Of a DNA stretch of 64,000 bases, positions 1 to 64,000 are shown piece after piece (position 1 is the stretch's first letter; each line of letters starts with the position of its first letter). The translations under genes and the position numbers were made by a program. Source of the DNA: Neonectria sp. B-13 (taxonomy: Eukaryota; Ascomycota; Sordariomycetes; Hypocreales; Nectriaceae). The notes below the pieces were generated by a model, which did not search any database, was not told the origin of the DNA, and saw only the letters and a program-made list of their open reading frames with translations. The stretch spans positions 4,570,309 through 4,634,308 of the forward strand of contig NOKP01000002.1 in NCBI GenBank assembly GCA_002682825.1, read 5' to 3'.

Positions 1-1645
1 GGACGCCACGAAGGCTCCCTGTGTACAACGACGCACTTTCGACGAGTGCACAGCCGCAGACCCCGAGGCACCTACCAGAGGCCCGTCACCAGAGCAGATT
101 CAACGGATCCTACACGGCGCCGGTTGGAGGACGGCGTGGACGAACCGTGAGGGGTGGCAGTCCCTCGGGTCTGAGGATGTCTGGATTCCAGGGACTGTTT
201 GGGGGAAGAGAGAATGCGGAGGAAGACTGACTACTATTTTGAAGGCGCGGACGCAGTGGAAAGGGAGAAAGAGAGAAAGGGGAGAAAAGGCTGCCTGGTT
301 CAATGCACTGGCTCAGTGGCTGGCTCATACAGAGAGTTCTCGGATCACACAGGGCTTGCATTCGAGGTTTGCCTGTTTTTTAATGTTACTGCATGCATAG
401 CCTGTAGCAAACAGCTTCCTCAATTGGTAAAAGGCTCATTGATAACCGACACTAATTACGGCTGGCAACCTACCAAATCGAGTTGAACCATTATTCCTGT
501 ACGGGAGTTCTTCGGGGGCGCCTAACTCGGCTCGGAGGAAATGACGACCCTTGACTGAAAGAGCCTTTCTAAAGTACTCCGTACTTCGTACTACGGCAAT
601 CACTACACATCGAGGACGCTTCCAACTTAATGAAACCACTCGAGTGGTGTCTGACCTAGGATGGTGGGCTGTCGCGGTGGCCCGGGCACAGTTCCACAGG
701 CCGCTCAGCCCGCCAGAGGTTGACCATCCAACCAGACAGTAGTTCGGGACATCCCTCGAGGGCTAATCCTAATTCAGGACTAGCCGGTCAGGGACCCTTA
801 ACAATTGCGCAAGCCAGATGCGGGCAAGCGCATCAAAAAGTACGTACCCAGCTGTGCCGGGGTGATTTAGTTCGGTGCTAGGCCGCTTTTAGGGCCGGCA
901 GGTTTGGAACCAGCGGCCGATAAGCTGATGCCGTGCAGACAGTGTGTATAATATTCGCACTCATCCGCTAGTCACGGTATCGACGAGTCCCCCGAGTCCT
1001 CATAGTATGACCTAGCAAATGCCACGGCTCGGCTATCTGAAGGCAGGTACTGTGCCACGGAGTTCGCCGTCTGCAAGACCAACACACAGTGCCAAAGTCT
1101 TTTTACCCCAGGTTGCCCATGCAGCCTCACTCCGATCTCCTGCAGCTAGAGCCCAGAGCCAGTCGTGCCCCTTCCTCTCACGCTCTCTTCTTCTTCTCTT
1201 CCTCTCCTCTCTCTTGCATCCAACTTTCTCCTTCCTTCATACCCACCCAGCCAGACACACATACACACACACACCACATTCTGGGCACCTCACAGTCACG
1301 TCGCTGCCCTTGGTCGAATCTTCCACTCTGACCTATACAACCAACCATCCTCGAAGCTTCACCAGTCGCTTCCACTCTGCACCCTTCCGTCCACCACGTC
1401 CTCGCCCGGTGATCAGCACATTTCGTCAATTGACCATTCACCATCCTTACTCGACAGATCCCCTAACGGCTTCCTCGGCACCAACCTATCTTCACTCTAC
1501 ACGTCCACCTACGCGACTCGAAGATACCATCGACAGTTCCACTTTGTTCCAGGAGATTACTGATGGTTTGTGACAGCTCTAACTACTAACCTCTCATCAT
1601 ATCCAGTTCAGCCGTTTTCCAAACGCCTTCACAACGTCTCTCAAG
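1..1645. other. Upstream spacer and 5' leader, no gene recognised
   Basis: No open frame here looks like a conserved protein. From about 1170 to 1640 the plus strand is strongly pyrimidine-rich, with a short CA-repeat near 1254-1276, as is common in fungal promoters and leaders just upstream of a start codon. A possible short 5'-UTR intron (GTTTGT at 1566, two CTAAC-like branch sites, AG at 1606) lies before the ATG at 1646; at 41 bp it would be very short, so it is only a suggestion. Around 574-596 there is a GTACTCCGTACTTCGTAC element of a type that recurs across the window. Confidence 0.5.
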
Positions 1646-2545
1646 ATGGCCTACTTCAGCTCCCGTTTCCAATCTTCGTCTCCCGTCCTCACCATGTCCC
1701 CGCAACCCCCCCACCAGACACCTCTGAGCATGGCAAGCTTTGCAAATCACCACCATGCACCTCATCATCGATCCTTTGGCAATCACTTCGCACCTTTTCA
1801 GTCAGCCCGACCTGCCGCAGCTGGAAGAAAGCGGTCTCGTGAGGAGGCATCTGCCAACCTGGAGCCCGATGTCTCTGATATGCCAGTCGAAGAACCGGAA
1901 ACGGAATGGGTATACGGGCCCGGCATGACTCTCATGAAGTCGACCACCCAATATGTTTCTGATGCTGGTACCCAATCTGGAACTTGGCTTGAGGAGAAGA
2001 AGGCTGCCCAGGCGTCGGCTCTACAGGAGCAAAGACCTATCAAGAGAAGCCACAAGTCGCAACGCACCGAGCGCAGTCCCAATGTCCTGTCATCTGCGTC
2101 CGCCAGACTCACTACCTCTTCCCTCAAAGCCGACGCCAAGTCAACGTCACCCGATGGTCTTCATGCCCCTGTCGTTGACGACTTCACTCTGCATCTCGGC
2201 ATTGGCTGGAGAAGAATCAGCACCGATGAGCATATCCAGGCAGCTGCTCGTGGCTGGGCCCGCTTCATCGAGAACCATTTCCCCATCTCCAACGCTCGAG
2301 TGGTTCTGGAAAGTAAGGGTCTCCAATCGTACCTTGTCGAAGCGTCGGAAGGCTTCTTTCTCTTTGCCGAGAACCTCCGCCAAGGTCAACTTGTCAACCA
2401 AACTGTCGAGGGCACGCTGCGTAACCTTCAATGCTCGCCCCCGAAACTTGATGGCGCTCAAACCATGACCGCAGCCGAATCGCCAAGGCCCGCTGACATG
2501 CGTTCTGACGCCGCTCCGGTTGATACGGAGATGAGAATGAACTAG
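1646..2545 (+). CDS. Conserved ascomycete protein of unknown function (299 aa)
   Basis: I do not recognise a named family. This is a single uninterrupted frame of 299 residues. The first ~55 residues are rich in Ser, Pro, His and Phe; a basic KRSREE stretch follows near residue 58 (possible nuclear localisation signal), then an acidic Glu-rich segment with a W-V-Y-G-P-G motif. The best-folded-looking part is residues ~175-275, which includes DDFTLHLGIGWRRIS and an amphipathic helix with ENHFPISNARVVLESKGL. The N- and C-terminal parts look disordered. The start was taken at the first ATG after the pyrimidine-rich leader. The organisation (disordered basic N terminus, one small domain) would suit a nuclear or regulatory factor, but nothing seen in the sequence proves that. 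Confidence 0.75.
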   Translation: MAYFSSRFQSSSPVLTMSPQPPHQTPLSMASFANHHHAPHHRSFGNHFAPFQSARPAAAGRKRSREEASANLEPDVSDMPVEEPETEWVYGPGMTLMKSTTQYVSDAGTQSGTWLEEKKAAQASALQEQRPIKRSHKSQRTERSPNVLSSASARLTTSSLKADAKSTSPDGLHAPVVDDFTLHLGIGWRRISTDEHIQAAARGWARFIENHFPISNARVVLESKGLQSYLVEASEGFFLFAENLRQGQLVNQTVEGTLRNLQCSPPKLDGAQTMTAAESPRPADMRSDAAPVDTEMRMN

Positions 2546-3872
2546 GCAGCCGTCCAACTGGAGCCTATTGAAATATTGCTATCTATGTTTTTTGGGAGTT
2601 TTGTGTGCCTGTCATGCTTGGAGGACTGGACCGGGGAGGGAGACAGGATTGGGAATCATCGGATTGGGAAATTCATCCCAGGGGCAATCGCCATGAACGG
2701 GGAGTTTGCAACATGGCCGTGTAACCATCTACATGAGTTAGGGTTTATTCATTTATCCATTACTTGGTCTCGAAGACCTCTCTAAGCACTCTGTCCCTTT
2801 ATTTTGACTAGGTTTGAAGAGGCGTCCTGATATTGAAATGGGCCAGGGCAACGGATTCTGTTGAGTAGGAGACGGCGTCTAGTAATGGTTGCCACGCCAG
2901 CCTGGACGAGAATGGATGCTTGGCGCCGGTCGGGATGTTTTCGGCGCTGCCAGAAGCCAAATCCTCTGTCCGCTTTACATCCCCGATGGCTCATGAGGTA
3001 GGACAGTGAGGCACTCGTGGAGTGGTTCCAATGAGCAGCGGCGAGTCACCACAACACGGTTCTCCTTGTGCTGTGAGTGCGAGCTCCAGCGAGGAGACTA
3101 CTAGTACATGCACCAAGAGCTGAAGCATTAAACTTTGTCCGCGATTTCATTGAAATGGCATTTAAGTCAAATATTTGCCACCGGTATGGACGCAGCCAGG
3201 TGGAAAGTTGGGCGAGCAATAAAACGCAGCATGAATGGGGGGACAGCATCGCCTAAAAAGGGCCAAGGAAAGCTGCCTGCCTGCAGTGCGCTACTTAAGT
3301 ATAGGCGGTCGCTATAGCAAGATGGGTACTTTCAGGCACCTGGGCTCACTGAGACCAGCACACAGACTTTGTTTGCCGCGAGGAATTCAGCACTTGGGGG
3401 GGTCCTCCACTAAGAGTCTCAGACGCGAACCTCAAAGTAGAACCCCGTCCCCACCCAGTCCCAAATTCCGCACTGCACTGTACCTATGCAAATGCAATGC
3501 TCCGCAGGGACTACGTAGCCACGGTACGTAGCCGACAGAGTAGTTTAGGTACCTACTTAGTCTACTAGTAGTAAGTAGGTGACGGTCAACGACAGCGACC
3601 TCGACGGCCATCTAGTCCAGCTTCGGAAGCCCTCAGTTCATCGTGCCAGGAACCCGCCAGCCCAGAGTTTGTTTCTCTCCATCTCTCCATTCATTCAGCG
3701 GTGCCTAGACTGTCGACCTGTCTTCCCTGCGCTGTCGCGTCTTCCCTCTGTCTCGAACCTCTTCGTCCAGGTGCCTTTCTCTCTGGTGGCTTTATAACCT
3801 CCCCCCCCGACCTCAATCTACCAATCCACCCAATCCGCCACCCTCAGCCCGCCCCCCCAAATCGTTGCCGCC
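2546..3872. other. Intergenic spacer, no gene seen
   Basis: This spacer lies between two plus-strand genes. It has only short, composition-driven frames. Around 3540-3580 there is a run of TACCTAC/TAGTAGTAAGTAGG palindromic sequence, and from about 3660 to 3870 the strand becomes pyrimidine-rich, consistent with the leader of the downstream SNARE gene. Confidence 0.5.
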
Positions 3873-4745
3873 ATGTCCACCGCAAGCCAGCTCTTCCTCC
3901 TCTCCGACCACATCAAGCTGTCGCTCCTTGAGCGGAAACGCGCACAGAGCCTGAACCTCGACGACGACACGCAGGATGGCCACATCTCTCGCTCCATCGA
4001 CCAGTTCCGCGACGGCGTCGCAAGTCTCGGCGACGAGCGACATCGCCTGTCCGCCGCCGGTGATGCGACGTACGTCCTCGGAGGAATTCCATGCTGCTCT
4101 CCCTTCTCCCCTTGTCCAGTTTACTGACAGATTCGCATTCGCAGCGCCGCCTCCAACCTCGCCGAATCCATCGCCACACTCCAGAAGCAGCTGGACGACC
4201 TGACGGCCCAGTTCCACGGCTTCGCCAACCCCTCGACCAACGCCACCCTCGCCCAGCCCAACTCGGAAGCCCTTGCCGATGATTTCGCCCATGCCGCCTC
4301 CACGTCCCCCGGCAGCCGCAAGCCCAAGACGGTCCGGTTCAGCGACACCCCACCGTCCCCGTCCGAGGAGCTCTTCGGTCGCTATCGCGACGACCCGGCC
4401 GTCCAGGACCCAGCCGGTTACGCAGATGAGGCCGCCAGCATGAGCAACCAGCAGCTCCACCAGTACCACTCGCAAATTCTCGAGGAGCAGGACGAGCAGC
4501 TCGACCGCCTGGGCGAATCCATTGGCCGCCAACGGGAGATTAGTATGCAGATTGGCGAAGAGCTCGACAGCCACGTTATCTTGCTTGACGAGGCCGATGG
4601 CTTGATCGATCGTCAACAAACCCGCCTGGACCGCGCCAGTCGTACCCTGGGCAAGGTTGCTCGGGGTGCCAAGGAGAACTCGCAAATGACGATCATTGTC
4701 GTTCTCATCATTATCCTCATCCTACTCATTGCCGTTCTGAAATAG
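3873..4745 (+). CDS. SYN8: Qc-type SNARE, SYN8/syntaxin-8 family
   Basis: CDS join(3873..4069,4145..4745), 265 residues; the 75-bp intron starts GTACGT and ends GCAG. It encodes a tail-anchored SNARE acting in membrane fusion on the endosomal/vacuolar pathway. The N-terminal ~65 residues form a helical region (ASQLFLLSDHIKLSLLERKRAQ), followed by a Ser/Pro linker. The C-terminal SNARE coiled coil (residues ~180-240) contains ILEEQDEQLDRLGESIGRQ and IGEELDSHVILLDEADGLID. The protein ends in one hydrophobic anchor (IIVVLIIILILLIAVL) and a single Lys, as expected for a tail anchor. The conserved IGxEL core is clear, but I could not assign the zero-layer Gln with certainty. Family membership is firm; the exact orthologue name (Syn8, Tlg1 or Fsv1-like) is inferred. 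Confidence 0.88.
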
Positions 4746-5094
4746 TCCACAGTCTTCGTTCGGGGAGAGCGGGCGCAAGCGCATCGGTCGGTGTTTCGGA
4801 GTTGTATGGGTGGCGTCTTTCACACAATTCTTCTGTCCTTGTTTTTGGGAATTCAACAATCTTCTTCAGTCAAATCATCCAACGTCTGCGATCGGATGGA
4901 AGCCGCACAACTAAGTAATTACTCGCTTGTACATATTGCGCGTAGGAATAAGTATTCAGCAGCCTCGGGCAAGGCAAGCCATGCATGGTTCTATCATTCT
5001 CTAAACTCCTTAGCTCTCAATGCTTGACATGGCAGTCCAGACCCTTATCCTTCCCTCATCCTTCCCTCGCGAGAATCCCCAAACAGCTTGCTCG
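4746..5094. other. Convergent 3' spacer (SYN8 / AMA1)
   Basis: This holds the 3' flanks of two convergent genes. It is AT-richer than the coding sequence and has no supported gene. Confidence 0.5.
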
Positions 5095-7630
5095 TCAGCG
5101 AATGATGCCTCCCTGCTTGTCGATGCCTTCCAGTCCTTCGAGAATATCACTACCGCCCAGCATCCCCATTCCCGTCCCGCCAGCCTTTGTCCCCCTCTCA
5201 CGAGACCATACTTCATGAAACTTGATGCTTTTGTCGCTAGATGCCACCACAATGCAGCCCTCTTGGGCAGCCGCACCGCCCTTGTGGTTCTTGCTGTACG
5301 CCGGCCCCCGAGGATATGGGATGGCGTAGAGAGCCCGCAACTCACCCTCCCAGGGAATCGCCGCCACCTGTTTGCACTCTGGCCAGCTGAAGATGGCGAT
5401 CCGGTACGGGTGCTCTGGCTGTGCATATCCAAACGTGGCCGCAATCTCGCGCCGTGCTGTTGACCAGATGAGTGACGTGACCTGGGCCGAAACGGATATG
5501 GTAGCCAGAGCTGTGCCAGAGGCAGTGTGAAAGAAATGGATGCACTTGTCGTTAGAGCCGCCTCCTGTAGCAACCAGCCCGCGTCGCCAGGGACAGAAAG
5601 CGATAGCTTTGACGGCGGCGCCATGCACCCAACGGTGTCGTTCAAGGCCAGAACCGAGGTGGCGGAGAGTGTCGAGGGAGGTTCGAAATGTCTCAACCTC
5701 TGCACTATTTTCGTCCGCCCTTGGATTTAGATAGGGCACCATGGTGCTGTGTCTCGATGGGCTTGCCCCGTCTCTCATGCTCGCTCCCACATTGAAACTG
5801 AAGGGCTCCAGGCTCTGCAAGTGGCCGTTCTCGTTCCGGGCTGGGTAAATAAGGCTCTTCTCAAGGATGCGATCGACCTCGAAGAGACAACAGAGGTTGT
5901 CGTTGCCTCCAGATGCAAAGAGCTTCCCATCGGGTGCCCAAGCGAGACCGCAGATCTGCTGGCTATGGATGGTGATCTTGGCAGCAAGAGACACGGCTCC
6001 GGGCCAAGTGTCTCTCGAGACTTCCCAAGCCATTGGCCATTCAACCACGTAGTAATACAAGCTCCCCATTTCATCTCCGACGACAAGATCCTCGGTCTGG
6101 ACAAGCGCACCCGCATTGAAGGGATCCTTCGATGGACGCAACGTGCATGCTGGGCGCCAGCTCACGCAAGCAACCGGGAACGGCTGTTGCACCTCAAAAC
6201 GAGGTAGCCCATCGTAGACTGATCTGAGAATAAGCGATCCATCTGATTGACCGATTCCAAGAATGGCCTTGGCGCCCTGTGTCGACGAGAATGCGATAGA
6301 TGTCAACCAGGCCTCAGAATGAGCACCGTGTATCATATTGACGCCGCGGTCCTCGGACCAGGCATACAGAAGGTTGCCCAGGCAAACAACGAGGGTTTTA
6401 GACGTAACCGAGTATGCCAAAGGGGAGCAATAGAAGTCATCCTTCAGATTCGGTGCGTCTAGAACTCTAAGTTTTGTTAGAAGTGCAATCTTATGTATAC
6501 ATTCTTGTCCTTGAACAGCGTACCTGAAGGGCGCAGTAGGAATAATCCGGCTTCGCACTGGCCTAGGGATTTCTGTTCTTCGTGTCAGCTCTCTCTCGAG
6601 GTTACAAGGTTCTTTCTACTCATACTGGCAGGCTGTTCTTGGTTGGTCCACCGATGCCCGTTCCAAACTGTTCTTGTCGTGTCCTCGATTCCCCATTTCC
6701 TGTTGCTCGATATAGATCGTGGAAACGGAAGGCTCCGGTCGAAGTCAAATATTTTACGCACCCTGTCAATGTCCAAGGCGGTAGCAATTCGACCCTCGTG
6801 TTTCTCTAAATCGTCTTGTGTGCTTGGCTTGGTGTTATAGAATGCGGTTGAGAAGACACGAGCACTGGCACTACGTCGGACTAGATGCCCCTGTCCATCA
6901 TCGACTGGAGCTGTACCGTGGGCCAGTCCCCTAACTGACCAGACTGCGCCTCGGCTCAGTTGCCTCATTACTCCATGGTTTTGTGACAAAGGAGCTAAAG
7001 CCGGGCCAACTAATAGAGCAGGTTAGCATTCGTCTTCAAAATAGAATGAATGGGCCAACCTCTGTTGAGGACTCTCTCGTCAGCTTGAAATGGAGATCCC
7101 CTGTCTGGTACCATAGCACCTTCTCGCGCTGAAAACGGGTCGATGGAAGCGATATCGTTCCTTATAGTCCTTTCTTGCACCGAAAGGTCCTGAGGCTGCT
7201 TCGTCGTTCGATATCTCTCTGCAATGGCTGATGCGAGATCTCGCCTTGGGACGTATCGATCCAATGTCCGCCCATTTGCGTCAAGTTGTCTTCTCTGGAG
7301 TAAGGAGGAGGCGGGCGAGTTTCGACAAGGAGTCTTGAAGGCGCTGTTTGCTTCCTATTCGCAAAGTGGACGACTTAGAAACGACGTGACGCGGGTGGTT
7401 TTTGGCGCCTTGGGGGATGGGGTATCCGGTTCCGTCCCCTCAATCGAAGAGTCTGCACTATCACAAGATCCCGAGCCGTCGAACACAGGGACTCGTGTGT
7501 ATTTTCGGGATGGTGACGCCGTGGGGGAGTTTTCGAATGAGTCGTAACCAGAATCCGCTGGACTGTGTGGCTGAGGGCTGGCACCTTGGTTCTGTCGAAA
7601 CGTCCTTCGGGAGCGAGTCTGACGTCGCAT
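5095..7630 (-). CDS. AMA1: Meiosis-specific APC/C activator Ama1 (Cdc20/Fizzy family), frame interrupted by one TAG
   Basis: CDS complement(join(5095..6466,6524..6572,6626..7009,7060..7630)), 792 codons including the terminal stop, with one internal TAG at 7357-7355. Ama1 recruits substrates to the anaphase-promoting complex in meiosis and spore formation. A disordered N terminus (DSGYDSFENSPTASP) is followed by the C-box DRYVPRR (residues ~124-130) that contacts the APC/C. Next come an EKHEGRIATALDIDRVRKIF segment, the family signature RVLDAPNLKDDFYCSPLAYS, a seven-bladed WD40 region, and the C-terminal Ile-Arg tail (GGIIR). Introns are 50 bp (7010-7059), 53 bp (6573-6625) and 57 bp (6467-6523); the last is stop-free and in frame. 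The TAG cannot be removed by a convincing intron, so the full product probably needs UAG-to-UGG mRNA editing; otherwise only 91 residues are made. Family identity is very secure; the editing mechanism is inferred. Confidence 0.9.
7347..7365 (-). promoter_or_regulatory. Hairpin presenting the in-frame UAG of AMA1 (putative A-to-I editing site)
   Basis: On the coding (minus) strand TTTGC (7365-7361) is followed by a 9-nt loop GAATAGGAA and then GCAAA (7351-7347), a perfect 5-bp inverted repeat. The stop codon TAG (7357-7355) is inside the loop and its A (7356) is the central base. The A has U on its 5' side and G on its 3' side. Fungal sexual-stage A-to-I editing is known to favour a 5' U and hairpin loops, and UAG edited to UGG would be read as Trp. 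That editing happens here is an inference. Confidence 0.6.
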
Positions 7631-8333
7631 GATTTAAATGTTCCCCAGGGATGCAAGAAATTGAGAAACTAGAGATCGAGATACCTAGAAATCGATACCG
7701 AGAGCCGTTGCGGAAACGTAAAAGATGGAGGGGAACCGAACCGTCAAAGGTTTACAACGTCGAGCCTGGTTGCGGGTGTCATGGAGAAGATGAAACAACG
7801 AATGGACGGGAACATCGATAGAAGCTATGCAAACAAGAATAATGGCTAATGGAGCGATGCGGTATACCACACCGGGGAATCAGATCTATCGACCTGTTTG
7901 ATAAATGGTATGAACACTGGTCGATGGTGTTTGTAGGAGGACGGGCTTTAGGTAGAGGTCGAGATGTTGAAGGGAAGGAGTAACAGGAGTAACGTCCGGC
8001 GGTTGGGTTTACTCATGGAATTACTAGCAGGTTTATGGTGCCCAAAAGAAGGAGCGACATTGCTAGGAAGGCTTGATCTGGTAGTTGGAGTCATCACTTT
8101 GCAGGGTCGGGAGGCACTGCCTCGCACGAAGAACTCGGAAGAGTACCCGGCTGGGCCAGTGTCCGGTTTGCGAAGGATTTCACTGTAAGCGAGGAAACTA
8201 TGGCGAAGGAATAAAACATGAACTTCGTTGAGAATCTCGTTGGGAAGAACAAGGAAGAAATAAAGCAATAAAGATATGTACAAGGCTGATCCCATGGGTC
8301 TATCAAAGTCCTCAAGGTATCATAAATCCTGCC
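7631..8333. other. Intergenic spacer upstream of AMA1 and downstream of the chitinase
   Basis: This contains the promoter side of AMA1 and the 3' flank of the chitinase gene (both on the minus strand). The short frames here show no family resemblance. I see no clear regulatory motif. Confidence 0.45.
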
Positions 8334-9774
<1,441 letters not shown>

Positions 9775-11634
9775 GATGAGCTCGAAACCGAAACGAAGTA
9801 AGTGAGTGAATGAATGAACGAAGTAAGAGAACGTGTGATGCTAGCACCAGGCTGCAGCAGAGAAATGAATGACAAGAAGGGCGAGCGTGCTGTGAATACC
9901 CAAGATTATGGATGGCGAAGGCCATGTTTATAGCCTCCATTTCATGATCGTGCCCAGTGAAGCTGGAGGCAGCCACTCGAGTCTTTTGCCTCCACCTTAC
10001 GAGTTCCCCCCGTAGGGCTGTGCTAGACTAAAATGGTCGTCCCACTCCCTAACAGTAGGCGTGTCATGTTTCTACATAGCTTGGTCCCCCTTCATCCAAT
10101 ATCGTGGCTATGGTGGGACATGGTGTTGGAGGCAATGCTAGAACGTAGCTCGTCACTTGTCGGTACGCTGCTTGTAACGTTGCGCATGATAGCGTCCATC
10201 CTAGGTCTCCTAGCAGTTCGATCGAAGGAACGAAACATATGATGCCATTCGGGGGGCTAGCTAGGTACCACCTCTAAGTTGATCATTCCACAAGCTGCAG
10301 GGTCAAACAGTATCTTGTGAGCTCTTCTATATGCTTCATCTTTTCAGCCCAGTTCACCTGCAACTCTGTATGAGGAATGGGTACGGGAACGCAAACCAGA
10401 TAATAGTTATCCATCGCGTCGTCACCAAGATGTAATCGGCAGGAGCCTTCGATTAGACATATCGAGCCAGGATACCTGAGAGAGGCGTGATGGTGGTATG
10501 AGATTTCTGTCCCAGCAAGGCACACCAAACTCAGCACCCTAGTCAGGACTCTATGCCCATGGATAGATATTCTGGTTGGACGAGGCCCTGGTTCGTCCGA
10601 ACTCTCGGGGTCTATGCCAGTGTGGCGAGGGAGGGGACGCAGGGGAGGCAGCCAAGCCAAGCCAAGCCAACAGTATAGCATGTTAATACATGCCAGGAGG
10701 AGGGGCAACGTCTAGATGTACGAATATTCGACTATGGGAGGAAATCAACGGCTGCCACGCGGCGGCAGAGAGTGGATAGTAATTAACAGAGCGTATGTAT
10801 GTTCAGGCACAGGGCCGTTGGGTATGGTGGTTTCTGCGGTTCATGAAGTCTTGCATTGTTGGATGAGCCTCCAACGAGTGGCGACAGGGCGTCAACATGC
10901 GATGAGGCCCGAGCTGACGGATGATCGTGGTCCACGGGCCGAAGAAACGGGGCTTTTGAAACGGAAATCGAAGAGACGAGGGGGTCCTGGGTCCGTTTCG
11001 ATCATCTCAGCGGCACAGACAGGGCCAAGTTGGGGAACCTGGGTGCATCTCTGTGAGGATGAAGGAACGAAAGGGGTATCTCTCGTCTGGTGTTGTCGCG
11101 GACTCCGCGTCCTCGGTCGCCCCCGGCTTCTTTGAGTAACCAAACCACTTTCTGACCCCTGACAATTTCATGTGATTTTCTAGATGATGGAATCCAGCCG
11201 TGGCATTTCCACTTAGGTGACGTTACGTCTGGTGGTGGACGTTGGTGCTGGTGAAACGAGACAATTGAACCTCACAGCGCCTCCAAGCTTAGGCCCCAAT
11301 ACTTCGAGCTGACGTGAAATGAAAAGCGGGAATGGAGATTCCATACCAGACTTCCTATCAAACCACATAAGCTTCATATAACTCAGGAAGTGTGGATGGA
11401 CGATGTAGAGGCTGGGGAGGAACCAAACCAAGCCGAGTTGATGCCTGCCTACCCTAGACTCTCCGCCTGAGCTCCCAAATCCCCCGCCAAATGTCCCCCC
11501 CCCGCCACCTCTAGACTACATCGTCATCCCGGCTGAGTTTCCAATCATTCCGAAGCTCTACCACTACCAGTAATATCTTGAGCGATCTTCGTCGTCTAAA
11601 CCGCTCATCCTCAAGCCTCTACACCGCTTGCAGG
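9775..11634. other. Long divergent intergenic region (chitinase / BET4)
   Basis: This 1.86-kb region holds the divergent promoters of the secreted chitinase (leftward) and BET4 (rightward). Frames in it are short and of biased composition, and none resembles a protein. A perfect (GCCAA)4 repeat sits at 10651-10670. The long upstream region suits a strongly regulated chitinase gene, but I cannot point to confirmed transcription-factor sites. Confidence 0.45.
10651..10670. repeat. (GCCAA)4 microsatellite
   Basis: There are four perfect tandem copies of GCCAA in the spacer upstream of BET4 and the chitinase. No coding frame is involved. Confidence 0.85.
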
Positions 11635-13094
11635 ATGACCAGCGTGAGTTCTCGCCCCCGGCCGCGTCCTTTCTGTCGCGTCCTTTTCCCCCGCTCAGCA
11701 ACATTATTGACTGATACAAGGCGGCTAGCACGGCGTAGCCCGCACCGCGCGGTTCCGAACTGACGAGCAACGTCAACAAGACATCGAAAGGATCCAGAAA
11801 TACCGGTCCCTAGAAGACCAGATTCGCGCCCAGGTCAGCCATGCTCTATCCTAGTCTCAAAACCGTCACAATCCGAACCCTCTCTCTGACTTGGCATCCT
11901 GCAGATCGCCGAGAGTCACTACGGCCAAGAGACCTTCCACCTTACCTCCAAGCTCCTGCGCCTCAACCCCGAATACTATTCAATATGGAACGCCCGCAGG
12001 CGCTGTCTAATATCTGGCTTATTATCCAAACCATCGGTTGGGTCGTCGCCCTCGAAGGCGTCGCCGAGTACTTCAGCGACCGACACTCCCACAACCTCTT
12101 CCGCCGCTTCGTTGCCCTCATGCTCGACCGAGACCCAGCAAGCCCCCGACCCCCCGACAGTTGGGAAGAGTGGTACAACACCTGAGCCGGGATCCGCGCC
12201 AGCCGCAGATGATGCCTCACGGCAGGAGCAGGATATAAACACCATACGCGCGGAACTGGCCTTCACCATCCCGCTTCTCATGGAGTTCCCGAAATGCTAC
12301 TGGATATGGAACTATCGCCTATGGACACTGCAGCAGGCGACCGAGAGGCTCGATGTCGCCGCCGCCCGGCGCATCTGGGAGGAAGAGCTGGGCCTCGTTG
12401 GCAAGATGCTGACCAGAGATCGCCGCAACTTCCATGCCTGGGGCTACCGCCGCCATGTCGTGACGCAGTTGGAGGGTCCCGTGTTAGACGGGCGGAGCAT
12501 GGTCGAGCCCGAGTTTGAGTACACGACCAAGATGATCCACATGGATCTGTCCAACTTCTCCGCATGGCACAATCGTAGCCAGCTGATTCCCCGGCTCCTT
12601 AACGAGCGCAAGGCGGATGACGCCTCCCGCAAGGCCTTCCTGGACAAAGGTCTGTGTCGTGTTCGTGCTGCCTACAGGTCATGGCTAACCCGGAAACAGA
12701 GCTCGACCTTGTCCGAGAGGCCCTGAATGTAGGCCCTGAAGACCAGTCCCTCTGGTTTTATCACCAATACCTCGTCCTGAATATTGTCGAGCGAACCGGC
12801 GTTTCGCCAATAGCCCCAAAGCTGACGATTGACGAGCGCAAATCATACATATTGCGTGAAATCGTTGATATTAAAGACCTATTAGAAGACTACGCCGACA
12901 TTAAGTGGATATACGAAGCTCTCGTCGAGTATACGACCGCCCTTTGGCAACTAACAGGCCAGGTTCGAGAACATGAGGAACAGCGTGATGTGACACAATG
13001 GCTTGCGAGACTAAGACAATTAGATCCCATGCGCAATGGGAGGTGGGACGACTTGGAGACGCAACTGGATCTCGCTGCCAACACCGCCGAGTGA
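11635..13094 (+). CDS. BET4: Rab geranylgeranyl transferase (GGTase II) alpha subunit
   Basis: CDS join(11635..11643,11729..11833,11905..12649,12700..13094), 417 residues. With the beta subunit (Bet2) and Rab escort protein it adds geranylgeranyl groups to the C-terminal cysteines of Rab GTPases in the cytosol. It begins with the typical MTS-HGVAR-T start, split after three codons by the first intron. Five PPTA (protein prenyltransferase alpha) repeats are visible: NPEYYSIWNARR, FPKCYWIWNYRLW, DRRNFHAWGYRRHVV, DLSNFSAWHNRSQLI and GPEDQSLWFYHQYL. A Ser/Thr/Pro-rich insert lies between the first two repeats (residues ~70-115), a common filamentous-fungal variation. The three introns have GTGAGT/GTCAGC/GTCTGT donors and keep the frame. 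The farnesyl transferase alpha subunit (Ram2) is the main alternative, but the N terminus and repeat spacing favour Bet4. Confidence 0.93.
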
Positions 13095-13349
13095 GCTGTT
13101 CCTAGGCGTTCCTAGGCTAAAAAGGTCCCCATGAGCCAGGTTGATCGCCCTAACGAGGAATAATCCCAGAGTCTAACCTGCTGGCGGAGGTTATACGAAT
13201 AACATGAATTTTCTTGTAGATGGATAGAAACATATGTCACTATGACGTAACAAATAACTACAAACACCAACCATGCCTCTCTGACCCTTGTTGCGCCATC
13301 TCATGTTCTCGCTAGACGCCGAACCCGCATGTATGCAACACCATGCAGC

Positions 13350-16300
13350 TCAAGTATGCTTCCAACTGCTCCACGAACGCCATGACCCGATTTTCTGTCG
13401 CCACGCCGTCTCCTTGTTCAAGGAGATCGGATGTGAAGCTACCAGCGGAGGGGTTTTCGGCTCGCTAGGAGTCAAATCTTTCCATTGAAAAAGATCGCCA
13501 TCGATTTTCATATCAAAATACACAACAGCAGCATCCGGACTGCGAGCAACAACACACGGAACCACCCCGACAAACGGCTCTGGGCAAGCGCTCCAGAGCA
13601 TCTCCGCACACTCCAAGTGCCCGTTTGCAATAGCGAGAGCAATTGCGGTGACGGGAGGGGAATCGACATCTTCATCTCGGTGCATCTTGGCTTTAAATCC
13701 GATTAAAACCTTCAGGCACTCTAGCTGTCCATAGATGGCAGCCATGTGAGATGGAAGGAGCAGCAAATCGCTGGTTGGCACGTTCATGTTGGCTCCATGG
13801 TCTATCAATGTGGTCAAACTCGATACGTTCCCGAGACAGCAAGCCACATGGATTGGAGCAAAGCCGCCGTGATCAGCGAGGTCAAAAGGTGCATACGACG
13901 GCCAGAGTGATTTGATGATCTCTGGAGAGTCACTGTAAGCTGCGTACCAGGCGCATGACCGTCCCCTATCATCCACGCTATGTGCCCTGTGACTAGCCAT
14001 GATGGCTCGCTCATGGCGCTGCTCCTCAGTCCGGAACCGGACAATGTCATCATGTCGCCACACGGGCCGAACGAGGAGGGCGAGCGTGGCGGCTAGATTC
14101 CCGGTCAAAGCAGCGAGGTGAAGAGGCGTTGCTCCCCATTTGTTCTGCGGGACTCTTGAGCTGGAGACAAACGAGTTCCACGACAATGGATCTAGGTCCC
14201 AAAATGAGATTTTCGTTGCAAAAGCCGCAGCCAGATGCAGTGGCGTGTCTCGGGTTGAGCCTGAAGGTGCCGCAAGCAGACACTCCCTGATCACATGGGT
14301 CATTTGCTGGGCGAGATGGGTTTCGTCGTCCAGAATGAACTTGACCAGTTCGTCGGTCGCCCACCGTTGCCCTGTTCCCGCCGCAACATGGAGTGCCGAG
14401 AACCCTCCCTCCGATAGTTTGCAGAATTGGAGTCCGTCAAGTTTTAACAGCGATATGGCTAGCGATACTTGGCCTCCAGCCAAGGCCCAAACGAAAGGGG
14501 TGAACCCAATCCAGGGGTCCGGGGTCTCGCGATCCGTTATGTGATCCTCCGACCAAAGTGTGTTGATATCAAGACGGCCCTCGTAGAACAAATCTCTGAG
14601 AGTGTCCTGGGGAGGTGGCGGGAAGCTCTTTTCTTTCAAGCACATGTATAGCAGATCTCCCTTTTCCTCCCCTCTGGACCAGATGGTGTCAGGTGTTGGC
14701 TGTGGCAAGTATATGTTGGCCAATGTTTCCATGCCTTGTAGTGGATCTAGATCAACCCTTCGACATGGGAAAGACAGCTCCCGGAAGGGAAGCTGTGGCT
14801 GTAGCTCTATGTAGCTGGCAATCGAGGTTTGAACCACCTCGAGAGTCGACTCCGGTTGCACTGGCAAACGATCCAAAACCTCCTGCTGAAGGCGGAGGGG
14901 CTGATCGGAACGGTTCGGCAGTCGTTCGATGCTGAGAATAAGCTCTAGGTTCCGAATGCCGCGCCGTTCTACGACGATGACGCACACTGGCATACGTCTC
15001 CCGTTGATATCCTCAGTTGACTTCGACTTCAGGTCATCAAGATTCGGCTTCATCTTAAGAAGATGATTGACCACCCAGAAGTTGTCCTCAACATTCCACT
15101 TGGTCGAGTCGGAGCGGAGCGAGACGCACCAGCTCCTGAATTCTCGTTGACTATGGAGCTTCAAGCCGACTGCGACGTCGAATGTCCCGCACCCTACAAC
15201 GCGAATTCGCAGCAACGCAAGAGCCTGGCCTATGCGAAAGTCACTGGGCTCGAGTTGAATAACCGAGTTGGACCAGCGTGACTTGGGATGAACATCGAGG
15301 ATGTCAAACTCATCGTCGTTGGTGAAGTCGGTATTCTCGGCGATGATTCGAATGAACTGGGATCTCTGTGAGGGTTTATGCTTCACAAATGCAGTTTCGG
15401 GGCTACCCTCCACAAACAGGAGGTTCCTATGTGCTACCTTGTGTGGGATGACTCGTGCGAACTCATCGACCCAGATTCGCTTGAGATAAATGACCGGCGA
15501 GGCCTTGGAAAATCCTCGCGACTCACAGTTCAGAACGACGAAGCAGTCAGCGTCCGGTGTGTTGGTGCACTCCTGCAAGTTGAACTCGACCTTTAGTCCC
15601 TTGCTTGTCATGGCCCAAGTCTCTCCTAGAGCCAAGCGGGAGACCGGTTCTAAGTGATCGGAGTTGCGAAAATACGAGGGTCGCTCTGCAAGCAATCCGT
15701 AAAAGGTAGTTTCCAACGACTCCTCGGTGTTCCAGGCAAATATTGTCTCGTCATCGCTCTGAGACAGGATTTGCTCCTGTAAGCGAGTAAATGCCTTCTC
15801 GCCTTCACCATAGAGCAGGGGCATGTTGACGTCGAAGAGACCGAGAAGGCAATAGGCGATGTCCTCAACTCGAGTTGTCTCCCGTGCCGCGGCCCAACTC
15901 ATCCGCGAGGCAATACTGGCTTCTGACGGGGTTCTGTCGCCCAAGAGAACTGCATTCGGAACACGGGTAATTTCGTAGAGGAGGTCGGTAAACTGGTTCA
16001 TCCCCCGTTTGTTGCCGAGGTAGCTCCAGTCCGAGGCAAAGAAGTCGACCTCGCTCGGAGCAATCAACTCCTGGAGAGTCCAGCCTCTCCGAAACCAGCG
16101 GCTCTGCCGAAAAGTCGACGAACCTATGTACATGTCTTCTTCGAAAGCGGGTTTCACATCGTTGAGATAGGCGTAGCAAGCATCTGCCGTTTCATACCAT
16201 TGGTACATAGAGTTGATGGCCTCGGACAACTCGGCGCTGCTCGTCTTGTCGATGCAACAGGTGTCGACCCAGATGTACTCGAAGCCGTTGCGGCGGGCCA

Positions 16301-16517
16301 GCTGAACCGAACTGGCCAGCTTATCGAATCCTATCTTGCAAGTAATAAGCGCGTTATCCTGGTGGCTGCCCAGTGCGTCCCAGTTGCCGCGGAGAGCCTG
16401 GACATCTCGCAGGATGACTTCATCTTCGCCCCATCGATGCGACAGGATGGCATAGGGCGGTCGGTCGTCGCCCTGAAAGTCGCGCAACAGAGCCTTTTCC
16501 GTGTGCAACAACCGCAT
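13350..16517 (-). CDS. HET-domain protein with ankyrin repeats (heterokaryon incompatibility type)
   Basis: This is one uninterrupted frame of 1055 residues. The N-terminal HET domain (about residues 1-240) carries RPPYAILSHRWGEDEVILRDV, FEYIWVDTCCIDKTSSAELS and SRWFRRGWTLQELIAP, then the DRTPSEASIASRMSWAA and YCLLGLFDVNMPLLYGEGEKAF signatures of the HET-E/HET-D-like class. A ~400-residue central part has no recognised motif. Ankyrin repeats follow from about residue 680 to 1000 (for example GFSALHVAAGTG, DTPLHLAAAFA, GATPLHLAALTGNLAATLALL, GFAPIHVACCLGN and LECLKVLIGF). HET domains trigger cell death or incompatibility when partners recognise non-self. This copy has ankyrins instead of the WD40/NACHT part of HET-E. 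No break, frameshift or intron is visible. Whether it is an active incompatibility gene is unknown. Confidence 0.93.
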   Translation of the reverse strand: MRLLHTEKALLRDFQGDDRPPYAILSHRWGEDEVILRDVQALRGNWDALGSHQDNALITCKIGFDKLASSVQLARRNGFEYIWVDTCCIDKTSSAELSEAINSMYQWYETADACYAYLNDVKPAFEEDMYIGSSTFRQSRWFRRGWTLQELIAPSEVDFFASDWSYLGNKRGMNQFTDLLYEITRVPNAVLLGDRTPSEASIASRMSWAAARETTRVEDIAYCLLGLFDVNMPLLYGEGEKAFTRLQEQILSQSDDETIFAWNTEESLETTFYGLLAERPSYFRNSDHLEPVSRLALGETWAMTSKGLKVEFNLQECTNTPDADCFVVLNCESRGFSKASPVIYLKRIWVDEFARVIPHKVAHRNLLFVEGSPETAFVKHKPSQRSQFIRIIAENTDFTNDDEFDILDVHPKSRWSNSVIQLEPSDFRIGQALALLRIRVVGCGTFDVAVGLKLHSQREFRSWCVSLRSDSTKWNVEDNFWVVNHLLKMKPNLDDLKSKSTEDINGRRMPVCVIVVERRGIRNLELILSIERLPNRSDQPLRLQQEVLDRLPVQPESTLEVVQTSIASYIELQPQLPFRELSFPCRRVDLDPLQGMETLANIYLPQPTPDTIWSRGEEKGDLLYMCLKEKSFPPPPQDTLRDLFYEGRLDINTLWSEDHITDRETPDPWIGFTPFVWALAGGQVSLAISLLKLDGLQFCKLSEGGFSALHVAAGTGQRWATDELVKFILDDETHLAQQMTHVIRECLLAAPSGSTRDTPLHLAAAFATKISFWDLDPLSWNSFVSSSRVPQNKWGATPLHLAALTGNLAATLALLVRPVWRHDDIVRFRTEEQRHERAIMASHRAHSVDDRGRSCAWYAAYSDSPEIIKSLWPSYAPFDLADHGGFAPIHVACCLGNVSSLTTLIDHGANMNVPTSDLLLLPSHMAAIYGQLECLKVLIGFKAKMHRDEDVDSPPVTAIALAIANGHLECAEMLWSACPEPFVGVVPCVVARSPDAAVVYFDMKIDGDLFQWKDLTPSEPKTPPLVASHPISLNKETAWRQKIGSWRSWSSWKHT

Positions 16518-17101
16518 TGCTCGCTGTGGGGAAGCTGGATGGCCGGGAAGGCCCGAATCGTCGAGTCACGAAGCCGTGCTATTAGTCCTTTTCGTGGCCT
16601 CCTTCTCTTTCCATTGGCAACCTTGGATGCTGCCTCGCTAGGGTTGTGCTGACAGAGCTGGGCTGAGCCACTTTAGTCGCCCAGTCAGGCGCCATTGCTT
16701 CTGGCGGGGTAACTTGCAGCTCCGATCAACTGTTTCCGTACTCCAACGAAATATAAGAAGTCAATGGTAGGTCATATACTAATTGTCTTCGGCCCGAGAG
16801 CGATAGGTGCTGTGGGTGAAGCTAACTCGATCCCTTAGGTAGTAGGCAGGTTGGTAGGCATGTGAGTGGAACCTATCAACTCTCACTCTTCGACACGGGA
16901 TCACTCACATGGGTAATTACAACCTATTACTCGAACATACTAGTATTGTATGCACTTTCTTGTAGATTAGACCACAGACCGAGGAATCTGACCCACAAGG
17001 ATAAACATTCTGGTAGCTGTCCTCTACCATTCCTCAGTCATTATATAACATGACCTATTATACACCTGTTCGCATACCAATTGTGCCCCTTATGCGGCTT
17101 A
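16518..17101. other. Spacer between HET-ankyrin promoter and JmjC 3' end
   Basis: This holds about 580 bp of AT-richer sequence upstream of the HET gene and downstream of the JmjC gene. No gene or clear motif was seen. Confidence 0.45.
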
Positions 17102-20100
17102 TCAAGATCTCCCCCGGCCACGTGGTCTTCCTCTGGGTCGTCCCCGTCCCCGTCCCCGTCCCCGTACTTGTCCTCGTCCTCGACCCGACGCCCCCTTACT
17201 AGCAACGCGACCTCGGGCAGGAATGTCCTCGCCACTATCAGAGCCCGAGTCTGAATTTCTGACCGAGTTGCTCTCCACCTCCGAGTCTGACTCAACGAGC
17301 CGAACAACTGTTGGTTGGCCAATATGTCGTCTCGGTCGCGGAGGGGTTGGGCTCCGCGAGCTGTCTCCGTGAATCGAAGATTTCGACGGTGTTGCCTGTC
17401 CAACTCGACTCTGATATCCAGGGCTGGAGCCCGGCCTGCGACTGGCCGGCTCATCTCGACTGCCCTGAGCAGACTTTGCCCTGGCGACAATAGCTGGTGA
17501 TTCGGGTAGAGCTACCGTTATGGTGTCGGAGGAGCGATGCTTCCGCTTGCCTATCTTGAATTTCTTGCCTCTCAGTGCCATGCGCTCGGCCATGGATAAA
17601 AGCTGGGTGCTGCCAGAGCTCGAGCTCTTAGCCACAGTTGCCCCTGGTGTGACCCCTTCTGAGCGTCTCGTCCGACGAGCCGCCCTAGTATCCACGGGCT
17701 TTGATTCCAAGGTGTCAGAAGCCTCACTAGACCCATCCGCGGCCGCGCTGGAGGCAGCAATGGTAGTAGCCCCAGACTTTCGGGGTGGTCCTCGTCGTCG
17801 CGGCTGGCCTTCTCTTACGCCCGACCCAGCAAGATCAGCAGCCAGGTCTCTTGAGAGTTGCGCCTCCAGCTCCTCAACCGCCTTGTCATGTTCGTCATCG
17901 CTATTGGGTGCTTCACCTTCAACCTTGTTGTTTTCGTCTCTATTTCCATTGCTGCTCTCGTCGGAACGAGAAGTGTCGTTGGCCACAGTGATTTGGGACA
18001 GGTTCGATTTCCTTGGTCGACCCCTAGGCCGCTTCCCTGTTCCATTGGTCGTGGCAGGTCCTTGTGATGCCGGTTTTGTCGGAGTAGCCCTTGCTGAAGC
18101 ACTCTTTGGCGGGCGACCACGTCTTTTGGGCATCTTAGGTTCGGTCGATGGCGCAGCCTCCGTAGTCTCCACAGACGGCTCACCCTCGTTGCCAGCTGCC
18201 GGGGCTCCTCCGAACAAGGCGCGGACTGCGTCGGCAGCTAGGTCAACTGCACTCCTGCCCTCCGTGGATTTAGCTGGTGGTGAATGGGCCTGACGCAGCA
18301 AGTCCTCCTCCTCCGAATCATCGATATCAACGTCGTTAAGTTCCACATACGATGCTCTTGGCTTGGCATGTCGTAGTTGGGGCTCGTTGGCGTCGAACAT
18401 TTGCACCCCCATTGTCTTCTCAGAGGGCTTCTCCGGGGGTTTCTCAACAGCACTCGAATCCACAACCTCTTCGTTTGCAGGCTGGTCCCGATTGTCTGGA
18501 ACAGAGTCGTGCATCGTAGCCTCGGGAGCAACCGGCATACCGCCGAACAACGCCGGGTCCATACTGTCCAAGAAGTCTGGCTCAACAGTAAGACGAGGCT
18601 TTTTGTGATGGCGTTTCCCGACGACAAAGTCAGGGTCCTCGTTATCTCGTTTCGCCTTTCTTTTCGCCGCTCGAATGGACTTCTTGACGAACTCGGGTAT
18701 GTCCGACTCGGGTATTCGCATCGCCTCTTCAGAGGGTGCCTGAAAAGGATCGAACAGAATCTTGTCAGGCGTGTCATCTTGTTCATAGTAACCCATGCCA
18801 ATGCGTTGCAGGCTGGTCAGTGATGGGTCAGGATACAGGGACCTGTGGGGATCTGAATTCTGCACCGGCTCGAAAGTATCCGGGTTCCCATCGGTACCAG
18901 GAGCCATTCCAGGGAATGGCTGATATGGTCTCTCGACCGTATCATCCGCCATTGAAGTATCGTCCTGTCCGACGACGTGGCTCTGGTCTCCGTATCCGTC
19001 CATGTCAGGAGAATGAGATGGGTTGGCAGAGTCGTCCTGGGCTTCAGGTTCATTCTGCATGGTTTGTTCTGCTTCCGCCTCTTCGGTGATATCCTGAGCT
19101 TTGGCGTTGTCGGCCAGATCCCGTAGTCTCTTCATTCGCTTGCTATCCTTGCTGCGGCTCTCCTCCCCGGCAGCCTTGAGCCAAGACAAGTTGTGGATGC
19201 GGAAATCGACGAGCGCTTCCACACTGCGATCATCGGCAATCGGACGTGTATCATGTCCCAGCAATGTGTTCTTGGGCGTGTAAGGGTTTGTGTTGCCATT
19301 CCGCCGGCAATGTCCGCAATTGCAAATGCCCAAGCACTTCGGACACTGCCATTCCATATCCTCAAGCACCTTTTGAGGCTCCATATCGAAAGCTCTGTAT
19401 AGAACGCCATAACAATATGACTCGGCGCAACCCGGATTCGTGCACGAATGCACTCTATAGCTGTAGTCCTTGTGGCAGCAGACGTGACACCGCCGAAGCT
19501 CTCCCCTCTTCTTCTTTCGTCTCCGCTTCTTGGGCTTGTCTTCACCTTCTGGCTCCGATTCGCTTGGCGTGTTTTCTCGTTCCTGTTTGGTGATGTCTTT
19601 CCATGGTCGTCTTCGTAGCGCCTCTTGGCAGATCTGAGCTACCGTCTTCTTTCCTGCCCTCAGGCGTGCAACCTCGAGGGGCTGAGGGGACGACTCAATG
19701 TCCACATAGCCATCGTTCTTGATAAGCATGGATCGCCACGCCTCGTAGTTGTTAACCAGCTCGGACCAGGACCACTGCTCGCACCACTGAAGGCCTGACA
19801 TGCATGCACATGATCGTCCCATAGCATAGCATTCCATACACACGTCGTATGCGTCCTCTTCACCGTCAACCGAGGTACGAGCGCAGTGCTTACAAGTCAA
19901 AAATCGATTGAAGATGTTTGACCGGCAGTAGGAGCAGGTGATGCAAGAATCGAATGGGATAAGCTCTATGTCCTTTTCCTTGTTGAAAAACATCTCGTCC
20001 AAGAGAACTTCTGTGAAGAGGCCGAAGAGTTTCTTAAAGTCACCGGCTAGCTGTTTTGCGCGTGGCGAATTTCGTAAGATCTCTTGACCAAGGCCAAGGA

Positions 20101-21293
20101 AACTCATTTGGGCCATTTCTGCGTTGGCCTCCATATCCTGCAGTTGGCGATAGTACTTTTCGAGAGTGAAGTAGACAATCGCTTTGTTTTTGTATTGCTC
20201 GTCACGGCAGACCAATCGAGCCTTGGGGAGTGCTTCGTGGAGCCCAAGCTCAAGCGTCTCAGCTGTCGTGCGATTCCAAGCCACCTTAATAGTCCTTGTT
20301 CCCCGATTCCACACTTGATGAGCAGCCAAAGGGGGGATTAAGATGAAGTCACCAGCCTTCTGTTCAACGACATAAACGTCGAATGGGGCCTTCTTCCAAG
20401 CATTGATTTGAGCAAAATGCTTCTCAATCTCAATGTCGTGTCCGAGCATAGAAAGGAAGTATTCGCGAACGACCTCCCGATCCTTGCTCTCGGTCATAAA
20501 CCAAATCGAGCTGCCCTGTTTTTCCCCCTCTGTGTCCCTAGAAGCCTCAACCATGACGTTCTGACCTAACGAGGCACACATCTCGCGATGAGCCGGAGTG
20601 TAGGTTCCTTCATGTCCAATATAACACATCAAATTCTGGGCCCGCATTTCTTCGGGCAAGCTGGACATAAGGTCACCCGCTGGCGCCGAGGTAGCCTCCT
20701 CCCGGAAGATGTCATCTTCCTGGATTTTTGCGCCTCCGTGTTCGCTAGCGTTTTCGTTTAGGTAAAAGAGGTTCGGATGTATGACTTTTTGCAGCGCATC
20801 GTGCCATTCAGGTGGACAGTCGATGTCCTTGAGATACAACCGCTGGCGGCGCTCGTCGCGAAAGTTATTCGGCGTCCACTGGTTGGTGAGCTGCCTCATC
20901 GATCGCAAGTAGTGGCCCATCGTCATGGGAATATCGATCGAGGCGCCGATGTCCCTCACGCTCTCCTCTGTGAATAATCAACGTTAGAAGCTTGGCAGCC
21001 GGGTTGTGAACAGAGCATTTACGTTTCTTATCGTACGTATTCTCCAACCAACTTGCGTCAAATAGCCCTTTTGGAAGTACGGCATCCCAGCCATCGATAA
21101 CCAGAGGCTTGCCTCCGGCGACCACATGGATCAGCACGAGCTTCTCAAACTCCTGTTGCCCAAGATTGCGAATCTGCGCCCTCGAGACCCGCTGAACCCA
21201 CTTGAAATTGGGTGTTCGGTCGACTATCTCATCCAAGTTGAGATCTGGGGGTATCGGGTCGAATTTGGCCTGGGGATGCAGTGACGTTGGCAT
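17102..21293 (-). CDS. JmjC-domain chromatin protein with zinc fingers, AT-hooks and Arg/Gly tail
   Basis: CDS complement(join(17102..20967,21023..21293)), 1378 residues with one 55-bp intron. The JmjC part is at ~60-330: SSLPEEMRAQNLMCYIGHEG leads to PAHREMC (Fe-binding H-x-E at ~217-219), and the later His is in PPLAAHQVWNRG (~307). Together with the H-x-E this is compatible with an active Fe(II)/2-oxoglutarate dioxygenase, for example a histone demethylase. A Cys-rich finger follows (~432-480: CITCSYC, CKHC, CMEC, CAC). Then comes a zf-4CXXC_R1 (CDCA7/R1-type) finger (~583-650: CHVCCHKD, CPKCLGICNCGHCRR). The long acidic/disordered second half carries basic KRRRKKKR patches, two AT-hook cores (RRGRPPKS, RPRGRPRKS), and ends in an Arg/Gly-rich tail encoded by a GTCCCC-type repeat. 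Expected location is the nucleus. Substrate is not predictable. It shares a 619-bp divergent promoter with COQ2. Confidence 0.88.
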
Positions 21294-21912
21294 CTTGTGA
21301 GTGCAGAGGGGTCGCGTGCGACGCAAAGTTCGAGTTGGAGGCCGGCCGTTTCTGAGTTCATCAGGTTGACGGTGCCACGACGGCGACGATAGAAAAATGC
21401 CAGTTCAGGCTGCGCAGCCGCGTTGCTCGAGAGACTGGACCATTCGCACGCAGTGGCAGTGGTACTGTTTATGTTCGGTTGCGAGTTGGCCTCATTGGCT
21501 TGATTGCACACAGTCAAGCAGGCACGGCACGTCCGCGAAGTACGTCAACCAGGCGCGTTGAACGTGCATTGAATGCGCATCCAATCACATGCTATGGATG
21601 CGCCACTAAGACAGCCAGTGGCTGTGATTTGGATGCTAAGTCACGTGGCACCCATCCGCTGATGAATAAGTTCTGAGGTACTAGTACCTACTACCTAGTA
21701 GGTATTCTTGTACCGGAGTCTCGGGATCTGGGGCGGACAGGGCTGTTCAAGATTTTGGACTGACAGCAGTCCACATCTTGCTGGAGGTCGAGGAACTGAG
21801 GACCCTGTTCGGCAGGACAATCCCTTGGATACATTCAATTGTAAGTAGAATTGCATGTTTGCCCTATGGTAGTGCAATGATTCTCACAATTCATGCAGAA
21901 TTCTAGTCTCCA
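21294..21912. other. Divergent promoter region (JmjC gene / COQ2)
   Basis: This spacer lies between divergent starts. A GTACTAGTACCTACTACCTAGTAGG palindromic tract lies near 21678-21702. A probable COQ2 5'-UTR intron occupies its right end. Confidence 0.5.
21841..21898 (+). other. Candidate 5'-UTR intron of COQ2
   Basis: A consensus donor GTAAGT at 21841 and an acceptor ATGCAG ending at 21898 bound 58 bp just upstream of the COQ2 ATG at 21913. The length is typical of introns in this window. It lies outside the inferred coding region, so the frame gives no support; only the splice signals do. Confidence 0.5.
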
Positions 21913-23130
21913 ATGAGGCTTACCGTTCTTCCCAGGGCTTCGGCCTGGGCTCGTTGTCGAGCTGCGTCTGGGCAGAATCTGAGGGTTCTTGGCCGAAGAA
22001 CCACTCGTCCGGCTCTCACCCAACTATCCAAGGCACTTGACCAGCCACAGCCCAGCTATAATCGGGTGCTTCAGTTTCACGAGGCGAGTAAGAAATCCTC
22101 GGCGCTTGTTAGGGAAACGCCAACACCGGAAAACACCATCCCGATGGTAGCGCCATATCAACGGCCGCAATCCGGCATTCTGTCGATGATTCCCGCCTCC
22201 TGGGTCCCTTATGCTGAGCTGGTGCGCCTTGACAAACCCACCGGGACCTACTACCTTTTCTTCCCATGTCTCTTCTCAACTCTCATGGCTGCCCCGATGG
22301 CTGCTCCAATGGCCGCTCCAGGATCTGTCATTGGCACCTCCCTCCTGTTCTTTTCAGGAGCTTTGATAATGCGAGGAGCAGGATGCTCGATCAACGATCT
22401 CTGGGACCGAAATCTAGACCCTCAAGTCACCAGAACTCGGTTACGGCCAATCGCTCGTGGCGCCATCACACCGTTCAAGGGACTCGTCTACACGGGATGC
22501 CAGCTCCTCGCCGGATTGGGCATTTTGCTTCAGTTTCCCCTCTCCTGTTTCTTTTATGCTGTCCCTAGCTTGCTCTTCGTTGCCAGCTACCCTCTTGCAA
22601 AGAGGGTGACATATTACCCTCAGTTCGTTCTCGGTCTGACCTTTTCATGGGGCGCCATCATGGGGTTTCCCGCTCTTGGGGTCGACCTCCTAGCTCACTC
22701 GTCAGCCATGACGGCTGCTGGCTTCCTATATGCCTCCAACATCGCATGGACGGTGCTATATGACATGATCTACGCCCACATGGATATCAAGGACGACGTC
22801 AAGGCCGGAATCAAGAGCATTGCACTGAAGCATGACGCTGAAACCAAGAAAGTCCTGACTGGCCTGGCTATCACCCAGGTCAGTCTTCTGGCGGCGGCAG
22901 GCGTCGCTGCTGGTGCTGGGCCAGCTTTCTTCGTCGGAAGCTGCGGAGGAGCTTTGGTCACGCTCGGCATCATGATCAAGCGAGTCAACCTCAAGAGTGT
23001 TAAGGACTGTTGGTGGTGGTTTGTCAACGGCTGTTGGATCACTGGTGGTGTAATCAGCCTGGGAATGGCGACTGATTACGCCGTCCAGTACATCCAAGAG
23101 CCAGCAGAGGGGAGTGGCAAGTCGGCCTAG
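21913..23130 (+). CDS. COQ2: 4-hydroxybenzoate polyprenyltransferase (ubiquinone biosynthesis)
   Basis: This is a single coding exon of 405 residues. The enzyme attaches the polyprenyl tail to 4-hydroxybenzoate in the mitochondrial inner membrane. The N terminus (MRLTVLPRASAWARCRAA) is basic and lacks acidic residues, as in a mitochondrial targeting peptide. The UbiA fold is shown by ELVRLDKPTGTYYLFFPCLFSTL, the first Asp-rich motif NDLWDRNLD, RTRLRPIARGA, and the second Asp-rich motif YDMIYAHMDIKDD followed by AGIKSIALKH. About eight hydrophobic segments are visible. An odd feature is a triple in-frame 12-bp repeat (22285-22320) giving MAAPMAAPMAAP in a loop between membrane segments. Meroterpenoid UbiA enzymes are the alternative, but the full conservation of COQ2 motifs and the mitochondrial presequence argue for COQ2. 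Confidence 0.95.
   Translation: MRLTVLPRASAWARCRAASGQNLRVLGRRTTRPALTQLSKALDQPQPSYNRVLQFHEASKKSSALVRETPTPENTIPMVAPYQRPQSGILSMIPASWVPYAELVRLDKPTGTYYLFFPCLFSTLMAAPMAAPMAAPGSVIGTSLLFFSGALIMRGAGCSINDLWDRNLDPQVTRTRLRPIARGAITPFKGLVYTGCQLLAGLGILLQFPLSCFFYAVPSLLFVASYPLAKRVTYYPQFVLGLTFSWGAIMGFPALGVDLLAHSSAMTAAGFLYASNIAWTVLYDMIYAHMDIKDDVKAGIKSIALKHDAETKKVLTGLAITQVSLLAAAGVAAGAGPAFFVGSCGGALVTLGIMIKRVNLKSVKDCWWWFVNGCWITGGVISLGMATDYAVQYIQEPAEGSGKSA
22285..22320 (+). repeat. In-frame 12-bp x3 tandem repeat in COQ2
   Basis: There are three copies of a 12-nt unit, ATGGCTGCTCCA-like, encoding MAAP three times. Copies differ only at synonymous third positions, so selection or recent duplication with drift is possible. 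Confidence 0.9.
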
Positions 23131-23367
23131 GACCAAGATAGTGTATAATACTGTGCCATAATTAAATCACACAGGTAGATTTGGGACATGTGTTCCCCAA
23201 AGTTTGTCACACACCATGTACACATATTGATGAAGACTTTTGATCTATTTTTCCTTTCAGACCTCGTCTCCCATGATCAGAACCCTAACCTGTGATGCCG
23301 ATGCAAGCAAGCCGATATGACTCCTCATGCCGAAATGTGACTTCGTTTCCTTCCCCAAGCGTCTTCT

Positions 23368-23864
23368 TTAAGATCGAGGCTTCTCCTTCTTCTCCTTCCA
23401 CAGAGCGAGCAGACCGACACCAGAGACCTTGACGACCTTGAATCGCACACCGGGAATATCACCCTTGGCCTTGCCCTTGCGACCGAAACCAGCCAGGAGG
23501 ACCTCGTCGTTCTCGTCCACGAAGTTGAGGCAACCGTCATTGGGGACTGCCAGTAATCATTAGTCTTTGATCGTGCGGAGCGTGGTGAAAGGGGACTCTT
23601 CGTACCGAAAGCAGTGACCTTCTTGCCGTTCTTGATCAACTGGACACGGACACACTTTCGGATGGCGGAGTTGGGCTGCTTGGCCTCAACACCGACCTTC
23701 TCGAGAACAATTCCCTTGGCGTGGGAAGAGCCACCGAAGGGGGATGACTTAAAAGCAGTGCCCAGGGCACGCTTCTTGTAGGCGAGATCGGCCCATTTCT
23801 GGTCCTTTCGGTTCGTTCGCAGCTTTCGCGCGGCGTTAAGACCACGGGGTTTGCCTCCAGCCAT
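23368..23864 (-). CDS. RPS23: 40S ribosomal protein S23 (uS12)
   Basis: CDS complement(join(23368..23546,23606..23864)), exactly 145 residues as in other eukaryotes. It forms part of the decoding centre of the small ribosomal subunit. [16 protein letters not shown] starts the protein; [19 protein letters not shown] carries the conserved PNSA loop (the Pro that is hydroxylated in this family), and [39 protein letters not shown] and the Lys-rich end follow. The single 59-bp coding intron splits the Val codon of FVPND. A second, probably 5'-UTR, intron lies just upstream. Confidence 0.97.
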
Positions 23865-23869
23865 TTTTG

Positions 23870-23951
23870 CTATGCGTCGTCAGTTGAATGTCGGGTGACG
23901 TGAATGATCGCGGTGAGTTCGGCGGAGGAGATGGGTTGGAGGAGCACCTAC
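23870..23951 (-). other. Candidate 5'-UTR intron of RPS23
   Basis: On the coding strand the donor GTAGGT (23951) and acceptor GCATAG (ending 23870), with a CAACTGAC branch-like site, bound 82 bp five nucleotides before the ATG. Introns next to the start codon are frequent in fungal ribosomal protein genes; only splice signals support it. Confidence 0.5.
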
Positions 23952-24287
23952 CGAGTTATCTGAGTATCGCGACGACGGTTGGTGATGTGAATTAGCGGAG
24001 ACGGCGAAAAGTTGGAGAGTCGGCCAGCGAAAATTGTAGGTAGGGTTTGAAGGCCCTAGAGACAGTCCTAGAGCAAATTGTGGAGGGGGGCACATGATGT
24101 GTCACGTGCGTAACCGAACCACTTCTCGACGCTCCACTAAAAGGCTTGGCGCTAGTTCGGCGGGCTCCACCGCGCACTTCGCTGGCGGTTCAGGGACATA
24201 TCCAATGAGGCGGTGATGCTGAGAAGCTCCCGATTTCAAACAGCATTCCAATCACATATCTCATCGAAGACGACAAACCAGGTAACC

Positions 24288-25109
24288 ATGTCTCAGGTGA
24301 ATCGACCACAGAGTAGGCAGCGTGATCCGCCGCCCTCCCTGTTTCTTCACCCCTCACCCAATGTGTCAAACATCTCACTTTCCGGCGTCCCAGCATCAGG
24401 GCCTCCAATGCTGGGTCAGTCAAGTCTGAACCGCACCAACCTCGAACGCACCCCTTCAAACCGGTCTGGCACCGTCATTTCCCCTAACCTTCAACGTCCG
24501 GGTCGAGGGCTCCTCGCGGAGGAGAGCACACGCAGTGCTGACAGGACTGATGCCTTGTGGGCGGAAATGCAAGCAACTCTGGAAGAGGTGGAGCTGTCGG
24601 CATCCGGCGGAACAAGAGTATTTGGCCAAGGACATGACCTCAAATTGGCAGATCTACGAGCCGCCCAAATTGCATTGGCTCAAGCTTGGGCAAGGAGCGA
24701 AGCTGACGACGCCATCGAGACTGGACATCGGGATCCCAACGCTTCTGCCGCCGGTGACGAAGTGCGTAACTTGAAAGGCGCTTTAGGAGACACTTCAAAG
24801 TCCGGCGTTGCGGATGGGACTGAAGCTGGAAAGAGTACTGTTGGCACTGGCAGTGTTCCTCGTCCGGGGAGCAGTGGGACCGGTGTCGAGGGACTAGGCG
24901 CCAAACTGGAGGAGGAGACAGAAGTTGACATCCTGCTTGCTAGGAAACGACGGGAAGCGAATGACCGGTACTTTCAACGAGTTAACCAGGGAGTTATTGA
25001 TGTTGTCACCAGGCTTGAGGACGTTGCCATCGCTATGCGTGCCGTTGAGGAGGAAAGTAAGGATGTCTGGAGCGAGCATGACAGCATCGCAGGGATCACC
25101 AGAGCATGA
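24288..25109 (+). CDS. Conserved fungal protein of unknown function (273 aa)
   Basis: I do not recognise a named protein; the layout resembles a fungal family of uncharacterised proteins (DUF5315-like), which I could not confirm. The frame opens earlier (24213), but the ATG at 24288 (MSQVNRPQ) has a better context. The N-terminal ~85 residues are Ser/Pro/Asn-rich and disordered. Residues ~85-145 (DALWAEMQATLEEVELSA, then DLKLADLRAAQIALAQAWARSE) and ~215-265 (DILLARKRREANDRYFQRV, then VTRLEDVAIAMRAVEEES) form two amphipathic helical or coiled-coil segments, separated by a Gly/Ser-rich linker. Such an arrangement suits a small subunit of a coiled-coil assembly. It is divergent to RPS23 with a 423-bp shared promoter. 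Confidence 0.72.
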   Translation: MSQVNRPQSRQRDPPPSLFLHPSPNVSNISLSGVPASGPPMLGQSSLNRTNLERTPSNRSGTVISPNLQRPGRGLLAEESTRSADRTDALWAEMQATLEEVELSASGGTRVFGQGHDLKLADLRAAQIALAQAWARSEADDAIETGHRDPNASAAGDEVRNLKGALGDTSKSGVADGTEAGKSTVGTGSVPRPGSSGTGVEGLGAKLEEETEVDILLARKRREANDRYFQRVNQGVIDVVTRLEDVAIAMRAVEEESKDVWSEHDSIAGITRA

Positions 25110-26406
25110 GAACTAAGCTCATACATATTTTGGATATTGAACAGTCAGCTCGGCGTTTGGGAGCAACCCTTTGTGTCTGAATTAGCATCATGTTAGAGTT
25201 TTAGGTTGAGCGTCAGAGTATATCCAGCAACAAGCTGTGTACAACAGCCTTGATGTGGTTTCTCGAGAGCATTTCAAGTTACACCAGGTGACAGCAAACT
25301 GATCGTGTACAGACATATCTGGTATGAACGATGGCTGCCTTCGCAAATTATGTAAACTTCCGAAATATAACAAGAACCCCAGCAATACACTCCAGGCACA
25401 ACCAAGGAGCTTTACCTAGGGAATGGGTTTCTCGAGGCCGAAGAAGATCATGGAAAATGGACATGGACGTGAGTGCAGTGTCAGCTGCCACGGAGAGCAA
25501 TAAGAAAGGCATTAGAAGACCAACATTGTGGCTTAGTAATGATGAAAGAATCGGCAGTATTTGAGACTACTAGTAAGTACAAGGAGAAAGTGGCAGAAGA
25601 GGAGGAGCAAATTCCGTTGAGATGGCATGCAAGTAAATGGATACGGTCATCAGAGAGGAAACTTGGCAGACTTATCCTTCGAGCATCTAACTATAATTCC
25701 TGACACGCTGACAAGTTAGTGAGTGCATAAATAAGTATTGCAGAAGAACACCATGGCCGCTTATTTCCAATGGTGAAAGCTGAGCCGAGAGTTCGTTGTA
25801 CATACTCAAACTGGTGTTGCAGCCCTCCACATTCTAGCGTCTGCTCCGCAAACCTTCTTTAATTAGACTAGCTTTGTACTTAGCAATGCCCCCGCATTGA
25901 AGCTCATCACTATTCTCCTACAGGGTTGAAGGGACCGAGATAGTGGAGACGTCCCGTCGCCTCTGTTCGCATTGGCCTGGAACGGAAGGCGACATGCTCT
26001 CGGCGATGCCGCACTTCGGTCGCACGCCAAAAGGGATCATTATTCCAGGCATCGAGTTGAGCGCATTAGGCCCCTGCGTGGCAGGTGGCGTGCCTAGTAG
26101 GCATGCCACCAGGTGCTTGTGTTCTGCGGCTATTTCTCGGGTACCTCGCTTCCAGCGTGACAATGCATTCGGTCGCCAGTGAACAGACCATGCTATCGCC
26201 GCTCCCAGTTCCATTTCCCGGCCCTTTACCTCGACGCTTGCGACCTTGACTCAAACACTCTCAACATCCGTCCTCCCACCAGCACCCTTATTACCGAGCC
26301 CATTCGCCCCGCGATCCGACGAACCACTTTACTCTCTTCATCATCATCAACATCACCGACGTCGCACATACTACAGATAACGTCTTTGCCCGCATCCCCT
26401 TCCACC
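25110..26406. other. Intergenic spacer, no gene seen
   Basis: This 1.3-kb spacer upstream of the small secreted inhibitor gene has no frame resembling a protein. The last ~150 bp are pyrimidine-rich with TCATCATCATCAACATCA-like sequence, as in a leader. Confidence 0.45.
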
Positions 26407-26762
26407 ATGAAGCCCATTACCTTTCTCACCGCGGCGCTCGCCATTCTCCCGGGCGCTCTCGCCGTCGAGGCGAAGAAGAAGTCGGTCATCGTCTGGTTTG
26501 AGGACGAGTCCACGCCCGACTCAGCGATTCAAGACGCCAAGAAGTCCATCCTTGACGCTGGCGGCAAGATTACCCACATATACACAATCATCAAGTACGC
26601 CCATCGCACCCAAAGGATATATCATCGATCATGAGCGCTTGGCTAACAACTATCAGGGGGTTCTCTGCCATCTCGCCAGAGAAGGCGCTTCAACAGGTCC
26701 AGGCTTCGGGTAACCAATACGACATCCACATTGAGGAAGACGAGGTTATCTCCACGTACTGA
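26407..26762 (+). CDS. Small secreted inhibitor-I9/PBI2-like protein
   Basis: CDS join(26407..26594,26657..26762), 97 residues, with a 62-bp intron (donor GTACGC, CTAAC branch, acceptor ATCAG). The first 20 residues (MKPITFLTAALAILPGALA) are a signal peptide. The remaining ~75 form an I9-type domain: KKSVIVWFEDESTP, DAKKSILDAGGKITHIYTIIKGFSA and DIHIEEDEVISTY. This fold is that of the subtilisin propeptide and of yeast proteinase B inhibitor 2. Cytosolic Pbi2 has no signal peptide, so this secreted form probably acts on subtilases in the secretory pathway, vacuole or outside the cell. That target is an inference; the fold assignment is good. Confidence 0.85.
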
Positions 26763-28211
26763 TTTCATGGCGACATGAAGGCGGCGAGTTTCCGGATTTG
26801 ATGCAATGCAAGCCTGGGATTTGATAACTGCCAATTTGGCGGCATAAGAGTTTGGCGTTCAGAGACGTGTTTCTCGGCAGGGAGCGTAAGAAGGGAAAAC
26901 ACTCGTTATCACGTCTTGTGTTTGATGAGAATTGTTAAGAGCATTGCTGCACAGGCTGGTTCGGTCGTGGCATTATTATATTGTGCTGTATCTCATACTG
27001 TATCTGTAGGAAATCAAAACCTAGGAACACAAGCCGGCCTCTACAGGTGCACTCGTAGTGACACTTCTGATCTATTGCCTAGCCCAACCAGAGCTTCGAT
27101 CTGCTGTTGATGATTTGGGCTCTCCTGCTTAGCCCAAGGCTCGAAATCAATATTTCATGTGAGAAAGCAAGCATAGGTAGTAAGTAAGGTAGGGAAGTAG
27201 CCAAAGTCTTGAAGAGGAGGGAGTACTTCGTACCTACGTACATAGTAGTAGTGATGTCACCGATTCCCGGAAGGCGGATCAGTCAAGGGCTACTTGGGCT
27301 CTTCTAGCTTTCTCATCAAGCTATAGCCAAAGAACTCGGGCTGTTACAAAGGGATATGACGCTTAAACACGCGATGTAATCCAGGTGATCACTCTGAAGG
27401 ATCATACAGGTACCTATTCCATTGTTCCGAGGACTGCAGTGGAACATGCATGGAAGCCTGGAACAGAACAGAACGCGGCGCGGCCCAGGCACTAGCGCAG
27501 AGCATTGCTTCTTACTCCCGTCCGTATGTGCGACAGTCGACTCGTGCATCCAAATTCCACACGGGAGTACGGATACGGAGTGCGCAATAATTTTGTAGCC
27601 ATGCTAATATCCTTCAACATTCTCCATGACACGCATGTCGAAACACGCCGCAGGTGAGTAAACAGACTGAGACTCTGAGTGCGCTGGCCGTCTCATGCGG
27701 GCCAGGCCAGTCCCCTAATTCGTCGTCAGTGGAGTCGTCGCCCTGCGGCAGCGCGGGCACTGTCAATGCCATAAACTCCACTATAAGCCCCCCTGGATCT
27801 CTGGATGTGGCCCCTGTGCCCCTGTCCCGTGGGCGCCCGCCGGGTGGAATCGATAAGCCCAAGCTTTCCCCCTCAAAGGACCACGTTCTGGCGCCGAGAA
27901 CAACGGCCTTTGCGGCTTCCAACTTGTGAGCCGAACTCGAGAACAATCGAACAGCGGAACCGCCCCAGGATGGAACACGATCAGCTACCTCGAAATTTCC
28001 CCAAAGCTATCCTATAAATCAAAACAATCACCCTCGTCCCTTCACCCTCGCTATGCCGTTGCCGTCATATGCTCCAACCCCCGTTCAAGACACGCGACGC
28101 GACTCCCTACGCCATCACCGCCCTCGTCAGACTGCGACTGCGACAACCTGATCCGTCTCTGGTGATTCTTGACTGGCTCCAAGACCTTCGCCATCATCAG
28201 CATCCAGGACA
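26763..28211. other. Intergenic spacer upstream of hookA
   Basis: This 1.45-kb spacer has no supported gene. It contains two clusters of GTACTTCGTACC / GAGTACGGATACGGAG-like sequence (27221-27241, 27564-27583). The last ~200 bp are the probable hookA leader. Confidence 0.45.
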
Positions 28212-31200
28212 ATGCCAACCTACAGCCCACGCGCGCAGGCCGCGCTGCTCCAAGCCGTGAGTATCTTCCTTCCCCCCGAATCTCACCCTCCCTTACTAAT
28301 GCATGGTGCTACCCAGTCCATTCGAGTCTTCGAACCCAAGACCATCGCCGAGTCTCTCGACGAACTTGCCGATGGGTTCGTCCTCGCGCAGATCCTTCAG
28401 GAGCTCGACCCTGAGTTTAATCCTTCCGAGCTAGACACAAGCCCCGGCACATCTAGATACCTCACCAACAAGAGAAACCTCCAAGCTGTCTACAAGGGCC
28501 TCTTCAGATTCATCCGTCGCCAGGTTCCCGAACTCGGGTGCCAGGCCAAGAAATTCGACTATCATGCGATTGCCGAAAACCCCGAACCCCAGGGCATCAG
28601 TCAGGTAATACAGTCTACCCAGGTCCGCGCACAGAAGCTCTCGTTAACCACCTTTGCGTTCCAGTTGCTCGCCGTCATGCTCTCCGCTGCGGCTATGGGC
28701 CCTGACAATCAGAGATTCGTTCCCAAGATCCAAAATGGGCTCGACCAGCAGACTCAGGCGGAAATCATGCAGATCATCCGAAACATGCAACAGGATATTA
28801 ACAACTCTAGAGGTGACGATGATCTCAACCAGGCCATCGATGCTGTCATGGAGGCCAGGGACGTCGATCTCCTCGTCGAGGAGCAAAATGCGGCATTGAG
28901 GCAAGAATTAGACATGACCAAGAAGAATCTCTCCGACTACATCACCAGACTCGAGTATCTGCAACAAAGCCACGAAGAGCTCAAGTACGAGAAGGAGAAA
29001 AACGACCGCGAACTCGAGGTCCTACGGAAAGCAACACAAGACGGCGCCAACAGCGCCGAGTCGATCAAAATCCTTGAAGCCCAGGTTCACGAGCAGATGG
29101 AAATTATAGCGAGGAACGAGGAGGTGATCCGCAAATACGAAAGAAGACTGTCACATCTCGAAAGCGAGACCCAGAGACTAAACCAGAAGTGTGCCGAGGA
29201 TAACGAGCTCCGTGATGAAGTCATGGAGTGGAAGCATAAGGCTGAGGAGTTAGAGAAGAAGGCCAACACCGCCGACAGATACAAGCAGAAGCTCGAATCC
29301 CAACAGCACCTCGTCAAGGAAGTCCAAAATCTTCAGTACGAAAAGTCCGATTTGCAAGAGCAGCTCAGGTCTCTCGCCAATGACCAAGACCGAAGCGATC
29401 GCACCAGGAAGGCTGAGGACGAACTAACCAAGATGATTACTCAGTCGGAGCAGCATCTCTGGGACGAGCGTAGCCAAAAGACGCAGCTGATGAAGGACAT
29501 GGCAAGCCTAGAGGAAGAAGTAGTTCGCCTTCGAGCTCGACAAAGCCACGATGAGCATTTTATCAAGGATCTCCAGGAGCAACTGCAGAACAATACTGGG
29601 TCCCAAGGTGGTATTCCCGGCGACTCGAGCGCGGCCTTTAACCTTGAGGACGAGTTGAACAGCGCGACCGATGATGATGGCCAGGTCAACCTCCCGTTGG
29701 AGCTTTCTCGCCTCAAGGCTGAGAACAACCTATTGCGTAGCACGGTCGGTTCTACTGGAGATCGAAAAGAACTGGAAGACTTGAAGCGCCGACTAGCACA
29801 CCTTCAGCAGGACCGCAACAACTTGTTCGAGAAGCATGCCGTTGCTCAAGACCAAAATGACGCCTTAGTCAACAACTTGACCGAAGAAGGGTTAGTCAAA
29901 GCTCTTGATGAGGCCAAAACCCAGCCGGGACACATACTTACTGGCGACTTATACAGAACAAAAGCCTTCATCGAACTCAGGACCGAGTATATGCAGACCA
30001 GCTTCGAGCTCGAGCAGGCCAGGAAGGAGGTGAAAGACCTCCAGGCCGAGGTGAACGACCAGGGTCGAGAGCTTCTCGACGTCAAGACGCAGCTCTCTAC
30101 TCTCGGGAAAGACAACCCCGAAGCACTAAATGAGCTTAAGAACACTGACAGACTGATTCGCGAGTCGCTCAAGGCTGATCTGGAACGTACCCGCGAAGAA
30201 CTGCGCCTCGTCAGCTTGGAACTGGATGCCCAGAAGACCCAGCTTGTCGAGGCACTCCTCGCCAAGGAAAAGTTTCGGACCATGGTCGAAGAGGGCAAGG
30301 AACTGCAAGACGCCACGTCCTTGGACGCGGATACTTCTGAAGCTGGCAAGAAATACAGTGACAAGATCGGGAAGCTCCGTGCCCGTCTCCTCGAAATTCG
30401 CCAAGTAAGATCATCTACACCCAAGGGTCTCCTTTATGATGTGCTACAGCGAGGCGAGTCTGCCGTCGACCGAGTGGTCGCAAGTGAAAGCGAGAGACGG
30501 GATATGTCCCAGTTCTGTTGGCTAGAAGCCCTCGTCAAGGATGAAACCAAGGGTTTCAACTGTCCATCTATGCTCTCTCGCCACTTGAAGGCATAGGTTG
30601 TCTCTAAGGGCGACACTGGTTGTCTACAGCAAGTCCCCGGGCCTGCTGTGCCAGTTCCAGACGCTCTACGGGGTCGGGGTCAGGGACACATGTTCGCCTG
30701 GTGTGCAACCAGGCTGTTTGTAATTCACTTGTTTTGGGCGGTTGCTAACACTTTGGGACTTCAGCAACTCGAGACTTCCGAACTGGACAAGATCGATTTA
30801 CAGCGCAAGCTCAAGGCCGCCAACGATGGCGAGGCGGCTGCGGCGCAGAAGGTATGTCTCTCTTTCTCATGCTTACCTCGCTTGATATGTCTGCCTTTAC
30901 GGCGCTATAGTAATGTGATGACTATAAATTATACATCTCCCTCTTTTCTTCTTGACCCCTTTTCGATGGCGACTGACAGTGAAACAAAAGGCCGCGAGCG
31001 ATCAAATCATCCGGAACCTCGAGAGAGAGAACGCTCTCATCGCAACGGCATGGTATGATCTTACGAGCCGACTCCAGAGCAACCACGTCGTCCTCCAGCG
31101 ACGACAGGATGCTCCGAGGAGTTGGCTCAATAAGCAGAGGCAGATGGTAAATGGTCAGTTGCGCCACCGCGACTCGCTCTACCTCTACTGACCTCCCTCG

Positions 31201-31221
31201 CCAGCGACCCCGCGGCGATAG
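28212..31221 (+). CDS. hookA: Hook family dynein-cargo adaptor (HookA)
   Basis: CDS join(28212..28256,28317..28604,28665..30404,30765..30851,30991..31153,31205..31221), 779 residues. Fungal HookA links early endosomes, via the FTS-Hook-FHIP complex, to cytoplasmic dynein. The N-terminal Hook domain (~1-170: SIRVFEPKTIAESLDELADGF, ILQELDPEFNPSELD, AVMLSAAAMGPDNQRFV) binds dynein light intermediate chain in relatives. Residues ~180-720 form long coiled coils. The C-terminal cargo-binding end (AASDQIIRNLERENALIATAWYDLTSRLQSN, APRSWLNKQRQMVNATPRR) is spread over the last small exons. Introns 1 and 2 are each 60 bp, in frame and stop-free. Intron 3 is unusually long (360 bp); failure to splice it would end the protein at 30596 with an unrelated 64-residue tail and no cargo-binding end. 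The structure rests on frame and the conserved C terminus. Confidence 0.9.
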
Positions 31222-32216
31222 GAACTCGTGGGGTAAGACCCTCCACCGATCGAGATGAACTCGACCTTGGCTCTTCGGCCGGCGAATATCGAAACGTCCG
31301 GAGGGCTCCGGTTCGGAGCCGGAGCCTCAACTCGTCAACGATCCTTCGGTAAATTGCAATATGTCTGCCTACTTGCCTACCCGCTTGTGCTAGGTCACCA
31401 ACCTCTGCCACTTGTTTCATTGCCATCCTCTATTCTTTTATAATATCTTTTCTGAGCTGCGTCTTGGCACCAACCTCGGGCGCCGCGATGCCTAGCTCAA
31501 TTTCTTTCTCTGGTCTATTTTGCACGTACGCATCGCGAGGGAGCTCGGGGAGTTTCTTTTCATGGGCATCGCTAGAATGGGCGACGGGAGACAAAGTCGC
31601 CATGGGAAGGGGGGAAACTGCATACCTAGAGATCGGGTGGGTTTTGGTGGAGCATGAGTCTATACCCATATGTTTCGCTTTGTTTTCACGGGCATCCTAG
31701 AGTCGATCAAATACAGACAGGATTCTTCCACGAAGTGATACTATGAGGAGAATGCGATGTGAATGTGTTTCTAATCCAAGGACTGTGGGGAGCATGTGGT
31801 GTGAAGGTGTGTCTATTCCAGGAACTGTGGAGAGCATGTGGTGTGAAGATGGTGTGAAGAACGTGTCGTATTCCACAACTAACAATTTAGCATGTGACAA
31901 CGGCGCCGAAGTCGCAAATAAGTCTCGTTAATGTAACCATCAGAGTAATGGGTAAAATATGAAAGCTCGGCGCCTTGAATGGCCACTTTTTTTAACTAAT
32001 GTCGTAGTAAGACAGTGATACATACAAGCGTCGTTCATGGTAGCTTTTTTCTTACACAGGACCCCATGGCCGTAAGGGAAACCCTCTACCGTAACGCCCC
32101 AAGGCCTGGAGGACTCTCCTTCATGCCACTCATACCATTCATATCCAAGACGCTTCAAGCAAGGTCTCGTTGGCGACCTGGTCCCATAGCCCGTGAGCCC
32201 CTGGCACATTGGCCCC
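31222..32216. other. Convergent 3' spacer (hookA / ADK1) with tandem repeat
   Basis: About 1 kb lies between two convergent genes. No protein gene is supported. A 42-bp imperfect tandem repeat is at 31748-31850. Confidence 0.5.
31748..31850. repeat. 42-bp imperfect tandem repeat (about 2.4 copies)
   Basis: Unit 1 (31748-31789) and unit 2 (31790-31831) match at about 33 of 42 positions; a third copy starts at 31832 (GAGCATGTGGTGTGAAG) and then diverges. The unit length is a multiple of three, and on the minus strand it gives a 14-residue repeat of the type SHHMLxTVxGxxTx in a short frame. No start or splice context supports coding. Confidence 0.8.
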
Positions 32217-33190
<974 letters not shown>

Positions 33191-35187
33191 GGTTGCGGCG
33201 GCGGGGAGGGCGAGAGGTGGGAGAGAGAGGGGAGATTGCGGGATGAGGCGGCGACAATTGGAGCGGAGATGTTGGAGGAAGTGAGGATGAGGAAGCGGCG
33301 GCGCAGGTGGTGGTGAAGAGGAAGGCTGAGAGGGAAGGCGGACGGAGGAAAAGAGAGGGCAAAGTCGAGGACGGGCGAGACAGGAAATCTTGAGTGCGTA
33401 GCCGGAGGATGGGAGGTTTTTGGGGGGAGCTTTGGCGGCCCGTGATTGGCTCGGCGCACACGTCCCCAGGGATCGCGATAGGGCCACGGTGCGGTAAATA
33501 CTAGGGACACGCCGCAACTAACGCCGTCTGAACAGTGAACCCGCGGCTTTTTTTGTACTCGGGCTTCTGCTTCGATTCGTTCGCTAATTATTGGAGAAGT
33601 AAATGTGATAACTTCTAGTTCGTTTGGTTTGCTCGGTTACGACGATGACGGTTATGCTGCGCCGCGTCGACTTACTATCTAGGAGCTCCGATGTGCTCAT
33701 TCAGTGGTGGTTGAGGATTTGTGTCCTTTGCGGTCCTGCTCGGTGTTACTCACGCCCACTGCGGGCTCCCTGGTCCGCCGACAAAAACTGGTTACATTTC
33801 TGCTTTCCAACATTTGAAATAACACTGAAAGAAGCCGCCAAACTCAAGAACATGCAACACCAGCCATCAATGCACATTTCTCAGTTATTGTTTGTAACTC
33901 CCGCGAAGTGTTCCCACGAAGCCAACACAAAAGACGCTCGCTCCACCGTCCCTTGTCCCTGGGTTTCCTTTTTCCCCCAACTACCGTCCCAGCCTTCCAG
34001 GGTAGGTAAGCAGCAGATCGTCCCGGAGCACGACCGATCAAACAGTACATTAGTTCGGGACAGAGATTGAGCATTGGTAACCGGCACTCATCACTGGACT
34101 CTGCAGGCCGGCCGCAGAGCCAATAAAGACCGCCTACGCAATCGCATCCTCAGCAAGCGATGAACGACCTTCCGGTCACCAGGGCCGAGGCTGGCTGTTG
34201 AGAGGCCCGGAGCCGTACCCAGGTCCCTTGATCCGAGTGTCGCAACGCAACCGCAACGCCGGCCACCGTCGCGCGCTCAGAACTCGGGAGTCGGGGAGTT
34301 CTCGTTGGGTCGGCATCATCGCGCAAAGGGGTGCGTTGACGGACCGCAGCACAGGTGTGGCCATAGCCGGCTGGAATGCCAGTCCGCTCCGTTTAGCCTC
34401 CATCTTTCCGCCTCTCAAGGCTCGTCTGCCATGTTCTGGCCGTGGACTGCAGCCAGCCATGCCGTCTTCTCCCCTGGCGTCCGACGCCGAGGTCCAAGGT
34501 GTGGATACGAGCCCCCAAAACAGAACATCCGCGCTTCACGGACGAGCTTGGGAGGCCATGAACCGCAGTACGCAGTACGTAGATAATTGGAAACCCTCCC
34601 AACTTGTGGTGTTGGACTCGGATTTTCCCCGAGCGGGAGCTTGCCTGTTGAAAAATTTACCGACTCGCCTTCGCACAACGCCGCTTGCCCGCTCTTACTT
34701 GCGGAGTTGTAGCAGTCTTGAATCCTGCCCCAGCCGCATCGTTGCATGGGTTGTCTCTTACTGAACGAGTAATGATATCAGCTGAAGGGCCGGGAGGAGA
34801 AGCCACCCACACCGCATACCGAACGAACCAACCCGGCTACGGGCAGGTTTAGTTATCCGACAGATTCACTTATCCGCAGGCGTGGCGAGTTTGCGATTTT
34901 GCGATGTGGCTCAACTCTCAAATATGTGGCTTGTGCCCACCACAGCACGTGACTGCACGTTCCACGAGGCTCCAGCATTTGTGCCCACCAGTCCAGCCTG
35001 ACCCAATCGGGAGCTAAGCTCCCCAGACGAAGGCAGCCTCAGTGTACGTACGTTCAACCCACCACATCACCCATCGCGACGCCAATCTTCAACTCTACCC
35101 TCATCTTCGCCGCTCCCGCATGAACGTAATCGCACTCCCATCATAAGATACGCAGACGTTGTGATCCCCCCCTCCAACGACTCTACG
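33191..35187. other. Divergent intergenic region (ADK1 / RPN8)
   Basis: This holds 2 kb between divergent housekeeping genes. The first ~330 bp is the purine-rich (plus strand) leader side of ADK1 and is open in the ADK1 frame without an ATG. A 188-codon plus-strand frame at 34198-34764 and its antisense companions look like composition artefacts. A CGCAGTACGCAGTACGTA element is at 34564-34581. Confidence 0.45.
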
Positions 35188-36336
35188 ATGCCTACCACGA
35201 CCGCAGAAACCCTCTCCCTTGTCACCCGAAACGTCACCGTTGCGCCTCTCGTCCTCCTCTCCGCCGTCGACCATTACAACCGTACCGTCTCCACCAAGAC
35301 AAAGCGACGAGTAGTCGGTGTCGTGCTCGGCCACAACGATGGAAAGAACGTGAGAGTATCCAACAGCTTTGCTGGTGCGTTGCCTGGTACTCTCGAAACA
35401 CCGTCACCTGGTCGGGCGCTTACAAACATAACACAGTTCCCTTCGAGGAAGATGAGAAGGACCCCTCAGTGTGGTTCCTCGACCACAACTACGTCGAGTC
35501 CATGAACGACATGTTCAAGAAGGTCAACGCCCGGGAGAAGTTGATAGGATGGTACCATACCGGACCCAAGCTGCGTGCTTCCGACTTGGAGATCAACGAG
35601 CTCTTCAAGCGATATACTCCCAACCCCCTTCTCGTCATCATCGATGTCCAACCAAAAGAGTCGGGTGTCCCCACCGACGCTTACTTTGCCGTTGAGGAGA
35701 TTAAGGACGTAAGTTGCGGCTTGCCCAGAGACGAGGCCCGACCAGATCGCTAATATAGCCCTGTAGGATGGTACGACTACCTCGCGAACATTCGTACACA
35801 CCCCATCAATCATCGAGGCCGAGGAAGCAGAGGAGATTGGTGTCGAGCACCTCTTAAGAGATATTCGCGATGTGGCTGCGGGAACCCTGTCCACCCGAAT
35901 CACCAACCAGCTCCAGTCACTCCAAGGCCTACACCTGCGCTTGCGAGACATTGGCGCCTACCTTCAAAAAGTCCTCGACGGCCAGCTTCCCGTCAACCAT
36001 GCGATCCTTGGCAACCTGCAGGATGTCTTCAACCTGCTCCCCAACCTGTCAACCCCCGAGGGAGACGGCAAGGCGGACACCGGCGAGCTTTCCAATGCGA
36101 TGAGCATCAAGACCAATGATCAGCTCATGGCTATTTACCTGAGCAGTCTGATACGCGCCATCACGGCGTTCCATGATCTTATTGAGAACAAGATCCAGAA
36201 CCGACAACAGCAAGAGGATAAGGAGGGCAAGAAGGACGAGACCAACGGCAAGGACGACAAGAAGGAAGGCAGTGGCGTGAATGGCGATGCCAAGGAGGGC
36301 GACAAGGATAAGGAGGGCAAGGACAGCAAGAAATAG
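35188..36336 (+). CDS. RPN8: 26S proteasome regulatory subunit Rpn8 (PSMD7)
   Basis: CDS join(35188..35374,35437..35708,35767..36336), 342 residues. Rpn8 pairs with the deubiquitinase Rpn11 in the proteasome lid. The MPN domain (~12-145) shows [52 protein letters not shown] and [11 protein letters not shown]. The JAMM zinc ligands are absent, as in all Rpn8 proteins, so the subunit is structural. The C-terminal helical bundle ([52 protein letters not shown]) joins the lid bundle. A ~45-residue Lys/Asp/Glu/Gly tail follows, longer than in yeast but usual for filamentous fungi. The two introns are 62 and 58 bp. Confidence 0.96.
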
Positions 36337-36552
36337 TTTTGAAGCACCGAGCAGAGGAACGTAGACTTGGTCACGGAAGTTCTCGGCGTCTGGAAGATGC
36401 AAATCAGGGCGGCATTCTTGCCGGGAGGGGGAGGGCAAAAGCCTTTGTACATTGAGCATATCATGTCGGATTACTAGATGAGGTCGCGGGGATAATACAT
36501 GCCAGCCACCGCCTTGACGTCCATCTCATAACACTTCGCACGCGGTGCTATG

Positions 36553-37203
36553 TCACATCTCGGCAACAATGCCCGCCATCTCATCCCTAGAGATACTCCG
36601 ATCCTCAACGTACCCGCCAAGCATGCGTGGCCACTTCGCAAAGAGCAAACACGCGAGGATGTGCTTGCAGCAGGGCACATCGCCAGATGACGCGCCCTGG
36701 CCGTCTCGACTCATCCCTCCAAAGGACCACTCCATCCCTGGCTCCGGAGGCTGCGGGGCCGCCTCGTCGGTGGGTCCGGGGTTATTCGGGAAGGCATCAA
36801 ATGTGAAGCTGGCGCAGGAGCAGTTCCACGTATCCAGGTGGACGATATAGCGCTGCGTCGAGGGCGCGGGCTCGCGGGTCCGGCGCGTCGTCAGCGTTGT
36901 GGCGAGCGAGCGCACGAGGAAGATGCCACGGTTCACGCCGGCGTCTTTGCCCTGGTCCTCGCCCTGCCGTAGCCTGGTGACGAGCTTGCGGTCGAGGAGG
37001 TCGAGCGCCGGGAGGAGGAGGCTTGGAAAGAGCACGTGCAGCGTTAGCAGCAGCGGGCGTTCGGCGCGGGCGATGGCTTGGAGGGGCGCCGACGAGGGCG
37101 GGGTTGGCGACGACGATGATGCGGCGTCGGCGGTGGGGGCGATGTCGGAGACGGAGTTGATGAGGGCCGTCAGCAGTTTGCGATGGGAGGGGAGGCTCGC
37201 CAT
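36553..37203 (-). CDS. SWIM-type zinc finger protein, Shu2/Sws1-like
   Basis: This is a single exon of 216 residues from the ATG at 37203 (MASLPSHRKLL); the frame is open upstream, but that extension looks like leader. The C-terminal half holds a SWIM zinc-binding pattern C-x-C...C-x-H: WNCSCASFTFDAF and, ~40 residues later, PCCKHILACLLFAKW. The N-terminal half is helical (LLTALINSVSD, RPLLLTLHVLFPSLLLPALDLLDRKLVTRL). Fungal proteins of this size with one SWIM motif near the C terminus include Shu2/Sws1, which promote Rad51-dependent recombination with Rad51 paralogues. That orthology is inferred from size, order and motif; a generic SWIM protein cannot be excluded. Confidence 0.72.
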   Translation of the reverse strand: MASLPSHRKLLTALINSVSDIAPTADAASSSSPTPPSSAPLQAIARAERPLLLTLHVLFPSLLLPALDLLDRKLVTRLRQGEDQGKDAGVNRGIFLVRSLATTLTTRRTREPAPSTQRYIVHLDTWNCSCASFTFDAFPNNPGPTDEAAPQPPEPGMEWSFGGMSRDGQGASSGDVPCCKHILACLLFAKWPRMLGGYVEDRSISRDEMAGIVAEM

Positions 37204-37559
37204 TGCCGGCAGGTTGGGCCCGGTGTCATTGTGTCCTTGGTGGAGTGAAGTAGGAGGGCTTGGTTGCGATGATGCTGAGAATGGGAAATGGTGGTGGGTG
37301 TTTGATGACTTCACGGTCCACCGCAGTCATGACACTGCAAAATCACCATCTTCAGCGAAACATTGAAAATAGAGCTGTGAAATCTATGTGGGATGTTTTG
37401 TTGAAAGATTTTTTAATTTTTAGCCATCTTATTTCGTATTATTTTTTATTATACAGCCCTGGGCGTCTTCATCTATTTTACCAGATCATATTTTACACTC
37501 CCTCTCAAATCGTGAGCTCGCACATCCATGCCTGGTAGCTACACCACGGTATGAGTTGC
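37204..37559. other. Short spacer between SWIM gene and HEM13
   Basis: This is an AT-rich spacer of about 350 bp carrying the SWIM gene promoter and the HEM13 3' end. Nothing else was seen. Confidence 0.45.
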
Positions 37560-38898
37560 TTACACCCACTCCTTGGGATCCCTCAGAACCTCCACTAGAC
37601 GCTGCTCGCGACTCTTGGGCTCGGGCTCGTGCATGTACTTCCAGCTCGCCGTCAGGGGCAGGCTCATGAGGATGCTCTCGACGCGAGACCCGGGAGTGTT
37701 GAGGCCAAAGGCGGTACCACGGTCGTGGACTAGGTTGAACTCGACGTACTTGCCACGGCGGATCTGCTGCCAGTCCTTCTCCTTTTCGGTGAAGGGCATG
37801 TCCTTGCGCTTCTCGATGATGGGGATGTACGAGGGCAGGAACGACTTGAGGCAGTCTTGGATGAAGGCAAAGGTGTTTTCCTGGTCGTGCTCGCTCTCAT
37901 CGAGGTCGTCAAAGAAGATGCCGCCGATGCCGCGGCATTCGCCTCGGTGCTTGTTGTAGAAGTACTCGTCGCACCACTGCTTGAACCGGGGGTAATAGTC
38001 CTTGTTGTGGGAATCGCAGGCGTCCTTGAGCGTCTTGTGGAAGTGGATGGCATCCTCGTCAAACAGGTAGGAAGGGGTCAGGTCGCTGCCACCGCCGAAC
38101 CACCAAGCCTGCGATGTGCCGTCGGGGTTGGCCGTCTCAAAGTATCGGTAGTTGAGGTGGACGGTGGGAGCCATGGGGTTATAAGGGTGCAGCACCATGC
38201 TCAGGCCGGCGGCGAAGAAGTCGAGAGACTCCACGTTGGGATCGAGGGTCTTGTGGTTGGCGTGCATCTTCTCAATGGCGGGCTTGGGCAGGGAGCCGTA
38301 GACGACGCTGATGCCGACACCGGCCTTCTCGAACACGTTGCCCTCCTGGAGGACGCAGGTGATGCCGCCGCCGCCATTGGGGCGCTCCCACTCATCCCTA
38401 CGGAATTTCTTGCCATCGACTTTCTCGAGGCCCTCGACAATTAGTTTCTGCTGCTCCTTGATGAACTTCTCCATGCGGAGGCGCATCGGTGAGTCGTTGC
38501 CGACGCCGGACTCGCGCTTCTTCTGCGCATCGCGGTCGGCGAGAGTGGCCGCATCGAGGGCAATCGTGTCGTTTTCAGCCTGGATGAAAGGTTTCGTGAG
38601 CAATTGGTCTCGAATTTGGCTCAGAGCAGGCGTAGTCTTGGGTGAGGGAGCAAAGCTTGTAGGGTCATACCATCTTGTAGGCCAGAGGGGCAGCGAAGGC
38701 AACAGCGGCTGCAGCAAGCCACAACGGGAGAGAATTGGAGGACGAAGCGCTCTGGGAGGATCGAGAACCGGTCTCAGTCGACGACCAGCGGCTGGAGAGC
38801 TTCAATTGAATCTGAGAGAGGCGTGGGAGGCGTGCAAGGCGAGTGTAGGGAGATGGGAGATGCGCAGCAAGGCGCTGGGCGTGCCGACTGGCAGCCAT
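37560..38898 (-). CDS. HEM13: Coproporphyrinogen III oxidase (oxygen-dependent, heme pathway)
   Basis: CDS complement(join(37560..38579,38671..38898)), 415 residues. It oxidatively decarboxylates coproporphyrinogen III to protoporphyrinogen IX. The catalytic body is complete: [51 protein letters not shown], the family signature [19 protein letters not shown] with [32 protein letters not shown] and the C-terminal PKEWV. The N-terminal exon encodes a basic leader ([27 protein letters not shown]) and a hydrophobic stretch ([18 protein letters not shown]), implying mitochondrial targeting with a membrane segment; yeast Hem13 is cytosolic. The 91-bp intron was placed between AYKM and AENDTIAL by frame; the acceptor is the less certain end. 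Confidence 0.93.
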
Positions 38899-40558
38899 TG
38901 CGACTAAATATCCGGGATGAGGGACTGCCGCGGAGAAAAGAGACACCAGAAAGGCACGGCAAAGGCAGAATTGGAGAAAGTGGTGCTATGCGCGTCGCAT
39001 GAGGCCACTTGCGCAACCAGTTGGGGAGCGGTCAGGGCCGAATTGACTCGGGTGGTGGTCAGAATCGAATGTTCAGCAATTGGCTTTCCTGACGGCGCGG
39101 GACTTGGGACTTGGGATTGGGATCTGGACCCCTGGTGGTGGTGTCCGTGCCTGGGATGTTGTTGGGCGTAGAACGGCAGACGGCGGCGGTTCGGACAAAT
39201 CCAATCGGCTGACGTCGGGACGTGGTACGTACCTTGCTGCACCTCGGGCAATTGCTCACCTTGGATTTTCATTAAGTTCTTTTGGTCGGCGGGGACCATG
39301 TGACACATCCCGTGACTCCGACCTTGATTGAGTACTCCGAAGGTACTAAGGTCGGGGCACGGGCTTACAGATGTTGCGGAGACAGTGCACAGAGAAGCAG
39401 ATAAAACTGTGAGGGGACCCCTCACTCAGTGACGGGCTGGGACAGGGACCCTTTGATGTGCATGAGGTGTTGGCGATCAATGATTGTCTTTTCTTACGCG
39501 CCCGCCCAAGATATGTCAGCAGCGGAACGCTCAAGCTTGTACGCGAGTTCCCAGAGCAAACATGGGATGGCAGAAGGGGGCGAGATGGAAGATGGAGGGA
39601 TGGCGGCATCCGCATCACTCTAAGGTGTGGATGGATGCTTCTAGAGAGCACTTACCTTGCTGCACGTTGCCGCGTACTTCGTACACAAAAGTTTCATATG
39701 GAAGCCAACGGGTGTCACCACCACCGTGTCCGAACGAACCCTGCTTGCGTTTGCCTGCTGACTATTTACTGACGGAATGACTGACTGACGGACTGACTCA
39801 CTTTGGGACTTTATAGGCGTCTACCGTGCTTGAGTGTCCGTCTTTCGAGCTAAGATAGGTACCAGCTGGACGATGGAACAGCAATCGTAAGCTGTAGCGG
39901 AGGCTAGCAGTGTCGAAGTTGGTCCCATCTCTTTGCTCTTCTCGGTCACGACTCACGCCCTGTGACAATACAGTGCGACGCCTGACGTGCTGCGACTTCC
40001 CCGCCATAATCACCTGGCTGGCCTGCAGCTGGCCTCCTAAGGCTCTCCAGCACCTCTTGTGATTCACCAGACTGGGACGCGCCAGTCCCCATGGGGGCTA
40101 GCGGCACAGCCCCGCGCCTGCCATCCCCTGTCACTGCCTCGTCTGCCTGATGCTCTCAGTGCTCATCCACCAGCACCGCAGCGGCCTCTCGCCTCTCAAG
40201 GCCCAGGGCATCCGCCGCCTCCGCCCGTTGCCCGCTGCTCGCTGCCTACTACTCGCCTGTCGCTCACTGTACTGCACTGTAACCAGGCAGGTGCCCGCCT
40301 CGCCGCCCACCGACCGCTCATCTGCGCCGTCGGGTGCCACCTTCTGACTGCTCCGTCCCTTCTTCTACTCCCTGACGCAAACCGATCGCAACCTAATCCG
40401 TTTTCCATCCTTCTCCTCCCATCTCTGCAAACCGTTCCCCTCCAAACTTCCCCAAAACAACAACCGCAACCGCAACCACAGCCGACCTCGACCTCGACCT
40501 CAAGTCTTCGCTTCTCGCCTCGCTCTTATCAGTAATCACACACACTCCCACCGCCACT
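38899..40558. other. Divergent intergenic region (HEM13 / ATG8)
   Basis: This holds 1.66 kb with no supported gene. TACTCCGA/TACTTCGTA elements are at 39330-39349 and 39671-39685. The last ~250 bp are a CA/CT-rich probable ATG8 leader, including the repeated CGACCTCGACCTCGACCT near 40485-40502. ATG8 genes are usually starvation-induced, but I see no confirmed site. Confidence 0.45.
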
Positions 40559-41180
40559 ATGCGCAGCAAGTTCAAGGACGAGCATCCCTTCGAGAAGCGC
40601 AAGGCCGAGGCCGAGCGCATCCGACAGAAGTATGCCGACCGCATTCCTGTGAGTAGTCCCATTACATATCTTTTCACTCGCGATTTCTTTCTTGTTTCTC
40701 TCGTCTGGACTGTGGACGGAGTGCAAGCGATCACCGCCCAGCGGCAAGCACCTTGGCGGGGTGACCGCCTCGCTTCCTTGCTCACGCCGCCAGCCGCCTT
40801 GTCCATCAAGCTCGCTCAAATGGCAAATGAGAACCATGCTGACTGGATTTGAATAGGTCATCTGCGAGAAGGTCGAGAAGAGCGACATCGCTACGATCGA
40901 CAAGAAGAAGTACCTGGTCCCCGCCGACCTGACCGTCGGCCAGTTTGTCTACGTCATCCGCAAGCGAATTAAGCTCTCTCCCGAGAAGGCCATCTTCATC
41001 TTCGTCGATGAAGTCCTACCCCCAACCGCCGCTCTCATGAGCAGCATCTACGAGGAGCACAAGGACGAGGATGGGTATGTTGTGTCCCGTCTCACCGAAC
41101 CACGAACCATGTCGCTAACATGACCTCGCAGCTTTCTCTACATCACCTACTCCGGCGAGAACACCTTCGGTACCGCTTGA
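40559..41180 (+). CDS. ATG8: Ubiquitin-like autophagy protein Atg8
   Basis: CDS join(40559..40648,40857..41074,41132..41180), 118 residues. Atg8 is conjugated to phosphatidylethanolamine and drives autophagosome formation and cargo binding. The protein starts [35 protein letters not shown] and carries [55 protein letters not shown] and the terminal [10 protein letters not shown]. The exposed Gly (residue 116) is followed by only Thr-Ala, the tail that Atg4 removes. Intron 1 is unusually long for this window (208 bp, GTGAGT...AATAG) and intron 2 is 57 bp. The start is fixed by family conservation. Confidence 0.98.
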
Positions 41181-42440
41181 GTCGTGCGTGTTTGATCAGT
41201 CGTTCATTCCGTGTCGCGAATGATGAAGGCGTTTCGGTCGTACTAGGGAGAATTTGTTTGTGTTGGAGGGCACTGGGACTGTTTGATGTTATGGTTATTT
41301 TGAGCCAACGAGGTTTTGGAATGGAATAGAATCTTGCACTACTCTCTGCGATGGACACCCGTTCTTGGCTCTTTTGGGACTGAGATTGGAACTGGAGCTG
41401 GGATTGGACCTGGTTGCGCCTTTGCCTACGTATTTAGGTATTGCTGCTAGGTGGACAAGCCGTGTTGGTTGACGGGAGAAGACTTGGTTCTAGTGATTTT
41501 AGTCTGGTTCTAGAGTTGCACCAATTCAACATGACATTTCCTCAAGGCGGACACAGCTCACCAGTGTTCCACATTGAGATCGGCAGGCAAGCTACTGTCA
41601 AGGCCAGCATCCTCAAATGGGATAATTCGTGAAGATCAGACTCGGATTTATGTTCCAAATGTAACGCCATGCAATAAATCTGCTAATGTACTAGAACCAA
41701 TCTATTCAGCCTGTCGTGGCTTGGCTCTCCTAACTCCATCAGCACGATGTATCCTAAGCCTTGACACTATCTGATGGCTAGACGCCCACTACGGCTGTCA
41801 TGTGTTGTACCTGGACTGGCAACGAGCTTTCAGCCAGCCATTATTTCTCATGAAGCATTGCTCGCGTGGTTGGGTTCAAAACTGGAGGGGAACCCCTGAT
41901 GACACAGTTCATGCGTCGTCTCCTTGGAAGAGAATCTAATCGTCGCGTTGTTTGGACCATGGAGATAGTGGCACCCGGACATGCTATCATAGGACTATGC
42001 GGGCTGCTCGCACTTGGTTGTCTGTGTTTTGTAGAGAAAGGCGGCAGATTGCGAGTTCCATCTGGCAGTTGCACATGGCGAACATGGTGAACATGGTGAA
42101 AAGGGTGAAAATAGTGATCGAAGGTGATGGGTTCGGTGATCCTGTGGGAGATGAGTTGGAGAGCAAGAGATGGTAGGAAGGAAGAGGCCCAGAATATATA
42201 GGAATGGAAGACGCCTCGCAGCAGTGAATGCGAATCTTTTACATCTTTACAGATCCCTCAAGTATCAGTCTACCTGTACTTGCTGTATTATTTGTTGCTC
42301 TGATGCCTACAACGGTTGAATGTTGGCCTGTCTATACTTTGTCTATGTGAATCTACGAATCCTTTGAGGGATGAAGGCTCCACCAACGAGTAGCATGCAA
42401 AGTGCTTTGGGCACATGACACTTTCCTGCCCATATCCTCT
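41181..42440. other. Convergent 3' spacer (ATG8 / methyltransferase)
   Basis: This holds 1.26 kb between convergent genes. A short degenerate repeat of (AACATGGTG)-like units lies at about 42076-42117. No gene is supported. Confidence 0.45.
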
Positions 42441-43646
42441 CTATGACTTCTTGAAAACCATGACAGCGTAACGGAAGCTTCCGTCCGCGTACCCTCGTCT
42501 CATGGCCCGGAATGACTGTAGAAAGGCAATGCCGTCACGGCCTTGAGCAAAGGCGAATGCCCATAGCGAAGGGTTCTGTACTAGTGACCATGTAATGTCC
42601 CTGAATGGTGTAAGCTTGGTGCCTAACATAGGTATGGTAAGATAGTTAGGTAGGTGTTTAGGCCTTACCATGTTTTTCGGACTTCCTGGCTGATGTCTTT
42701 GGGCTCGGAAAAGACCTGGAGACCCGCCTGTGTAGCCAAATCCACATAGCCCTGCTGCGTACAAAGAGGAGGCAGAAGCATGCCATCTATTTCCAGGTAA
42801 GCATATGTATCCGCCTGGTTGGTGATCAGAGAACTTGCCTTCGATAGGTTTGATGTCGTTAACAAAGGTGGTCTCGTCTAGGTCCTCAGCCTTGAACCAG
42901 TCCGCCAGCACCAGTTTCCCTCCCGGCTGCAACACTCGCGTTGCATTCTCAAAGAACAGAGCCTTGTTGGGAAAGTGACTCAGGGCCTCGCTGATCCAGA
43001 CTGTGCCAAAGGTGCCCTCTTGTCCGCTGAAGAAGTCGGCCATCTTCTCCGCGTCCAGCTCGATGAAGCGGACCTTGCCCAGGCCAAGGCGGACGAAGCC
43101 ATCGGCATCTGGGGTTCCGGGGGTGTCTTTAATAGTGGACCTGGCAGCGGTATCACTCTCGGCGGCGGCTTTGGTAAGCCGGTTGGCAATCTCGACCTGC
43201 TTGGAAGAGATGGTGATGCCCGTGACGGTGCATCCGTGCTCGGAGGCGAGATACCGGGACGTTCCACCGACACCGCAACCAACGTCGAGGACGGTGTTGC
43301 CGGCAGGGCACTTTGATATGTCAAGGAGCAACTGGACGAGGTTGACCTGGGCCTCCTCTTTTGTTAGGGTCGCCTGGGACTCCTCGGTTGGCCAGTATCC
43401 ATGATGGATGTGCTCGCCCCTGACGGCCCAGAAAAGCAGTCAAGTCAGCAGGGCACACTACAGATTACACGAGCCAACGCACCACAGACTCAAGTAGTAG
43501 TCACTTGCAAGATCATAATGAAGCTTGATTCTATCCTTGAGAGCCTGCATAGTCGAGTGGGCCATGCCTAGTGGAGTGTCATATTGCTGGGCCAGGTCGG
43601 TGGTGGCCTGGTTGGGCAATGCCGCTGATGGTGCGGCGATCGTCAT
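42441..43646 (-). CDS. Class I SAM-dependent methyltransferase (Erg6/tocopherol-methyltransferase-like)
   Basis: CDS complement(join(42441..42600,42669..42786,42839..43419,43483..43646)), 340 residues. SAM-binding motif I is VLDVGCGVGGTSRYLASEHG; VTGITISSKQVEIANRL and FIELDAEKMADFF are the next elements, and ALFFENATRVLQPGGKLVLADWF is motif III. The N-terminal IKLHYDLASDYYLSLWGEHIHHGYW is typical of small-molecule methyltransferases related to sterol C24- and gamma-tocopherol methyltransferases. The C-terminal part (AFAFAQGRDGIAFLQSFRAMRRGYADGSFRYAVMVFKK) supports this subgroup. The natural substrate cannot be predicted. The second intron has a GC donor (GAAG|GCAAGT...AAATAG); the other two introns are GT-AG. 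No biosynthetic backbone gene is adjacent, so a secondary-metabolite cluster is not supported. Confidence 0.88.
42787..42838 (-). other. GC-AG intron in the methyltransferase gene
   Basis: On the coding strand, exon sequence ending GAAG is followed by GCAAGT and the intron ends AAATAG (52 bp). Removing it joins KPIE to DGMLLPPL in frame, whereas reading through puts a Lys-rich unrelated segment in its place. The AG|GCAAGT context matches the usual consensus of rare GC donors. Confidence 0.8.
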
Positions 43647-46325
43647 TGCGGACGAGATTTTGAGAACAGATGCACAGCCTCGCTCGATTCAGTGTCGATG
43701 TGGACTAGACGTAGAAGCGTGGCGAAGAGATGGCTGAATTGCGGTTGAGTTGGTGAAGGGAGGAGGTGGCTACCCCGCGGCGTGGAGAGCTACGTAATCC
43801 ATGGATGTTTTTGTGTGTTGCAGTAGGGTACTGTTCTGTGCCTACCGCTTTTTGAATGTCTCACGTCTACACTAATACTTCGTATCTCTGTGCTCGTGTT
43901 GCCAGGGGCACGAACTACTTGCTAATGTCACGAACGAAGACGGGCCTAAACCAAATACATAGCTAAAGCTAGAGACTCTAGCCATTCTACTCCATACTTT
44001 AGTCACGTATTTTGTTCATGCCACCAGCGAGACTCCTCTGTTCAAAGGCAAGAAAAAGCCGCAAGGCAGAGTTTCTTGTTCTGGAAGGAGATGGACCCTT
44101 GACTTACACGTGTACTGTAGGCCGGGTGGTCATCTGCTTGATAAACTTGGCCACGCTAAAGCTTAATCACGGGCGCCTTCGCCACAGTCTAGCCCTACGG
44201 CTCAGGGGACTTGGACGGGCTTTTACCGTTACAGCTCAGCTTCATTCACCCCGTAAGCTCTCAACAAGAGCTCCTCCTCCCCAACGCAGGAATCCGTGGA
44301 GTAAATAAATAATAAACAAAAAAACAAAGACGACGGAACGGAAAACCTGCGGCGTTGCAGGGTGCTTTCTCTATTTTGGGGTACGGCGTTGACGGTTGGT
44401 GAGGGCGTGCTCTGGGCGGGAGGACAGCCCCATTGGGGTTTCGATAGGCGCCCGCCACGACCAAAGTGGGCGCTTAGCCAATCATCCCGACAACGAACGC
44501 CGTGCAGAACCTCAAACACCGAAGGTGTCTTTTTCTGGTGCGGTGGTCCGGTGATTGGCAGTATAGCGCGGGCTTACAGCAGGTACGTACAGTACGGACG
44601 GAGTCACTCACTCGCTCGTTCATTCATTCACGCAGCCCGTCATTTGTTGTCGGGTTCTTGGTTCCTGGCTGGTACAGCACAATGACGTCAGAGTCGACAG
44701 TCCAGGCCAGGCACGAGAGCTGACGGCGCAACTCAGTCCGAGCTGCTAACTGACCTAAGGCGACTTACAGCCCGGGCGGAACGAGCCTATCCCCGTTGCA
44801 GCTTTCGTCGTTCGAAAAATCGAAGTTTCAGAGCAGAAACCTGCGACGGGTTCCAGAAAACCGGTTTCCCGCTCGCCCACATCCCAGCCCGCAAAGTGGC
44901 GACGTCGTTGGCATTTCTTTGGATGAGATCGGCGCCTGCAAGTGAACCCCGGTTCTGCCCAGCCTCCAGGACCCCTTCTTTCCTAGTGCCGCTTTCGGAC
45001 CCTGTCGACAGGGGCATTTAACCATCGTGAGTTGCGCTTGGGTGCTTGATTGGACGTCAGCCTTCGACTCATCGTCACTGAATGCCACAATCCTGGTCGC
45101 CACGGCCACCGCAACACCACCGCAAGGCCACCGCTAACAGGCGTTTCCAGATGATCCTGCCCATTTGGATCCCCTCGTTTGCTGGTTGTTTCCCAAGCGG
45201 CCCTGCTGTCGCCAGTCAAGCTTCGGCCCAGCTCACCATCTCGTCCAACAACCCCGGCCTCGTCGTCCTCAGCCTCTCAGAGCGGACTTGCTAGAGGGGC
45301 TTTACTTGGGGGCTCGCAATGGCGTCAGAGTGCATCCTCAGACCAGGCCCGAGATGGCTCATCTTCCTATCGAATAAATGCTAGTCCTCCTCGCTGCCGA
45401 CCTGATGGCGAGATTTGGAAAGATGGGCATCATTCACCTATCGCTCCGTGGTGTCCCCTTGTCCTCTGCGTGAGTCACTATATATCTATCCAGCCTGCGC
45501 TCCATTCACTTGGTGGCTGCTATTGTTGATATCGATATCGTGACCCGCCCATTGTGCGAGTATCTACAAGTCAATTTAAACCGGAGCGCCTACATCCATG
45601 CTTGCGGCTGGGCCCAGGCGACAAAGTCAACCTCACCCTCGCCCTCAACCTCTCCTCACCGCAAAGCATCAACCGATCTCACTTGCAACGTCACTTCAGA
45701 CTCCCCGTCCTCAAATCTCTTGGCCAGAAAAGCGACCCGTATTCCCTTGGCTTTGTCTGGGAACATCCGTGCCCGAGACTCAGCCAGCGTCGTGACTGGC
45801 CACCCCGTTTGAGTGGGCGCTTAAACAACCCGACTCTCTCTAAGCGCTGCCGCCGACCACGAATAAAGGCCTTTTGGAGGACGTTTCCGTATTGAAGTGA
45901 TTCTGGCTTGGGAGATCCTATAATTGGACACTCTTATTGTGGAGTGACTCAGGTGAGCCTGCTGCTTTCATACAATCACCCACGCTTCTTATTGTCTTTG
46001 TTCCCCGTTCCCTTTCCCCCATTGTCTTCCAAACTCCCGCATACACCTGCGCACACTTGCACACACACACCGCACCACACCACACACACGCAAACCACTT
46101 AGACACAATGGAATCATAGAAGGCTAGATCCGGCATCTCTATTCACGGCTACTCTTTCCTTTGTCGTATTTCCTTACCAGTCTCGTGTTTTGAATTCTAC
46201 CTTAATATTCTTTTCCCCTACTTCCTCGTCGGCCGGCCGTCTCTTCTCCAACCTTTATTTTTATTTCTCTTCGCTTCCTCTCAGCGTCCCTTTAGACACC
46301 ATTTACCAACCAAAACAGACCCAAG
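43647..46325. other. Long divergent intergenic region (methyltransferase / PRM1)
   Basis: This holds 2.7 kb with only short, unconvincing frames on both strands (for example 44362-44685 and 45510-45895). It contains a perfect CRE-like palindrome TGACGTCA at 44683-44690 and AGGTACGTACAGTACGG at 44581-44597. The last ~400 bp are pyrimidine-rich with a CACACA tract, a probable PRM1 leader. A non-coding transcript is possible but not shown. Confidence 0.45.
44683..44690. promoter_or_regulatory. CRE/ATF-type palindrome TGACGTCA
   Basis: An exact 8-bp palindrome of the ATF/CREB consensus lies in the long PRM1 upstream region, 1.6 kb from the start. Eight bases can occur by chance in 64 kb; use as a site is inferred only. 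Confidence 0.35.
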
Positions 46326-48521
46326 ATGTTATTCTCACGGAAACACGACGACTCGGCGGTCTACCCGGCCGTCCCCGACTCCCTTCGGACAGACTCATTT
46401 GAGATGACCGAAATGCGCAAAACACAGGAGGCTCGAGCCGACACTGCGCCAATCTTCACACCATACCTCAGCCTCCGCTCAAGACTCTCCCAGATATGGC
46501 TCAACCGTTGGACCATCCTGCTGCTCCTCGTCCTAATACGGGTCCTACTACTTATCTCCGAGCTCGACGACAACGTTGGCGAGGCCAAGACCAAGGCCCT
46601 TTCGGCGTGCACAAAGGTGGAGGACATTGGTAGTGCCATGGCCTCCATGCCTCACTACCTATCCTTGGGCGTCAACGAAATGGCGGCTTCGGGAATTGAG
46701 AAGTCTATCGAAGCCATGGTGTTCATGCTGGACCTCATCATCACTGGCGTCGAAGCCATGATCGTCTTCTACATCAACTTCCTTACTGCTACATACACCT
46801 GTCTTATCACGGCAATGATCCATGGTAGTCTCGATGTCGTTGCTGATGTCACCGAGGACGCCACCAAATCCTTGAACGACCTCATCGACAAAGTTGTCAA
46901 GGAGATCGACTCCATTGCCGGGGATTTAGAAGACGGAATCAACAAGGTTGCCAAGGACATTGAAGACTCTGTATTCGGTGATATCCTCCCTGATATCCCT
47001 GAAGTCGACTTCAGCGAACCCGTCAAGGACCTCAAGGACTTTGACCTGGACGCAAAGGACTTTGTCAAGGACGTCCGGAAGCTGAACGAAGACCTTCCAA
47101 CGTTTGAAGAAGTCCAGAACCTCACCCAGGAGGCCATCTCCATTCCGTTCGACTTTGTTCGAAATCTCCTCAACGAAACGTATGGCGATTACAAGTTTGA
47201 CCGAGATGCTTTCCCCCTAGCACAGAAACAGGACCTGTCGTTCTGCTCCGACAACGATACCATCAACGGCTTCTTTACCAACCTGTTTGAGCTTATCAAG
47301 AAGGCCAAGACCATCTTCCTCGTTGTCCTCATCCTCCTCGCAGTTTTGGCCATCGTTCCCATGGCATGGCTCGAGATTAAGCGCTGGCGACGCGAGCAGC
47401 AACATGCTAGGCTGATTGAGAAGAATGCCTACGATCCTTTGGATGTGGTGTACATCGCATCGCGCCCGATGACTGCGACCTGGGGCATTAAGATCGCCTC
47501 ACGATTCAAGGGTAAGCGACAAATTCTGGTGCGCTGGTGCATTGCCTACGCTACTTCCGGCCCGGCCCTGTTTGTCCTGTCTCTCGCACTGGCCGGATTC
47601 TTCTCCTGCTTCTGCCAGTGGCTCCTGATCCGGGCTGTCAAGGACGAGGTCCCAGCCCTAGCCGCGCAAGTCGGAGATTTTGCCGACAACGTTGTCCAGA
47701 CTCTGGAGAGCGTCTCGGACGAGTGGGCCACGGACGCCAACTCTGTGGTCAAGGGCTTGAACGACGACATCAACAACGACGTCCTTGGCTACGTTACCAA
47801 CGCAACGGACGCTGTAAACGATACCCTGACAACGTTCCTCGACACCATGAATGACGGCCTCGAAACAGTCTTCAACGGAACTATTCTTCTGGACCCGATC
47901 AAGACAGTGCTGCACTGTGTTATCGGTATCAAGGTGGAGAGTGTACAGAAGGGTCTAACGTGGGTCCACGACAATGCTCATGTCAACTTCCCGCTCTTCG
48001 ACAACAATACATTCAGCCTGGGAGCCAAGGACTCGATCAACGGCGACTCAGATCTTAACACGTTCCTGGCGTCCCCGTCGTCTGTCACTACTGATGAAGT
48101 CACGGGGGCCGTCAAGTCCGTTACCGACTGGCTGCATAACAGGCTGATCCAAGATGCACTGATCTCCACCGGCTTGATCCTCCTCTACTTCATCGTCGTC
48201 CTCTTTGGGGTAGCCCGCACGTTGGCTGGCATGGCATCTCCGGACCGCGGTCGCGCTGAAGGCGGCATGCGCTACACAGGAGATGACCGGCCAGCCATGA
48301 GTCCCCGCGTGGGACACGACGGGTTCGAGGCGGAGCATGCGCATGGTACCACATTCCCTCGCTTTGGATCATCCTCCGGCGAAGATGTGAGCCAAACCAA
48401 GGCCCCGAGCATGGGGGGTGAGAAGTTCATGTCGGGCGCTACAGGCAGCCGAGCAACGCAGGTGGATGGACACCAGCGGAGCAGCTCGTACGGGCATTTC
48501 GACTCGACGGCCAAGTACTAG
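46326..48521 (+). CDS. PRM1: Plasma membrane fusion protein Prm1
   Basis: This is a single exon of 731 residues. Prm1 is a multispanning plasma-membrane glycoprotein promoting membrane merger in mating and hyphal fusion. About four to five hydrophobic segments occur in the family order: WTILLLLVLIRVLLLI (~60), a pair near 130-165 (MVFMLDLIITGVEAMIVFYINF), IFLVVLILLAVLAIVPMAWLE (~340), ALFVLSLALAGFFSCFCQWLL (~415) and LISTGLILLYFIVVLFGVA (~620). Large extracellular loops between them contain NET, NAT, NDT and NGT glycosylation sequons and paired Cys residues. The N terminus and the ~90-residue C terminus are hydrophilic. The length matches filamentous-ascomycete Prm1. Confidence 0.94.
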   Translation: MLFSRKHDDSAVYPAVPDSLRTDSFEMTEMRKTQEARADTAPIFTPYLSLRSRLSQIWLNRWTILLLLVLIRVLLLISELDDNVGEAKTKALSACTKVEDIGSAMASMPHYLSLGVNEMAASGIEKSIEAMVFMLDLIITGVEAMIVFYINFLTATYTCLITAMIHGSLDVVADVTEDATKSLNDLIDKVVKEIDSIAGDLEDGINKVAKDIEDSVFGDILPDIPEVDFSEPVKDLKDFDLDAKDFVKDVRKLNEDLPTFEEVQNLTQEAISIPFDFVRNLLNETYGDYKFDRDAFPLAQKQDLSFCSDNDTINGFFTNLFELIKKAKTIFLVVLILLAVLAIVPMAWLEIKRWRREQQHARLIEKNAYDPLDVVYIASRPMTATWGIKIASRFKGKRQILVRWCIAYATSGPALFVLSLALAGFFSCFCQWLLIRAVKDEVPALAAQVGDFADNVVQTLESVSDEWATDANSVVKGLNDDINNDVLGYVTNATDAVNDTLTTFLDTMNDGLETVFNGTILLDPIKTVLHCVIGIKVESVQKGLTWVHDNAHVNFPLFDNNTFSLGAKDSINGDSDLNTFLASPSSVTTDEVTGAVKSVTDWLHNRLIQDALISTGLILLYFIVVLFGVARTLAGMASPDRGRAEGGMRYTGDDRPAMSPRVGHDGFEAEHAHGTTFPRFGSSSGEDVSQTKAPSMGGEKFMSGATGSRATQVDGHQRSSSYGHFDSTAKY

Positions 48522-48763
48522 TATTAGCCTGGCATGCGAATGGAACCGTACGTGGTCGGTTTTACGGCAAGGGAAAGGTGTATTGCAGTCTTACTCCGGC
48601 CTGGCAGGACCATGCCGAGAGATTCCCTCCCTGCTGACTCCATGAAGCGATGGGAGCTATGATTTTGATGCACATGGACTGGCGTTGAGATTACTTGGAA
48701 ACGGAGGCAACTCGAATTCCTTATTGTCTTTTGTTTCTTTTGTTACCATCTAGGTTTGATATT

Positions 48764-48770
48764 TGAGTCA
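48764..48770. promoter_or_regulatory. Cpc1/Gcn4-type site TGAGTCA
   Basis: TGAGTCA is followed directly by CTCA, making the overlapping palindrome TGAGTCACTCA. It lies ~690 bp upstream of the tryptophan synthase ATG. TGASTCA is the binding site of the fungal amino-acid starvation regulator. Confidence 0.45.
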
Positions 48771-49067
48771 CTCAACTGGAGAGGGGGCCAAACAAGATAC
48801 CATAGTCGTTGATATATTTGCGTGGCTACTGGATAGAATGTCGGTAGGTCTGGGTCGTGGTCCGCACGGATTGATTATCTTTGTAGCCTGGATGGCAACC
48901 CAGATTGTTGATGACCTAGATTGAGACACAACATTACCCCAATACCCAAAAAAAACCTTATAGTGGTTATAAACTTGACGGGTCCCTTGTGACTTGTATT
49001 GCAGATGTGTAAGTCTACCATGTGTTGAGCAGGGGATAGTGGCATGATGAGAAGCGATGCGAGTTGG

Positions 49068-49074
49068 TGAGTCA
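49068..49074. promoter_or_regulatory. Cpc1/Gcn4-type site TGAGTCA (proximal)
   Basis: This is a second exact TGAGTCA, 379 bp before the ATG of tryptophan synthase, a gene controlled by Cpc1/Gcn4 in other fungi. Confidence 0.5.
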
Positions 49075-49452
49075 GGTTTATGAGCGGAGGCGAGTCAAGA
49101 CGAGAAGACTAGAAGACAATGGACGGTGAGAGGGAGAGTCATGACAAGATAGAGTGGACTGAGTGGAGCTTGGTGAGGCAAAGCAGATTACCTCTTTGGG
49201 CAAGTCCGGGTGCGGAGGTGGGGTTGTGTGCTGCAGGGCGGGAGCGCATGCAGGAGCAGGTGTGGCGGAGAGCATTCTTCCGGAATCGGTGGCGCGTTCG
49301 CCCTGGACAAAAAATCGTCGGATCAATGACAGCGACTGACTCTCGGTTCATAAAACCAACCGCTTCGCCCTCGTCTTTCTTCTCTCCCCCACCAAACACG
49401 CATCCTCTCATCCTCTTCCCTATTCGACGACAACTACGACGAATAAGACATC

Positions 49453-51917
49453 ATGGAGGCCATCAAGCAGACATTCCAGCGCTGCAAGGCGCAGAACAAG
49501 GTCAGTTTTTCTCTTGCTCCCCGCCCTACTTCACTGCCCCTCCTCGCACAAACCGCGGGGTAGTGGGTTGGCGGGTGCGCGAGCCTGCGCAATTCACAAC
49601 GAGACACGGAGAACTGACAATGGCTTCAATCCGTTGTAGTCAGCGCTTGTAGCATACGTCACTGCCGGTTATCCCCGACCCGAGGACACTCCCGATATCC
49701 TGCTCGCCATGGAGAGGGGCGGTGCTGGTGAGTCTCTAGGAGCGAGCCTTTCTTGGCCGCCTCGATCCTGACCTTTACAGACATCCTCGAACTCGGTGCC
49801 CCCTTCACCGACCCGATTGCCGACGGCCCGACTATCCAGACTGCCAATACTGTGCGTGACGACCCCAAGAGAACCCCCACAAGACTCTCTCAATTGGCCC
49901 TCGCGGCGCAGAATAGAATTGACCTTGTATCATAGATTGCCCTTGCGAATGGCGTCACCATCGAGTCGACTCTGGCCTTGGTCAAGGAGGCCCGAAACCG
50001 CGGCCTCAAGGCCCCTGTCATGCTCATGGGCTACTACAACCCCCTACTGAGCTACGGCGAGGAGCGCCTGCTCACGGACTGCAAGGAGTCGGGCGTCAAT
50101 GGCTTCATCGTTGTTGACCTCCCCCCTGAGGAGGCCATCTCGTTCCGTAAACTCTGCACCAAGGGCGGCCTTTCCTATGTCCCGCTTATTGCTCCCGCCA
50201 CCTCGGATACCCGAATGCGAATCCTCTGCCAGCTGGCCGATTCCTTCATCTATGTTGTCTCCAGGATGGGTGTGACCGGCGCCACCGGTACTCTCAACGC
50301 GAACCTGCCGGAGCTCTTGGAGCGAGTTAAGAAGTACAGCGGCAACAAGCCCGCCGCTGTTGGTTTCGGTGTTAGCACCCGTGACCACTTCTTGAGCGTC
50401 GGTAGCCTGGCCGACGGTGTGGTCGTGGGCAGCCAGATTATTACCACCATCAAGAACGCTGCCCCTGGCGAAGTCTCCAACGACGTCGAGAAGTACTGCG
50501 CCTACCTTTCCGGAAAGGGCTCCGACGAGACCACCCGCGAGGTTGGCATTATCGAGGCTATGGCGGGAGCCAAGGAACCTAGTGGAGAGAACGTTACCGT
50601 CAACGAGATCATCACTGCCCAGGAGGACAGCGATTTGGTGGCCCAGCTGGCCGCCCTACACGGCAAGATCCCTGAGCGATTCGGCGAGTTTGGTGGCCAG
50701 TACGTCCCCGAGAGCTTGATGGACTGCCTATCACAGCTGGAGGAGGGTTTCAACAAGATTAAAGACGACCCCTTGTTCTGGGAGGAGTACCGAAGTTACT
50801 ACGAGTACATGGGACGACCCGGCCACCTGCACATGGCCGAGCGACTGACCGAGTACGCTGGCGGCGCCAACATCTGGCTCAAGCGCGAGGACCTTAACCA
50901 CACTGGCAGCCACAAGATCAACAACGCCTTGGGTCAGATCCTCCTGGCACGTCGTCTTGGAAAGACTCGCATCATCGCCGAGACTGGAGCTGGTCAGCAC
51001 GGTGTTGCTACTGCCACCGTCTGTGCCAAGTTCGATATGGAGTGCACCGTGTACATGGGCGCTGTAAGTCCCCGCTGATCTACGTTTTCTGTCAGCAACT
51101 AACAATACTACAGGAGGATGTCCGACGACAGGCCCTGAACGTCTTCCGTATGCGACTACTCGGCGCTAAGGTCGTCGCTGTCGAGGCCGGCAGCAAGACT
51201 CTCAGAGATGCGGTCAACGAGGCCCTCCGCGCCTGGGTCGTTGACCTCGACACCACCCACTACATCATCGGTTCCGCCATTGGACCTCATCCCTTCCCTA
51301 CCATCGTCCGAACCTTCCAATCCGTCATTGGTAACGAGACCAAGTCGCAGATGATGGAGAAGCGAGGCAAGCTACCCGACGCCGTCGTGGCCTGTGTCGG
51401 TGGAGGCAGCAACGCCGTCGGTATGTTCTACCCCTTCGCCAACGACCCCAGCGTCAAGCTTCTGGGTGTCGAGGCGGGCGGTGACGGAGTCGAAACGAAC
51501 CGTCACAGTGCCACCCTCACCGGCGGGACCAAGGGTGTCCTACACGGCGTGAGGACCTATGTCCTCCAGGACAAGCACGGCCAGATTTCCGAGACTCACT
51601 CTATATCGGCTGGTCTCGACTACCCCGGTGTCGGCCCCGAGCTGAGCTCCTGGAAGGACAACGAGCGGGCCAAGTTCGTTGCGGCCACGGATGCCCAGGC
51701 GTTCCTGGGCTTTAAGCTGATGAGCCAGATGGAAGGCATCATCCCCGCGCTGGAGTCGGCGCACGGAATTTACGGTGCCATCGAGCTAGCCAAGACGATG
51801 AAGAAGGGCGAGGATCTGGTCATCTGCCTGAGCGGCCGAGGAGACAAGGATGTGCAAAGCGTGGCGGACGAGCTGCCCAAGCTGGGACCTCAGATTGGAT
51901 GGGATCTCCGATTTTAA
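49453..51917 (+). CDS. TRP5: Bifunctional tryptophan synthase (alpha-beta fusion)
   Basis: CDS join(49453..49500,49640..49727,49781..49851,49936..51063,51114..51917), 712 residues. It makes tryptophan from indole-3-glycerol phosphate and serine. The alpha domain (~1-245) begins [12 protein letters not shown], with [30 protein letters not shown] (conserved catalytic Glu and Asp), [12 protein letters not shown] and [12 protein letters not shown] ~65-residue linker leads to the beta domain (~305-712): [19 protein letters not shown] start (here [15 protein letters not shown]), [18 protein letters not shown] with the PLP lysine (~395), [28 protein letters not shown] and the terminal LSGRGDKDV. The four introns are 139, 53, 84 and 50 bp; the first follows codon 16. 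The alpha-beta order is the fungal arrangement (trp-3 in Neurospora). Confidence 0.97.
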
Positions 51918-52087
51918 GACAAGAATCACCAAGGAAGAGAGACGGTGAAGTGTAGGCAGCTTGGCGAGCTGGGATGGAAGCAATGTGATCATGACAGTAT
52001 TCGTGTTTGATTTTTGGTGGTGATGATACAATGGATGGCGTTTATATGAAAAAAGGGGGCTTTTGGTACATACAATACACAGAGATA

Positions 52088-52879
52088 TTATACCGTGATA
52101 GTGTCCTTGGCCTTGCTGGCCTTACTGACCTGGCCTTCGGTCACGTCGAGCTCCCTCAACAGAATAGCCTCCTCCTCGTCCGTCAGCTCCTCAAGTCCCT
52201 CCAGATCAGCTAGATCCAAGTCTCCCAGAGTAAAGGCGTCATTTGAGGCATTGGAAGCAGCCTTGAGCTCATCGAGTGTTGATTTACTCCGCATGCTCAG
52301 AGGGCCAGGCGTTGCAAAGTCGAGGGCGTACTGAATGACATCGTCGCGGTTCTCGATGGGCTTGGGCTGCATGCCCAGGGCGATACGCTCCTCGTTGAAG
52401 CGCTCCTGGATGGCGCGGCTCTGCATGACCAGCCAGCGCATGTTCCAGCCGCCGGGGCCGAGCTCCTTTAGGCGTGCAGGTTTGTTCTTGAGCAGGTACT
52501 CTTGGAGGCCGCCCTCGCGGCGGATGGTCTTGAGGACGCGGAGGGTGAGGCGGGTCTTGATGTTGGCGTCGAGTGCGGGGAGGTAGAAGCTCTTGACGTG
52601 GACGTTGGGGCGCCAGAAGCGACGGCTTTTGTTGCCCCACTTCTCGGCGACGTTGTTGCCGAAGCGAATGCGCGCAGCGCCGTAGAGGCCGCGGTTGGAC
52701 TGCTTGTAGATGCGGCGCTCGCCGTAGGGGTACGGCGGGATCAGCCGGTCGGGCAGCCGGTGCGCCTTGACCGTCTTGATCTGCTGCGGGAGCGTCGTGC
52801 TGAACGGGCGGGCGAGCATGGAGGAGAAGGAGGCCGAGACGGCGGCCAAGGGCCGGCGGGCGGGGGCGAAGGACGCCAT
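52088..52879 (-). CDS. MRPL24: Mitochondrial large-subunit ribosomal protein bL28m
   Basis: This is a single exon of 263 residues. The N terminus (ASFAPARRPLAAVSASFSSMLARPFSTTLP) is a typical presequence with a possible RPF/ST processing region. The L28 core follows: PYPYGERRIYKQSNRGLYGAARIRFGNNVAEKWGNKSRRFWRPNVHVKSFYLPALDANIKTRLTLRVLKTIRREGGLQEYLL is its conserved span (in part: SNRGLYGAARIRFGN and RRFWRPNVHVK). A fungal C-terminal extension follows (GPGGWNMRWLVMQSRAIQERF and an acidic tail). It acts in the mitochondrial ribosome. The gene lies 170 bp from the convergent tryptophan synthase gene. Confidence 0.92.
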   Translation of the reverse strand: MASFAPARRPLAAVSASFSSMLARPFSTTLPQQIKTVKAHRLPDRLIPPYPYGERRIYKQSNRGLYGAARIRFGNNVAEKWGNKSRRFWRPNVHVKSFYLPALDANIKTRLTLRVLKTIRREGGLQEYLLKNKPARLKELGPGGWNMRWLVMQSRAIQERFNEERIALGMQPKPIENRDDVIQYALDFATPGPLSMRSKSTLDELKAASNASNDAFTLGDLDLADLEGLEELTDEEEAILLRELDVTEGQVSKASKAKDTITV

Positions 52880-53345
52880 GGCGGGTGAAGCGAGGTGAGG
52901 GTATTCGGGGGGGGAGTTTTTCAGTCGTCGATCCGGAAGGAGAGCGGCGGCGGTGGTACTTCCGGGCTAGCGGCGAGGCATTGGGGGCCTCAATTGGCGT
53001 CCGGGGGTGGCGGCGGGAGGGCGTAGTTCAGCAGCGGTCCAGCTCCCATCCACATGCGCTGATGGTTTTGCCGTCCTTGGATGTGACGTGCCGATAAATG
53101 GGATGTCTCTTGGGAAGAGTTTTGGGAGTGACGCCCGGAGGCGCGTGATGTTCCGGCTCCGGGAAAGCTGGCGGTTGCGGCTTTGCGGGTGAACCTGCCA
53201 ATCAGGTGACTGCGTGTGCAGTTCGTGAAACCCCCACCAGGCCGATAGCTTGAGCTTCCCTTTACCTTTCTTTGTTCTGTTCTAACCGTCTAAGCTAAGC
53301 ACTCCTCAACATCTCTCCACCTCGGCAAGAGAGAGCACACCAACC
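52880..53345. other. Divergent promoter (MRPL24 / unknown 53346 gene)
   Basis: This is a 466-bp shared upstream region. It is GC-rich near MRPL24 and AT/CT-rich near the rightward gene. No distinct motif was recognised. Confidence 0.45.
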
Positions 53346-54482
53346 ATGTCCCTCTTCCCGCCCGTGGACGCGGCCGTCCTGCAGAACAACCCGGACTTTG
53401 CAAACCTCTACGGCAAACTCACTCACGTCGTCCTCAACCCCGACGGCTCGACCAAGGAGGACCCCGCCGCCAAGGAGCGGGCTGCGGTTCGGGAGGTGGG
53501 TTTGGGACGAACATAAACAGAACAGACAAGGCTCCAGGCCGAACGAACCCGCGAAGCTGACAATCGCAACCTGTTGGGCTTGTAGGAACTCAACCGTCGC
53601 CGTGTAGCAGCTGCCAAGGACCATCTGCTCACGCGCGCCATCGCCTCGGCCACGCCCGCAGACCCGACCTTGGCACCCAGGACGACGCGGCTGCGACCGC
53701 AACAGGCGTCACAGGCAGCTCCTCCGCCGCCATCGAGCCTCCCCGAGCCTCTCGTCGACCTCCTCCTCATCCTCCCGCCGCTGCTCGATCCAGACTCCCC
53801 GCCGCTCCCGCAAGACTCCCTCGAACTCCTCTTCGCCCACCCGCCCCTGTGCGACATCGAGGCCCTCCTCCCAGCTCTGGCGCCGCTCCTCGCCACCACC
53901 CTGCGCTCCTCCGCCCTCAGCCTGGCCCGAATCGCTCACCCCTCCACCAATGCGTCCTACCTTCACCGACACATCGCCGCCCTCCCGCAGACCCTGGCCA
54001 CTCTCCGCGACGACCTCGCCGCCGCCCAGTCCGCCCTCGTCGCCGACCGCCTCCGCAGCCTCACCGCCTTGACAACCCTCCTCCACGCCTCCACACAGGC
54101 CCTGGCCCACCTCGTCCGCGCCGTCGAGGCCAAGCACGGTGTTGTCGCCCGCAGCCTTGAACTGCGCGCTGCAGAGGTCAGCTTGCAGGCCCAGCACCAT
54201 GACGCCGACGCCGCCCTGGCCGTGGCTGCTGTCCGCCGCGACGTCTACACCCCCGAGGCTGTGGCCGCCCTTAAGAACTACGCCGCACACCTCCGGGATG
54301 CGAGAATACGTGGTGAAGAGCGTATCCGCGGGCTCAAGGCCGAGTTGGGAGAGTACGGCGTCGGGGTTGACGGCGGCGAGGGCAAGCAGAAGATGATGAA
54401 GGAAATCTCCCGAGTATATCGCGACATCGGCCGGCAGATGGACGATGTCAAGGGGGACTTGGAGCGGCTGCACCAGAGCTGA
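53346..54482 (+). CDS. Conserved fungal coiled-coil protein of unknown function (348 aa)
   Basis: CDS join(53346..53495,53586..54482), 348 residues, with a 90-bp intron (GTGGGT...TTGTAG). I do not recognise the family. The N terminus (SLFPPVDAAVLQNNPDFANLYGKLTHVVLNPDGST) is well folded and looks conserved. A Pro/Leu-rich segment follows (~100-150), then long Ala/Leu-rich amphipathic helices from ~160 to 340, probably coiled coil. The protein ends KQKMMKEISRVYRDIGRQMDDVKGDLERL, a helical motif typical of subunits of microtubule or kinetochore assemblies, so a cytoskeletal role is conceivable but unproven. GC content in the helical part is high, which makes the antisense strand spuriously open. 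Confidence 0.75.
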
Positions 54483-54914
54483 GTGGAAGTCACAAGCAAG
54501 AGGGATGATGGATTTACGTGACACGACGACGATACGGCGGGGATGTAGCGGTTATACCGTGATTTCTTTTTGAACCCTTGGCGAAGTGTTGCTCTCTACG
54601 ACTTATACCCCTTATTATCGCATCACAATAGAGCAGGCGAGATACAGAAAGTACGGTCTATTATCCAAGTACTCGTACATTGATTGATTTTGGCTTTTTG
54701 TCTCTGTCTGTTCTGTATAGGTCAAGAATTTGTTCCGACCCAGACCTGAGACTTGGGGGTATTTACAGTCCATCCCAGACCGGCACTCCCGACTCCTTAG
54801 ATTCCGCGAAGCTGTTCCGATCTACCTATCCTGGGGGAGAACCAAAAACGACGTGATCCAGCCTAACCGGACCACCCTCACACCCGTGCGCTCGCCAATC
54901 TACCTTCACATCGC
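54483..54914. other. Convergent 3' spacer
   Basis: This is the AT-rich 3' flank of the 53346 gene and the aminotransferase gene. No gene was seen. Confidence 0.45.
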
Positions 54915-56607
54915 TTAACCCCGGATAGCGTAGATGGCCTCGGCCAGACGACCGACGTTGTCGGAGGTGATACCAGCAACGGAGATACGGCCGTCCTTGG
55001 TGGCGTAGACGGAGAACTCCTTGGCGAGGCGGTCCATCTCCTCGGCGCTCAGGCCAGTGTAGGCGAACATGCCAATCTGGCTGGTGATGTGGGACCAGTC
55101 CTGCTTGGAGCCGAGCTTCTCGAGGTTGTCCTTGAGGAGGGCGCGCATGGTGATGATGCGGTCGGCCATCTCCTTGACCTCGCCGAGCCACTGCTTGTAC
55201 AGAGTGGGGTCGTTGAGAATCTCAGAGGCGATGCGGGCACCGTGGATGGGGGGGTTGGAGTACAGGGGGCGGATGATGATCTTGAGCTGCGAGTCAACGC
55301 GCTTCTTCTCGGCGGCATCGGCGCAGACGAAGGAGAAAGCACCGATACGCTCACCGTAGAGACCCTGAAGACTAAGTTAGCGATCGAGGCGCAAACGGCT
55401 CTCGTGGTTGCGAATGCGACTCACCATGTTCTTGGCGAAGGACTGGCAGAGGGCAATGTTGTGGCCCTCCTTGACGAAGTGGCGAACGGCAAAGGCATCC
55501 TTGTCGGTGTTACCGCTGGCAAAGCCCTGGTAGGCCATGTCGAAGAAAGAGAAGTGGCCCTTCTCCTTGACGACATCGGAGATCTGCTCCCACTGTGCAG
55601 GAGTGGGGTCAACACCGGTGGGGTTGTGGGCACAAGCGTGCCAGAGGAAGACGCTGCCGTTGGGGGCCGCCTTGACGTCGGCGATGAGACCCTCGAAGTC
55701 GAGGCCAATGGTCTTCTTGTCGTAGTAGCTGTACTGCTCGACCTCGAGGCCGGCGTCGCTGAAGACAGCCTTGTGGTTGGCCCACGAGGGGGAGGGGATG
55801 TAGATCTTCTTCTCGCCGGGGAAGAACTTGGCGAGGAAAGCAGCGCCGATGCGGAGGGCGCCGGTGCCGGAGATGGTCTGGGTGATGGCGATGCGGTCGA
55901 GAGCGGGGCTGTCGGCGCCGTAGGCAAGCTTGGCGGCGGCGGGAGAGAACTCGGGGACACCGGTGATGCCGGCGTATTCCTTGTTCAGCTTGGCGTCGAC
56001 GACCTTCTTCTCGGCCTCACGGACGGAGGGGAGGACGTAGGGCTTGCCAGCATCGTCACGGTAGGCACCAACACCTGTGGATCGTCGAGTCAGATCATGA
56101 GTGGGGTCAAGGGGGTCCGGATTGACTCATGTCATGATGTTGAGGGACGGGCAAGGGACGAGGAAGAGGGAGGGAGCGAACATACCCAGGTTGATCTTCT
56201 TGTCGAACTTGTCGGCCTTGAAGGATTCGGTGATACCTGGAAACGGGGGGTTAGTGTCAATGGCTGAAGAAATGAGGTGTTTTGCATCCTCTCCACCGCT
56301 CTGTATCGGGGGAACGGAGCAAAAAAAAAAAGTTGCATGAGACGTACCAAGAATGGCCTGTAGTTGAGAAAAACCAGGCAATTGATTAGCAATGAAGCTC
56401 TTGTGAAGCTCTTGGATAAGCGGGCGGACTTACATCCTGCGAATAGTTAGCACTGGACGAGGCATGGAGGGGTCAATTGGCACGGGGGGAGCTTCATACA
56501 GGAGGGCCCTGGGCAACGTTCGCCCAAGTGGAAGCAGCGCGGATGACGTTCAACCGGGTGGAGCGAAGGGCAGCCTTGCGGCTGGCGACTCGGAGAGTGG
56601 ACAGCAT
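54915..56607 (-). CDS. AAT1: Mitochondrial aspartate aminotransferase
   Basis: CDS complement(join(54915..55364,55425..56074,56186..56236,56348..56357,56434..56436,56500..56607)), 423 residues. It exchanges amino groups between aspartate and 2-oxoglutarate in the malate-aspartate shuttle. A presequence ([26 protein letters not shown]) leads into [38 protein letters not shown], the PLP-site motif SFAKNMGLYGER with the Schiff-base Lys, and the C-terminal GRISVAGIT. Two exons are tiny: the Asp codon GAT (3 nt, 56436-56434) and GCCATTCTTG (10 nt, 56357-56348). Each is flanked by good donors, branch sites and acceptors, and both are needed for the conserved GPPDAILGI. Introns run 63, 76, 111, 111 and 60 bp. 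Skipping the GAT exon would only remove one residue and keep the frame. Confidence 0.95.
56434..56436 (-). other. 3-nt microexon (GAT, Asp) of AAT1
   Basis: The coding strand reads ...CGCAG|GAT|GTAAGT.... The upstream intron (56499-56437) has a GCTAAC branch site; the downstream one (56433-56358) has GTAAGT and ends CTACAG. The codon supplies the Asp of the family motif GPPDAILG, which no neighbouring exon provides. Confidence 0.75.
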
Positions 56608-58637
56608 TGTGAGGTAAGAGGGGAGTGGTGATGTTGTGGGATGGATGAGAGGGAGGAGAGGGAAGGGAAAGGGAAGAAGAAGGAGCAGGAGAGCAGAATA
56701 AGAAAGAAGGAAGGAAGTGGTGGCAGTGGTGGTGGCCTGCGGGAAGGTGGGAGGGTGGGTAAGGTGAGGGCTGTGAGGCGATGCGATGCGCGGAGGTGAG
56801 CAAGCAAGGCGTGGTGAATTCATGCTGTGGTCACTGCCATTGCTCCTGCCCTGCCCCTCTGGGCGCTCCCAGCGTCGGACATCTGGGCGATCGGAGCTGC
56901 ACGGAAACCAGGGCAGGGAGCTGCGACCAACCAGAGGGCGTCATGTGGTTCGAGGCCCTTGAAACGAGACCCCACCGCCCACCGCCCAAGCATGTGGCCC
57001 AGCGGAACGCCCAGCTGCGATGGCCTAACTTACGAATACTAGTTACGCTGCGCTGCACTCCGGAGGTGGTATCAAACAGCCTCGACAGTTGCTAGCTAGA
57101 GAAAACGGCGTGGGTCAGGCGGGCTAAGAGCGCGGGACGATCAAGCAGCACTTTCCCTTCGAGCCGCTCCCGCAAAGTCGTGGTTCACGGACGGGCGACC
57201 GGTGATACTCACGGCCCTTGTGAACGGACGACAAGGAATCGACAACGGCAGAAGGGAAATTCTAGTGGGGCTACCCCGGACATCGGCGCAGGTCGCTGCC
57301 CCCCCTCCCTAAGAAAAACTACCCACCCAGAAAACAAACAAAAAAGGGACCAAAAACTCACACACACTGAGAATGTCAGTTCTAACCGCTACCTGTGCTG
57401 AGGCAGGCCGCTGAGTGGCGCGCCTGAAGCGGCCGGCCGGACGTATTCCATCCACCTTGGAGGTTCCTTCCTTTTGTCCACCGCATTGCATTCGCACAAT
57501 GGTATGGGCTCAGACTTTGAAAGTCGGTCAACGTGAATAAGTACGTAGTATATTCCGGACTCCGTAAGTACGTACAGACGGAATGTTCCGTTCTTTGCAT
57601 CTGTGCTTTGTACAAGTATCGTACATTCCCCAATCAAGGATTAGTTTCGCGGACAGGAAGACAACTTGAGATGGCACCAATGCATTGTGCACCACCAACA
57701 CGCATCTACGATCAACTGCCAATTCCCGCGCCAATCTCCAGCTCGCTCCTACTCTATCTTCACCACACAATTCCTCTTATTAACGCGCTTATCTTCCACT
57801 CCCACTTCCACTTCCACCGGAGACCAGCTCCCCCACCACCAACACCGAACAGGAAGAAGAAAAGACGCCTCATTCTCGCCTCACAACGAAATCCCGATCC
57901 CGCTACCCCCTCCTCACTCAATTGACAGCTCTTCTCACTCCGCTCTTCCCCCGTCCGCCTCCGGTCTGCTCCGGAAAGCGCCGGCCTCAGCTCCCGTTCG
58001 TCTCCAACCTCCAACGCGGGACCCTCTCTCTTGGCGCCTCCTCCACTTCTCCAGCCCCAAAAAAAAAATATCCTCCTCCTCTCTAACGCATTCGCTACCG
58101 CTACCGCGACCAAGCCTCCTTAGCGCTCTCCTCTTGCATCGCTTGGCCCTTGTCTCAGCGGCTCCCCCTCTGGCACTCTTCAGTTCGGACCCACTCCCTG
58201 CCAAACGCCCTCGTGGCCGCTGCAACTCGCTGCCGGTCCCGTCCCTTTGCCCTGACCGGGCCGGTCCAGTGGAACGGAACCGCTGCCAGATGCAAGCCTC
58301 GCTGCGGGCTTCAGAGGCATCTCGTGGGATTCAATGCCAAGAGAGTCCGTACCTTGACGTGGGGGCCTACACACGATGGTGCTACACAAGATGCAGCATG
58401 CACATGACATCGGCGGTAATGTGCAGTAAATCTCTCTTTCATCATCATCATATTCAATTAACTACCCCCCATCGTACATGCAGCAAGTAGCGTTGGGTGG
58501 GATGCATGCAGCCACTCCTCAATCCCGATTAGATCCGAGATATCGCCATAATGCGACCTTTAGATTTGAGTGCGTTGACGCCTGCGCCGGGGTCTTCCTC
58601 GCTTTCTCGCGAACCCCAGATCTTATCCGCCCAATAC
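56608..58637. other. Intergenic region between AAT1 and the MFS permease
   Basis: This holds 2 kb with no supported gene. The right flank of AAT1 is purine-rich on the plus strand (its leader). A GTACGTAGTATATTCCGGACTCCGTAAGTACGTAC-like element is at 57541-57575. The frame at 57666-58490 (274 codons) is Ser/Pro/Arg-biased and judged not real. Confidence 0.45.
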
Positions 58638-60614
58638 TTACGCCTTGTCGTACGGCTGCTCCAGTGTCGTGACGCCAACTTTCTCATAGTTGTTCATCAC
58701 ATTCTCCTCAACTGACTCGTGGAACACGTTCACCTCAGTCTCGGCGAACTTCCTGGCGCTAATCTTCTTCTCAAACAACACGTCCAGCTCGGCAAATGTT
58801 CGACCGTTGGGCTCGGGAAGTCGGAAATAGGTGTACACGATGCAGCAGAAGGCAATACCACCCTAGGTTGATAGTTAGCACTCGGGATCTCATACATGGA
58901 CACAATCAATAGTTGATTTGGGAGAAATGGACTTACCCAGAAGAAACCGGTGAAGTTGCTCCAGTTCCATGCGGTCGGGTTGAGCATGTACGGGGTAAGG
59001 ACACCGTTGACGATACCAACAATGTTGTACAGGTTGCGGCCAAGCACAACAGTCTTGATCTGGAGGCGACGGGACGACATCTCACCAACCAGCGAGTAAG
59101 CCACGGTGCCGACGGTCAGCTGGTAGACGAGGGCCCAGCCGATCATGATGCTGCCGGTTGCGAGAGCAGCCTGCTCCCTGTGGGAGTCAGGCACGAGACC
59201 CAAGAAACCCAGGATGACGAGCATGACGCAGAGACCACAGAGTCCGTACAGGTACAGAGTGCGACGGCCCAGGCCCATAGTCATCAGACCCCAGGCACCA
59301 AAGACACCGACCATGTTGATGGCATACTGACCGAGGGCGAAGGCATATGACTTGTCCTCGGAGAGACCAGCCTGCTTGAGGAAGTAGGTAGAGTAGTTGG
59401 AAAAGGAGTTGCCACTGAGGTTCTGGATGGCCCAGACCATGCACACAATCTCAGTGCGGCGGCGGTCGACACCCTTGAAGCAATCCATGTATGAAGCACC
59501 AGCGGTAATCTTCTCCTCGAGGGCGGTGGTGTGAACCATCATGGCAATGGTCTCGTCGGCGTCGAAGTCGGTTTCGCGGTCGAGGCTGGTCAGGCGAACC
59601 AGGGATTTCTTGGCCTCGTCCAGGCGGCCCTTGCGCACCAACCACCAAGGCGACTCGGGAGCGAAGTAGATGCCAATGGCAAGAGGGACGGGCCAGATCC
59701 ACTGAAGAGCATAGGGGATGCGGTAGGCCCACTCATCTTCACGGTCCAGCATGGCGTAAATGATTCCGATTCCGATCTCCTGGCCGACACCCCAGCAGAA
59801 GTTAACGTAGGTGGTGAGGTATCCACGGAGGGCGACGGGACAGACTTCTGAGGCGTAGGTAATGGTGATGGTCTGGAAGATACCCCAGGGGATACCGCAG
59901 AGAATTTCAGCGACGAGCAGGGTCTGGACATTCTGAGCAGTGAAGAAGATGGTAATGCAGCCAGTCAACCAGATGAGACAGCCAATAACAGTATAGCGGT
60001 AGCCGAAGCGCTCAGAGACCCAGCCGTTGATGAAGAGACCGATGATGGAGCCGCAGTTGGCACCCTGTTGGACATTAGCATGGGTGTCTTTTGAGGTGGT
60101 ATCTGCTCAGGACAGGCAGGGGATGGGATTTCAGCATACATTGCTCAGACCGGCTTGCCAGGGGGCGGGGATCTCGTAGGTGCCATCGGGGGTGAGTTCA
60201 CCATATTTCTTGTTAAATTGGGGGAAAGCATCTGTTTGGGAAGTGTTAGCAGACGCGCAGTGGAGACGGGACAGGTGCATATGCAGATGCCGATGCCGAT
60301 GTAGATGAAGATCAGGCGGAGCGGGAGCGGGAGCGGAGCGTACAGAAGTTGTTAACCAGCGAAACGTCGAAGCCCTCCATGACAATGCAGGTGGAGATGA
60401 GGACGCTCCAGGCGATGGCCTTGGGATAGAGCTTGATGCCCTGCATCAGGGTCATGTTGTGCTCCTTCTCAGCGGCATTGCGGGCATGTTCGATGATGGT
60501 GGCGTGGGTCTTGCTCGGGTCCGAGCTGTTGTAGGCGGCGTTGGATGTGTCGACGGGGTGGAGGTCGTCGGCGGTCGCGGCGGCGGCGGCCGGTGAGACC
60601 TTGTCGTCAGCCAT
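58638..60614 (-). CDS. MFS sugar transporter, alpha-glucoside/maltose permease family
   Basis: CDS complement(join(58638..58862,58937..60064,60140..60231,60344..60614)), 571 residues; introns 112, 75 and 74 bp. It is a 12-helix proton-coupled sugar importer at the plasma membrane. The long N-terminal cytosolic part (~75 residues, Ala/Ser-rich) precedes helix 1 (AIAWSVLISTCIVMEGFDVSLVNNF). Family signatures are NGWVSERFGYRYT (loop 2-3), EVCPVALRGYLTTYVNFCWGVGQ, ALQWIWPVPLAIGIYFAPESPWWLVRKGR with PESPWW, and after helix 12 FRLPEPNGRTFAELDVLFEKKISARKF (PE[PT]xGRT). Sequence features fit fungal maltose/alpha-glucoside permeases rather than hexose carriers, but substrate is inferred. The presence of a GH18 gene elsewhere is not evidence of coupling. 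Confidence 0.93.
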
Positions 60615-63600
60615 GACGAAGGCTTTGAGGTCTTTGGGTGGGAGACAGAGAGTGAAGGCGGAATTGAGTCTCGACGGAATTGGGGAGGATGAAGAATGGA
60701 GAAGGGAGAATTGTGACTCGGACTGTGGTGTGGGGTTTTGTCGGTCAAATGTCCCCACTCGGACGGACGTCACGGCAGTGCCGAAAGAGCGATCTTCGGT
60801 GTGTGTGTGTACTACTCAAAGCACACACAGCAGAAGGGAGATTGAAGCAGCAGCAGACTGCAAACAGTAAAATAAAAAGGAAGACTCCCAAATGGACTCT
60901 GGGAAGAGGATGAGAGAGAAGAGTGTGAGTGTGAGTGTGAGGGGTTGGAATGGGGATCCGGGGGAGGGATGCTTTATACTTGTTTGATGACCCCAACTTC
61001 GTTCGGCAACTTGGCTGGGTCAAGCCGGCAGGACGGTAGACGAGCTGGGGGGTGGGGGAGGAGGAAAATACGGGGGAGCCGAGAAGGGGGGGGAGGAGCG
61101 AAAGAGAGCATGGGATAGTGTATGCCCGTAGAGTAGTAGTAGTACGTGGTGGTTAGATTGATGGTCCATGTTGGACTAGGCGGCGCGGGGGATGAGACGT
61201 GCCCGGGCCAGAGACAAGCGAGTTGAACTGCACACTGAACTGACTGACTGACGAGTGACGAGTGACTCGAGGAGACTAGTGTGTATCTGGATTCTGGAGA
61301 TTGACCATGGGGCCTGGGCAGGCCATGGGGAAACGGGGAAGGTGTCGGTGTCTACCAGGGACTGCTCACTTGCTAACCCCAGTCTGAGCCGGGGCCGACA
61401 TATGGCATGGGCGGGGGAACAGCGAAGGATTCGTGATAGGCGACGGGTGATTGGGTGGGTTGGGGCGTGGTTCATGACTCTCCGCGTGCGTCTTGGCACC
61501 TTTTTCCTTGGGAAGTGGGAAAACCACCTGGGGACCTGGCCGAGGATGGAATGCCTCCGGCGTGGGCCATGTGGGGAAATTGCGCACTAACAAGATGGGA
61601 TGCATCCAGAGTGGAGAAGCATCTAGTCTACATACTCACTCAGCTCGCTCCTCCTCCAAGGGGGAACACCCAAGGCAAAAGGGCCGACACGGGAATGCCA
61701 TCAACGACCGCTGCCACAGCCACTGCCACTCCCGATTACCCTTTAACAAACCCGTCATGCTATACCGCACATCTCAGATCCCTCTCCACCACCATCTTGA
61801 AATGCCATGTTTGACACCCACACCCAGAAACTAACCCCCTGCCCTTCCTCCCATCCCCACCAAGTTACCCCCCCTCTCTCTCCGCCAGCTAACATGTGGA
61901 GGAGCAATTAGGAGAAAACTTGGAGAGACTTGGGGGGGGGGAAGGAGTCGGAAGTGGATTTAGGTTGAGGCTCTGCTGCTTGCTGCCGCACTTCCCTCCG
62001 TCAGCAAGGGGGAAAAAAGAAAAAAATAAGCGTTCGAAAAGAAGCGCGCCCTTCGATCAAATCTTGAACCATGTTTTGTGGCTTGCATCGCGTGCCCGTG
62101 AAGGGGGGGACGCCACCGCGGCGAGAAGCCCGAGAAAACAAAAAGCGACGACCGTTCTGTGAAGCCAAAGAGTCAGAGACAGGCAGCCACAAGCGAACGG
62201 CTTACTCGCTGTTGTCCTGCCGGTTTACCTCGGCCATCATTGGACGCCATTTCACCGTTTCTCCCGAGGCGCTACTTCGTGCGATGGGGCGGCCCCCAGA
62301 AAAGCCAAGATCTAGAACTACCCGACTTGTTGGATGGATGGATGGTTGATGATATCCGAGGCCTCGTCTCGGGGGACGGCATATGCAGTGACGACGGTAT
62401 CATGATAGCAACTCTAATGCTAAGTGCAATACCTTGCTGCGTAGCGCGAACGCAATGCAATACAATACAACGCAACGCGGCGTATGATACCGGGCCCCTC
62501 CAATAACCTTGCTCCAGAAGCTTTGATGATACGCAGCATTGCAGACACATGGCATGTTTCTGCGACCAACACAGTCGGGGTCTCCCCTGTTCCCATCAGT
62601 CAGCCCCTCGCCCGCCGTTACACCATTTCAGACCACGACCAGACCAGGGACGCCGGAAGTTTTCCGACCGACTTGAAATGTCTACCTACTCTACTGCTCT
62701 CAAACAAAGCATCTGCTCAACCCACCAAACTAACAATACAGATCGCTAGTCTGGATTCCTCTCCGGACTTCCTCCCGAAGTCCAAAACACTGACCACGCA
62801 GCACCTAGCCAAAGCCAGCCTAGGCAAGTAATTAGACCACCAACCCTCCCCGCGCTGGCCAGGGTTCGCCAACGAGCCCAACCATACAACTTCTCCGCGC
62901 GGGGTACTCCGTAATAAAACGAAACTTTACACGAGGATGGTCTGGGGGAACCAGGGGAGAAGGCGGAGGAGGAGAAAGCTGAGTGGAGATGGATGTCTTA
63001 TTAGTCTAGCAATCTTGCTAGGTCCCATGCCAAAGGTGGAGAGAGAGATGGATGGGAGGGAGGGTAGAACCGGGGGAAACTCTCGACAGCCAACCCAGCC
63101 CAAACACTCAAGGATCATTACTTATCCCAGGCTGGCAAGGGTCTCTGCTCCCGTCGTTCGAGGCCATCACGAGGACAACCTCCGCCTTCCGGCACAAACA
63201 GACAATGAGGGGGTTCCGCCCGTTTTGGCATGGTCGTCGGCTGATTTTACACTACAACTTCGACTACGAAGCACACACAGACACACATTCACGGCCTTCT
63301 CTCCGGACCTTGCTCCTCCTTCGTTGAGCCGTCGTCGTCGTCCCCCCATCCAGCTTCGATTCCTCCAATTCCTTGTCCCTCTTTGATGAATCTCTCTCAC
63401 CTTGTTGGCTTTTTCCTGGATGAACACGTGGGCCAAGGTGATAATACACTAGGGCTTTTCGGCAACCGTCGGGCGAATGGGTGTAAGACCTTTGGCGTTC
63501 GTCTCAAGAGAATTGGCAATACCTGAGAAGGGACTCATGTGCAACACACCAAGAACAGCATCATGCCCAGTCGGTTGCAATGCATACAATTTTCGTATAC

Positions 63601-63704
63601 ATATCTGATAACATCCGAGTCTGGGAGACGATATCAAGGGTACTGACTAGTAGCACAAAAAACGTAACGTCAGCATCCAACTCCACGGCACACCACTCCT
63701 CGGC
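60615..63704. other. Long intergenic region, no gene seen
   Basis: This 3.1-kb region is the upstream side of the MFS permease and the downstream side of the partial gene. It holds a (TG)n run near 60799-60810, several G- and C-homopolymer runs (for example ~61930), and a GGTACTCCGTAATA element at 62902-62915. Frames are short and low in complexity. Such a long region upstream of a sugar permease fits carbon-source regulation, but I did not identify reliable sites. Confidence 0.45.
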
Positions 63705-64000
63705 TCATGCCTTCTTCCACACATCTCTCCACCACTGCTTCAGCCCATACGCCTTCTCCTCGCCCTCCACATGGATCCGAACCGGCTTCCCCCCAGACAA
63801 CGTCTCCAGCATCCCTTCGCCTCCAACCCTCTCCCCATCCCCCCGCAGCCCACGGCTCCGCACCGGTCCCCCTAGCGCCCGCACCTGAATCTCCCTTGCC
63901 ACCTCAGGCGCCACGTCCGCGAAGCACGCCCGCAGCTCCCTCTCCAGCGTGTAGTACCCTTTCTTGGCCAGGTCCGGCGCCATCAGGTTGTAGCTCCGAG
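63705..64000 (-). CDS. 3' part of a DUF1992 / DNAJC28-like protein (partial, tentative)
   Basis: This is the C-terminal 97 residues of a protein whose upstream part lies beyond the window. The stop is at 63705. The visible end reads RSYNLMAPDLAKKGYYTLERELRACFADVAPEVAREI, which resembles the C-terminal tail of fungal DUF1992 (DNAJC28-like, mitochondrial J-like) proteins, where a T-R-S-Y-N-L-M-A-P stretch follows the domain. The rest (EGMLETLSGGKPVRIHVEGEEKAYGLKQWWRDVWKKA) is not recognised. The family call relies on one short stretch and memory, so confidence is low; the presence of a real gene end is better supported. Confidence 0.45.
   Translation of the reverse strand, partial: RSYNLMAPDLAKKGYYTLERELRACFADVAPEVAREIQVRALGGPVRSRGLRGDGERVGGEGMLETLSGGKPVRIHVEGEEKAYGLKQWWRDVWKKA

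Follow-up and report, generated by a model that had tools for sequence, protein, structure and literature searches.

In fungi, edited premature stop codons are debated either as adaptive switches or as accidents that have merely been tolerated. The closest described system concerns AMA1 of Fusarium graminearum, in which a UAG is reported to be converted into UGG by sexual-stage A-to-I editing; the FgAMA1 deletion mutant is described as passing through meiosis and then producing abnormal ascospores (PMC4817773, PMC11156358, PMC12582100). That AMA1 is edited in F. graminearum is thus already known. According to PMC4817773, tandem UAGs in kinase subdomain IX of the kinase gene PUK1 undergo editing in perithecia, and one of the two codons is also present in NCU03242 of Neurospora crassa.

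Here we describe the AMA1 gene of Neonectria sp. B-13, which has an in-frame UAG at codon 92. We consider it highly probable that sexual-stage A-to-I editing by Tad2-Tad3-Ame1 corrects this codon, which would otherwise act as a premature stop. In the predicted scheme, this deaminase would convert the UAG into a codon decoded as Trp in fruiting bodies, the only tissue in which full-length meiotic APC/C activator would be made.

The AMA1 gene and its internal stop codon

In the window (the whole 64,000-nucleotide stretch of DNA that was analysed), the AMA1 gene occupies positions 5095..7630 of the minus strand and consists of 791 codons and a final TGA, with one internal TAG. Its exons (7630-7060, 7009-6626, 6572-6524 and 6466-5095, minus strand) add up to 792 codons when the final TGA is counted, and the earlier note was right that this sum requires the TAG, the single internal stop, to be decoded. 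The three introns, on the same strand, are located at 7010..7059 (non-canonical donor GTTGGC, branch site CTAAC), 6573..6625 (donor GTATGA, branch site CTGAC) and 6467..6523 (donor GTACGC, branch site CTAAC); alignment indicates that the frame across the first of them agrees with the homologues. The TAG is codon 92 (7355..7357, minus strand), its middle A at 7356 being the predicted editing target. As had also been stated, the frame that opens at the ATG at 7630 runs through the TAG at 7357-7355 into the part encoding the C-box and WD40 repeats, and it is indeed open up to intron 1 at 7059.

The TAG is followed, 31 codons on, by the C-box LDRYVPRR (codons 123-130; 7241..7264, minus strand), which is conserved in the homologues. 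The WD40 part matches Cdc20 and Fizzy-related chains in the PDB and reaches 183.6 bits against PF24807, which is under the curated cut-off of 200, while the C-terminus reads GGIIR and so ends with the C-terminal IR. Several homologues bear the name of the meiosis-specific APC/C activator AMA1, and among the AMA1 sequences the nearest comes from Neonectria ditissima (86% identity when aligned, paired with support of 98/96 in the tree). Judged by homology, the gene is an orthologue of the named fungal AMA1 genes, with the C-box, the Cdc20/Fizzy-type WD40 part and the C-terminal IR all present, and its product is predicted to activate the cell-division machinery in spore formation. As the earlier note pointed out and as follows from the sequence, an unedited mRNA gives a product of 91 residues without the C-box, the WD40 part or the IR tail, which would presumably not work. 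Codon-usage scoring on either side of the TAG was of no help in telling the true frame from the others, and a homologue search with the 91-residue N-terminal part alone returned no match.

The frame that stays open past the TAG, and the several relatives whose gene models begin downstream of it, would also be accounted for by ribosomal readthrough of the UAG or by a downstream restart, both without RNA editing. However, GAA-UAG-GAA is not known to be a readthrough context, and a restarted protein would lose the C-box because no in-frame ATG occurs between codon 93 and this motif; we therefore regard readthrough or restart as exceedingly unlikely.

Immediately upstream of AMA1, and in the same orientation, there is a GH18 chitinase gene (window positions 8334-9263). 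Two database models, P0023 from Fusarium langsethiae and P0088 from Purpureocillium, contain both AMA1 and GH18 chitinase domains, which suggests a conserved neighbourhood of the two genes and fused gene models.

Codon 92 in relatives and the question of splicing

In the tree, the Neonectria gene belongs to a clade (support 99/97) with seven other rows, from Neonectria, Dactylonectria (two), Ilyonectria (two), Thelonectria and Mariannaea. Both of the clade models that cover codon 92 skip it, and the other five begin downstream, two of them (P0009 and P0013) too far downstream to tell much. The Dactylonectria macrodidyma model lacks a block of 13 residues in which codon 92 falls, and it picks up again at ANDAFK, the equivalent of ANSAFK (codons 94-99), which starts two codons past the TAG in our gene. 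This row is misplaced in the large AMA1 alignment, where it has a residue at column 92; two other alignments place the gap there. The N. ditissima model parallels our sequence as far as approximately codon 86, where it skips ahead towards exon 2. Protein similarity extends right up to the TAG from either side, and the predicted coding sequence is otherwise intact around and beyond this in-frame UAG.

Since alignments of the poorly conserved stretch around codon 92 disagree, column counts at this codon were dropped and lengths between codons 57 and 122 were used instead. Among the Fusarium models that cover the stretch, 21 of 22 run through codon 92, the exception that is short there being F. 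sp. NRRL 66182; 7 of the 32 other covering homologues are also short, so model breaks around this codon have other causes too. The comparison of orthologues called for in the earlier note gave a qualified answer: both covering models of the clade skip the codon, but they are gene models and not DNA, and it is in this sense that conservation of the TAG in the relatives is suggested. Codon 92 is situated in a poorly conserved stretch; the idea that the TAG replaces a conserved Trp was dropped. As a separate observation, the AMA1 model of Cosmosporella (P0021) drops nearly all residues of codons 57-122, together with the C-box, and may possibly conceal another stop.

The same comparison bears on whether the TAG arose by mutational decay, in a gene that is dying or is broken in this strain, or else by an assembly error. 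It hangs on a single base, and the assembly contains inverted duplicated stretches; on the other hand, the remainder of AMA1 is intact, at 86% identity to N. ditissima, and gene models from related genera run into trouble at this very point, which indicates that the stop is probably old and shared. Decay or assembly error consequently appears very unlikely to us.

Another alternative is that an unrecognised intron removes the TAG, the TAG itself perhaps serving as the 3' splice site as in the Dactylonectria model, in which case editing would be unneeded. Listing every GT..AG intron of 40-400 nt in exon 1 whose excision would take out the TAG while preserving both the reading frame and the C-box gave 28 candidates. 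Not one of them has a GTRNG donor, a motif that is found nowhere in exon 1, or a branch site of the CTRAY or YTRAY type, whereas a CTRAY branch site is present in all three accepted AMA1 introns. A YAG acceptor occurs in 9 of the 28, and GAATAG would itself be acceptable as an acceptor. The earlier claim that no canonical donor nearby allows a frame-keeping intron is borne out by these counts, but the shape of the donor carries less weight by itself than it had seemed to, because intron 1 of this very gene uses the non-canonical GTTGGC. The database models of both D. macrodidyma and N. ditissima splice around codon 92; gene finders are, however, reported to invent introns at edited stops, and PMC4817773 mentions 69 further F. 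graminearum genes in which the annotation had added introns to dodge edited UAGs. Moreover, the span of codons 57-122 comprises 66 residues here against 59-70 in 21 of the 22 covering Fusarium models, as expected for an unspliced exon. We conclude that a hidden intron is unlikely, and we retain editing of the UAG as our preferred explanation.

Local context, editing machinery and a kinase for calibration

The TAG can be drawn within a hairpin with a 5-bp stem and a 9-nt loop (7347..7365, minus strand), whose formation depends on the context considered. The sequence UUUGC-GAAUAGGAA-GCAAA spans precisely 7365-7347, the target A being the middle base of the loop, and on this point the earlier note was accurate. 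At 37 C the hairpin is the minimum-energy fold with flanks of 15, 20 and 25 nt (hairpin-loop probabilities of 0.97, 0.83 and 0.79, respectively). With a flank of 30 nt, the length in published analyses, the target A falls in an internal loop and the hairpin probability is 0.30; it is at most 0.04 with flanks of 40, 50, 75 and 100 nt at 37 C, and 0.11 with a flank of 50 nt at 25 C. Of the 1108 TAG triplets in the window, 20, 28, 26 and 35% equal or exceed codon 92 in hairpin-loop probability with flanks of 15, 20, 25 and 30 nt, respectively. The hairpin alone is thus unremarkable, being unstable past a 25-nt flank and common by chance, and we dropped it as strong evidence.

A hairpin loop is favoured, and not required, at the premature-stop-correction (PSC) sites of fungal A-to-I editing. 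The neighbouring bases are preferred ones at five of six positions, including the U at -1, but not at -2; 20% of the 1108 window TAGs reach the same level. These preferences were taken from PMC9600606, which reports that neighbouring bases outweigh structure for editing, and the weak hairpin therefore counts little against editing.

The genes for the putative editing machinery were sought in the whole assembly, which comprises 60.9 Mb in 123 contigs and consists in part of inverted duplicates. We take locus L013 to be Tad2 from its deaminase family and from characteristic motifs; likewise, L073 is presumably Tad3, as judged by its deaminase family (PF00383, at a loose threshold) and motifs. 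Two DNA patterns for Tad3 had no match in the genome. The likely Ame1 is L020, a DUF726 gene (G000:C2:1178145-1178681, minus strand) with Met-Val at the Tad3-contact position. These residues are 31 and 30 positions ahead of the nucleophile Ser, which is the spacing from MV500-501 to S531 in F. graminearum Ame1. All three DUF726 paralogues have an Asp at +58, and the other two have SL and AH where L020 has MV. The Met-Val pair is described in PMC11087585 as essential for Tad3 binding and for editing. On these grounds, the Neonectria genome encodes predicted Tad2 and Tad3 and a predicted Ame1 with Met-Val.

As for the assembly itself, contigs C47 and C27 (and also C45, C50, C72, C95, C105 and C114) carry genes in duplicate, the two copies being inverted and equal in score. 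For C47 and C27, the paired gene positions sum to the full contig span + 1, as in a mirror image. Such mirror-image copies imply that palindromic artefacts probably make the assembly larger than it should be.

A kinase gene of the same genome provided a calibration. In a screen in which 123 of 317 kinase candidates were scored, 16 rows had an internal TAG, of which 15 were read (including L029 and L053), the sixteenth being a mirror copy on C47. In most of them the TAG is marginal to the match or falls in what looks like an intron; L068 alone has TAGs flush within a conserved motif. L068 (G000:C1:4482355-4484900, minus strand) is an NDR-type, PUK1-like kinase with tandem in-frame TAG-TAG at the WW of DWWS, and its closest relative among the matches listed is a Neonectria punicea kinase (92%). 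Together with the nearest AMA1 being that of N. ditissima, this points to a Neonectria relative, and the reading of the DNA as Fusarium was rejected. From the motif match and the homologues, and not from a locus tag, L068 is likely to be the PUK1 orthologue, and it is another predicted editing target.

The homologue comparison covers 120 listed of 719 found, with class labels assigned from genus names. Among these 120 rows, 44 read WW at the position of the tandem stop, 63 have no residue there and 13 have one. The rows without a residue include all 20 from Fusarium, all three from Neonectria, Dactylonectria and Thelonectria, and the N. crassa row, whereas WW is read in all 31 Leotiomycetes rows, again among the 120 listed of 719. 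By this calibration, gene models that break throughout a clade can serve as an indication, albeit an indirect one, of an edited stop. The SPO22, Pal1 and DNA methylase domains of the Neonectria genome had no stop within their matched parts and so gave no further positive control.

Two proposed sites in AMA1 and comparison with known systems

Most Fusarium gene models of AMA1 break at a codon other than that of the Neonectria stop. At Trp388, just ahead of LTSVAFSS, 20 of 28 Fusarium models have no residue and 8 have Trp, and 7 of the 20 breaking models resume exactly one codon on. The other homologues have a residue there in 65 of 66 cases, which is Trp in 60 of those 65. The F. solani models disagree with each other, P0042 breaking and P0006 having Trp. 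The tree places the 11 breaking Fusarium rows that were used on one side of a branch, with weak support (70/0) because F. sp. NRRL 66182, which has Trp, sits beside them; the Trp-bearing zealandicum, solani-type, decemcellulare and nematophilum rows diverge earlier. These gene models suggest that the editing-dependent stop of Fusarium AMA1 is at Trp388. The corresponding codon of the Neonectria gene, ahead of LTSIAFSS, is TGG (6307..6309, minus strand), and the Neonectria stop is thus not at the probable Fusarium site.

As the precedent named in the earlier note, FgAMA1 holds for the gene, which is reported as edited in PMC4817773 and PMC11156358, but not for the site, which would differ between the two fungi. 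With that change, and with the hairpin reduced to a context-dependent feature, the A-to-I correction first put forward in the earlier note is likely and is the best-supported reading of the UAG.

An editing-dependent stop seems to have arisen on two occasions in AMA1, in the lineage of Neonectria, Ilyonectria and Dactylonectria and, separately, in derived Fusarium species; the gains would be separate since the stop is at codon 92 in the former and apparently at Trp388 in the latter. Two gains at different codons, if true, are the pattern expected from selection. With some reserve, we lean towards the view that AMA1 is a repeated target, hit at codons 92 and 388 in two lineages of Nectriaceae, and that this points to selection for keeping the activator untranslated outside the fruiting body, not to tolerated accidents. 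A practical consequence is that many Nectriaceae AMA1 proteins in the databases are probably mis-annotated around one of these two codons. In the literature searched, we found neither a second AMA1 site nor any account of the gene being edited beyond Fusarium, and a different site in another lineage would, within that literature, be new.

The present case is best placed among the known ones by its likenesses and differences. With FgAMA1 (FGRRES_10728) it shares the gene, an orthologue whose UAG is edited in F. graminearum; the Fusarium stop would, however, interrupt the WD40 part at Trp388, whereas that of Neonectria precedes the C-box at codon 92. PUK1 (FGRRES_01058) and NCU03242 are similar in having premature UAGs that are reported to be edited to UGG in perithecia and to have been hidden by mispredicted introns (PMC4817773), but the stops in PUK1 replace conserved Trp codons, whereas codon 92 of Neonectria AMA1 is poorly conserved. 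CHE1 of F. graminearum is also reminiscent of this situation, as its premature UAG is reported to be conserved among relatives and to spoil gene models; it differs in being edited in hyphae, and in involving one site in close Fusarium species (PMC11169179), as against the two sites in two lineages proposed here for AMA1.
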